Of a stretch of DNA of 34,823 bases, positions 1-34,823 are shown piece by piece. The notes under the pieces are model-generated. The model was given only the letters and a program-made list of their open reading frames with translations. It did not search any database and was not told where the DNA came from. Source of the stretch: a virus. The stretch lies in the IMG/VR virus record IMGVR_UViG_3300035209_000051, positions 1 through 34,823 of that record; one strand, given 5' to 3'. Every line of letters starts with the position of its first letter. Positions within the stretch are counted from its first letter, which is position 1. The translations under genes were made by a program, and so were the position numbers.

Positions 1-50
1 TAATCGCAGTTGCAATCCGAGCGCGAAAAACCGAACCCGGACGAAGAAAC
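1..50 (-). repeat. DGR variable repeat of target 1, haplotype B (partial)
   Basis: This is the 5' 50 bases of the variable repeat of target gene 1, cut by the window edge. It aligns without gaps to the template repeat at 34038-34118. Every difference from the template is at a template adenine: AGG to GGG, AGT to GGT, AAC to CGC, AAT to GAT, and two TAC to TGC. It is a different version of the copy at 34644-34724. Confidence 0.9.
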
Positions 51-149
51 CTTAAATACGGGGAACCATTTCTTCTGATCAATATCAAGACGGTCTGGCT
101 GCCATCCTCCGTTTATTGCCTTATTGATTATTCCAAGGCGCTCCAGGTT
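1..149. repeat. Left copy of the contig-end overlap (circularity evidence)
   Basis: Positions 24-149 are identical to 34698-34823. Positions 1-23 align to 34675-34697 with nine mismatches, all inside the DGR variable repeat. The gene crossing the join stays in frame: 431 bases on the left plus 115 on the right make 182 codons including the stop. This supports a circular or circularly permuted genome of about 34,674 bp rather than a duplicated gene. Confidence 0.88.
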
Positions 150-431
150 AAGTGCATCAGGGCTTAGACCAATATTCAGAAATTTAGCATTGAACTCCGC
201 TTCGGTTGTACCGCAGGCCTTGCAGCAGTCGTCGAATGATATCAAGCCCTTATAGTCGGGCATATCTTCATCAATGTAGTCTGCAACCAGGTCTTTGGCT
301 TTAGAGAGTAAGGTTACAGCTTCGGTGAGCTTGGTGTCCGCACCTGTTTTTTCTACTTCTTGCATCGCGCTGAAAATTGCTTTTTCAGCAGGAGTGTTTA
401 ACTCCAGGTTGTTTCTTCTTTGTGTTTTCAT
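1..431 (-). CDS. DGR target protein 1 (variable C-type-lectin-like protein), 5' part; continues at the window's right end
   Basis: This is the N-terminal part of a retroelement-diversified protein, cut by the left edge. It joins in frame to 34560-34674 if the molecule is circular, giving 181 residues. The N-terminal half is helical with acidic and lysine-rich stretches. Then come a central segment with Cys-Cys and a Cys-Gly pair, the linker INKAINGGWQPD, and the lectin-fold motif VSSSGFGFS at the start of the variable repeat. The start chosen is the ATG at 431, which begins MKTQRRNN. In-frame ATGs exist at 476, 488, 500 and 509, directly after the PcfJ stop codon, so the protein could be up to 26 residues longer. 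The second target gene has the same architecture. A role in receptor or ligand binding on the virion is inferred from known DGR targets. Confidence 0.85.
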   Translation of the reverse strand, partial: MKTQRRNNLELNTPAEKAIFSAMQEVEKTGADTKLTEAVTLLSKAKDLVADYIDEDMPDYKGLISFDDCCKACGTTEAEFNAKFLNIGLSPDALNLERLGIINKAINGGWQPDRLDIDQKKWFPVFKVSSSGFGFSRSDCNCD

Positions 432-531
432 CTTTAAAGTTTTAATATTAGAAATTAGATCTGTTTCATCATTCATTTTATCAATCATTAAATCCTTCAT
501 TGCTCCCATATATTCGGCTTTAGGTTTAGAA

Positions 532-1866
532 TTAAACTGCTATTCTTTCCATTATAGTGACATCCGCGCGAGGTGTATTTAGAGTTACTTTCTTTGATAG
601 GTTCTTAGCCTTTCTAAAGAGCTGTATGTTAGCTTCAATAACCTTTCGTATATTGTCGTATTCCTGAGGAGTTGAATTATGATCCCCCCTGATCTGAATT
701 ACCCGGAAGTCGGAGAGAGATAGCTCTATTGTTCCTATTCTCTTTTCACCCTTTCTGGCCGATAGTATTAAAGACTCCTTTCTTGCGTAATATTCATTTG
801 CAAAAACGCAATGATGCAATTTCTCTCCCTCAATAACATATTCGTTAACATCGTCCAGAACAACTATAGATATATTACCATCCGTCAGGCTTATCCCGAA
901 ATACCTGTCTTTTGCCTTTTTGAATTTTACGTTTGATTCGGCAATCTTTTTCTGCCGGAGCTCCATGGCTAATTTTTTCTCAATCCGTTGCTTTCGCCTT
1001 GAAAGCATTTCATGATCAGCCTTGAGTTCCTCGGGGCATATATAGAATGGATTATTGAGGTCCTTCTCAAAATACTTCAACAGTTCCAACTGGTCAAACC
1101 ATATGCTTGCATCTTTCACGATGTAATTATTCCGGATACAGATCCTGATTGATGGCCAAAAGTTTTGTACTTTATATCCGTGATAGCCCGCAAGCGCTTT
1201 AAGTAACTCGTACTGACGCGCCTTCAGAAGAGTTTCTGCCATGGGACTCGAAAGTATCTGGGAGAATAAGAAGGCAGGGTGTAGCGTGTGAAATGCTCCG
1301 CGAAAGCCATTTCTTCTGATCTCCTTCAGGAATTTACGTTCGGGATAAAAAGCCCCATAGATGTAGTAATTATCCCTGTTTTTACGAATCTCCATTAAAT
1401 ACCCCCTGCAATATTGGCGCATATATGGACTAAAAAAGCCAGCCCTCACAGTGTGCTTCCCCTTTGCGTTTATCCAGTGCTGGCATATCTCATCAAATTC
1501 TATCTTTCTTTTCTTCCCTACCTTACAAAATCTCGAACACTGAAAATACCTCAGTACCTGAAACTCTTCAAATACTATGGCAGTATAGAAGATCTCGCTA
1601 CTACGTTCCGTTCTCTTATTATTTGGGAGGGTGATCAGCGTGGTGCCACACTTCGGGCACATCTCTTCAAGAATATGGTCAAGCGGAATCCTATCATTAA
1701 CATCCCAGGAATGCCCACATTCCAGGCATGTGTTTTTCTTCTTTGTTTTGTAAACATAATGCTTGAACAATTTTTCTCCGGCCCATTTCTTCTGCAGGGC
1801 TGTTAATCCCCTAAGCTTCCTGCTAAGAAGATCAACTCGTATTTGAACTTTAGTTTTTGGCTTCAT
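532..1866 (-). CDS. PcfJ-like protein with N-terminal zinc ribbon
   Basis: This 444-residue protein has two CxxC pairs at Cys47/Cys50 and Cys70/Cys73, consistent with a zinc ribbon. A basic, charged middle follows. The C-terminal region, from about residue 350, shows the PcfJ pattern: GEKLHHCVFANEYY, then SARKGEKRIGTIEL, then QIRGDHN. PcfJ was named from the enterococcal plasmid pCF10 and is widespread in Bacteroidetes phages and mobile elements; its biochemical role is not settled. The gene lies one base downstream of the PcfK-like gene, so the two are probably co-translated. It sits between terminase and the DGR cassette. The family assignment is from motif recognition, and no function is claimed. 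Confidence 0.8.
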   Translation of the reverse strand: MKPKTKVQIRVDLLSRKLRGLTALQKKWAGEKLFKHYVYKTKKKNTCLECGHSWDVNDRIPLDHILEEMCPKCGTTLITLPNNKRTERSSEIFYTAIVFEEFQVLRYFQCSRFCKVGKKRKIEFDEICQHWINAKGKHTVRAGFFSPYMRQYCRGYLMEIRKNRDNYYIYGAFYPERKFLKEIRRNGFRGAFHTLHPAFLFSQILSSPMAETLLKARQYELLKALAGYHGYKVQNFWPSIRICIRNNYIVKDASIWFDQLELLKYFEKDLNNPFYICPEELKADHEMLSRRKQRIEKKLAMELRQKKIAESNVKFKKAKDRYFGISLTDGNISIVVLDDVNEYVIEGEKLHHCVFANEYYARKESLILSARKGEKRIGTIELSLSDFRVIQIRGDHNSTPQEYDNIRKVIEANIQLFRKAKNLSKKVTLNTPRADVTIMERIAV

Positions 1867-1867
1867 A

Positions 1868-2347
1868 TCAAAAGAGCGTTGATTGGATCATAGCTACTCC
1901 CTCTTTCGACTCAGTTTTTTTTGTTTTTTTATCAGCTTCAACGGCTTTCAGTTTCTCTTGTTTCTTCTTATCCTTTGCTTCTTTACGATCCTGTTGTTTC
2001 CTTAATTCTGTGAGCTGATCTTTCTCAAATTCCTTTTTAGCTTTCTCCCGGGCTTCGCTTTTGTCTTCCTCTGTGAGTTCAATTTTGTGATTGATTACAA
2101 CCCGTCCGGAGTTTACCTTTCCTACTTCAATTTTGTCTTCATCGTAATAATGAAGAGCCATTGAATAGATCTCATCGTCGGCAAAGCCATTGCAACCGCT
2201 TTTTTGAACAGTATTGAGAATGTAGGTTACACATTCGTCAATGTTCTTATTCGGTTTTTTGAGAGTTTCGGCAAAAAGTGGATCCCTGTCGGCCACATCA
2301 TTCAGATGATCACTGATCACCTTTTTGAAATTTTTTGTGCTTTCCAT
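1868..2347 (-). CDS. PcfK-like protein
   Basis: This 159-residue protein has an N-terminal half that fits the PcfK family: an early helix, FAETLKKPNKNIDECVTYI, and then the characteristic MALHYYDEDKIEVGK segment. The C-terminal third is a long, very Lys/Glu-rich helix (about residues 90-150), probably a coiled coil or nucleic-acid/protein-binding tail, ending QSTLF. It is followed one base later by the PcfJ-like gene, the pairing usually seen for these families. It follows the terminase large subunit and an 81-residue gene. The molecular function of PcfK is unknown. Confidence 0.8.
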   Translation of the reverse strand: MESTKNFKKVISDHLNDVADRDPLFAETLKKPNKNIDECVTYILNTVQKSGCNGFADDEIYSMALHYYDEDKIEVGKVNSGRVVINHKIELTEEDKSEAREKAKKEFEKDQLTELRKQQDRKEAKDKKKQEKLKAVEADKKTKKTESKEGVAMIQSTLF

Positions 2348-2366
2348 TTATCGTTAGGTTTATTGG

Positions 2367-2612
2367 TTACTTATTGATTCTCCTCCTGAAGGATTCATAA
2401 TTTTCATATCTGTAGATCCCAACATATTTGAAGTACTCATCATTCAGGTCATTGAAAACATCTTCCTTTCTTGTGTCGCTGCATGTTTTGCATCTTTCTT
2501 TAAACTCAGCCCAGAATACTTCAATGAACCCATTCTTTTTTCGTAGGGAAAGAATAACGCGTCCCGGGAAGAGCTTGCGTTTAATCGTCGGAGGGGAGTA
2601 CTTCATTTTCAT
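2367..2612 (-). CDS. Hypothetical small basic protein
   Basis: This is an 81-residue protein without a recognised family. It is rich in Lys/Arg with many aromatic residues, and contains one close cysteine pair (CKTCS). Its start overlaps the terminase large-subunit stop by four bases, so it is probably translationally coupled to terminase. This tight coupling and the absence of any conflicting gene support it as real. A packaging-related accessory role is possible only from position. Confidence 0.65.
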   Translation of the reverse strand: MKMKYSPPTIKRKLFPGRVILSLRKKNGFIEVFWAEFKERCKTCSDTRKEDVFNDLNDEYFKYVGIYRYENYESFRRRINK

Positions 2613-4285
2613 AGGAATCGCAGGTCGTGATCTTTATAAATTTCTTTGTTTTCATTTCCAACCGTCAATGTTATATATTCGCCAATGGCCGTAATCGCGG
2701 CAATCGGGCCGTCGATCTTCTCCCGGCTTCGCTTTTTGTCTGGCTTATAGTTGTCATTTGAATCCGAAATGATAACCACATTGCCCATCATCCACCGCAT
2801 AACGGGGTTATTGAAGTGCTCCAGCTGGCCGGAAGTGATCAGCTTTTCAAATTCTTTCGTGGGAGCGCTCATGTTTTTAATATTTTGCATGTACGGATCC
2901 AGTCGCTGTATAGGGAATCCGCCCTTCTGAATGTTCTGTATAATCCCATGATGAGCCATATAAGGGTCATAAGCCAAGCCTTCAACCTTAAACTCTTTAA
3001 GAATTTCAAGAATATCAGAGCTCAGCTGATCATTGTCGATGATCGACCCGGGAGTAGAAAAGACATGACCCTGTTTTACCCATAATGCATAATCAACCCG
3101 GTCCTCTTTCTCTTTGATTTTATCCTCCGGGATCCAGAAGAAAAGCTGGATGGCCGGATGTCCATTTATATCCGGGAAAAATAGAGCGAGTGCGTTTAGA
3201 TCTATGTGCGAAGCAAGGTCAAGACCCGCGTAACAGGTTCTTTTTTTAAGATCATCGGGCTTAAGTCCGTGGGAACAAGCTTTCCACTTCTCGTCAGGGA
3301 TCCAGACGGTGGGAGCATCAACCCACAGGTTAAGATTCTTTGTTTTAAAAGCGACCTCTTTGGTTCTGCTATTAATTGCGCCTTTGAACTCATCCTGGAA
3401 TCTGGCAGGGTTCACCGATATCCCCCAGTTTGGATTTGCTTTTCTCCACACATCAGGATCCTTCCAGTCGTCTTCCTCGTCGAGGGTGTAAATTATAGCG
3501 AATGTATCATCCTGAATCTTTATTCCACGGAGGATCTCTATGCAGAGATTCCTGTAATCGAAACACGGTAGGGTTTTATCTCTTCCGGCAGTGGTGATGA
3601 TAAAGATAAGCGGCTGCCTCCTGTTTACGGTTGCCGACTGAATGTTCTCAAATACAACATTGTTCTTCCAGGAGAAAACGTGGTACTCATCTATGATGGC
3701 GCCATGCGGATTTATCCCCTCCATACTTTCTGAGTCTCTGCCAAGCGGCTCCATCTTGCTCCCGGATGATAGGATACTTATGTTATTTGTGAGGCACCTT
3801 GCTCTTCTTGCTAGCGATGGGCTTTTTTCTATCATCCTTTTTGCCTTGTCGAAACAGATGTGAGCTTGCTTCTCTACCGTGGCCGCGCAATAGATCTCCG
3901 CTTCCTGCTCTCCGTCCAAGAACAGAAGATAAGCTGCAACTACTGCGGCGAATGTCGTTTTGCCGTTTTTCTTTGGGAGCTCAATATATGAGTAGTTAAA
4001 TCTACGTGTACCGTCTTTTTTGTACCAGCCGAATATCAAGTATGCGATGGCGGCTTCCCATGGTTCCGGCTCAAAGGGAATCCATTTCCGCTTATCCGGA
4101 GAGTGCTTTATGATGGTACAGAAATCAAAAAACCTTTCCGCAGCTTTCTTATCGAAATACCAGCCATTTTCAGGAGCATGAAGAAGATCCTTCTTGTGTC
4201 TCTCAAAGGTCAGCCGGGTCGTTTTACTCAGGACGATCTTCCCGGAGAGGGCATCAGCGATATATTTTTCAGCCTGGCGAATCAT
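2609..4285 (-). CDS. terL: Terminase large subunit
   Basis: This is the DNA-packaging motor ATPase and nuclease, 558 residues and full length for the HK97-type (Terminase_1) family. The ATPase domain has a Walker A-like LPKKNGKTT at about residues 103-111 and Walker B AIIDE at about 196-200, followed by a coupling segment FIITTAG. The C-terminal RNase H-like nuclease begins with YAGLDLASHIDLNAL (Asp356), with further acidic candidates in GLAYDPYM and KIDGPIAAI. The start overlaps the upstream 64-residue gene by four bases. It acts on the procapsid portal encoded at 31201-32439 together with the small subunit at 4466-4942. Confidence 0.95.
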   Translation of the reverse strand: MIRQAEKYIADALSGKIVLSKTTRLTFERHKKDLLHAPENGWYFDKKAAERFFDFCTIIKHSPDKRKWIPFEPEPWEAAIAYLIFGWYKKDGTRRFNYSYIELPKKNGKTTFAAVVAAYLLFLDGEQEAEIYCAATVEKQAHICFDKAKRMIEKSPSLARRARCLTNNISILSSGSKMEPLGRDSESMEGINPHGAIIDEYHVFSWKNNVVFENIQSATVNRRQPLIFIITTAGRDKTLPCFDYRNLCIEILRGIKIQDDTFAIIYTLDEEDDWKDPDVWRKANPNWGISVNPARFQDEFKGAINSRTKEVAFKTKNLNLWVDAPTVWIPDEKWKACSHGLKPDDLKKRTCYAGLDLASHIDLNALALFFPDINGHPAIQLFFWIPEDKIKEKEDRVDYALWVKQGHVFSTPGSIIDNDQLSSDILEILKEFKVEGLAYDPYMAHHGIIQNIQKGGFPIQRLDPYMQNIKNMSAPTKEFEKLITSGQLEHFNNPVMRWMMGNVVIISDSNDNYKPDKKRSREKIDGPIAAITAIGEYITLTVGNENKEIYKDHDLRFL

Positions 4286-4476
4286 TTGAATAAGGTTCTG
4301 ACGTCGTCCCGGATAGTCTTTTGTAGTTTTGTCAGCCTCCTCTCGGGAAGTACTTTTAGACAGAACATGAGACCATCGGATACTACATAGTTCTCACCCT
4401 TCCGTATCCTCATTCCGCAATGAGGACAAGTGAAGGGATAGAGTGCGATCACTATTTCAAATTTTTTACTTTCCAT
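4282..4476 (-). CDS. Small zinc-finger-like protein between the terminase subunits
   Basis: This 64-residue protein contains a CPHCG knuckle near residue 18, with a later single Cys, giving an incomplete zinc-ribbon look. It overlaps the end of the small terminase gene by 11 bases and the start of the large subunit by four, so all three form one translational unit. The function is unknown. Involvement in packaging, or in coupling translation of the two subunits, is inferred only from position. Confidence 0.65.
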   Translation of the reverse strand: MESKKFEIVIALYPFTCPHCGMRIRKGENYVVSDGLMFCLKVLPERRLTKLQKTIRDDVRTLFK

Positions 4477-4942
4477 ATTTTTCCTCCAGCGCTGCGAGAG
4501 GATCCTTCTCGTCGCTTTTAGTTGGACCTATTTTTTGGGATGACACTGGATCCATCCCGAAGAGTGATGCTATGTCTTTGTAATTCTTAAACGCCTGGTT
4601 CCTGATGGCAACCCAGGGAGATGCTTGTTCGTAATGGTTCTCACCTACAACTCTTGTCATCCCGCTTTTCTTTAATTCTCTTGTTGCTTCTTCATAGGTT
4701 GCAAACTCCTGGGCCATCATGATCACGAGCTGCACGTTGCCATCATTAAGCAAGCCCTTACCGATCAAAAGCTCGCAAGTGTTCCTGAAATATTTCTTTG
4801 CCCTGTTGTTCAACCATACTTCCGGCTTTGGAACTATATTGATTGGAGTAAAAGTGATGCCCTGTCTGGTGCGATCCTTCCTAAGCGTGCCCGCTAATTC
4901 TTTCATATGTGCCGGGACAGACGGCCTTCCTGCATTACTCAT
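4466..4942 (-). CDS. terS: Terminase small subunit, P27 family
   Basis: This is the DNA-recognition subunit of the packaging terminase, 158 residues. The N-terminus MSNAGRPSVPAHMKELAGTL followed by RKDRTRQG is the signature of the P27 small-terminase family (GRP..P..K.L.GT.R.DR). A helical core follows, with a charged C-terminal tail that may contact the large subunit. It lies directly upstream of terL in the same operon. A 49-codon open frame upstream overlaps its start codon by eight bases. Confidence 0.9.
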   Translation of the reverse strand: MSNAGRPSVPAHMKELAGTLRKDRTRQGITFTPINIVPKPEVWLNNRAKKYFRNTCELLIGKGLLNDGNVQLVIMMAQEFATYEEATRELKKSGMTRVVGENHYEQASPWVAIRNQAFKNYKDIASLFGMDPVSSQKIGPTKSDEKDPLAALEEKYGK

Positions 4943-5084
4943 TAAACCCCTCCCCTTGAATTATGACATTGAGGCCAAATGAGGGGGCTGCGGTCGTGGG
5001 CGGGTTTATCGTAGAGATTGACACCCCCCTATGCCCTACCTTTGATTTCATCGACCTTCTATGTGCTTTTGATATTTTTTTCAT
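4935..5084 (-). CDS. Possible 49-residue leader ORF upstream of terS
   Basis: An ATG at 5084 opens a 49-codon frame beginning MKKISKAHRRSMKSK, basic at its N-terminus, whose stop codon lies eight bases inside terS. No family is recognised. The overlap would allow translational coupling, and the frame fills most of an otherwise empty 257-base gap. It could equally be chance: no ribosome-binding site is visible and the composition is not clearly coding. Confidence 0.25.
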   Translation of the reverse strand: MKKISKAHRRSMKSKVGHRGVSISTINPPTTAAPSFGLNVIIQGEGFNE

Positions 5085-5099
5085 CTCTGAGCCTTTTTA

Positions 5100-5115
5100 T
5101 ACATAGTACTATGTA
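5100..5115. repeat. Perfect 16-bp palindrome TACATAGTACTATGTA
   Basis: This fully symmetric 16-mer lies in the 257-base intergenic region between the recombinase gene (stop at 5201) and terS. It has no T-tract on the minus strand, so it is not an obvious terminator. It could be an operator for the packaging genes or the core site of the adjacent XerC/D-like recombinase (arms around a 6-bp AGTACT centre). The rest of the gap holds only a G-rich stretch (about 4980-5000) and the possible leader ORF. Confidence 0.6.
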
Positions 5116-5200
5116 ATGACGTTAACAACAAATTCAATCTTTCTTTACCACGTATGTAGAGGTGACCTGTATAATCCCTTGTTTTCTCATTCTTTTAAGC

Positions 5201-6124
5201 CTATTTAAACAGATCGTCCATTTTACGTACGGCAGTACCTTCCAGCATCCTCTCCTCTTCAATCGCTTCCTGGTAGATCATTGTTGTTTTAATATCACTA
5301 TGACCAAGGGCAGAACTGACTTCCAATAGAGTTGCGCCGTTCTTTAGTGCGGTGATTGCAAAGGTGTGTCTTAGTGAATGTGCAGTGACCTTCCTGTTAT
5401 CAATGCCTATTACCCTGAGATACTTCTTCACAAACTTTGATATAGTGACTGGCGTTAACCTTGTATCCCTGCTTACATAGCAATGATTCATGAACATGGG
5501 ATGATTTACACATATGCCATCATGCTTATTCCTGCTCTCAAGATATGACTCAATGGGATTAACTACCATTGGCGTTATACCAAGACGCCTGTCCTTTGAG
5601 ATCCTGCCCTTGCCCTGGATGTCAATTACCCAGTTCCCATTCAGGAGGTTAAGATCCCTGACATCAGATCTGCTTACTTCGATGCATCTCATCCCTGTCC
5701 TGACCATAAGGTTTATCACTGCATAATCTCTCTCTCCCTGAAGGGTAGATCTGTTGATCGAATCAAGAAGTTTTTTAACCTGTGGTTCTCTGAGATAGTC
5801 CTTCCTGAATCCTGAAGATCTCTTAGGTGAAGTGATGCCAACTGCAACATTTTCGCATATTCCAACTTCCTCCAGGTATTTAAAGAACTGTCTTACGGGA
5901 GAGAGATAGTTATCAATCGTAGATGCAGATCTCTTTGACGCGATCAGATATTTTTTATAATCTATGATCTGTGCCCTGTTAGGGCTAGAAACAGACCCGT
6001 AACGACTGAGCCAATAGATGAAGAAGTGAAGACAATCCCTGTATCTCTTCCGGGAGTTCTCCGCGATATCCTGGTTAGCCAGGAACTCATCCATTAACTG
6101 CAGTATGGGCTTTGTGGTATTCAT
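5201..6124 (-). CDS. XerC/D-like tyrosine recombinase (second recombinase)
   Basis: This 307-residue enzyme is the usual size for XerC/XerD-type recombinases. A SAM-like N-terminal core-binding domain (about 1-100) is followed by a complete catalytic set: Arg146 in TGMRCIEV, Lys172 in GKGRISKDR, His249 and Arg252 in HSLRH, His275 in LGHSD, and the nucleophile Tyr284 in TTMIYQ. It is likely active. Its start overlaps the upstream membrane-protein gene by four bases. It sits inside the HNH/terminase module, far from attP, so it is probably not the integrase. Dimer resolution, inversion or use of a different site is inference; the palindrome at 5100-5115 is a candidate substrate. Confidence 0.9.
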   Translation of the reverse strand: MNTTKPILQLMDEFLANQDIAENSRKRYRDCLHFFIYWLSRYGSVSSPNRAQIIDYKKYLIASKRSASTIDNYLSPVRQFFKYLEEVGICENVAVGITSPKRSSGFRKDYLREPQVKKLLDSINRSTLQGERDYAVINLMVRTGMRCIEVSRSDVRDLNLLNGNWVIDIQGKGRISKDRRLGITPMVVNPIESYLESRNKHDGICVNHPMFMNHCYVSRDTRLTPVTISKFVKKYLRVIGIDNRKVTAHSLRHTFAITALKNGATLLEVSSALGHSDIKTTMIYQEAIEEERMLEGTAVRKMDDLFK

Positions 6125-6348
6125 ACCATCCAGCTGAGAAGCTTAGATTTATCCATGGACAGAATTGAAACAAGCACAAGTAGTCCCATGGACTGCCAGA
6201 GATTGATCGGCTTGCAGAGAATGATACCAGGAAGGATAAGGTTCCAGAGGATCATAGTCAGAAAAGAGAGACTCAGGATGATCACCAAGGCTATGCCAAT
6301 GAGAGTCAGTCCTGCTAACAGATCGGTACTGAGTTTTTTAGATTTCAT
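6121..6348 (-). CDS. Small membrane protein, two predicted TM helices
   Basis: This 75-residue protein has two strongly hydrophobic segments. One runs from about residue 10 to 45 (LLAGLTLIGIALVIILSLSF and on, possibly split in two) and another covers about 52-64. The N-terminus is basic. No family is recognised. It overlaps the recombinase gene by four bases and the upstream 99-residue gene by 11 bases, so it is part of the same operon. Holin-like or membrane-anchoring roles cannot be told apart from sequence. Confidence 0.65.
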   Translation of the reverse strand: MKSKKLSTDLLAGLTLIGIALVIILSLSFLTMILWNLILPGIILCKPINLWQSMGLLVLVSILSMDKSKLLSWMV

Positions 6349-6637
6349 GAAATTTCTTTGTTATGTGAATGATTACTTCGCCTGTCTGATAGATGTTGAT
6401 ATCGGCCATTTTATTGAGGGCACGCATCAGGTGTTTTACCTCACCTTTCGTAAGAATTTCAAATCTACCTGGAGCAAGCCTTACTACCCATAGACGGATG
6501 TTACTTTTAACCGATTTCTTTGTGGCTTTCTCTATTGCCCTGAGCTTATTCCTGGTATCATTCCTGCTTCCCCGGGAATAAGTCATCCTGAAGCGCAAGC
6601 GCTGAAATCTGATTTTGATATTGTTAAGCCATTTCAT
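6338..6637 (-). CDS. Hypothetical basic protein
   Basis: This 99-residue protein is very rich in Arg and Lys, particularly in its N-terminal half. A more structured C-terminal half contains LWVVRLAPGRFEILTKGEVKH and a beta-strand-like end. No family is recognised. The charge suggests nucleic-acid binding. It is coupled by four-base overlap to the HNH gene upstream, so a packaging or recombination accessory role is possible. Confidence 0.6.
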   Translation of the reverse strand: MKWLNNIKIRFQRLRFRMTYSRGSRNDTRNKLRAIEKATKKSVKSNIRLWVVRLAPGRFEILTKGEVKHLMRALNKMADINIYQTGEVIIHITKKFHEI

Positions 6638-6954
6638 TTTGAAGTCTTTTTTATAAGTTTTTTGTCCTGAGCGCCCTTAAGGTTATTGCATTTTGTACAG
6701 AGTGGCTGCCAGTTTGTTCTATCCCATGGATCCCTGCAAATGCTCTTCGGAATTATATGATCTGTTGCCCTTGCCGGGACCGTAAGTCCTTTTTCCCTGC
6801 ATTTCACGCAGATAGGATGCTCCTGCAGGAAAGCACGGCTTTCTTTTCTCCACCTGTTTGTGTGGTAGAAGGGATCCCGTGACCGGTCGCCCATCGGTGC
6901 CTCTGTTCTCGGCTTTCCTGCCCAGGGCCGTGGTTTTGATTTTGGTTTTTCCAT
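6634..6954 (-). CDS. HNH endonuclease
   Basis: This 106-residue nuclease has a classical HNH core. It contains CVKC, then DHIIP (catalytic His region), then WQPLCTKCNNLKG, where the second cysteine pair completes the structural zinc site and the Asn/Lys belong to the HNH motif. A basic N-terminal tail with RWRKESRAFL precedes it. In HK97-like phages such proteins sit beside terminase and are needed for packaging-linked cleavage. Here the HNH gene is upstream of terminase but separated from it by three genes including a recombinase. Confidence 0.9.
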   Translation of the reverse strand: MEKPKSKPRPWAGKPRTEAPMGDRSRDPFYHTNRWRKESRAFLQEHPICVKCREKGLTVPARATDHIIPKSICRDPWDRTNWQPLCTKCNNLKGAQDKKLIKKTSK

Positions 6955-7295
6955 CAGAAGAAGATTCCTCCGCGTTTAATCGGATAACTGCCGTACATTT
7001 TCTCGATCAGATACTTATCAATCTTCCGATGAAGATCTTCAGCAGCATGAAGGCAGATAAAGCTTATTTTTACCGAATCCCGGGAGAACTCAAAAAATGC
7101 GGATTCATCAACGATGTAAAACTCCGTGTCTATCACCCCATTATTGCGAAGCTCGCTGTAAAGGAAGGGAGGAAGCTCTATGAAGTGGCGGTATTTTTGT
7201 GGCCTTCTTCTGCCTCTTTGAACCACCTCGCTGATAAATGTAAAATCAGCAACCCTTGTCTCTGCTTTGAAAAGCTCTTTTAACGATTCTTTCAT
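6954..7295 (-). CDS. Hypothetical protein
   Basis: This 113-residue protein has mixed alpha/beta character, with a basic patch near residues 27-36 (QRGRRRPQKYRHF) and a C-terminal acidic/aromatic region. No motif is recognised. It shares one base with the HNH gene and lies 11 bases after a presumed replication gene. It is probably an early-operon accessory protein. Confidence 0.55.
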   Translation of the reverse strand: MKESLKELFKAETRVADFTFISEVVQRGRRRPQKYRHFIELPPFLYSELRNNGVIDTEFYIVDESAFFEFSRDSVKISFICLHAAEDLHRKIDKYLIEKMYGSYPIKRGGIFF

Positions 7296-7306
7296 GAGTG
7301 CTTAGA

Positions 7307-7849
7307 TTAGTTTTCAAGAATTGGTTTTCTTGATTTTATACCCCATAATTCAGGTACAACATCGAGTCCCTGGGCGATTCTTTCAGCAACTTCCTTCAGC
7401 GGGATCCGATCATATTCTTGTTCGGTTATTACTCCAAGATTAAGCCAGTCCATCTTCCTGGTCATGGCCTTTCCAGCAGGATATCTGATCAAGTCGAGCG
7501 ATTGAGAATTATTAGGCTTTTGGTTGATCTCATCATGAGCTCTTTTGCGGTTATAGTCTGCAGAAACCTCAGAGAGCCATCCATTGATTACTCTTGGTAC
7601 AAGCCTGCCTGGGCCGAACTTTCCCATTGAGCCCTGAACGAAAGCTGAAGCAACAAAGGATACCGGCAGATAAGAAAAGTCAGCCTTTATGATGTAAATA
7701 GCCCTCTCCAGCGTTTCCTCTGAGAAGTCAGATCCCATGTTTATTGATGCATCCTTCAGAAAGATGTTTATGAGATAATTGACGTCCTTCCCCGGCGTCA
7801 CGGAGCGGATTATCGTATTAGCGTGTGTTTGAAATATTTCGTCAGTCAT
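7307..7849 (-). CDS. Hypothetical protein downstream of the replication initiator
   Basis: This 180-residue protein is predicted mainly helical. A central segment reads GKFGPGRLVPRVINGWLSE followed by a basic stretch (YNRKRAHDEI). It overlaps the DUF4373 gene by four bases, so the two are coupled. In replication modules the gene after an initiator often encodes a helicase loader or primosome component. No Walker motif is visible here, so this is only positional inference. Confidence 0.6.
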   Translation of the reverse strand: MTDEIFQTHANTIIRSVTPGKDVNYLINIFLKDASINMGSDFSEETLERAIYIIKADFSYLPVSFVASAFVQGSMGKFGPGRLVPRVINGWLSEVSADYNRKRAHDEINQKPNNSQSLDLIRYPAGKAMTRKMDWLNLGVITEQEYDRIPLKEVAERIAQGLDVVPELWGIKSRKPILEN

Positions 7850-8601
7850 CTTTCGTCGATGTATTTAGTGCTGATTTTAAGACCACTTGTATTTCCCTGG
7901 TTTGGGGTGACTTTGAGAGGGAATAACCCTTTCCATTCTTCGGAGATCGACTGATCTACTATCTGGCTGGCTATTGAAGGGTTGTTGTTTGAAAGCTTCA
8001 GGAGCTTGTTAAAAGCTGACTGTGTTCCTTGCTGTGTTTTATATCCGTCTCCAATAGCAGATTTAAAAGCAAGCCACTTTTCAAAAACGGGTTTAAATTC
8101 ATCCGAAACAAAAGAGAGAGAAAGAGAGTTCTTATTCTCTTCTTTACTCTTCTTTACTTTACTCTTCTCTACTCTACTCTCCTCTACTCTACTCTGCATT
8201 GCTTTTGCTTTGCTTTTGCTATGCAATTGCATTGCTTTTGCATCCGGTTGTCCATTCCACCTCATTAAGGAGTTGTGCTTCATCTTCTCTCTTTTGAGGT
8301 CAAGAGGGGACATTCTTCTGTTTAATGAAGGTGAAAAAAAGTATTCCTCTTCAACTTCAAAAAGAGAAAATTTTGTAATAACTGCTTCGAATTTTTCTTT
8401 TGAGGATCCGAATCGCCTGGATAAGGCATCAAGTAAAATCATCGGGGCCCTGTATCCAGGTTGCTGCCTGAGATATTCTACAAGTATCCAATATATACCA
8501 TAAGCTTCTAACCCGAGCTGAGCCATCATGAGCATGATCTTGGGATCATCGTTTGCATTGCAATCGTGCGGAAAATATTCGGTTGTTTTATTCTTTTCCA
8601 T
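7846..8601 (-). CDS. DUF4373 (Lin1244/Lin1753-like) replication-initiator-type protein
   Basis: This 251-residue protein has an N-terminal domain matching the DUF4373 pattern: YFPHDCNANDDPKIMLMM, then GLEAYGIYWILVEYLR, then a helix-turn-helix region to about residue 100. The domain resembles the N-terminus of phage replication initiators. A low-complexity linker of Lys, Ser, Glu and Gln (about 118-155) is encoded by the DNA repeats at 8142-8241. The C-terminal domain contains FKPVFEKWLAFK and a segment like those of DnaD-type primosome proteins. It lies between the winged-helix gene and the 180-residue gene. The DNA-replication role is inferred from the family and position. Confidence 0.8.
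   Translation of the reverse strand: MEKNKTTEYFPHDCNANDDPKIMLMMAQLGLEAYGIYWILVEYLRQQPGYRAPMILLDALSRRFGSSKEKFEAVITKFSLFEVEEEYFFSPSLNRRMSPLDLKREKMKHNSLMRWNGQPDAKAMQLHSKSKAKAMQSRVEESRVEKSKVKKSKEENKNSLSLSFVSDEFKPVFEKWLAFKSAIGDGYKTQQGTQSAFNKLLKLSNNNPSIASQIVDQSISEEWKGLFPLKVTPNQGNTSGLKISTKYIDER
8142..8241. repeat. Direct repeats inside the initiator gene (possible replication origin)
   Basis: Two exact 14-base copies of CTCTACTCTACTCT lie at 8167-8180 and 8182-8195. Two copies of GCATTGCTTTTGC lie at 8196-8208 and 8229-8241, with further CTTTACT variants to the left. They encode the low-complexity linker of the initiator. Temperate phages often carry their origin as iterons within the initiator gene, so this is a candidate ori. 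Low-complexity protein coding alone could also explain it. Confidence 0.5.
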
Positions 8602-8602
8602 A

Positions 8603-8923
8603 TCAGGCGAGTTTCCATGTGTGGTTCATAGATCCGCGGTCGCCCTCTCTCATTTCCTTGGTTTTGATAAGGAAAGGTGGCTTCGCGTTTGTAAGATCCG
8701 TGATAGATCTCCTGACCTCGGTTATCTGAAGCGGATCCAGGTTAAGGGCCCGGCGAACATCGAAAGGAGTGAAGTAGCCTTCCGGATGCTGCCTGAAGAA
8801 CTGAAGTATCATCATCGCCTGGCTGTTTGCCTTAAGGCGGGCCTGTTTTAACTCCTCTCCCCTGAGTCCGGTTGTATTGTGGAAAAATGAGAGCTGCAGA
8901 GGTGCTTCTTTATACTGTTCCAT
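8603..8923 (-). CDS. Winged-helix DNA-binding protein
   Basis: This 106-residue protein contains a likely winged helix-turn-helix. ILQFFRQHPEGYFTPFDVRR, a second helix with ITEVRRSITDL and a hairpin PPFLIKTKEMR together look like the fold used by small phage regulators and restriction-associated HTH domains. The stop lies one base before the DUF4373 start, so the pair is translationally linked. It may regulate, or assist loading at, the origin; this is inferred from position. Confidence 0.65.
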   Translation of the reverse strand: MEQYKEAPLQLSFFHNTTGLRGEELKQARLKANSQAMMILQFFRQHPEGYFTPFDVRRALNLDPLQITEVRRSITDLTNAKPPFLIKTKEMREGDRGSMNHTWKLA

Positions 8924-8944
8924 AGAATTATTTTTAATCGGGTT

Positions 8945-8977
8945 GTTATATAATTCGGAGAAATAGTTACATAATTC
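8945..8977. repeat. Paired 12-mers GTTATATAATTC / GTTACATAATTC, 21 bp apart
   Basis: GTTATATAATTC at 8945-8956 and GTTACATAATTC at 8966-8977 differ at one base. They are spaced exactly two helical turns in the 81-base gap upstream of the winged-helix gene. The arrangement suits a protein binding one face of the DNA, such as an operator. The rest of the gap is A/T-rich with nothing else visible. Confidence 0.45.
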
Positions 8978-9004
8978 TCAGGTTAATGGGCAAAAAAAAT
9001 ATGA

Positions 9005-9832
9005 TCATTTATCCTGATGTATGTGGATGATGTTCTTCCAGGCGAAATATCGTGGAGCTTTTGCTTCTTCTTTATCGGCATTCAGTACCAAGCGAGAAAC
9101 AGGTTTTTTCAGTGTTACTTTCCTTAGCTCAGCTATCTCAGATCTTAAGCCATCAATTTCTCCGGGAGTAAAATCACCTGATTTCGAAAAAGTGCCAAAT
9201 AATTTGATTTTAAGATCAACCTGCTCGTCGACAAGCATTGTTAATGTTGATCTGAAAACATTATTTGCGTCCTTGCAACCCTCGGTCTCATTAACCTGGT
9301 TGTTTAGTGCAGAACGAAGTTCATTAAACGTATTCAGGTATTCTTCCTCAAGGACTTTGTGCTTAGCTGTCAGACCGGCAGCTAAAACAAGCAATGCCTC
9401 ATATTTTTTGGTCAGGACATTCACTTGGTCCTGGTCGAAACTTGCCGATTCAGGTAAAAGATCCTTTTTGATCTCTCTCCGGGTGTATTTCCTCTTTTTA
9501 TTCTCAAGGATATTCTCCGGCGAGTGCTCGTCGATCAGCCGCTTCTCAGAAGCCGGTTTTACCTCTTTGGTGCCGTCCGCAAAAAACTTGTCAATTGGCT
9601 CCCCTTCAGGAAGAGTAAATTCCCTTAAAGTGCAGCGGGTTAAGTGCCATTCATTGAATCTTTCCCACTTTGAAGGTGGGATACCATCCCATTGTTCTTC
9701 TTTCTTGATTTGCGAAAAATACATCGGATGAATGTTAAGAAGTTTTGCAGCTTCTCTGTTGCTTATCTCCTCCCTGTTTAATGCCTCCAGGAGATGCTCC
9801 CGGATGGCTTTTTTGTCAATTTTTTCGGTCAT
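9005..9832 (-). CDS. HTH-containing early protein with coiled-coil region
   Basis: This 275-residue protein has an N-terminal helix-turn-helix (about residues 10-45): ISNREAAKLLNIHPMYFSQI. A charged linker follows, then a basic segment NKKRKYTRREIKK near 112-124. A long helical region (about 135-245) is probably coiled coil and gives oligomerisation. No enzyme motif is seen. It is an early-operon DNA-binding protein, either a regulator or a replication/recombination accessory. Confidence 0.65.
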   Translation of the reverse strand: MTEKIDKKAIREHLLEALNREEISNREAAKLLNIHPMYFSQIKKEEQWDGIPPSKWERFNEWHLTRCTLREFTLPEGEPIDKFFADGTKEVKPASEKRLIDEHSPENILENKKRKYTRREIKKDLLPESASFDQDQVNVLTKKYEALLVLAAGLTAKHKVLEEEYLNTFNELRSALNNQVNETEGCKDANNVFRSTLTMLVDEQVDLKIKLFGTFSKSGDFTPGEIDGLRSEIAELRKVTLKKPVSRLVLNADKEEAKAPRYFAWKNIIHIHQDK

Positions 9833-9846
9833 GGTTGATTATTTGG

Positions 9847-10143
9847 TTAGTTGAAATCCTCTTCAAGAAGTATTGTCATCTTAGAATAGTTAGCCAGGGC
9901 AGATTCAATCATAGCGCCCTCACTAAACTCCCAGTCCTCCAAAAGGAGAATTGCCTCACATTCGAGCATAAGCGGAAGTAGCGTCTTCATAGCCTCTTTT
10001 GGAGAAGAGCCCTCTGGCACAAAGGCGAGTGGATTTATGGGATCATGGTTATTAGATCTCATCAGGGCTTCGCCCCTTGAGAAATTTCTACTGGCCTGTT
10101 CCCTTGTCAGTCCGGTCACTCTTCCAGCGATATATACTTTCAT
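9847..10143 (-). CDS. DUF4406-type nucleoside deoxyribosyltransferase-like protein
   Basis: This 98-residue protein starts MKVYIAGRVTGLTREQA, then has INPLAFVPEG and a C-terminal block CEAILLLEDWEFSEGAMIE. This is the pattern of DUF4406, related to nucleoside 2-deoxyribosyltransferases; the Glu in GAMIE corresponds to the family's conserved acidic residue. A role in nucleotide metabolism is inferred from the fold, with no catalytic proof. It overlaps the preceding clamp-like gene by four bases. Confidence 0.8.
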   Translation of the reverse strand: MKVYIAGRVTGLTREQASRNFSRGEALMRSNNHDPINPLAFVPEGSSPKEAMKTLLPLMLECEAILLLEDWEFSEGAMIESALANYSKMTILLEEDFN

Positions 10144-10682
10144 GAGAATAAGCTTTCTGATAACATTGCTGGAGATAATATCGCTACCTGATTTTCTATC
10201 AGGGGATCATCCAGGCGCATGGGTTTATCAACACCATAAAACTGGACCCGAAGAGCCCCGCTTGGAGAATGCATTGCCTTTGAAACGCGATCCAGTAATT
10301 TGGGAGTTATCCCGATGAACGGAACGGGTTCTGATTTCCCCAGCGAAAGAATAGCCTCAAAATTTGGGAGGACCATATCCTTCCTGTCAAAATAATCAAA
10401 GACAGCTGTGCGACCGTCATTGTCCTTGCAAACAACCCCTTCTTCAGTACATTCTGCAATTTCAAATTGCATGATGTTCTTGAAGTTGTCCCGATGAATC
10501 GACTTGCCGTCAAGGACCTCCGGGTTTATCACTGAATGGTAGTCAAGAGATTGTTTAACAACCATACAGCCGTCTGAAGCGTATGCGAATCCGCCAATAA
10601 AGTGGACGCACATCATAACGGGCCTTAGAACGTCTTCCGAGCAGGCCTCGTAAATTTTGATATTGAAGTTTTGTTTCTCCAT
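10140..10682 (-). CDS. Sliding-clamp-like protein (tentative)
   Basis: This 180-residue protein has features recalling DNA polymerase III beta-clamp-like phage proteins. FAYASDGCMVVKQSL resembles the 'ASDG' strand of DnaN. The segments VINPEVLDGKSI, a mid-protein LPNFEAIL, then ITPKLLDRVSKAM and a C-terminal QVAILSPAML are arranged like a clamp half or single-domain homologue. It is much shorter than bacterial DnaN. It is coupled to the DUF4406 gene downstream and shares one base with the upstream gene. The call is by motif resemblance only. Confidence 0.5.
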   Translation of the reverse strand: MEKQNFNIKIYEACSEDVLRPVMMCVHFIGGFAYASDGCMVVKQSLDYHSVINPEVLDGKSIHRDNFKNIMQFEIAECTEEGVVCKDNDGRTAVFDYFDRKDMVLPNFEAILSLGKSEPVPFIGITPKLLDRVSKAMHSPSGALRVQFYGVDKPMRLDDPLIENQVAILSPAMLSESLFS

Positions 10683-10969
10683 TAGAATTTAGGTTCTTTA
10701 GTTAGTTTTAAAACATCTTTTCTCGATAGGTCTATTGTGCTGTTACGCTTGTTGGCGTCTCTTTTTTTGAATGCGATCCTTCCTTCCCTCATGGCTGCTT
10801 CCAGATCTGCCCTGGATACAAGCTTACATGCCTGGTTAAAAGATATCCGCGGATTGAAATCTCTTGGCTTTATGCCGAGCTCCCTGAGCGTTTCAGTGAT
10901 GGCCTTTTCGGCTATCCTGTCTCCAAGTGCAAAGAGATCCTCACGCGATATGATTACCGGATCGCTCAT
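10682..10969 (-). CDS. Hypothetical protein, possibly DNA-binding
   Basis: This 95-residue protein has an acidic helical N-terminal half. Its C-terminal half contains ISFNQACKLVSRADLEAAM and a basic stretch (FKKRDANKRNS), ending in SRKDVLKLTKE. The layout resembles excisionase/MerR-type small HTH proteins in which a helix pair is followed by a basic wing. It overlaps both neighbours by one to four bases in the early operon. Confidence 0.55.
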   Translation of the reverse strand: MSDPVIISREDLFALGDRIAEKAITETLRELGIKPRDFNPRISFNQACKLVSRADLEAAMREGRIAFKKRDANKRNSTIDLSRKDVLKLTKEPKF

Positions 10970-11373
10970 AGGTACTTTTTAACCCTGTTCCAGTATGCTA
11001 TTGTCATCGGTCCCGATCCGTTCCATTGGCGTGCAATGGTTTCAAAATCATAAGGGCCAATTTGAGCGGCATAGTACATAAATACCCGTTCAGCCTTCTT
11101 ATAATCAAGCATATCTCTTGTTGTGTAGTGGATCCCGGTCCTCTTTCGATAATCTTCGAGCCTTATTGGTCTCACCTGGAAGAAGCCATAAGCCTGTTCG
11201 GTGTGGTTGATCGCAGCGGTGTCGTGTTTGCATTCTTCCTTACCTATAGCATAAATCAAGGGTTTCCAGGGGTTAATCCCTTTCTCCCGGAGCAGAGTGG
11301 CAACTCCGGATCCGGGAGCAAAGAGAAGAGTTGTTAAGGTCAGAAGAAGAAAAGTCATAAGTGTCTTTTTCAC
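10966..11373 (-). CDS. Exported lytic transglycosylase-like protein
   Basis: This 135-residue protein has a signal peptide (MKKTLMTFLLLTLTTLLFAP) and a lysozyme-like SLT-type fold. IYAIGKEECKHDTAAI carries the candidate catalytic Glu, HTEQAYGFFQVRP matches the GxxQ-type motif, and the C-terminus reads ARQWNGSG..YWNRVKKY. It starts with GTG, since the next ATG is inside the signal peptide. Its location in the early operon, away from the late lysis genes at 14592-16042, is unusual. It may act in the periplasm on peptidoglycan early in infection. Confidence 0.7.
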   Translation of the reverse strand: MKKTLMTFLLLTLTTLLFAPGSGVATLLREKGINPWKPLIYAIGKEECKHDTAAINHTEQAYGFFQVRPIRLEDYRKRTGIHYTTRDMLDYKKAERVFMYYAAQIGPYDFETIARQWNGSGPMTIAYWNRVKKYL

Positions 11374-11399
11374 CTCGTTGATTTTGGTTAGTTCTCCGG

Positions 11400-11591
11400 T
11401 TAGTTTTCCATCGCCTTACAGGCTTCCCGGTGGATCCGCTGCCTGATCTTGGTCTGAAACCTTATCTTTCTGGCAGCCTTGCTATCAGGGAAATCAGCCA
11501 GAACTTCGAGATCAAGCCTGAGCTTCAGGTTTTGCTTGCGCAGGATGTGTATCTCACGCAGCTGCGCTGGATCCTTTAGGTGCTTACTCAT
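11400..11591 (-). CDS. Small basic hypothetical protein
   Basis: This 63-residue protein is very rich in Lys, Arg and Leu and predicted helical throughout (HILRKQNLKLRLDLEVLADF), with a possible leucine-zipper-like heptad. It overlaps the upstream 82-residue gene by eight bases. No family is recognised. Early position and charge suggest nucleic-acid or regulator binding. Confidence 0.5.
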   Translation of the reverse strand: MSKHLKDPAQLREIHILRKQNLKLRLDLEVLADFPDSKAARKIRFQTKIRQRIHREACKAMEN

Positions 11592-11832
11592 TTATGGGCA
11601 GGTTAAATACATCAACGCCGTATTTGCGAAATACCTGCTCAATAGAAGTCTTTTCAATTTTTCTTATAGGAACAGAGCTGCTATAGCGAGTATAAAATGT
11701 AGATGGTTTCCAGAACAGTACCTGGCATAGCTCTTCACGCACTTTTGATCGTATATCAAAAGGAAGCCGGTCGTAGGCAAGTTTTAATTGCTTGTTGGAG
11801 TAAGTTTTTGCTTCTTTTACTTGTGTTTCCAT
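11584..11832 (-). CDS. First early-operon gene; Cro-like candidate
   Basis: This 82-residue protein is encoded directly after the early promoter and divergent from the repressor gene at 11933-12376. The segment FWKPSTFYTRYSSSVPIRKI followed by a helix and VFRKYGVD resembles small Bacteroidetes phage HTH regulators of the 'STFYRK' type. A Cro-like function, opposing the repressor, is inferred from position and this motif. Confidence 0.55.
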   Translation of the reverse strand: METQVKEAKTYSNKQLKLAYDRLPFDIRSKVREELCQVLFWKPSTFYTRYSSSVPIRKIEKTSIEQVFRKYGVDVFNLPINE

Positions 11833-11863
11833 TTATTTGCTTTTAAATTGCAGAGTAATATTG

Positions 11864-11871
11864 CAAACATA
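11864..11871 (-). promoter_or_regulatory. Early promoter -7 box TATGTTTG
   Basis: On the minus strand TATGTTTG matches the Bacteroidetes -7 consensus TAnnTTTG. A TTTG at 11887-11890 could be the -33 element, but the gap of 15 bases is shorter than the usual 19-21. It would drive the early operon starting at 11832. The repressor-type repeats at 11888-11932 overlap its upstream element. Confidence 0.5.
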
Positions 11872-11887
11872 GAATAGAAAACATTAC

Positions 11888-11932
11888 AAACGGTTAAAAC
11901 GGTTATCTAAAGTTATTAACAGTTATTTAACG
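11888..11932. promoter_or_regulatory. Operator cluster between repressor and early genes
   Basis: The intergenic region is packed with related half-sites: AAACGGTTAAAACGGTTA at the left, then GTTATTAAC and GTTATTTAAC, each an inverted GTTA/TAAC pair. The last runs into the GTG start of the repressor. This is the expected place for repressor and Cro binding. The same 13-mer AAACGGTTAAAAC recurs at 14518-14530 beside the attachment site. Confidence 0.6.
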
Positions 11933-12376
11933 GTGAAAACAACGAATAAGACGGATAATAATTTAAAGATTATTAGTGATCAGGGAAATCGCCTTAAGCA
12001 ATTTCGGATTGAAAGCGGCTTTACTAAAAAAAGTACCTTTGCAAGATATATAAGTACTACAAATACAACAATTTCCGCCATAGAGAACTATGGCAGGGAA
12101 ATAAGCGATTCTGTTATGGATTTGATCCTTTTCAAATTTCCATATGTAAATCCTGAATGGCTAAGAAGAGGGACTTTACCAAAAAAGTTATTAACAATCA
12201 AAACGGTGATTTCCGACCATGAAGGAGCTGAAGAGGCAAATGAGAAATATGAAAAAGTGTGTCACGCATGTATGGAGAAAGATAAAAAGATTGAATCTTT
12301 ACGCACCGAACTTGAAATGTTACTGAAGGAATACAATGAATGCCTAAAAAAACTATCGGCAGTAAAAGTTGGTTAA
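11933..12376 (+). CDS. CI-like phage repressor (HTH)
   Basis: This 147-residue protein is one of only two genes on the plus strand, divergent from the early operon. Residues of about 20-60 form an XRE-type helix-turn-helix: RLKQFRIESGFTKKSTFARY, then TTISAIENYGREIS. The C-terminal 50 residues are a predicted coiled coil (SLRTELEMLLKEYNEC), likely for dimerisation; there is no LexA-type protease domain. The GTG start is used because there is no in-frame ATG upstream before the operators. It is inferred to maintain lysogeny by binding the sites at 11888-11932. Confidence 0.8.
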   Translation: MKTTNKTDNNLKIISDQGNRLKQFRIESGFTKKSTFARYISTTNTTISAIENYGREISDSVMDLILFKFPYVNPEWLRRGTLPKKLLTIKTVISDHEGAEEANEKYEKVCHACMEKDKKIESLRTELEMLLKEYNECLKKLSAVKVG

Positions 12377-12405
12377 GAGTTACCTGGATAAATAAAGCAG
12401 ATAAT

Positions 12406-13101
12406 ATGAAAAATTTACTGAGCATTTCTTTAATCATTATTGCAGTTTCATGTAATAAAAATCAACCATTTACAGACAAGATAAAAGATAAGCTAACTAA
12501 GGATGCGATGGGCCTCGATCTGAAATATAAATCCCTGGATTTAAAGTTCATGGATACAATCTACATCAAAGATATTAAGGACAGCTTGCGCTTATCAATT
12601 AATCAGCTCAGAATAAAACTCGTACAAGATTCAGATTTTTTGTTAGATACAAGAACCCCACGACGATTAAGCAAACTACGCGAAAAACTTTATGAGAGGG
12701 TATCAAGAATCAGATTGGCATATGGGATTAACTATGAAATGGATCCGATGTCAAAAGATATGGCGAGAAAAATTGATCTTGCTATTAGTAATTTTAAAAT
12801 TGAAGATAAACCTTATAAAACCTGGTCCCTTGTATCAGAATATAAGACACAGGAAGCTTACTCTTACAAGCTTAATGATATTGGTATGAGCTATATTGAA
12901 TTAACAAGTGAAATTTGGAAGGCGGAAAGTAAGGATAATAAAATTGATAGTCTCGCAACCTACCCCGATAACAAACCTATATTCTATAAGGTTTACAATA
13001 AATATTCCATTCATAATCCGTTATTCAGCAACGCAAAACAGACGATTGAATCAGTTTTTACCTTCGATGATAAAGTGAATATTGTTAAGAGGGAAAACTA
13101 A
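12406..13101 (+). CDS. Lipoprotein co-transcribed with the repressor
   Basis: This 231-residue protein begins MKNLLSISLIIIAVSC, a signal peptide with a lipobox ending in the lipidated Cys16. A longer in-frame start at 12340, inside the repressor gene, would bury this signal, so 12406 is preferred. The mature part is helical, rich in Lys/Asp, with no recognised domain. It follows the repressor after 29 bases on the same strand, so it is probably expressed from the prophage. Such lysogenic lipoproteins often alter the host surface or block superinfection; that role is inference. It converges with, and overlaps by four bases, the integrase gene. Confidence 0.7.
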   Translation: MKNLLSISLIIIAVSCNKNQPFTDKIKDKLTKDAMGLDLKYKSLDLKFMDTIYIKDIKDSLRLSINQLRIKLVQDSDFLLDTRTPRRLSKLREKLYERVSRIRLAYGINYEMDPMSKDMARKIDLAISNFKIEDKPYKTWSLVSEYKTQEAYSYKLNDIGMSYIELTSEIWKAESKDNKIDSLATYPDNKPIFYKVYNKYSIHNPLFSNAKQTIESVFTFDDKVNIVKREN

Positions 13102-14327
13102 CTTTTAATTGCCTTTATTACCCTTCCTATAGCCGCGTCGCTTTTCTTCCGGGCTTCATCGAAATCTATATACAGATCAGTCATGGTATTGAGCCCATGT
13201 CCCAGTATCATTGCAATAACATCCCGCGGGATCTTCAGCTGGAAGCACAGAGTGGCAAATGAATACCTCGCCACATAAGTAGTCGGTTTCTCGCCCAGCT
13301 GCAACTTCTTATTTACAATCATCAGGTGCTTATTTATGTTAGATCTGATATCATTATGGACCTCCGTCTTTCTCGCGGATCCCTTAGTCACCCCCTTCTT
13401 TTCGATTAAGTTCAGCAGGTACTTTTCGCCCTGGTACCTGTCAAGGATCTCCTGCGCCTCAGGGAAGATCTTTATCACATAATTGCGCCCGGTCTTAAAC
13501 CGGTCATAATGTATATATCCCTTCCTGAGGTCCTCTTTTTTAAGATAGACAAGATCCTTCAGGTTGGTTCCCCCGGTGTAAAGGATCAGGAAGAAGATAT
13601 CTATAGCAACCTTTTGTCCCGGCCAGGCTTTATCCCTGTAGTCTCTCAGCTTTTTGAGTTCCTTCAGATCCAGGGCCCGGGGTTCCTTCCTATCCTGGCG
13701 GATCTTCATCCTCCTGAAGGGATAGATCTCCGGCTTTATCTTATCCTCGTTTATGGCATGGTTGAAAATTGCCCTTATGTTACACAGGTAATTTCTTACC
13801 GTATTTGTGCTGGCGCTATTCATCCGGAGATTCTTTTCAAACCTCTCGATGAAGAAAGGAGTGATTTCCTTAAATAAGAGCTTCTCCTGCCCTGAAAAGG
13901 TTAAGAGATGTTTCAGGGTCACTTCGTAGAGAACAGCTAAGGAATGCCTGTTTTCTCTCTTCAGGGCTGAGATTTTCTCCCAGGTGTACTCCGCGAAGTC
14001 GGCTCCTGATCCCCCATCAGCTTTTAGCCTGTTCACCAGGGCATTTGTATCCATATATTCAGCCTCGGTCGCTATTGCCAGGTAAGCATCGTTATATTGC
14101 TTGGTAAGAGCCAGCAGAACAGAGTCGATGTTAGCCTTGCTTGGATGCCCTGCTTTAATAAACCCGTCAGATCCCATCCACTTGGGTTCAATATAGTGGC
14201 TGGTGGCGATATAACGCACCTTGCCTGTTTTATCACCCTTGCGCTTATGAGATACCCTTATAGCAATGTTTGTTTTCCCTTGAGAGTTCTCACGGTCCTT
14301 TCTTGTAACAGCTTTAAAAGTTGCCAT
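13098..14327 (-). CDS. int: Phage integrase, Bacteroidetes-type tyrosine recombinase
   Basis: This 409-residue enzyme has an arm-binding N-terminal domain (about 1-90), a SAM-like core-binding domain (about 105-210) and a catalytic domain. Arg354 lies in YVARYSFAT, His377 in LGHG and the nucleophile Tyr386 in DLYIDFD. The usual box I Arg is replaced: TGGTNLKDL has Asn255 at that position, as seen in a Bacteroidetes subfamily, and the box II His is Tyr351. It lies beside attP (tRNA-Pro core at 14465-14511), and one pair of arm-like repeats falls directly before its start codon, suggesting autoregulation. Confidence 0.92.
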   Translation of the reverse strand: MATFKAVTRKDRENSQGKTNIAIRVSHKRKGDKTGKVRYIATSHYIEPKWMGSDGFIKAGHPSKANIDSVLLALTKQYNDAYLAIATEAEYMDTNALVNRLKADGGSGADFAEYTWEKISALKRENRHSLAVLYEVTLKHLLTFSGQEKLLFKEITPFFIERFEKNLRMNSASTNTVRNYLCNIRAIFNHAINEDKIKPEIYPFRRMKIRQDRKEPRALDLKELKKLRDYRDKAWPGQKVAIDIFFLILYTGGTNLKDLVYLKKEDLRKGYIHYDRFKTGRNYVIKIFPEAQEILDRYQGEKYLLNLIEKKGVTKGSARKTEVHNDIRSNINKHLMIVNKKLQLGEKPTTYVARYSFATLCFQLKIPRDVIAMILGHGLNTMTDLYIDFDEARKKSDAAIGRVIKAIKS

Positions 14328-14338
14328 AGGTTAGTTTT

Positions 14339-14357
14339 GGCGTGCATTTGGCGTGCG
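14339..14357 (+). repeat. attP arm-like repeat, left pair
   Basis: GGCGTGCATTTGGCGTGCG contains two GGCGTGC units 11 bases apart, ending 11 bases before the integrase start codon. The same 19-mer with one change recurs in the same orientation at 14572-14590 on the other side of the tRNA-derived core. Paired sites flanking the core are what an integrase arm-binding domain recognises. Confidence 0.6.
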
Positions 14358-14364
14358 AAAGCTA

Positions 14365-14391
14365 CAAATAAAAGCAAATAACAACAAATAA
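14365..14391 (+). repeat. Three CAAATAA units phased at exactly 10 bp
   Basis: CAAATAA occurs at 14365-14371, 14375-14381 and 14385-14391. The helical phasing is typical of a bent DNA segment or a cooperative binding site. It lies between the left arm-like repeats and the attachment core, inside the probable integrase promoter region. Confidence 0.5.
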
Positions 14392-14411
14392 TATTCGATT
14401 TGACAAAAGTA

Positions 14412-14453
14412 CTAAAAAGAAAAAAGGCCCATAAGTTATTAACTTACAGACCT
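14412..14453 (-). terminator. Rho-independent terminator between tRNA fragment and integrase
   Basis: On the minus strand the 29 bases 14453-14425 fold into one continuous hairpin of 14 pairs, four of them G-U, around a single-base loop (core TAAGTTA/TAACTTA). A T-rich run of 13 bases follows (14424-14412). It would end transcripts of the tRNA-Pro gene restored after integration and shield the integrase gene. Confidence 0.65.
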
Positions 14454-14464
14454 CTTATCTCTCG

Positions 14465-14511
14465 TCGGGGTGAACCGACTTGAACGGTCGACCCCTTGCA
14501 CCCCATGCAAA
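14465..14511 (-). other. attP: attP core: 3' half of a tRNA-Pro(GGG) gene
   Basis: Read on the minus strand this is tRNA position 27 to 73. The anticodon arm has stem TTTGC/GCAAG and loop ATGGGGT (anticodon GGG, purine 37), followed by variable loop GGGTC. The T arm is GACCG/CGGTT with the canonical loop TTCAAGT, then acceptor strand CACCCCG and discriminator A; CCA is not encoded. The 5' half of the tRNA is absent. Such a fragment beside an integrase gene is the usual sign of integration into a host tRNA gene with the 3' end restored. Confidence 0.85.
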
Positions 14512-14517
14512 CAGGAT

Positions 14518-14530
14518 AAACGGTTAAAAC
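14518..14530 (+). promoter_or_regulatory. Repressor-operator-like 13-mer beside attP
   Basis: AAACGGTTAAAAC is identical to 11888-11900 in the repressor operator cluster. It lies seven bases from the tRNA core. Binding of the repressor or another regulator here is inferred from identity only. Confidence 0.4.
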
Positions 14531-14571
14531 ACTCTCTATATGCGGTAATGAGTGATTTGCTTAAATTCTCT

Positions 14572-14590
14572 GGCGTGCATCTGGCGTGCG
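14572..14590 (+). repeat. attP arm-like repeat, right pair
   Basis: GGCGTGCATCTGGCGTGCG differs by one base from the left pair at 14339-14357, keeping the same orientation and the 11-base unit spacing. It ends next to the stop codon of the spanin gene. Confidence 0.6.
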
Positions 14591-14591
14591 C

Positions 14592-15101
14592 CTATTTTTT
14601 ACTAAAGAAGCTTTTTATCTTAAAGCCAAGCCATACGGCCATCGCAACGAAGATAAAAATACAAATTGACAAAGCATCCTTGTAGATCTTCGGAACATAC
14701 TTTTCTTTGAGTACCTGGGTGACGTTATCATACTCGGTCCTCCAGTGATAAGATTCCTTCCTGGCTGAATCAAGCCTTAGAGTAAATAAGCTGTCGTGCT
14801 GAACCAGTTTCAGTGCAATAAATGGATAACTCCACCATGCTTTTGCTGTTGCCATGGAAGTCTTTGCATAGGCAGTATCCGGAATGTAATCCGGAGGAGG
14901 TGGCGGACAAGGGATGAAAACCGAATCGACCCGGTTCTCCCCTGGAAGATATTTATAAACGGTTGTATCCTTGTAAACGAGCGAATCCCGGATCTCGACG
15001 GTCCTGATGGTATCGGGCTTCATCGACCATTTCTCATAACACCGCTTTTGAGTGGCGCATGATGCCAACAGAACGGCAAGTACAATAATAAGCTGTTTCA
15101 T
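14592..15101 (-). CDS. Unimolecular spanin (u-spanin) candidate
   Basis: This 169-residue protein has a lipoprotein signal peptide at the N-terminus (MKQLIIVLAVLLASC, lipidated Cys15) and a transmembrane helix at the C-terminus (about 146-163, ICIFIFVAMAVWLGF) followed by a basic cytoplasmic end. One end anchored in the outer membrane and one in the inner membrane is the topology of a u-spanin, which fuses the two membranes at the last step of lysis. The periplasmic part has a proline run (PCPPPPPDY) and a helical region. It is the last gene of the lysis set; its start overlaps the holin-like gene by four bases. Confidence 0.7.
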   Translation of the reverse strand: MKQLIIVLAVLLASCATQKRCYEKWSMKPDTIRTVEIRDSLVYKDTTVYKYLPGENRVDSVFIPCPPPPPDYIPDTAYAKTSMATAKAWWSYPFIALKLVQHDSLFTLRLDSARKESYHWRTEYDNVTQVLKEKYVPKIYKDALSICIFIFVAMAVWLGFKIKSFFSKK

Positions 15102-15328
15102 TTCTCCGGAGTAAGGATCTGATCCTTGGAATTAGTGAAGAAATTTTTAACCAGGTACGATAGCAAAGCAATGACAGCTGCAATGCCTATCCTTTTAAAC
15201 AGTGCTGTATCTATAACAATACCGGCCTGAAGTATATCAGCAAGAAATGTTATGACGCTGGTGAGAATGGCCAGTACAAGACCCTTCAGAAAGTCCCATA
15301 TGCCTAATGTTAAGAATTTTGATTTCAT
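15098..15328 (-). CDS. Holin-like membrane protein
   Basis: This 76-residue protein begins MKSKFLTLGIWDFLKGLV and has two predicted transmembrane helices (about 12-30 and 45-63), ending in a charged tail after NFFTNSKDQ. An ATG 60 bases further upstream (15388) lies inside the peptidase gene and would add an unlikely basic extension, so 15328 is preferred. The start overlaps the peptidase stop by four bases. Size, topology and position between endolysin and spanin fit a holin. Confidence 0.65.
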   Translation of the reverse strand: MKSKFLTLGIWDFLKGLVLAILTSVITFLADILQAGIVIDTALFKRIGIAAVIALLSYLVKNFFTNSKDQILTPEK

Positions 15329-15777
15329 GTTTCGTAATATTTTAATTGTGATTTTTCTTCTGGCGATAGGATCAGCTCGAAATGGCAAAAATCATTGAAG
15401 GTCTGGTCGTTCACATCATTGTCCTTATCCCAGTCGGCTCCGAGCCGAATCCGATGCTTCATTGCACCGATCCTGAAGAGCTCATCAGCTAAGCCTTTTA
15501 CATAAAAAGCAAAAGCAAGTGCCTGCTTCTCATTCCAGGTTGCCTGACCATTAATAAAAGGAGCAACATCAATATAAACAGATGGCTTTGTGTTGTGCCC
15601 GGTAGGGTACTGGATCTTAGATAGCCCTTCGGCGAAAAACCTGTCTGTTTCTGTTTTGGGCTCGTAAGACTTTACTACTGTGCAGTCAAAATCCATTACC
15701 ACGCATCTGAACAGGATCTGAAATTCCTTATGTGCCTGGGCAAGGATCCTCTCCGAATTATCGCTGAATTTTGGCAT
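15325..15777 (-). CDS. Endolysin, M15-family peptidase (L-Ala-D-Glu / D-Ala-D-Ala type)
   Basis: This 150-residue zinc peptidase is expected to cleave peptidoglycan cross-links or stems. The zinc ligands are likely His61 and Asp70 in GHNTKPSVYIDVAPF, with Asp129 and His132 in NDFCHFEL, preceded by the family segment RLGADWDKDN. There is no signal peptide, so it needs the holin-like protein to reach its substrate. It overlaps the coiled-coil membrane gene upstream and the holin-like gene downstream within one lysis operon. Confidence 0.85.
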   Translation of the reverse strand: MPKFSDNSERILAQAHKEFQILFRCVVMDFDCTVVKSYEPKTETDRFFAEGLSKIQYPTGHNTKPSVYIDVAPFINGQATWNEKQALAFAFYVKGLADELFRIGAMKHRIRLGADWDKDNDVNDQTFNDFCHFELILSPEEKSQLKYYET

Positions 15778-16042
15778 GACTGTTTTCTATATGGTTGTCA
15801 ATTTTATTCTCAATCCTGTTTAACTGCTCTCTTATAGTGGACATGTCCTCTTTCAGTACAAAAGAGTCATTTGCCTTTTCGAGACTCTCTATTCGCTTGG
15901 AGTCTATTTCGATCTGCTTTGAGTCTCGTCCGGAAGCGAACTTTGTTGTGGCTAGAGTTGTTATCAGCGCTACAAGCAGCGGAGCAACTACAATTATCCA
16001 GATGGTTGGAATGGTAACGGTGTCTTTTTTATTCACTGTCAT
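15758..16042 (-). CDS. Membrane protein with coiled coil (possible holin or antiholin)
   Basis: This 94-residue protein has one N-terminal transmembrane helix (about 12-32, IPTIWIIVVAPLLVALITTL) followed by a coiled coil of Glu/Lys/Ile heptads ending in a basic tail. It overlaps the endolysin gene by 20 bases. Such one-TM plus coiled-coil proteins in lysis cassettes often act with the holin, but sequence does not decide its role. Confidence 0.6.
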   Translation of the reverse strand: MTVNKKDTVTIPTIWIIVVAPLLVALITTLATTKFASGRDSKQIEIDSKRIESLEKANDSFVLKEDMSTIREQLNRIENKIDNHIENSHAKIQR

Positions 16043-16095
16043 TTTGATCAGTGTGAAGGGTTATTATTTGAACTTCAAAATGTGCACTATAATCT

Positions 16096-16428
16096 TCAGG
16101 TGGTCGGATCCAGCTTAACCGGCGTTGCCAAACCAAGCAATCCGTAGTTAGTCGTCTTTATATAAGATTTATCGGTCTTATAAATTATTACATCGTAATG
16201 CAATGGACTCTTGGTAAGAGAAGCCGTATCAGAGTATGCGTAAGTAAAAGTTATTTTATTATTCGCACCATCAATTACGCCCGTCAGTGTAATTACAGGA
16301 GCATTTCCTCTTACATCGCTTGCAAAGAGCTTAGCCAATAAACCGGTCCAGCTGCTTACCCCGGTAACTGTAACCACTATGGTTCCGGTGCTCCCTTTAG
16401 TTATTACAATATTCTGTTCTGTTGCCAT
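16096..16428 (-). CDS. Tail-associated protein, baseplate/BppU N-domain-like
   Basis: This 110-residue, beta-rich protein contains ITKGSTGTIVVTVTG and then SWTGLLAKLF, followed by ITLTGVIDGANNKITFTY and a C-terminal NYGLLGLATPV. This strand pattern resembles the small N-terminal domains of baseplate upper proteins. It lies directly after the large fibre gene and before the lysis cassette. The assignment is by fold-like resemblance. Confidence 0.45.
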   Translation of the reverse strand: MATEQNIVITKGSTGTIVVTVTGVSSWTGLLAKLFASDVRGNAPVITLTGVIDGANNKITFTYAYSDTASLTKSPLHYDVIIYKTDKSYIKTTNYGLLGLATPVKLDPTT

Positions 16429-16432
16429 AATC

Positions 16433-18148
16433 TTATATATTACCTGTTAGTTCGTCTACAAGAATACTTATATTGATTCCTATCTCTTCCACTACACCGC
16501 TTATTCCTACTTCACTCATTACTGCTGATATGGAAGGCACTTCTTCAACTACTCCGGTTAAAACATAATCTGAAGCTTGTCCTTTTATATTTTCGGTGAC
16601 GTAGGTTGGTGGGTCAAGTGATATTTCCCAAATAATCTTACTCTGAATATCGATAACATCTTTATAGTCTTTATAACCAGTTTTAGAAACAACCATGGTA
16701 AATGGACCATATTCAGTTAATGTAGTATAATTTGGACCATAACCATCCCCGTTCTTATTTCTGGCTTCCATTATAAGAATATCTCCACTTACCAACCCAT
16801 TAACATCTGAGGTATGATTATAAGCTATGTTGCCGTTTTTATCTTTCAATATAACAGATACTCCTTGAATAACATTTCCTAAAATACCAACAATTTTTAA
16901 ATTGACACTATTATAAAACATATGACCCTTTACCTTTGCTGGATCCCCACATGTTTCTATCCAAGAAAAACATTCATCACGATAATTATATCCAAAATCA
17001 CAATCAAACCACTTTACATCGTTATAATAAATGTTTCCATAATCTCCATTATTCGTTTGGAAATGATAAGTTGTAGTTCCTCTTGGTTGTCCTATCCTTA
17101 TCTCACAATCCCTAAAAGATGATTGACTGGCAGGTATATATCCACCGTTATAAAAAGCAAGCCAATTACAGTGAAGTTTTGAGTTAGTAATGATTGATGG
17201 GTTATAAATTGACATATTTTGCCCCATTGCCTTAAATGTCATTCCATTAAAAGTATAAAAGCCACTTATCCCCATATCTATAAAAGAAAGACCTCTCATA
17301 TTAATATTGAAGCTGTCTATCTTTTCTTCACCTGAATACCAGTTAGGATAAAATTGTTTAACTAACATTGGCTTGAACACTGTATTATATATTTGAAGAT
17401 TAGACATAGGCCAAGCTGAGTACTGACAAAAACATAATACACAACCATTTGTGCCATCAGAATAATAACCACTTCCAAACCTAATAATAGAACTTGGATT
17501 ATCGCTTGCAATACATCCGTGAATCATTATTATTGTATGGTCTGTTAAAAACATATACCCAACCCCCCCAGCAGCAGGTTGATAGATACTACCGTGCATA
17601 CAGAAATTACAATGACTATCATAATAATAATTGTTTGATAAACCTGCAGCATCTAAAGCATCTGCTATATCTTGTAAGGTAACAGTTCCTGTAAATGCTA
17701 CTAATATCATTCCCGATTCTTTACTCAACTTATACGGTAGTTTTCCTAAGAATCCAAGTATATCTAATCCCACGCCAACAGCAGGGTCGGTAATGGTATA
17801 TGAATTTGTATTACAAGTATTTGTCACAGATGCTCCACATTTCTTCCCTGCCCAATCCCCTTCATATGTTTCCCCCTCTGCTCTACAATAGACATTGTAA
17901 TAAATACAACCAACAACAGCATTCCAAGTAATATATGCTTTCTTATTTGTATTATCTGTTGTAAATGATATTTCATCTGATGGTGGGGTAGTCATATCTC
18001 CCGATGAAACATAGTTATAATAGGTAAAATCTCTTGTTCTACCAATCACCCTTACATAATACTTGGTATTGGGTAATAGATTACCACCTGACTGCAATTG
18101 AGCCTGCACATTAATAGGTTTGTCTACCTTAGTGATAATTACTGCCAT
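16433..18148 (-). CDS. Tail fibre / receptor-binding protein, beta-helix type
   Basis: This 571-residue protein has an N-terminal fibronectin-like or carbohydrate-binding beta domain (about 1-110, with YYVRVIGRTRDFTY). The long middle is rich in Asn, Tyr, Cys and Gly (about 150-420), consistent with a parallel beta-helix shaft. A C-terminal domain resembles carboxypeptidase-regulatory-like folds (VSVILKDKNGN and MVVSKTGYKDYKDVIDI). The coding DNA looks more A/T-rich than neighbouring structural genes, hinting at a separate origin. It is the most distal tail gene before lysis. Confidence 0.65.
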   Translation of the reverse strand: MAVIITKVDKPINVQAQLQSGGNLLPNTKYYVRVIGRTRDFTYYNYVSSGDMTTPPSDEISFTTDNTNKKAYITWNAVVGCIYYNVYCRAEGETYEGDWAGKKCGASVTNTCNTNSYTITDPAVGVGLDILGFLGKLPYKLSKESGMILVAFTGTVTLQDIADALDAAGLSNNYYYDSHCNFCMHGSIYQPAAGGVGYMFLTDHTIIMIHGCIASDNPSSIIRFGSGYYSDGTNGCVLCFCQYSAWPMSNLQIYNTVFKPMLVKQFYPNWYSGEEKIDSFNINMRGLSFIDMGISGFYTFNGMTFKAMGQNMSIYNPSIITNSKLHCNWLAFYNGGYIPASQSSFRDCEIRIGQPRGTTTYHFQTNNGDYGNIYYNDVKWFDCDFGYNYRDECFSWIETCGDPAKVKGHMFYNSVNLKIVGILGNVIQGVSVILKDKNGNIAYNHTSDVNGLVSGDILIMEARNKNGDGYGPNYTTLTEYGPFTMVVSKTGYKDYKDVIDIQSKIIWEISLDPPTYVTENIKGQASDYVLTGVVEEVPSISAVMSEVGISGVVEEIGINISILVDELTGNI

Positions 18149-18384
18149 TATATTTTACTTTGAGCGTCAATTAGCATTCTCTGTTTCTGATAATAAGGAT
18201 GTGATATCTTACCTAATTCAATTAACTCCTCATCGCTTGGTTCTGTCATACCATCCAATTCAGCCTGTAAACGATCAATCTCAGTCTGAGCAACTTCCTC
18301 AGCACTCGGAGTATATACAACTGAATAACCCTCAGGTAACTGAAGGTCTGCAATTTGTGCTGCTTGGATGATTTGCTTAGGCAT
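18148..18384 (-). CDS. Small acidic tail-region protein
   Basis: This 78-residue protein has a short N-terminal strand region and then a helical, acidic segment (IDRLQAELDGMTEPSDEELI). Its stop overlaps the start of the fibre gene by one base, so it is probably a fibre assembly partner or chaperone. No family is recognised. An AAACGGTTA sequence lies upstream at 18400-18408. Confidence 0.5.
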   Translation of the reverse strand: MPKQIIQAAQIADLQLPEGYSVVYTPSAEEVAQTEIDRLQAELDGMTEPSDEELIELGKISHPYYQKQRMLIDAQSKI

Positions 18385-18433
18385 TATCCCTCTGATTGTT
18401 TAAACGGTTAATATTTATTCAGACTTTGTAGTA

Positions 18434-18775
18434 TTATTTAAGTTGTTTTACCTTCCTGGGTTTGGGAAACTTTTCAAGGACCTTCAATATGGGAACAGTC
18501 ATTCTCTCCTGTACGTCAAGTATCTCAGCACCTTTAAAAATGATTTCGATCTCAGAGTCTTCAAACCTGAACTCTCTCTCTCTTGCCTTTCCCTGGTTCC
18601 ATCTCACAGATCCGTTGGCATTATCTTTAAGCTCATATTCTTCGATCTCCTCAGGAGTGAACCGAACCCTTTCAGCCATTAATTTCACAGACATCATTTC
18701 GATTGTCTTGCCTTGCTGTGGCAGTATGGCTGGAAAGTAAATGCGATCCACAACGGCCAGGTTAATTTTTTTCAT
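18434..18775 (-). CDS. Hypothetical tail-operon protein
   Basis: This 113-residue protein reads VVDRIYFPAILPQQGKTIEM, then a charged centre and MTVPILKVLEKFP. It looks compact and alpha/beta. No specific family is named. It sits between two fibre/tip genes and a 51-residue membrane protein, so a tail-tip or assembly role is likely. Confidence 0.55.
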   Translation of the reverse strand: MKKINLAVVDRIYFPAILPQQGKTIEMMSVKLMAERVRFTPEEIEEYELKDNANGSVRWNQGKAREREFRFEDSEIEIIFKGAEILDVQERMTVPILKVLEKFPKPRKVKQLK

Positions 18776-18800
18776 CAGTCTTTATATTTAAGGGTTAGTA

Positions 18801-18956
18801 CTATAGCAGGAATCCGAGTGCGATTACTGCAGCTGCAGCTGCAACTATAATTATCCACTTCAGGTTTTTCTTGTAGAAAGCAACTGGAAGGCTTTCTATT
18901 CCAGGATTAACACTGCTGCTGCCGTTTTCGCTCTGATCATTCGTATCTTTTTTCAT
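18801..18956 (-). CDS. Small single-pass membrane protein
   Basis: This 51-residue protein starts MKKDTNDQSENGSSS and has one transmembrane helix near its C-terminus: KWIIIVAAAAAVIALGFLL. It opens at ATG 18956 and ends at TAG 18801, filling the gap between two tail genes. The polar N-terminus followed by a clean hydrophobic helix supports it as real. The function is unknown. Confidence 0.6.
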   Translation of the reverse strand: MKKDTNDQSENGSSSVNPGIESLPVAFYKKNLKWIIIVAAAAAVIALGFLL

Positions 18957-18973
18957 GATAGATTAAGTTTTAA

Positions 18974-20341
18974 TTATTCGTTAGACCTGTCAACCGAATC
19001 ATAATAAATATTGTAAGTAGAGCTATCCATACCGGGAAGTCCAGTTATCCATTGAGTATAGGCGCTGCCGTCTTTAGCCCCGAAAGAGAGGACATTCCCA
19101 ACCAGAACACCGGCCTTCTTAACCCATATATACATTGTCTTTGTTCCGGATCCATTATAGAATCCATTCGGAGTACCAGTAATATATATCTGTGTATCGG
19201 AATAAGCGGCTGTTGCTGTTGGCCCAGCACTCCATCCTGGTGCCCATGCCGGGTTATGGTTGAATGAAGGCGGATGGCCTGCCTGATTAACTGTGAAATT
19301 ATATGAAGCGTCTGAAGCGTTTAAATAGATATCGGGACTTCGCGAATTGCCATTATTCAGATCACACCAGACCCTAAGGCAGCAACCATCAATCCATGAA
19401 GACGGATCAGTCAGTCGCGTACTATTAGTCGAATCATAAACGGCGTAATGGATCCATGAGTTACCACCAATGTCAACCGTAAATACCCCTCCGGAATTTG
19501 TGTTTACCTTCCCATAATCGTACCCCGATGTCATACTTCCAGCTGTATAAGCGAAATTACCACCTGCAGAAGGAAGAGCAAGAATTGCAGTATAGCTGCC
19601 AATTCCAAAAACAACATAATGGAGCATTGTGAAAGTTCCTGCTGATATTAGTCTGGCAATACCTGTATCGGTTGGCAGGTAAATGAGATTTGAGGGCGCC
19701 GTTGAAGTCCATGTGCTTGCCTGAGTTGAGCTGATAAACAATTGCCAGCTCCACGATCCGGAAGTCCAGTTCTGTGGAAAATTAACAAAGATTGCACTGC
19801 CAGGATTATCGAACTTCATGTCGAAGGTGAAGACCGCATCATCGTTCAGGTTCCCGAGAGTCTTATAATAGGCACTTGCAGAGGGCGAAACAAGCTTCAC
19901 GCCCCAGTAATAGCTGGCGAGATTGAGATCAGCCGGGAGTATCCTTATATTGTCGTGTGTAAGGTTCTTTCCAAATCTCCATGAGCCCTGAGTAGGGTTG
20001 ACATTAGCATCTTTTACCGATGGCTGGAAGTTACCGCTTGCGGATGTATTATCAGCATAGACAGGTGGATCGGTATTTGCCTTATTATGCTCATAACCCC
20101 TGAAATCTCCAATTCTATAATTATTGTTTGGCTGCAGATAATCCCACTTGTTAGGATTGGCGGCACCGAGGTTAAAACCATAATACCCGCTATCGTCCTG
20201 AGGCCATACGCCTCTTACCGGTTTATACCTGCTCCATTTATTTACCGAAGCTAAGGTACAGAGTACGGACCAGACACTTGAGGCGACGCCAAATAAGGTC
20301 TTTACTGTTGTTGTGGTTATATTTGTTGTTCCCAATGCCAT
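18974..20341 (-). CDS. Minor tail / tail-tip protein
   Basis: This 455-residue protein begins with a conserved Bacteroidetes-phage tail N-terminus: MALGTTNITTTTVKTLFG, then LASVNKWSRYKPV. The rest is Gly, Ser, Thr, Asn and Trp-rich beta structure, with several repeated WxxG and aromatic-rich patches, as expected for a tip or fibre. It follows the 970-residue gene after only two bases. Confidence 0.65.
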   Translation of the reverse strand: MALGTTNITTTTVKTLFGVASSVWSVLCTLASVNKWSRYKPVRGVWPQDDSGYYGFNLGAANPNKWDYLQPNNNYRIGDFRGYEHNKANTDPPVYADNTSASGNFQPSVKDANVNPTQGSWRFGKNLTHDNIRILPADLNLASYYWGVKLVSPSASAYYKTLGNLNDDAVFTFDMKFDNPGSAIFVNFPQNWTSGSWSWQLFISSTQASTWTSTAPSNLIYLPTDTGIARLISAGTFTMLHYVVFGIGSYTAILALPSAGGNFAYTAGSMTSGYDYGKVNTNSGGVFTVDIGGNSWIHYAVYDSTNSTRLTDPSSWIDGCCLRVWCDLNNGNSRSPDIYLNASDASYNFTVNQAGHPPSFNHNPAWAPGWSAGPTATAAYSDTQIYITGTPNGFYNGSGTKTMYIWVKKAGVLVGNVLSFGAKDGSAYTQWITGLPGMDSSTYNIYYDSVDRSNE

Positions 20342-20343
20342 TT

Positions 20344-23256
20344 CTATGGTAAATCAATAATTGTCATTTCTCTTGGAAAGTCAGTAGAACCTCTTTGCAA
20401 GACAGAGGTAGTTCCACTCCATCTCATTTTAACTGTTATGGAATTACCGGGCGTAACAGTCGTAAATCCGTGCATTGCTATTTGATAAGATACTCCGGAA
20501 GCTCCATAATGCTTAGTTGTTCTAAGCATAGAACCAGCAACATATATAAGGAGATTAAAAGAAACATTGCCGGAAAAATAAAAAGGGGCACTGAACATAA
20601 TAAATAAATTTCTTCCTTTCGGAGTAAAAGTAAGTGTCATAGCGTTCAGATCTCCTTCTGCAACTGCACAAGTATAATCACCTCCTCCAGATATTGTTTG
20701 AGACTGATCCGCCACCATGGTTTTGATGTTACTGCCCTGATAACACCTGAAAGCATTCATAGCATTATCATACCATATGTCCCCATTAATTGGAGAAGTA
20801 ACAACTACACCTGGAGCGATATTTATAGATGCATACCCTGAAGCAGAAGCAATAGTTGACACCTTTTGATCAAATACTACTCCATGTCCAGAAGCGCTCT
20901 CTCCAATATGATCAATTTTCAACTTCGCATTTGTGGCAGTGACTGTAAAATTAGTACCATCAAACGTTAGCCCACTAACACCCTGTATTACAGTTGCACC
21001 TGTCCATATTGCTATTTGATTTGCAACCGGTGTGCCAGTATTGGATACATTACCTGATCCTGTAGCAGTGTACCATCCCTTTATTCCGGAACCATCAGTT
21101 CCATAGATCTTATTATTCCCAGGCGATGCAATATCCCCGGCGAGCTGAGCATACCCTCCGGTATATATAATCGACTTGCTCACTGGCATCGAATCCCAGA
21201 ACGAAGGTGGCACATAGCCCGTATTTGTAAAAGCAGCAATTTCATAATCACAGCCAATCGGTTTTTTGACCCTCAGGTACTCATTTGCTCCGCCTGGATT
21301 AACAAGCTGGAACCAGTCGGCAAGCATCAATTGTACATCACCCGGCACCATTGATCCTCCACCTGAGGTTGACCCGCCTCCGGATGAAGATCCGTTTATA
21401 CTTGTCGAATCTTCGGTTGTATATGAAACCGATTCGCTGCTCCATGGGAGTATCTCAAGAAGAGTTACATTAAACTTCTCTTCCCCAATATCCCACTCGC
21501 ACTCTGCGATCTCATACTCGATATTATTATTATATGCATGCTTTACAATGGAGTTTGGTTCCATGGCAGCTCCTCTCAGTATGCCGGTAAGCTTCTGCCT
21601 GGCCTTGCGGTTATCGCTTGCAAGAGTCTTACCCAGAAGCTGAATAAGGGTATAATCTGTGCCGTTGCCGTCTATCCTCCAGTTAAGCGTTGGTGTTCCG
21701 TCAGAAATTGTGGTGATGTTCTTGTAGATCATTTTCTTATTGGCGATATCCGGAGCATCAGCGGAAAATATCTCCAAATCTGAAAGATCTGTTGGCTCGG
21801 AGCTGTTATCGAAGACAGCCGTTACAACGGAAGAGGCCGGAACCTGCTCTCCATCTTTTATAAAATATGCATTCGCTTCGGTATAACCAACACCAAGGTA
21901 AGTCTTGCTCCCGTAGCTCGTCATATTTAGCGAGTAGAGCCTCACATGAATATTACCGCTCAGCGGAATCCCGCTAGTCATAATTTTCAGGTTGGCATTT
22001 AAAGTCTCAATATTATTTGCAGACGTGAACGAGGCAGACGTGAAAGTCATTAACTGGGATACGTTAATTACGCCCCATCCGTTTTTTGTAAGGCAGTAAA
22101 AATTAGTACCATCTTCCACATAAACCATTATCCTGAAATCTATCGGAAGAGAAATGGGAATACCTCCATATAAATCGTAACCGACTGTAGCAGCCAGAAG
22201 TGAGTAAACAAAATCATACCCGGTAGCGTTTTGTATCGGAACAATCTGCTCTATATATACATCACTTCCACTTACATTACCATCGAGATAGGCATACCTT
22301 TTATCACCAGCCGCACGTTTGCTTAGTGTTACATAAGACCAGTAAGTACTTCCAGATTTGGTCCAGTTGCTGAAATTACCCGAGCTGTAATCAATAAACT
22401 TATAGTTCTCAAGCAGAGACTCCTTGCGTCCGTAATTACGGGTGATCTTTATTTTCTTACCTCCGGGCTCAAGTGCCATTCCAAGAGATCCTATCGGCCA
22501 GCAATCAGCTCCTACCTTATGAGGATAATCCATATTAAGAACAGCCGGGGAAGATTCTGTTGTGCTATAAACGCCTGCAGAGGTATAAACGAATCTGGTC
22601 AGTTTCTTGCAGGTGGTACGTGTTATTCTCCAGCTGCCTTTCCATTGGGTTATCTCAGCATCGTATTTCCCAAGTACGTCCTGAAGTACCTCATAGCAGT
22701 TCTTATCGGTAAAAGCAACCGATTCGCTGAAGGTCTGCTCAAGACAGGATCTGTTTGTTGCCTGACCGGTACCATGAATATCAATAGCAATGGAATATGG
22801 AAGAGAAAGACCGATTTTATCAATGCAATAGCAGATTATTGCCATCTCAGAATTGCGCCCGGTAAGTGCAAAGGGTTCATTCTTCAGTAGGCCTAGTCCA
22901 TCGGTAGCAGTAAATCTGAGGCTTGTAGGTGGCGGAGTATATGCGCCTTGATATTGCTGCGGAAGATTAAAGCCTACCCATAGAAGCGTCGTTCCCTTAT
23001 ACAGCTCGATCTTTATCTTCTTGCTATTATTGGTATAGAACTCCAGGAACTCGAAATCAACAACCTCTCGCATTGAATAGTCGAAAGAGGTACCTCTTAC
23101 AACTTCAGCTTTGTCTTTTTTCCATACGAAAGGAGCAACTGCCGGGATGTCTCTGTCGATCTGGCTGCCCACATAGCCATCGAAATAGATCTTAGCCTTG
23201 AAAAAGTTCCACTTTTTCGAGGTGCACCAGAGTTCATATTTAAGTCCGAATGCCAT
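20344..23256 (-). CDS. Large tail-tip/central fibre protein with C-terminal jelly-roll-like domain
   Basis: This 970-residue protein is placed directly after the tape measure, where the distal tail hub and tip attachment protein are normally encoded. The first 300 residues look like a tail hub/tip domain (FYTNNSKKIKIELYKGTTLL, then CYEVLQDVLGKYDAEI). A Gly/Ser-rich hinge (about 636-650) separates it from a C-terminal region. That region contains NGDIWYDNAMNAFRCYQGS, a segment common in phage fibres, and a C-terminal beta sandwich with LTFTPKGRNLFIMFSAP. It shares one base with the tape measure gene. Confidence 0.75.
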   Translation of the reverse strand: MAFGLKYELWCTSKKWNFFKAKIYFDGYVGSQIDRDIPAVAPFVWKKDKAEVVRGTSFDYSMREVVDFEFLEFYTNNSKKIKIELYKGTTLLWVGFNLPQQYQGAYTPPPTSLRFTATDGLGLLKNEPFALTGRNSEMAIICYCIDKIGLSLPYSIAIDIHGTGQATNRSCLEQTFSESVAFTDKNCYEVLQDVLGKYDAEITQWKGSWRITRTTCKKLTRFVYTSAGVYSTTESSPAVLNMDYPHKVGADCWPIGSLGMALEPGGKKIKITRNYGRKESLLENYKFIDYSSGNFSNWTKSGSTYWSYVTLSKRAAGDKRYAYLDGNVSGSDVYIEQIVPIQNATGYDFVYSLLAATVGYDLYGGIPISLPIDFRIMVYVEDGTNFYCLTKNGWGVINVSQLMTFTSASFTSANNIETLNANLKIMTSGIPLSGNIHVRLYSLNMTSYGSKTYLGVGYTEANAYFIKDGEQVPASSVVTAVFDNSSEPTDLSDLEIFSADAPDIANKKMIYKNITTISDGTPTLNWRIDGNGTDYTLIQLLGKTLASDNRKARQKLTGILRGAAMEPNSIVKHAYNNNIEYEIAECEWDIGEEKFNVTLLEILPWSSESVSYTTEDSTSINGSSSGGGSTSGGGSMVPGDVQLMLADWFQLVNPGGANEYLRVKKPIGCDYEIAAFTNTGYVPPSFWDSMPVSKSIIYTGGYAQLAGDIASPGNNKIYGTDGSGIKGWYTATGSGNVSNTGTPVANQIAIWTGATVIQGVSGLTFDGTNFTVTATNAKLKIDHIGESASGHGVVFDQKVSTIASASGYASINIAPGVVVTSPINGDIWYDNAMNAFRCYQGSNIKTMVADQSQTISGGGDYTCAVAEGDLNAMTLTFTPKGRNLFIMFSAPFYFSGNVSFNLLIYVAGSMLRTTKHYGASGVSYQIAMHGFTTVTPGNSITVKMRWSGTTSVLQRGSTDFPREMTIIDLP

Positions 23257-24818
23257 CAGGTAGATATTTTTTTCCTCAGGTTCTCCTGATTGAATACATA
23301 AACAAGATCCTTTCCTTTTGCAACAAGTTCGCCGCTAATATTTATGGGAATTGGCTGAGCATTTGTACCCCGGCTGTCGAGCACTAATCCGCCACCCGAT
23401 GATCCGGAGTTTCCTGAACTGCTTGAAGAACCTGATGTGGAACCTGCAGCTGCTATACTTCCTTTTATAGCGGTACCAAAGGCAATCAGTGTTACGCCTA
23501 TGCCAATGGCAGCAATTCCATTCATTGATGCGAAAGCTTTCTTAATTGCCTCTATGCCTATACCGGTGCTTATGGCAACCTTCCCGAGGTTTATGAGCAT
23601 ATCTCCGAAAGCATTACCGACCATCTTCCCGGCATCCTTTAACGATGCTGACCCTGCAGCAAAGTTGCCAACCCATTCGCCAAATCCGGCTGACATGTTC
23701 TGAAAAGCATCGTTAACTGTATTGCCCATTTCAGTTGCAACTTTCCCATATTGAACGAGTGGTTGGGTATTCATATAGGCCAGCTTTGTGGGATCATAAT
23801 TCTTGCCTTTAGTGTTTCCCGGCTTGCTCACATCAGGAACTCCAGAATCGGATAATACATGCAGCCCTTCCATGTTAAGCTTCTTCTGAGCCTCTAGTTG
23901 GTTTATTATCTCCTTCGTTAGCTTATTTGTCTCCTTGGTAAGTGTTCTCTCAAATTCTATGGAATTTGCCACAATATTATTATACTCAACATATGCATCA
24001 TTAAGAGCCTTTTTCTTCTCCATCTTTTCAGGGAACATGTTAAGGTCCAGTCTGGCAACCTGAATCTTATCCAAGGCCAGCACTTTCTCCTTTTCATTTA
24101 TTGCCTTTTCAATCTCTCCGGCTTTTTTCAGGTTGGCAAGACGCTCCTGTGCAGAGAGATCAAGATCTCTTGCTTTGAGACGGTAATCATCCAAAACAAC
24201 GATTTGCTCCGACTTATAAAGGTTGAAATTCATCTCCTCATAAGTCAGATCGTGCACCGCCTGAGAATATTCGTTAGCTATGGCAGAGGCATTGGAGATA
24301 TCTCCAATAATTCCCTTGAATGCTTTACTCATGGCCTCCGCACCAGCTTGACCCTTTCCCGTAAAAAAATCCCAAAGTCCTTCCCCGAGCGAGGCAAGGT
24401 GATCCAGCAGAACAGTACCTACTGCCTTAATCTGGGAGATGGCTTGCGAGGCTTTCAATGCTCCCCGCTCTGTCTCAGTAAAATATGCTGTAAGAGAACC
24501 AAGAAGTACAATAAGTGCTCCTATGCCCGTAGCAAGCATAGTGTTTTTCAGAACCTTCATGGAAATAGAAAGAAAATCACCACCTGCAGCTGCCCCTTTA
24601 AACGACTGGGCAAGAAAGTTAAATGATTTACCTGCCATATTCATGGAGCTTCGAACCGACTCCATATTGACGCCAAAAATATCAGCAAACTTGTCGATGC
24701 TTTCCTTCCCGGAGTCCTTAAAGCTCTCGACAGCCTTTTCGCCATCCTTGAGACCTTTCTTAAAATCCCCGGTATCAATTCCGAAACGGACCTTGAGGTT
24801 ACTGATTACATTTCCCAT
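23256..24818 (-). CDS. Tape measure protein
   Basis: This 520-residue protein opens with the tape-measure-type VRFGIDTGDFKKGLKDGEKA. A hydrophobic stretch near 85-115 (LATGIGALIVLLGSLTAYF), long helical regions (about 190-330) and a Gly/Ala-rich hydrophobic C-terminal region (about 395-465) follow. Its length implies a tail of roughly 80 nm at 0.15 nm per residue, short for a siphovirus. It follows the frameshifted chaperone gene, the standard order. Confidence 0.88.
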   Translation of the reverse strand: MGNVISNLKVRFGIDTGDFKKGLKDGEKAVESFKDSGKESIDKFADIFGVNMESVRSSMNMAGKSFNFLAQSFKGAAAGGDFLSISMKVLKNTMLATGIGALIVLLGSLTAYFTETERGALKASQAISQIKAVGTVLLDHLASLGEGLWDFFTGKGQAGAEAMSKAFKGIIGDISNASAIANEYSQAVHDLTYEEMNFNLYKSEQIVVLDDYRLKARDLDLSAQERLANLKKAGEIEKAINEKEKVLALDKIQVARLDLNMFPEKMEKKKALNDAYVEYNNIVANSIEFERTLTKETNKLTKEIINQLEAQKKLNMEGLHVLSDSGVPDVSKPGNTKGKNYDPTKLAYMNTQPLVQYGKVATEMGNTVNDAFQNMSAGFGEWVGNFAAGSASLKDAGKMVGNAFGDMLINLGKVAISTGIGIEAIKKAFASMNGIAAIGIGVTLIAFGTAIKGSIAAAGSTSGSSSSSGNSGSSGGGLVLDSRGTNAQPIPINISGELVAKGKDLVYVFNQENLRKKIST

Positions 24819-24824
24819 CTCTTA

Positions 24825-25537
24825 TCAATTTGCAGGAAAAATCTTATTTAGAAAATCAACCTGTGCCTTCACTACTCTTTCGCGTTCTTCCTCTGACATC
24901 TCCGTTACAGTTACCGGGTTCTCATCCCAGGGAAATGGCCAGAGCTCCTGATGAGTCATTCTCGAATCCTGAGAGACCTGAACATTCCAGAGTATTGCCG
25001 TTGATATTCGCTGAAGCTCTGCATATTTCTTATATCTCTCATTCTCCATTTCATGGTATCCCTCAAAAGCGTTCAGGATATCACCGATCCTGCTTTTTCC
25101 AAATCTATCCGTCGTGTAACCGAGGCAACCCAGGGCGAAGCAGCGAAGCTTATGAACGGTGAACTTCGAGAGATCCCCGAGATCTACCTGAATATCTTCC
25201 TTAGGAAGATCCTGATCGGTTTCTCCGGAGGAAGGCTTTTTTTTTCACCCTCATTTCCCGATTGCCTTGCCATTATCTCCGAGAACTTCACTATGGCCGC
25301 CATGCTCATCAGCCTGCCAAACTCCTTCTCCGACACTTCAAACGTGCGTCCGTCTGCATCTTCCCCCTCGATTGCAGCACACCAGGCAATTGTACGTAGT
25401 GTTCTTGCATCTGCCCTGGCATTGATAAGATCTGTCATCTGCATACCGGTTATGGAAGTGAATGTTGTAAGGGCATTCATGTTCCACTCAACACGTACCT
25501 TACGGCCGTCGGATAGTTCGAGGTAATCGGGCTTCAT
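24825..25537 (-). CDS. Tail assembly chaperone G-T, made by -1 ribosomal frameshift
   Basis: The long product joins the first 100 codons of the G frame (25537-25238) to 137 codons of the -1 frame ending at 24825, 237 residues in all. After the slip the frame reads KPSSGETDQDLPKEDIQVDL and runs open into the segment beginning MENERYKK, which would otherwise look like a separate gene. The T part contains LRCFALGCLG and ends FLNKIFPAN. In siphoviruses G and GT bind the tape measure and tube subunits during tail assembly, and the gene sits directly before the tape measure. Confidence 0.8.
25184..25537 (-). CDS. Tail assembly chaperone G (unshifted product)
   Basis: This 117-residue protein has an N-terminal beta segment (LELSDGRKVRVEWNMNALTTF) and a helical core (TLRTIAWCAAIEGEDADG), typical of tail chaperone G proteins. 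The last 17 residues lie beyond the slippery site and are lost in the frameshifted product. It lies between the tail tube genes and the tape measure. Confidence 0.82.
   Translation of the reverse strand: MKPDYLELSDGRKVRVEWNMNALTTFTSITGMQMTDLINARADARTLRTIAWCAAIEGEDADGRTFEVSEKEFGRLMSMAAIVKFSEIMARQSGNEGEKKSLPPEKPIRIFLRKIFR
25237..25245 (-). promoter_or_regulatory. Slippery A9 run for -1 frameshifting
   Basis: On the minus strand the G frame reads GGT GAA AAA AAA AGC, containing the heptamer A AAA AAA. The -1 frame has a TGA directly before the run and is then open for 137 codons. This is exactly the arrangement expected of a programmed -1 shift. Confidence 0.8.
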
Positions 25538-25540
25538 ATC

Positions 25541-25972
25541 TTACGGGGTTACTCCAAAGGTTACAGTTCCTTTCTTGGCCTTCATGGATCCTGACCAGGT
25601 TGCCTTCTCTTTCTTCGATCCGGCATCCTCGCTCCAGTCCCTGAGTGTTGCAGTTCCGGAGACAATCTTTTCACCCGATATGAACCTTCCGTAAACGAAT
25701 GCTACTTCAGCTCCGGCTGCCGTAGCTTCACGGAGAGTTTCGTAATCTTCGTAAGTTGCGGTTTCACCTGAGTCTCTCTCTATTGCCTTACCGGCAATAG
25801 ACATCTCGGCATCGAAATCAATAAAGTCGTCTGTGGGCACACCGGCGTTTGCTTTAAGCAATACCTCGTCGAAATTGGGCTTGATCTTAAGACCGGTTGT
25901 TTCAAGACCAACTATCAGCTTGGTTCCCCATTTTACCGAGAGGAGATACCCGTAAACATTAGTTCTTGCCAT
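25541..25972 (-). CDS. Major tail tube protein, short paralogue
   Basis: This 143-residue protein begins MARTNVYGYLLSVKWGTKLI and has the beta-rich pattern of siphovirus tail tube subunits (KIKPNFDEVLLKANAG, then FIDFDAEMSIAGKAI). It is nearly identical to residues 1-70 and 175-238 of the neighbouring 241-residue paralogue but lacks its insert. It sits directly upstream of the tail chaperone gene. Confidence 0.8.
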   Translation of the reverse strand: MARTNVYGYLLSVKWGTKLIVGLETTGLKIKPNFDEVLLKANAGVPTDDFIDFDAEMSIAGKAIERDSGETATYEDYETLREATAAGAEVAFVYGRFISGEKIVSGTATLRDWSEDAGSKKEKATWSGSMKAKKGTVTFGVTP

Positions 25973-26003
25973 TTATTGGAATTTTAAAAGTTAATTATCC
26001 TCA

Positions 26004-26729
26004 TTAATAGGTCCCGAATACCACTGTGCCTTTTTTGGCCTTCATGGATCCTGACCAGGTTGCCTTCTCTTTCTTCGATCCGGCATCCTCGCTCCAGTCC
26101 CTGAGTGTTGCAGTTCCGGAGACAATCTTTTCACCCGTTACAAATCTTCCATAAACAAATGCGATCTCAGCGCCTGCTGCAGTTGCTTCGCGAAGGGTTT
26201 CGTAATCATCCGAGGTGCCATCCTGGCCGGTAACTGTCCGTACAAAGGCGGCAGTCACCCCGGTTGAACCGGCTGCAAAAACAGGAGCGCTGACTGCGCC
26301 CGGGAGCTGCTTGGCAAACACAACAACGTTGGTTCCGGCCGTACCTCCTGCTGTCCACCCGGCATATACTCCAAGGCGGATCTTGTCTGCAACCTGTATG
26401 GCAGTATCACCGCTTGTCACGGCAATATTCACCGCAACGGCATTAAGTGTAATGGTTACGTTATTGCTTGCGGTGGCTCCGACTGTAACAGTAAGAGTGT
26501 CAACCTCGTCTTTTGGTATCTCAGCTGAGTCTCCTTCAATAGCCTTTCCGGCTATCGACATCTCTGCATCGAAATCAATAAAGTCATCCGTAGGAACGCC
26601 CCCGTTAGCCTTCAGACATACCTCTTCGAAATTGGGCTTTATCTTAAGGCCTGTGGTTTCGAGACCCGCGATTAATTTGGTTCCCCATTTGATTGAGAGG
26701 AGATACCCGTAAACATTAGTTCTTGCCAT
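26004..26729 (-). CDS. Major tail tube protein, long paralogue with inserted domain
   Basis: This 241-residue protein shares its first 70 and last 65 residues almost exactly with the 143-residue copy at 25541-25972. About 99 extra residues (roughly 71-173, DNA 26211-26519) form a Val/Thr/Ala-rich domain with TLTVTVGATASNNVTITLN and VTSGDTAIQVADKIRLG. Similar domains occur as insertions in phage structural proteins. The shared parts are also close at DNA level, including an identical stretch of about 100 bases. The longer copy could be a decorated tube subunit. Confidence 0.8.
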   Translation of the reverse strand: MARTNVYGYLLSIKWGTKLIAGLETTGLKIKPNFEEVCLKANGGVPTDDFIDFDAEMSIAGKAIEGDSAEIPKDEVDTLTVTVGATASNNVTITLNAVAVNIAVTSGDTAIQVADKIRLGVYAGWTAGGTAGTNVVVFAKQLPGAVSAPVFAAGSTGVTAAFVRTVTGQDGTSDDYETLREATAAGAEIAFVYGRFVTGEKIVSGTATLRDWSEDAGSKKEKATWSGSMKAKKGTVVFGTY

Positions 26730-26734
26730 TTTAT

Positions 26735-27100
26735 TTAACGGTTACTTGTTTCTATTAGAAATTTTAGTATGTTGCCATAAAGCCTGCTCTCAGTATCGAA
26801 GCCCGGGTTATCGCCCTGGTACTCTACCATATCTATCTTTGTCCCGTCGGCTGTCGTTCCCTCCAGGGTGCCGATAGCAGTTATGATCTGATTACCGAGC
26901 GTTCCGACATTATCCGGCAAAACGTCGGCAATGAATATTTCAACCTCATATTCATACCCCGATAATCCTGCTTTTAGATAGACGGGTGTTTCAACTTCGT
27001 TATGCGTGCAAAAAGGAACAGTTATCTTCTCATCACCGATTGTTACAAAGGTGTTGGGAATGATACTTTCGCATTTTGCCTGTATAGCGTTGCTTATCAT
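26735..27100 (-). CDS. Tail completion / tail terminator-like protein
   Basis: This 121-residue protein has the layout of siphovirus tail terminators (DUF3168-like). An N-terminal helix (AIQAKCESIIPNTFVTI) is followed by alternating strands including YEYEVEIFIADVLPD and a C-terminal ESRLYGNILKFLIET. It lies between the HK97 gp10-like gene and the tail tube gene, the canonical place for a terminator. Its start overlaps the upstream gene by four bases. Confidence 0.65.
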   Translation of the reverse strand: MISNAIQAKCESIIPNTFVTIGDEKITVPFCTHNEVETPVYLKAGLSGYEYEVEIFIADVLPDNVGTLGNQIITAIGTLEGTTADGTKIDMVEYQGDNPGFDTESRLYGNILKFLIETSNR

Positions 27101-27600
27101 CTGAATGCCCTTTGACTGAAGAAATTATCAATGCTTTTCTCCGCGCTCTCTTCGAAAGCTTTCTGTGCCCATCCGGCACTCTTATCCCAGGCACGCTCTA
27201 CGAAAAATTTTGGTCTTATCCCGCCCTTGCGTGAGCTGGTTTTAGGCTTGCGCGGATTAATAAAATCATGACCCGGATCGCGATTAGCCATAGTTCCGTA
27301 GTTATGCCAGTAGAGAAGCTGGTAAGGATTCCACGACTGGCCACGGCGATTGATATATTTTCCTTCATTCCAGAAGCCGGTTATATAGGTAATATTCTTT
27401 CCCTTGCCTGCCTTCCCCTTTATTACCTTGGTCATCGTCTTCAGGTAAGAGGGCAGCATGGAGGCCATTGCCCCCTTAACCGGTTTGGAAGCTTCTACAA
27501 ATCCCTTATTTACTGCCGGCTTCAATCCGAAATCAGGGAAGTCCCTGAACATCTTCTGCAGGTTATCCGCGCCATAAATAGTGAATCTTGAATCGCTCAT
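27097..27600 (-). CDS. HK97 gp10-like tail-completion protein
   Basis: This 167-residue protein fits the HK97-gp10 family: FTIYGADNLQKMFRDFP, then an N-terminal helix with AVNKGFVEASKPVKGAM. A basic middle follows (KVIKGKAGKGKNIT), then YWHNYGTMANRDPGHDF and a final helix. It overlaps both neighbours by four bases. The role is joining head and tail or stabilising the neck. Confidence 0.8.
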   Translation of the reverse strand: MSDSRFTIYGADNLQKMFRDFPDFGLKPAVNKGFVEASKPVKGAMASMLPSYLKTMTKVIKGKAGKGKNITYITGFWNEGKYINRRGQSWNPYQLLYWHNYGTMANRDPGHDFINPRKPKTSSRKGGIRPKFFVERAWDKSAGWAQKAFEESAEKSIDNFFSQRAFR

Positions 27601-27932
27601 TCTGTTATTTTTTCAGCAGTGATCTCAAGAAAAAACTTGTTGTCTTTGTTTGGATCCACGGAGAGGATATTGTATTTCACTGCTCCGTCGATGATCCTCA
27701 TTGTCTCGTCTACCGTTCTTGTGTTATGGATCGTATAGACATACATTGAGGGTACAACGAGCCTGTTGTCAATGTAGCTCTCCTGGTTGAGAGCTGCAGG
27801 GACCCTCTTTGCCCATATGGTACATAAATCTGCATAGGTTTTAACAGGAGCTCCCCTTCCCGTCTTCCCGGTTGAAGGAACCTGGATACTGATCTTCCTG
27901 TCGAACTTCCCTATGTCGATGCCGGTAGCCAT
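27597..27932 (-). CDS. Head closure protein (head-tail joining)
   Basis: This 111-residue, beta-rich protein begins with the family-type IGKFDRKISIQVPS, then contains DLCTIWAKRVP and IIDGAVKYNILSVDPN. This pattern is that of SPP1 gp16/HK97 gp7-like stopper proteins, which close the head after packaging. It is coupled by overlaps to the connector gene (one base) and the gp10-like gene (four bases). Confidence 0.8.
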   Translation of the reverse strand: MATGIDIGKFDRKISIQVPSTGKTGRGAPVKTYADLCTIWAKRVPAALNQESYIDNRLVVPSMYVYTIHNTRTVDETMRIIDGAVKYNILSVDPNKDNKFFLEITAEKITE

Positions 27933-28501
27933 TAAAAGCGCTGTATTTTAAAATTATGAAGCAGCCTCTGTGCTGCAGATGCCTTTGTGCTTATGCCCTG
28001 GCCATCGGGATTAAGATATCTCTCCGAAGCGATAAGGATTATTGCATCCTTAATGCTTTGCGGCACCTCATTGATCGACGGCCATCCGGTAGTAAACTCG
28101 ATCTCTATCGCGTTCATCCTGTCGGGATCGGGAACAAACGACTGCTTGAACTTAAGCCTGGCAGTGAGGTCCACGTTATCGAGCTGGTAGCCGGAGGATG
28201 CTATTTGCGTTAGCGTGTCGCTGCCCTGTGGATAGTAGCCAACTGACGTTATTCCCTGTACCGGCCCCAGGTCGATATCGACTATATCATTATCGGGGTA
28301 TGCATCCAGGTAGGCGGTATAAGTGGCAAGGGCAAACTGTCTGCCGGTTATCTGCTGGGCCATGTCGATGGCAGTGAGCATGAGTTCCTGAAGGAGCTCA
28401 TCCACGTCATCGTCATCGGTGAAGTGAAGATTTATCTTCAGTACCCGCAGATCTGCCGGAAAGAAAGACGGAGCCGTTTTTAACTTATACCTGGGATTCA
28501 T
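27932..28501 (-). CDS. Head-tail connector (adaptor, gp6-like)
   Basis: This 189-residue protein has the helical connector pattern: LKINLHFTDDDDVDELLQEL, then DMAQQITGRQFALATYTAYL, a strand region, and IKDAIILIASERYLNPDG near the C-terminus. This arrangement is typical of Phage_connect/gp6-like adaptors that bind the portal ring. It shares one base with the head closure gene. Confidence 0.85.
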   Translation of the reverse strand: MNPRYKLKTAPSFFPADLRVLKINLHFTDDDDVDELLQELMLTAIDMAQQITGRQFALATYTAYLDAYPDNDIVDIDLGPVQGITSVGYYPQGSDTLTQIASSGYQLDNVDLTARLKFKQSFVPDPDRMNAIEIEFTTGWPSINEVPQSIKDAIILIASERYLNPDGQGISTKASAAQRLLHNFKIQRF

Positions 28502-28512
28502 ACCCTGAAGAA

Positions 28513-28824
28513 TTAAGCGTTACCGTTATCGAGATAATCCTTGATCTGCTTCAGCAAGTTTTTGCCGATTCCCTTAACCTCGGAGATCGAGTCACCAGCT
28601 TCCCTTATCTTCTCAATACTCTCATACCCTGCTTTGAAAAGGATATCGCGTGCCGGCATATCTTCCGGGAGAAGGTTATCGAGATCTTCGTCATCAGGAA
28701 GCATTATCACATGTCCCGATTCGAGTAGCAGTGCTGCATTATCCTCAGTAACCTGCCCTACGTTCCCTTCGGCATAGGCAAACTGCGGGTGTGCTTTTCT
28801 GAATTTAACTTTTACGTATTTCAT
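28513..28824 (-). CDS. Small protein with helix-hairpin-helix-like C-terminus
   Basis: This 103-residue protein starts with a strand-rich MKYVKVKFRKAHPQFAYAEG and ends with a helix-hairpin-helix-like segment, SISEVKGIGKNLLKQIKDYL. An acidic loop (LPDDEDLDNLLPED) lies between. Similar small proteins occur between capsid and connector genes in siphoviruses. A decoration or assembly role is possible from position. Confidence 0.55.
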   Translation of the reverse strand: MKYVKVKFRKAHPQFAYAEGNVGQVTEDNAALLLESGHVIMLPDDEDLDNLLPEDMPARDILFKAGYESIEKIREAGDSISEVKGIGKNLLKQIKDYLDNGNA

Positions 28825-28851
28825 TGAATTATAAAATTTGTGATGTTTTAA

Positions 28852-28877
28852 GAAAAGGGTCCCGGTAGCCGGGACCC
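28852..28877 (-). terminator. Terminator after the major capsid gene
   Basis: A perfect 9-bp stem (GGGTCCCGG / CCGGGACCC, loop of three) at 28857-28877 is followed on the minus strand by TTTTCTT. It lies 38 bases after the capsid stop codon. It is probably leaky and used to lower downstream expression relative to capsid. Confidence 0.75.
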
Positions 28878-28915
28878 ATCCCTAACCTAATATCAACCTA
28901 ACCGATGAAAGAAGC

Positions 28916-30400
28916 CTAAGTTGTAAGAACGTCTTTGGTTGCTGCGAATGCTGCAGGCCATACAGGAGCTGCATCGTAATGAGAGATAACAGTGATCTCA
29001 ATTTCACCCTTTTTCTTGAGTGAGTAAGGATCAACAACGATGTCAAGTCCGCCCCACTGGCCTATATAGAGCTTGCTCCATTCGCCGAATATCATTGCAG
29101 AGCAGACGCCGTTTGATGTTCCTTTTGTTAAACCGGATGGTACGCCGTTGGTAACATAAGCCGGGTAATTATTTACCTCGCCTTTATCCCATAAGAAGAG
29201 ACCGGTGTTGGTTGCTTTCTCAATGGTTTTCATTTTGCCTCTTACCTTGGCATTTGAAAGATAAGCCATTGACTGATCGGCTGCGTTTGCATTGGCAACC
29301 AATGTTTCAAGCATAACCAGGTTACCCCATGTCGGTGCAAGACCGTTTGTTCCGCCGGGTACGTCACCTATACCGGACACGCCTAAAATACCGAGTATAT
29401 CATTAGTACCTCCACCGTTGATGATAGAAGTCTGTAATGCATTCGCTATTGAGAATATAAGCTCGCTCTCAAGAAGGCTTTCAATATCAATAGATGCCTG
29501 ATTCATAAGCTTTCTTGTGAAAGCCCCTGTTGCACTCACCCTCTTGGCAGCAAGAGTTACCTTACCAAATGCGATCTTAGCTGTGGTATCTGTTGCATCT
29601 TCTGCAGAGAAGGAAGCAGTGAACTGTCCACCCTGAACCAGCGGGAGATCTCCAACCAGGTTGCTGATGAATTTGGCTCCAATACCCGGGAGAACCAGCG
29701 CATTTTTAAGAGCTTCAAAGAACATGAGAGGCATTTCCTGCTTCAGGTATGCACCATCAGCGCCGCCGCCAAGGATACCCTGGCCGGTTGTTGCCCTCTG
29801 AAATCCGAAAGGCTTGCTGTTAAGAAGAATAAGAGGAACACCAATTCCTTCAAGTTTCCTTCCCTGATCTTTTGCTTCCCTTACAGCTTCCTGGTGCATC
29901 TCAAGCTCAATACCGTCGAGCTTTGTTCCGCTTTCAGCAGAAAGGCCAAGGAAAAGCTTACGGAAAGAGAAGCTTGCAAAATCTTTCTTATCCTGATCGC
30001 TCAGGTTCCTGCCTTCTTTTGCAGCAAGAGTTCTTTTAACATCCTCCTGTTCGAGGGCAACAATAAGATCGGCTTCAACTTTTCCGAGCTCGCTGTACTT
30101 ATCCTGCCACATTTTTCTTTCTTCCTCGGTAAATTCCGAGGGCTTTTTGGCAGATAGGGGCTCAAGTTCTCTTACAAGTGATCCTCGTTTCTCGCGAAGC
30201 TCCTTGCTTGTGTCAGAAACTACTCTTACAGGATCCTGCAGCCCGAGAGCAAATGCTAACCCCATAGAATTGGTTTTGATCATAGACGCGGCCAGGCCAA
30301 ACCCTCCTGAGAGCAATGGACTGGCGCCGATGGCAGACCCGGCCGCCGTGAAGGCAGCCATAATGATTACTGAAAATAAAATCCTGATTACTGTTTTCAT
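28916..30400 (-). CDS. Major capsid protein, HK97 fold, with hydrophobic N-terminus
   Basis: This 494-residue protein has an N-terminal hydrophobic segment (about 1-40, RILFSVIIMAAFTAAGSA), a charged coiled-coil delta-like region (about 60-130) and then a typical HK97-type capsid body. Segments include VLPGIGAKFISNLVGD, then LLESELIFSIANALQ, with TNGVPSGL and IGQWGGLDIVVDPYS towards the C-terminus. The delta region should be removed by the protease encoded next upstream. Alternative starts at internal Met codons would remove the hydrophobic part but leave an untypical 180-base gap. Confidence 0.9.
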   Translation of the reverse strand: MKTVIRILFSVIIMAAFTAAGSAIGASPLLSGGFGLAASMIKTNSMGLAFALGLQDPVRVVSDTSKELREKRGSLVRELEPLSAKKPSEFTEEERKMWQDKYSELGKVEADLIVALEQEDVKRTLAAKEGRNLSDQDKKDFASFSFRKLFLGLSAESGTKLDGIELEMHQEAVREAKDQGRKLEGIGVPLILLNSKPFGFQRATTGQGILGGGADGAYLKQEMPLMFFEALKNALVLPGIGAKFISNLVGDLPLVQGGQFTASFSAEDATDTTAKIAFGKVTLAAKRVSATGAFTRKLMNQASIDIESLLESELIFSIANALQTSIINGGGTNDILGILGVSGIGDVPGGTNGLAPTWGNLVMLETLVANANAADQSMAYLSNAKVRGKMKTIEKATNTGLFLWDKGEVNNYPAYVTNGVPSGLTKGTSNGVCSAMIFGEWSKLYIGQWGGLDIVVDPYSLKKKGEIEITVISHYDAAPVWPAAFAATKDVLTT

Positions 30401-30445
30401 TGTTTTAAGAAATTAATTATTGACTATTTGCCTTCATGGCTGTAT

Positions 30446-31201
30446 TTACCTTTTAAAATTCTTCTGCTGACTTTCAATAAGCCTGGCCATCTCTTCTTTT
30501 GCCACTTCATCCCTTAGCATCTCTCTCACCTTGTCGGGATCTGTTTCCTTTATCTCCAGGTCCTTGCCGTCGAGCAGATCTAGCACATCGCGCACCCTCA
30601 GGTTTTCGATCTGGGAGAGACGCAGCTTAGGACTGAGCGAGCGCACAACATAATAGAGAGCTGCTGATGACTGATCGCGCATTGATTTTTTTAGTGCCTG
30701 AGGGTTACCTCCGATATTCACTACCGACCATTCATAAAGCTCCTGACCGGCGAAATAATAGGTCTCGTTTTCCATTCCTTTCGCTTCGAGGTTTGGTCCG
30801 TAATCACCAGCTCCCACTTCACCAAAGCCAACACTGGCAGCATTGAGTGTTCCAAGCAGAAGCTTGCGGAACACCTTATCGGCCTTAATATTTAGTGCAG
30901 CTTCCTCGAAATATGCTGCAGCAACTAAAACTCTCTGTCCGCTCTGATCCACAGCTCCGATATCCATGCTCTTGCCTATCACATCATCCGGCTCGGGAGG
31001 ATTGCACAGGTCGCCATAGAGATTATGCATGTAACCTACAATAGGATTGGCCTTGTAATTATCGAGCCTCCAGTTATCCTGGTTGAGTACCGTATTATAC
31101 CGGTCTCTTGTTGCCGTACTCAGTATAAAAGGGATTATCCTGGTCTCATTTGCATTACCAGGTATTTCGCGCACCTGTCCGAATGTGAGTAGTTTTGCCA
31201 T
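30446..31201 (-). CDS. HK97-type prohead protease
   Basis: This 251-residue serine protease belongs to the prohead maturation family. His59 in VGYMHNL and Ser123 in AASVGFGE are the likely catalytic residues. The N-terminal FILSTATRDRYNTVL is family-like and the helical C-terminal tail (about 200-251) is charged. It shares one base with the portal gene and precedes the capsid gene, the standard HK97 order. Confidence 0.88.
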   Translation of the reverse strand: MAKLLTFGQVREIPGNANETRIIPFILSTATRDRYNTVLNQDNWRLDNYKANPIVGYMHNLYGDLCNPPEPDDVIGKSMDIGAVDQSGQRVLVAAAYFEEAALNIKADKVFRKLLLGTLNAASVGFGEVGAGDYGPNLEAKGMENETYYFAGQELYEWSVVNIGGNPQALKKSMRDQSSAALYYVVRSLSPKLRLSQIENLRVRDVLDLLDGKDLEIKETDPDKVREMLRDEVAKEEMARLIESQQKNFKR

Positions 31202-32439
31202 TATTTCGGTGGATTATTATTATCTGGAGGTTGTACCTGTGTCTTGCTTCCGGTTAAGAACTTAGGATCGAGCGGTTCATCCAGGCCGGGAAGTGGAGCC
31301 CTGTCTTCCATATCGCGGGCTTCATTCCTTGTTATTATGCCTGTTGATACCTGAATCTGCTCTACTTCAGCTCTTGTTTTTGAATCTGCCCTGAGCAGAT
31401 CTGCCATGTTATAGCGGATCTGGATCAGGCCACGGTCCTTCTTGCTTACAAGTTTTCTTTCAAGCTCACTTTCCTGTCCGGAGAGTGTTGGCCTGAGATT
31501 GTACTTTACCAGCTGCAGATCCTGCTGCTCGCCGTTTGAGAATGTTGCCCTGGAGAGATCTCCTATGATCGAGGGCGGCATATTAAAAAAGCGTGCCACA
31601 TCCTGAAGCTGAAAAACTCTTGTTTCGATAAACTGTGCATCATTAGGAGGAATACCAAGCTGCTTATATTTCAATCCGTATTCCAGGATAGGGGTGGTGT
31701 GATCTCCGACAGCTCCACCGTAAAATTCTTCCCAGCGCTTTTTCCATTTCTTAAATACGCCGTCGTCGATATGGTTGTCTGTCTCCAGTACTCCCTTCAG
31801 GTTCCCGCCCTTCTGGAAAAAGTCTGCTCCGAATCTCTCAGCTGCAAGACCCAGTCCTATACCTTCCCTGGCAGCCGTTATCGGGCTTATTCCCGTGACG
31901 CCGTTTCTCGATAAGATCTTGAAATGTATAACCTCCCAATGGAAGAAGGTCCCGTTGATGCCCATATCCGGATCGTGGATATCATAGAAAGGCTCGCCGT
32001 TATAGAGCGTTACAATAACACACGAAGAATCGACAGGTATGAGATCGGTTGGATTACCGAAGGAATCGAATTTGATAACAGCATAAGAATTACCGTGAAG
32101 CTGGAGCCGGGCATTCATGAGCTCGATAAACGAATACCGGTGCATGAACTTGTTTGGAAACTGGAGCAGCTTGTAAATAGCTCCATCAGACAGATCCTCG
32201 CGCTTGTTGTTCGCCCTGCGGGTAACGCTTATCGGGAAGGAGGCCGGTTGCTCAGATAAGATCCTTACACATGAAAAAACTGCTGATAACTTGAGAGCTG
32301 AGAAGGAGTTTACGTCAATCCCTGCAGCTGATCCGGCTATAGAGTTGCCGAAAACCTTCTCATAATCAGTTGTTGGCATAAGGTAAGTACCCCTGCGGAT
32401 AACATGTGCTGCATTACGAAGCCGGTCCTGTAATTTCAT
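31201..32439 (-). CDS. Portal protein, HK97 type
   Basis: This 412-residue protein matches HK97-family portals: LSAVFSCVRILSEQPASFPI near the start, then LMNARLQLHGNSYAVIK, then HFKILSRNGVTGISPI, GVLETDNH and DVARFFNMPPSIIGDL. It is the first gene of the structural operon, after a 246-base gap that holds a terminator and a tandem repeat. The C-terminal end is Pro/Asn-rich. Confidence 0.92.
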   Translation of the reverse strand: MKLQDRLRNAAHVIRRGTYLMPTTDYEKVFGNSIAGSAAGIDVNSFSALKLSAVFSCVRILSEQPASFPISVTRRANNKREDLSDGAIYKLLQFPNKFMHRYSFIELMNARLQLHGNSYAVIKFDSFGNPTDLIPVDSSCVIVTLYNGEPFYDIHDPDMGINGTFFHWEVIHFKILSRNGVTGISPITAAREGIGLGLAAERFGADFFQKGGNLKGVLETDNHIDDGVFKKWKKRWEEFYGGAVGDHTTPILEYGLKYKQLGIPPNDAQFIETRVFQLQDVARFFNMPPSIIGDLSRATFSNGEQQDLQLVKYNLRPTLSGQESELERKLVSKKDRGLIQIRYNMADLLRADSKTRAEVEQIQVSTGIITRNEARDMEDRAPLPGLDEPLDPKFLTGSKTQVQPPDNNNPPK

Positions 32440-32484
32440 AAGCTTGAACTTCCCTACAAATTTCAGCGGATATTTTTTCCTGAT

Positions 32485-32528
32485 TATGGGACATTGTTGA
32501 CGAGTTTACGGGACATTGTTGACGAGTT
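32485..32528. repeat. 22-bp tandem repeat, two copies
   Basis: Two adjacent 22-base units, 32485-32506 and 32507-32528, differ at one base and contain GGGACATTGTTGACGAGTT. They lie between the DGR terminator and the portal start, so they could be operators for the structural operon. The TGTTGAC-containing tandem units also recall ends of IS21-type elements, but no transposase is present. Confidence 0.6.
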
Positions 32529-32568
32529 TTTTGGGAAGTATATCCAATCGGCAGTAAATGGACGGATG

Positions 32569-32602
32569 CAAAAACGAAAAAAACCGGTTTTAAGTCCGGT
32601 TT
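32569..32602 (-). terminator. Terminator of the DGR operon
   Basis: Minus-strand hairpin AAACCGG / CCGGTTT with an eight-base loop (32581-32602), followed by a T-rich run (TTTTCGTTTTT). It lies about 84 bases after the accessory gene. It should end the terminase-PcfJ-DGR transcript and separates it from the portal operon. The stretch 32440-32685 otherwise holds only the tandem repeat and no convincing gene. Confidence 0.75.
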
Positions 32603-32685
32603 CATCATCAAATTTGGCAGATTTTGTAATTTTCTGGCAATGCAAAATTTGTTAATTATCTGTAATTCAGCATAAAATAAAAATA

Positions 32686-32991
32686 TCAAGTGAACTGGAA
32701 GCTATTATTGTCTTCAATAATAGTTGCAACAAAAGGGAATTTATCCCTGGGAATCTGCTCGATAGCTTCAATCAAAAGACGTGAAGAAGTGAACAGAATA
32801 TGTTTCTCCTGGTTGATCGAGATCTGAAGATGAAGGCATTTCCCAGTACCCTTGTCTTTGAAAACTTTTGAATCTTCAATCTTAAAGTCATGAATCACGA
32901 TCTCTTTATTCAGGATCCTTGACATCTTGATCTTTTCTCCCTCAAATCCCCTGCTTGGAGGCTTGATATTAAACTGACTGAACCGGTTCAT
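32686..32991 (-). CDS. DGR-associated small protein (possible accessory factor; not Avd-like)
   Basis: This 101-residue protein's start overlaps the reverse transcriptase gene by 23 bases, so the two are translated together. It appears to be mainly beta strands: HDFKIEDSKVF, then KCLHLQISINQEKHILFTSS, then FPFVATIIEDNNSFQF, suggesting an OB-like or small barrel fold. The classical DGR accessory Avd is a four-helix, basic protein, so this is a different factor. A role in nucleic-acid binding during mutagenic retrohoming is inferred from position. An internal Met23 is an alternative start. Confidence 0.65.
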   Translation of the reverse strand: MNRFSQFNIKPPSRGFEGEKIKMSRILNKEIVIHDFKIEDSKVFKDKGTGKCLHLQISINQEKHILFTSSRLLIEAIEQIPRDKFPFVATIIEDNNSFQFT

Positions 32992-33937
32992 GAAGCAGTT
33001 TCTTAATTAAGTGTTTACTATTGCAATGCTTTGCCCATCCTTTGTAGGATGCTATAGATTGAGGATTAGCTCCTGATGCAATCTTTCGGGCGAAATTCTT
33101 CTTGATGCTCTTTCTAAGCCGGATATGAGAATGCCTGAAGACATATCCCACAAAATCAACTCCCCTGGCATCTACCGGGAAGACCTGGTAATTATCCTTT
33201 ACTTCAAGCTTCAGATTATCCCGGAGGTAGATCCTGATGTCAGCAAGTACCTGGTGCAGGTAAGATTTGCTGCCGGAGAGTATAACCATATCATCGGCAT
33301 ACCGAAAATAATATTTGACGCCTCCAATCTCTTTGATCCAATGGTCAAAATATGTAAGGTAAAAGTTAGCCAGGTACTGGCTCAGGTAGTTCCCGATGGG
33401 AAGTCCTTCAGCACTGTCGATAATTCCATCGAGCAGCTGCAGGAGATCATGGTCCTTGATCTTCTTCCGGAGAAGTCCCTTCAGTATATCATGGTCAACG
33501 TTCGGATAGAACTTCGTTATATCAAGCTTCAGGCAATACTGAGTGCCGGTCTGATCCCGGAGGGTATCCTTCAAGGATCTCATGGCCGCATGTATGCCGC
33601 GTTTTTTAATGCAACTGTAAGTATCGGCAGTGAATGTTGAAACGAATATCGGCTCCAGGATATTCATCACTGCATGATGAACGATCCGGTCCGGGTAATA
33701 TGGCAGTCTGAAAATTATTCTTTCTTTAGGTTCGTGGATTGTGAAGGTGGTATATACGGAGGTTTTGTAAGTCTTATTGATCAGCGCCTCCTGCAGATCC
33801 TTCAGGTTATTCTCCCTGTTCCTATCATGCTCCAGTACTCCCGGCTGATTAAGCTTACCCTCCCGGGCTATCTGATCAGCCAAGCGAAGATTTTCCAGGG
33901 TACAAATTTGCTGATATAAGTTATTTTTTCTTTTCAT
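32969..33937 (-). CDS. DGR reverse transcriptase
   Basis: This 322-residue enzyme carries out adenine-mutagenic reverse transcription of the template repeat RNA. The fingers begin at about residue 40. Motif A is CLKLDITKFYPNVD (Asp139), the DGR-type motif is IGNYLSQ (181-187, with SQ), the catalytic YADD is at 213-216, and the thumb has DFVGYVFRHSHIRLRKS. There is no maturase or endonuclease domain, and the length fits DGR enzymes rather than group II introns. It lies 100 bases downstream of the template repeat on the same strand. Confidence 0.95.
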   Translation of the reverse strand: MKRKNNLYQQICTLENLRLADQIAREGKLNQPGVLEHDRNRENNLKDLQEALINKTYKTSVYTTFTIHEPKERIIFRLPYYPDRIVHHAVMNILEPIFVSTFTADTYSCIKKRGIHAAMRSLKDTLRDQTGTQYCLKLDITKFYPNVDHDILKGLLRKKIKDHDLLQLLDGIIDSAEGLPIGNYLSQYLANFYLTYFDHWIKEIGGVKYYFRYADDMVILSGSKSYLHQVLADIRIYLRDNLKLEVKDNYQVFPVDARGVDFVGYVFRHSHIRLRKSIKKNFARKIASGANPQSIASYKGWAKHCNSKHLIKKLLHEPVQSV

Positions 33938-34037
33938 GCCTTTGCATTCAAAGGATCGCGTTCCCTTGTGAGTACCAGCGCTCCTGTTTTGTTAAGTTAT
34001 TTTTTGCCTTGTTGGCAGGGTCTAGGCTGCAGTGTGT

Positions 34038-34118
34038 GCATAGGTGCGAACCGACGTTCGTATTCGTATAATCGTAGTTGTAATTCGAGTTCGAAAAACT
34101 GAACCTGGACGAAGAAAC
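34038..34118 (-). repeat. DGR template repeat (TR), 81 bp
   Basis: The 81-base template reads, on the minus strand, GTTTCTTCG... to ...CACCTATGC. It carries 20 adenines, mostly in AAC/AAT and TAC/TAT codons. It matches the variable repeats at 34226-34306 and 34644-34724 without gaps, with substitutions at adenines. The last 18 bases (GTCGGTTCGCACCTATGC) correspond to the IMH*, differing from the targets' GTCGGTTCGCGCCTTTGC at two adenines. It lies between the second target gene (stop at 34154) and the reverse transcriptase. Confidence 0.95.
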
Positions 34119-34153
34119 TGACAGCTGCGGCAGCATACAACCTTACTTGTTAA

Positions 34154-34558
34154 TTACAATAACCATTTCTCATAATGCTCTTTGCACTTCTCCAGCGCCC
34201 ATAGGGCCTTTTCAGAGGAATCAGTGCAAAGGCGCGAACCGACGCTCGCAGACGAATAAACGGAGCTGCAATCCGAGCCCGAAAAACCGAACCCGGACGA
34301 AGAAACCCAGGGCCACGGGTAATATTTGACCTGATTAGAGTTCTTGTAATCTGGCGTCCATCCGTTGTTTATTGCCATAAGAAAAATGGCGCATAAGATC
34401 CCGGCTTTAAATTTCTCGCCAAGATCTCCGGGAAGCATTGAGAGATCCGGGATGGAGTTGATGTCAAAATTCAGATGCTTACACGCATCTTCAACTGATC
34501 CGATGGTCTTATAATCGAATGCAGCTTTCTTTTTTGTTTTCGATGATTTCGTTGTCAT
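34154..34558 (-). CDS. DGR target protein 2 (variable lectin-like protein)
   Basis: This 134-residue protein has a lysine-rich N-terminus, a short helical domain (SVEDACKHLNFDINSIPDL) and a C-terminal C-type-lectin-like domain. That domain starts with AINNGWTPDYKNSNQVKYYP, followed by the variable block after VSSSGFGFS and a conserved VGSRLC. It shares architecture with target 1, but the N-terminal region is much shorter and different. It starts one base after the target 1 stop, so the two are one transcript. DGR target domains bind diverse ligands, so a virion-surface binding role is inferred. Confidence 0.9.
   Translation of the reverse strand: MTTKSSKTKKKAAFDYKTIGSVEDACKHLNFDINSIPDLSMLPGDLGEKFKAGILCAIFLMAINNGWTPDYKNSNQVKYYPWPWVSSSGFGFSGSDCSSVYSSASVGSRLCTDSSEKALWALEKCKEHYEKWLL
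34226..34306 (-). repeat. DGR variable repeat of target 2 (VR1)
   Basis: This 81-base copy differs from the template at 16 positions, all of which are adenine in the template; 16 of 20 adenines are changed and none of the 61 other bases. Encoded changes include AAC to GGC, TAC to TCC, GAT to GTT and AAT to TCT. Confidence 0.95.
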
Positions 34559-34559
34559 T

Positions 34560-34823
34560 TTATTCTTCGGTATTGGTTATAAGAGCTTTCCAGAATTTCA
34601 AGAACTGTGTGGCTGAGTAATCAGACTGTGCCTCTGTTTCAAAGCAAAGGCGCGAACCGACGCTCGCATCCGTACAACCGTCGTAGCAAGTCGAGTACGA
34701 AAAACCGAACCCGGACGAAGAAACCTTAAATACGGGGAACCATTTCTTCTGATCAATATCAAGACGGTCTGGCTGCCATCCTCCGTTTATTGCCTTATTG
34801 ATTATTCCAAGGCGCTCCAGGTT
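34560..34823 (-). CDS. DGR target protein 1, 3' part (continuous with 1-431)
   Basis: This part encodes the lectin-like C-terminus. It continues from the linker INKAINGGWQPDRLDIDQKK through VSSSGFGFS, the variable block and SVGSRLCFETEAQSDYSATQ, ending in LITNTEE. The window's right edge repeats the sequence at 1-149, so the gene is complete only on the circular molecule. The stop codon is one base before the start of target gene 2. Confidence 0.88.
   Translation of the reverse strand, partial: NLERLGIINKAINGGWQPDRLDIDQKKWFPVFKVSSSGFGFSYSTCYDGCTDASVGSRLCFETEAQSDYSATQFLKFWKALITNTEE
34644..34724 (-). repeat. DGR variable repeat of target 1, haplotype A (VR2)
   Basis: This 81-base copy differs from the template at 14 positions, 13 of them adenines in the template and one T to G. 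It differs at nine positions from the other copy of the same repeat at 1-50. Confidence 0.95.
34675..34823. repeat. Right copy of the contig-end overlap
   Basis: Positions 34698-34823 are identical to 24-149. The preceding 23 bases match 1-23 except at nine variable-repeat positions. Removing one copy gives a circle of 34,674 bp. Confidence 0.88.

What the first reader, a model, noticed from the sequence alone, without database searches (positions are those of the whole stretch)
1..149. The two window ends are two haplotypes of the same DGR variable repeat
The first and last 149 bases align without gaps: 126 are identical and all nine mismatches lie within the variable repeat, eight at template adenines. 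The gene frame is preserved across the join (182 codons). The circular contig was probably cut where the assembly graph forked on DGR-generated variants. It thus carries direct evidence of recent diversification in the sampled population.
Basis: partly seen in the sequence, partly recalled or inferred. Interest (0 to 1): 0.9.

Follow-up and report, generated by a model that had tools for sequence, protein, structure and literature searches.

The report
Phage circle broken at hypervariable repeat
This sequence is a complete circular phage genome whose assembly stopped inside a gene that the phage's own mutating retroelement keeps rewriting, so the two ends show two versions of that gene; the retroelement is of a known kind, and the way it breaks the assembly is useful but not surprising.

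Summary
The two ends align over 149 bases without gaps; 140 (not 126) are identical, and 126 is the length of the unbroken identical run. All nine differences lie in the variable repeat (VR) of target gene 1, eight at template adenines (P about 1e-9), and all six affected codons change the amino acid. The circle reading holds: related phages carry terminase-...-portal-capsid in one piece, an order this window has only across the join. The cut is an assembly-graph fork: other closed contigs in the same collection overlap by exactly 127 bases, the window's shared run is 126, and two other contigs of this phage group also start exactly 126 bases before a site that varies at a VR. Recent tandem duplication and fixed terminal repeats are unlikely. 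Same-species contigs of the nearest relatives vary almost only in VRs (12/169 VR bases against 1/6607 others), so the retroelement family is active. Without reads, the number, abundance and age of the haplotypes are unknown; the minor one could rest on a single 150-base read. The biology is known (a phage diversity-generating retroelement, DGR). The usable point: such complete genomes are likely filed as linear fragments.

The parts
1..149 (-). left contig end: part of target gene 1 with VR1 haplotype A (first 50 bases of the VR) and 99 constant bases
   Evidence: aligns to 34675-34823 at 140/149
34675..34823 (-). right contig end: same stretch with VR1 haplotype B; last 126 bases identical to 24-149
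1..431 (-). target gene 1, 5' part from the ATG at 431; continues at 34674 after closing the circle
   Evidence: open frame across the join, 182 codons with stop
34560..34823 (-). target gene 1, 3' part (haplotype B)
34642..34724 (-). variable repeat VR1, haplotype B
   Evidence: 14 template-A mismatches, 2 others, to the TR
34154..34558 (-). target gene 2 (134 aa), PHROG 11581 of unknown function
34224..34306 (-). variable repeat VR2
   Evidence: 16 mismatches to TR, all at template A
34036..34118 (-). template repeat TR
   Evidence: partner of all three VR copies; adenines account for nearly all mismatches
32969..33937 (-). DGR reverse transcriptase (322 aa)
   Evidence: RVT_1 E 2e-19; IGNYLSQ and YADD motifs
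32686..32991 (-). 101-aa protein conserved next to RT, candidate accessory protein
   Evidence: homolog after RT in nearly all relatives
532..1866 (-). PcfJ-like protein, upstream neighbour of gene 1
   Evidence: PF14284 E 2e-33
2609..4285 (-). large terminase; adjacent to portal in relatives, hence evidence for the circle
   Evidence: TerL_nuclease E 2e-46; synteny
31201..32439 (-). portal protein; adjacent to terminase in relatives
   Evidence: Phage_portal E 9e-91; synteny

Best explanation
The window is one complete, circularly mapping genome (34,674 bases) of a temperate tailed phage, probably of Bacteroidota. It carries a diversity-generating retroelement with two tandem target genes, a template repeat and a reverse transcriptase. 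The RT copies the TR with errors at adenines and the copy replaces the VR of a target gene, so VR1 of gene 1 exists in more than one version in the sequenced DNA. In the assembly graph (k = 127) these versions form a fork that rejoins in the constant part of gene 1. The assembler entered the circle from a short stub of haplotype A, went round once, came through haplotype B and stopped at the rejoining point, leaving a 149-base imperfect overlap with a 126-base exact core. Shown: the overlap, the template-A pattern, the open frame, gene order across the join, and the k-mer-sized run with two replicates. Inferred: RT activity in this phage, haplotype frequencies, and the exact graph operation.
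For: Nine differences only in the VR, eight at template A, all non-synonymous. Exact run of 126; G026 and G040 in the same collection close with exactly 127, and G027 is a second imperfect closure (T7/T6 indel) with a 127-base suffix. Contig L010 shares exactly 126 bases with L007 before diverging eight bases from VR2, and L030 shares exactly 126 with L032 and L035 before diverging inside VR1. Two further contigs, L005 and L023, begin inside VR1. Gene order: L015, L008, L166, L004, L027 and L054 hold terminase, the 2367 homolog and portal in one contig, and L015 and L008 continue in the window's order on both sides. Same-species relatives vary mainly in VRs: 12/169 vs 1/6607, 20/242 vs 1/3750, 9/242 vs 0/5666, with no change in TR.
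Against: No reads are available. Closed controls overlap by 127, not 126; the one-base shortfall is shared by all three fork ends but its cause (removal of one edge, or node-based contig ends) is not established. Base 1 is not placed where a simple fork would put it unless another haplotype diverges at template site A52, which cannot be seen here. No same-species contig was found that would show further haplotypes.
Confidence: 0.88

Rival explanations
1. The two VR1 versions belong to two coexisting, nearly clonal strains (or samples combined before assembly) whose VRs diverged long ago. The fork is real but says nothing about recent diversification in this population.
For: Only two haplotypes are seen, and the 99 constant bases are too short to date the split. 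In relatives, different samples carry different VRs.
Against: Near-absence of changes outside VRs in same-species relatives means that VR differences arise much faster than others, so two VRs on one background are young on that scale. Absolute age stays unknown.
Confidence: 0.25
2. Gene 1 is recently duplicated in tandem; the two contig ends are two paralogous genes, and the assembler broke in their shared part.
For: Four relatives have three tandem target genes. A repeat of at least 126 bases would also break the graph.
Against: Among 81 paralog pairs in relatives the longest exact match in the constant flanks is 49 bases. The gene count after closing (two targets) is the common state (72 of 76).
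Confidence: 0.06
3. The phage has a linear genome with 149-base direct terminal repeats, one of which was altered by the DGR.
For: Tailed phages package linear DNA and some have direct terminal repeats.
Against: The outermost bases differ, the exact run is one short of the 127 seen in closed controls, the same 126 occurs at contig starts in relatives, and the ends lie inside a gene; gene order in relatives runs through the point.
Confidence: 0.03

Closest known systems
Phage DGRs with several target genes and one TR (nd4/nd12-like gut phages, PMC10743442; Quimbyviridae, PMC8008677)
   Same: One TR serves two target genes; VRs differ from TR and among near-identical genomes at adenines.
   Different: Targets here are short proteins (134 and 181 aa) with no detected C-type lectin or Ig domain and PHROG 11581 of unknown function; no Avd-like gene was recognised.
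Population VR polymorphism in metagenomic DGRs (Roux et al. 2021, PMC8144416)
   Same: VR-confined non-synonymous variation within populations; 70% of VR loci had SNVs from reads.
   Different: Here it is read from contig ends, without reads, and from only two haplotypes.
k-mer-length end overlaps of circular assemblies (Benler et al. 2021, PMC8008677)
   Same: End repeats as long as the assembly k-mer are a technical sign of a circular map.
   Different: The overlap is imperfect because the circle closes at a polymorphic site, so an exact-repeat test would miss it.

Membership tests
Diversity-generating retroelement (DGR) | Reverse transcriptase of DGR type ([LIV]GxxxSQ motif) | tested here: met
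   RVT_1 E 2e-19; IGNYLSQ, and the motif in 80/80 relatives. That this motif marks DGR RTs is from my own knowledge.
Diversity-generating retroelement (DGR) | Adjacent TR/VR pair with mismatches at template adenines | tested here: met
   VR2 16/16, VR1b 14/16, VR1a 7/7 mismatches at template A
Diversity-generating retroelement (DGR) | VR at the 3' end of a target gene | tested here: met
   both VRs lie in the C-terminal part of their genes
Diversity-generating retroelement (DGR) | VR diversifies while TR and flanks stay constant | tested here: met
   in same-species relatives; in the window only two VR1 states
Diversity-generating retroelement (DGR) | C-type-lectin-like VR domain | tested here: inconclusive
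   model of gene 2: VR region pLDDT below 50, no significant PDB match
Diversity-generating retroelement (DGR) | Accessory protein (Avd or similar) | tested here: inconclusive
   no Avd match among the proteins tested; conserved 101-aa protein next to RT with no significant fold match
Circular genome map (k-mer-overlap closure) | end overlap equal to the assembly k-mer | tested here: inconclusive
   126-base exact run vs 127 in closed controls; same 126 at L010 and L030. Fits a fork at k = 127 with an unexplained one-base shortfall.
Circular genome map (k-mer-overlap closure) | gene order continuous across the join in relatives | tested here: met
Circular genome map (k-mer-overlap closure) | reads span the join | not testable with these tools
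   no reads held
Phage with fixed direct terminal repeats | identical repeats at both ends | tested here: not met
   nine mismatches, all in the VR

The most novel reading that the evidence does not exclude
VR1 is so diverse in the sample that no haplotype holds a majority, so the assembler cut every branch there. Contig ends placed exactly k-1 bases from template-A sites would then be a general, read-free mark of active DGRs, and many complete DGR phages are filed as linear fragments.
Probability: 0.35. Interest if true: 0.5.

Novelty: new member of a known kind. Interest (0 to 1): 0.36.

Why it matters
It upgrades a record that an exact-repeat test would call linear to a complete phage genome, and shows that a DGR's variable repeat can break an assembly at a predictable distance. 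That gives archives of contigs, whose reads may be hard to reach, a simple test for active DGRs and a correction for completeness estimates. The underlying biology, VR polymorphism in phage populations, is already established.

Tried and rejected
A 30-base exact search for the constant part of gene 1 in IMG/VR found nothing, so no further haplotypes of this species could be collected. Single-sequence searches with PcfJ and portal were too narrow. Relatives cannot be drawn for a virus record. The contig start at base 1 lies two bases past template site A52, which would fit a second fork there, but adenine sites are too dense for this to mean anything. The starts of L067 and L026 do not fit the 127 rule against TR alone, and no same-species partner was available to test them. 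The imperfect end overlap of G025 is an 87%-identical repeat with scattered changes and no sign of a VR, and that of G016 is two TR copies; neither is a VR fork. A literature search for the assembler step that could explain 126 rather than 127 found no paper describing it. Fold comparison of target 2 gave only uncharacterised viral proteins. Terminal repeats and tandem duplication were considered and set aside (see rivals).

Full report
OBSERVATION. The first and last 149 bases of the 34,823-base window align without gaps; no other end-overlap length from 20 to 599 comes near. 140 bases are identical and nine differ, at window positions 1, 4, 7, 8, 11, 16, 17, 22 and 23. On the coding (minus) strand the first 50 window bases are the first 50 bases of a variable repeat whose template (TR, 34036-34118) lies nearby. 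Eight of nine differences face a template A and one faces a template T, where haplotype A keeps the template base. Chance of at least eight of nine on the 12 template-A columns is 8.7e-10. The 99 constant bases are identical. Gene 1 stays open across the join with either haplotype (182 codons with stop from the ATG at 431). The nine changes fall in six neighbouring codons and all change the residue.

ANATOMY. On the minus strand the cassette reads: target gene 1 (VR1), target gene 2 (VR2), TR, reverse transcriptase, a 101-aa protein. The RT matches RVT_1 and PHROG 1423 and carries IGNYLSQ, the motif form that I know from DGR reverse transcriptases; all 80 relatives have the same form. VR2 differs from TR at 16 adenines and nothing else; VR1 haplotype B at 14 adenines and two other bases, which lie at template position 43 and at the repeat's 3' edge. 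The same kind of cassette occurs in 80 IMG/VR relatives (RT 67-78% identical): of 76 with readable repeats, 72 have two targets and four have three.

IS THE GENOME A CIRCLE? In the window, terminase and PcfJ lie at the left end and portal, protease and capsid at the right end. In relatives L004, L006, L008, L015, L027, L054 and L164-L166 the terminase, its small neighbour, portal and later head genes lie in one unbroken contig, and L015 and L008 continue in the window's order on both sides. Closing the window through the 149-base overlap restores that order, with the DGR cassette between PcfJ and portal. Contig G006 (34,459 bases) is nearly the same size and is cut elsewhere, beside the 4466 homolog. 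The closed length is 34,674.

WHY IT WAS CUT THERE. Contigs G026 and G040 of the same collection overlap at their ends by exactly 127 bases, which fits an assembly k-mer of 127; G027 closes imperfectly at a T7/T6 polymorphism with a 127-base suffix. That end repeats of k-mer length are a technical sign of circular assembly is stated in PMC8008677. In the window the exact run is 126 and the base before it is the last differing site: the contig stops where haplotype B rejoins haplotype A. A small graph calculation confirms a single branching node starting at base 24. The same number recurs independently: contig L010 (3300050023_000073) is identical to L007 for its first 126 bases and differs at base 127, eight bases before the matched VR2; contig L030 (3300025087_000372) is identical to L032 and L035 for 126 bases and first differs at base 127, inside VR1. 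Two more contigs (L005, L023) begin inside VR1. Why forks give 126 and clean circles 127 is not settled; removal of one edge when a weak branch is disconnected would do it, but I found no text in the library to confirm it.

IS THE DGR ACTIVE? In the window only two states of VR1 are seen. In the nearest relative species (L005-L010) contigs nearly identical elsewhere differ in VRs: L008/L010 12 of 169 VR bases, all at template A, against 1 of 6607; L007/L008 20 of 242 against 1 of 3750; L008/L009 9 of 242 against 0 of 5666; TR unchanged. L030/L032 differ at 9 of 159 VR bases, all at template A, but also at 9 of 1925 others. This is good evidence that the family's DGR works. For the sampled population itself it is indirect: the haplotype A stub is 149 bases, about one read, and its frequency is unknown.

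RIVALS. A tandem duplicate of gene 1 would need at least 126 identical bases between paralogs; among 81 paralog pairs in relatives the longest exact match in the constant flank is 49. Fixed terminal repeats are contradicted by the mismatches, by the k-mer-sized run and by its recurrence at other loci. Two coexisting near-clonal strains cannot be separated from diversification in place without reads; this rival concerns the age of the variants, not the circle or the fork.

TARGETS. Both targets match PHROG 11581 (unknown function) and no Pfam family. A model of gene 2 is confident in its helices but below pLDDT 50 over the VR; it resembles only uncharacterised viral proteins. From the general pattern of phage DGR targets (PMC8144416) a host-recognition role is likely but untested here.

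VERDICT. It is a complete, probably temperate phage (two tyrosine recombinases) with a known type of retroelement. A Bacteroidota host is suggested by the only close terminase match in bacterial genomes, a 6.5-kb contig of a Bacteroidetes MAG at 63% identity that also carries two target homologs. The most useful consequence is practical: such forks hide complete genomes and mark active DGRs.

Noticed in passing
window 32686-32991 (-): A 101-aa protein overlapping the RT gene end by 23 bases, with a homolog directly after RT in nearly all 80 relatives (36-71% identity in the 31 aligned). No Pfam, NCBIfam or PDB sequence match; confident model (pLDDT 90), mostly strands, with only non-significant fold matches that include OB-type nucleic-acid-binding proteins such as RPA. 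Candidate DGR accessory protein where no Avd was recognised.
   Followed up: partly
window 532-4285 and 31201-34823: The DGR cassette lies between PcfJ and portal; in relatives such as L008 and L015 it lies between the 4466 homolog and the large terminase. The cassette seems to have moved as a unit.
   Followed up: partly
L064:6262-6609: A target-gene homolog sits after the terminase, apart from the RT, in a relative; possibly a remote DGR target.
   Followed up: no
L089 / L090 (ends of contig IMGVR_UViG_3300030943_000011, 65,738 bases): The two contig ends each carry a copy of the TR sharing a 113-base exact stretch, with diverging sequence after it: possibly two DGR cassettes or a duplicated TR.
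   Followed up: partly
window 25541-25972 and 26004-26729: Two tandem related genes of unknown function in the structural region (80-89% identical DNA blocks), the second with an insert of about 100 residues.
   Followed up: no
window 1-50, 34224-34306: At the 12 template-A sites haplotype A of VR1 agrees with VR2 at 8 and with haplotype B at 4; chance, selection or exchange between VRs was not tested.
   Followed up: no

Follow-up and report, generated by a model that had tools for sequence, protein, structure and literature searches.

The window, the whole 34,823-nt stretch of DNA analysed here, carries a diversity-generating retroelement (DGR) on its minus strand, with a DGR reverse transcriptase (RT), one template repeat (TR) and two tandem target genes. 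The gene order proposed by a sequence-only reading (target 1, target 2, TR, RT and accessory gene) is right. Target 2 (34154–34558, 134 amino acids) is a paralogue of target 1, the 3′ part of which lies at 34560–34823, and each contains a variable repeat: VR2 at 34224–34306 and VR1 at 34642–34724, with about 27 more codons after the latter. The non-coding TR (about 34036–34118) is closed by a stem, P1, with its 5′ strand at 34130–34142 (GGTTGTATGCTGC) and its 3′ strand at 34019–34030. The spacer between TR and RT holds an RNA element (33939–34030, 89 bits with model R1) that includes the hairpins P2 (34005–34017, TGCCAACAAGGCA) and P3 (33953–33984, strongly covarying). The RT (32969–33937, 322 amino acids) is followed by an accessory protein of 101 amino acids (32686–32991), whose gene overlaps the RT 3′ end by 23 nt, and then by a terminator-like hairpin with a T tail at 32580–32603, recognised by consensus match only.

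The DGR had also been called complete within 32686–34823. The retroelement with its two tandem targets is real, but target 1 is incomplete within that range. Because the contig is terminally redundant, with positions 1–149 repeating 34675–34823, the 5′ part of target 1 is found at 150–509 on the minus strand (open reading frame 509 to 3) and joins the 3′ part across the contig junction. Counted from the first ATG at 509, target 1 totals 207 amino acids; its relatives have about 155. The two copies of the 149-nt overlap show no differences at the 98 positions outside the VR and nine at the 51 positions inside it, eight of these at TR adenines. On the plain reading, they are two VR1 alleles of the sampled population, the second represented by its 5′ 51 nt only (1–51, minus strand), and this allele difference is likely why assembly broke at the contig end; the second allele could possibly reflect a chimeric assembly end instead.

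The cassette sits between the terminase and portal genes. Directly upstream of the DGR are a PcfK-like (2347–1868) and a PcfJ-like gene (1866–532), together spanning 2347–532 and named after conjugative plasmid proteins. A 22-nt unit, TTAYGGGACATTGTTGACGAGT, occurs twice head-to-tail at 32484–32527, just upstream of the portal gene. The phage had been described as temperate, and a tyrosine recombinase is indeed encoded at 14327–13098; a second one at 6124–5201 makes two in one small phage genome.

The RT reading frame (33937–32969) contains the motifs previously noted, PIGNYLSQ and YADD. The protein matches phrog_1423 (E = 5e-125) and Pfam RVT_1, and its best solved relative is the BPP-1 DGR RT 8ub7 (E = 4e-41; next best, 4e-19). 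In a tree of named DGR RTs and group II RTs, the comparison that had been suggested as a check, it falls with the DGR RTs of crAss-like and other phages, and the group II intron RTs stand apart at 100/100; the inner order of the DGR RTs is poorly resolved in this tree, and long branches were flagged. The RT motif is of the SQ type, whereas group II RTs have QGxxxSP, and a group II intron RT is ruled out by tree, motif and bit scores. A defence RT (Drt3a or retron) was also rejected, its NCBIfam matches lying far under the cut-off. The closest named relatives are the RTs of the crAss-like phages cr55_1 and LMMB (49–58%).

Both VRs align to the single TR without gaps, and apart from these repeats the window has one VR- or TR-like stretch, the other copy of VR1 at 51–1. 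All 16 mismatches of VR2 fall at TR adenines over 83 nt, a TR length with 21 adenines (hypergeometric P = 4e-13). For VR1, 13 of 14 mismatches do so over an 81-nt repeat, as had been counted before, and 14 of 16 over 83 nt (P = 4e-9). Our alignment of 63 distinct TRs from relatives with their own VRs separates two classes of mismatch. At core TR adenines, C, G and T all appear in the VRs of both targets, and positions other than adenine almost never change. In the flanks, by comparison, the base opposite a TR adenine is constant: the 5′ columns 28 and 34 hold G, and the 3′ columns 82, 89 and 93 hold G, G and T (58/58, 59/59 and 52/52 in the VR2s of relatives, with VR1 alike save for single exceptions). 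In the proteins, the fixed columns correspond to the conserved glycines in SSGFGF and, in VGSRLC, to the G and the R. In the window, four mismatches per VR belong to this fixed class, at TR adenines 34106, 34100, 34045 and 34041; the last two, G and T in both VRs, lie in an IMH*-like TR 3′ end (34041–34055). The description of the adenine mismatches as the hallmark of DGR mutagenesis thus holds for the core and not for these four positions, and removal of the fixed class leaves 12 core mismatches in VR2 and 10 in VR1 (81-nt repeat).

As a sequence pattern, the 3′ fixed group resembles the difference between IMH and IMH* in BPP-1. The 5′ fixed group may mark a limit of cDNA transfer or may result from selection, and the data do not separate the two. 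The sole core mismatch at a non-adenine is a T-to-G difference in VR1; because this column is A in 17 of the 63 TRs of relatives and the other VR1 allele matches the TR there, the mismatch is probably older than a change in the TR. Immediately 3′ of the VR, a stem-loop signal is weak, with a mean stem of 4.5 against 3.4 in shuffled sequences for VR2 and 4.1 against 3.9 for VR1; such stem-loops are not universal in DGRs.

Contigs of one phage species recovered from different metagenomes show the same pattern between genomes. L010 and L011 have no differences at 2,513 positions outside the VRs, and their third VR differs at 13 of 19 TR-adenine sites and at none of 56 others. For L010 and L012, the count outside the VRs is 1 of 2,131 positions, with VR2 differing at 12 of 22 TR-adenine sites and 0 of 63 others, and L009 and L010 differ at 1 of 2,513, with VR1 differing at 9 of 22 TR-adenine sites and 2 of 62 others. 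Overall, near-identical relatives differ at 9–13 TR adenines in one repeat and at 0–4 of 2,100–2,500 sites elsewhere, and the VRs change independently of one another. Variation spread evenly over non-adenines had been named as the finding that would speak against a DGR; both within the contig and between relatives, variation lies almost wholly at template adenines. Since near-identical relatives differ almost only at these VR positions, the DGR is active in its lineage, and most likely in this phage too.

The RNA around the TR has a conserved architecture, seen in an alignment of 58 sequences that begin shortly before the TR and end at the RT start codon. The consensus consists of the 12-bp stem P1, which joins the TR flanks, and the P2 and P3 hairpins in the spacer. 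With the structure held fixed, 97.2% of cells pair, and 17 of the 23 pairs show double changes, with 182 double-change cells in all; none of 500 shuffles reaches any of the observed structure values. Slid versions of the structure pair at 34–47%, a control that is flattered by deriving the structure from the same alignment, although the compensatory changes are independent of this. The TR RNA of the window folded alone has no excess stability (z = 0.16), so the structure is visible only in the alignment, and a search of Rfam returned no family. The tip of P3 varies in length: its loop is extended in L079, L023, L025, L050, L059 and L080, in L079 as a perfect hairpin, GTCCCGATAGCTATCGGGAC, which suggests that the tip tolerates insertions.

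We built a covariance model of the spacer from phage loci and applied it to prophage and genome loci that had not contributed to it; there, 22 loci have the element immediately ahead of the RT (30.8–85.6 bits). Among crAss-like phages, the element precedes the RT in cr55_1, at 28 bits (E = 0.002), and in LMMB, at 26 bits (E = 0.006); LBR48 and BalMu-1 have weaker matches directly in front of their RTs. By eye, the flanking sequences GGTTGATGTCAA and TTGACATGACC of cr55_1 can pair as a P1 with the same bulged G. One relative, L002, carries additional material between RT and accessory (L002:7593–9200), comprising a third target of 431 amino acids with a lectin-like VR and a second TR (8984–9096). 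Behind this second TR lies a second spacer element (41.5 bits) with no RT after it; the element thus accompanies the TR and is more than a leader of the RT. A single RT in L002 seems to act for both TRs and all three targets.

We searched for the accessory family in viral and bacterial contigs without using the RT as a query. The RT lies directly upstream of the accessory in 100 of the 104 loci of that search; the exceptions are two loci at a contig edge, one with an RT remnant and one with a 635-nt gap. In most loci, the accessory overlaps the RT reading frame. A Prolixibacteraceae contig, DMSQ01000040.1 (L162, L183), carries the DGR accessory twice, at a distance of about 40 kb; the second copy is divergent (35%) and separated from its RT by 635 nt. 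The accessory was considered as an Avd and rejected: the bAvd profile PF22296 finds the BPP-1 control (2e-37) and has no match in the window or in three relatives. PF05635 is useless as an Avd probe, as it misses the same control. Pfam and NCBIfam searches assign the accessory to no family. Its AlphaFold model (pLDDT 89.7) is composed of strands and one helix, and its closest solved structures are nearly all OB domains, including RuvB-like domain II (Z = 6.4), mitochondrial Rim1 (5.6), SsbA (5.0) and other single-strand-binding proteins (4–5). Because these Z values are middling, below the level at which a single match is trusted, the OB fold is a prediction; with such a fold the protein probably binds nucleic acid. 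A search of titles and abstracts for OB folds together with DGRs returned nothing relevant, and an earlier report of the accessory is possible.

Relatives of the RT number 356 in IMG/VR. Among the best 80 of these, nearly all with enough flanking sequence have two VRs, about 190 and 610 nt upstream of the TR; in loci without a detected VR, the RT is near the start of the available sequence. The common, portable cassette of target 1, target 2, TR, RT and an accessory of about 101 amino acids recurs in about 80 related loci from unrelated phages. Its neighbours in L010 and L017 are terminase, portal and capsid genes, as in the window; in other loci they include MuB-type transposition genes, Mu-type portal and head genes, methylases, primases, ATPases and head proteases. 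Among the annotated recurring neighbours there are no tail fibre genes, and many neighbours have no known function. The assignment to Bacteroidetes was borne out, as cassette relatives in host genomes are mostly on Bacteroidota contigs, with two in Ignavibacteria. Prophage genes lie near the bacterial-genome cassettes in all three loci checked. Cultured hosts of a related prophage include Niastella caeni (L164), Flavobacterium sp. AED (L175) and Pedobacter arcticus (L169).

The target proteins, 120–160 amino acids long in the lineage, have no recognised domain; both match only phrog_11581, a family of unknown function. Pfam and NCBIfam searches gave no family for them, neither has a recognised signal or tail domain, and we found no homology between targets and accessory. 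In both, the VR lies within the reading frame, internally rather than at the C terminus. Outside the VR, targets 1 and 2 form two old families, with 3 label changes on the tree against 31.6 when labels are shuffled (47 loci); the pair is therefore ancestral and has been kept together. A third target copy is present in L005, L009–L011, L044 and L080. Target 2 is modelled, with pLDDT 85 and lower values in the VR, as two helices, a hairpin that bears the VR and two C-terminal helices. The model resembles nothing above noise in the PDB and, in BFVD, only uncharacterised phage proteins, several from crAss-like phages. With hhalign (90%), 28 columns of the VR element match the VR element at the C terminus of C-type-lectin targets, so these proteins may share the variable hairpin with lectin-type targets. 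The remainder is not recognisable as a lectin; a very divergent lectin fold is possible. Inferred from gene position only, the targets are somewhat more probably non-tail binding proteins than tail fibres; position, together with their size and spread across unrelated phages, is why we lean this way, at moderate odds.

Comparison with the DGR of BPP-1 (mtd, avd, TR, brt) shows the same RT family (35% identity, E = 2e-39), a TR that precedes the RT and is followed by a structured spacer, transfer from TR to VR that is specific to adenines, and 3′ differences of the IMH/IMH* type, the last seen here as a sequence pattern only. BPP-1 differs in having one tail fibre target, whereas here there are two small targets with an internal VR followed by about 25 codons, and in having Avd, where here an OB-fold-like accessory stands behind the RT; a further difference is the 12-bp stem that closes the TR here. 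The crAss-like DGRs of cr55_1 and LMMB share the spacer element before the RT and a related VR element, but these two, on inspection, each have one large target, a tail protein that carries its VR at the extreme C terminus, and the small gene behind their RT has, by eye, no match to the window accessory.

Two-target phage DGRs have been described in the tentaclin phages nd4 and nd12 (PMC10743442), Quimbyviridae (PMC8008677) and Bacuni phages (PMC8143477). As here, one TR and RT serve two targets, one of which is possibly non-structural in Quimbyviridae (PMC8008677). The targets of all three groups are larger proteins with C-type lectin or similar folds, and in Bacuni and Quimby phages they are far apart on the genome; in contrast, those studied here are short tandem paralogues in the same order across unrelated phages. 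Reported DGR accessories are Avd, HRDC and MSL (PMC10053308). Like these, the window accessory is a small gene tied to the RT, but it has a predicted OB fold and no Pfam or NCBIfam family. The DGR itself is ordinary; what is new is that its two small targets form a fixed pair, that its accessory is not Avd and that its TR lies in a covarying architecture.

By analogy with BPP-1, for which TR priming and error-prone copying have been summarised (PMC12875486), the TR and spacer would be transcribed as one RNA, in which P1 would close the TR and P2 and P3 would form a platform. The RT would prime on and copy the TR with errors at adenines, and the mutated cDNA would replace VR1 or VR2. The fixed flank positions would mark the usual limits of replacement, with IMH versus IMH* at the 3′ end telling target from template. 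The OB-fold accessory may take the place of Avd, binding TR RNA or single-stranded cDNA for the RT; we infer this role from synteny and from a fold prediction with middling scores. A bolder reading, to which we give a probability of roughly 0.3, is of a portable Bacteroidota-phage DGR in which the OB-fold accessory would replace Avd and the targets would be two small binding proteins, always paired and absent from the virion, with a scaffold that differs from the classical C-type lectin fold, at work inside infected or lysogenic cells.

The cassette could instead be a standard host-range device like that of BPP-1, with targets that are carried on the virion, as a tail tip or an adhesin, and vary its binding to receptors. 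Tail proteins make up the majority of viral DGR targets (PMC8144416), and the 28-column match of the VR element to the C-terminal element of crAss-type C-type-lectin tail targets fits such a role, yet the proteins are only 120–160 amino acids long with no recognised tail domain, and their gene neighbourhood is terminase and portal here and methylase, primase, transposition and head genes elsewhere. L002, moreover, adds its 431-amino-acid target with a lectin-like VR and its own TR, as if a tail-type target were something added separately. We regard the host-range explanation as possible, though doubtful. That the accessory is a chance phage gene behind the RT, with no part in retrohoming, is unlikely. 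Phages often carry OB-fold single-strand-binding proteins, but a chance neighbour would hardly keep its place beside the RT in 100 of 104 loci found independently of the RT, across unrelated phage backbones and host genera, overlap the RT frame in most of them, and be retained in the L002 cassette despite the target and second TR inserted between it and the RT.

The remaining explanations concern the repeats themselves. A decayed DGR, whose repeats record only past activity, would account for the one non-adenine mismatch in the window VR1, and single contigs cannot show timing; against this stand intact RT motifs, two alleles within the assembly and near-identical relatives that differ almost only at VR adenines, which leave decay very improbable. 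Another account attributes the divergence of the repeats to base editing, or to gene duplication with selection, and not to reverse transcription; in its favour are the fixed flank differences, by which part of the adenine mismatches is not random. In the core, however, A changes to C, G and T rather than by one transition, and does so at TR adenines only and in dozens of loci; the repeats adjoin a DGR RT. This core pattern and the near-identical relatives refute the account in substance, and we give it almost no weight.

The DGR mechanism is known mainly from BPP-1, which requires both Avd and the spacer RNA. A large lineage without Avd, with another accessory fixed in its place and a compact, covarying RNA, offers a second solution with which to compare it. 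The RNA model helps to find TRs, including those away from any RT, as in L002. That two small targets stay together across unrelated phages hints, in a way that can be tested, at roles of phage DGRs beyond the switching of tail receptors.
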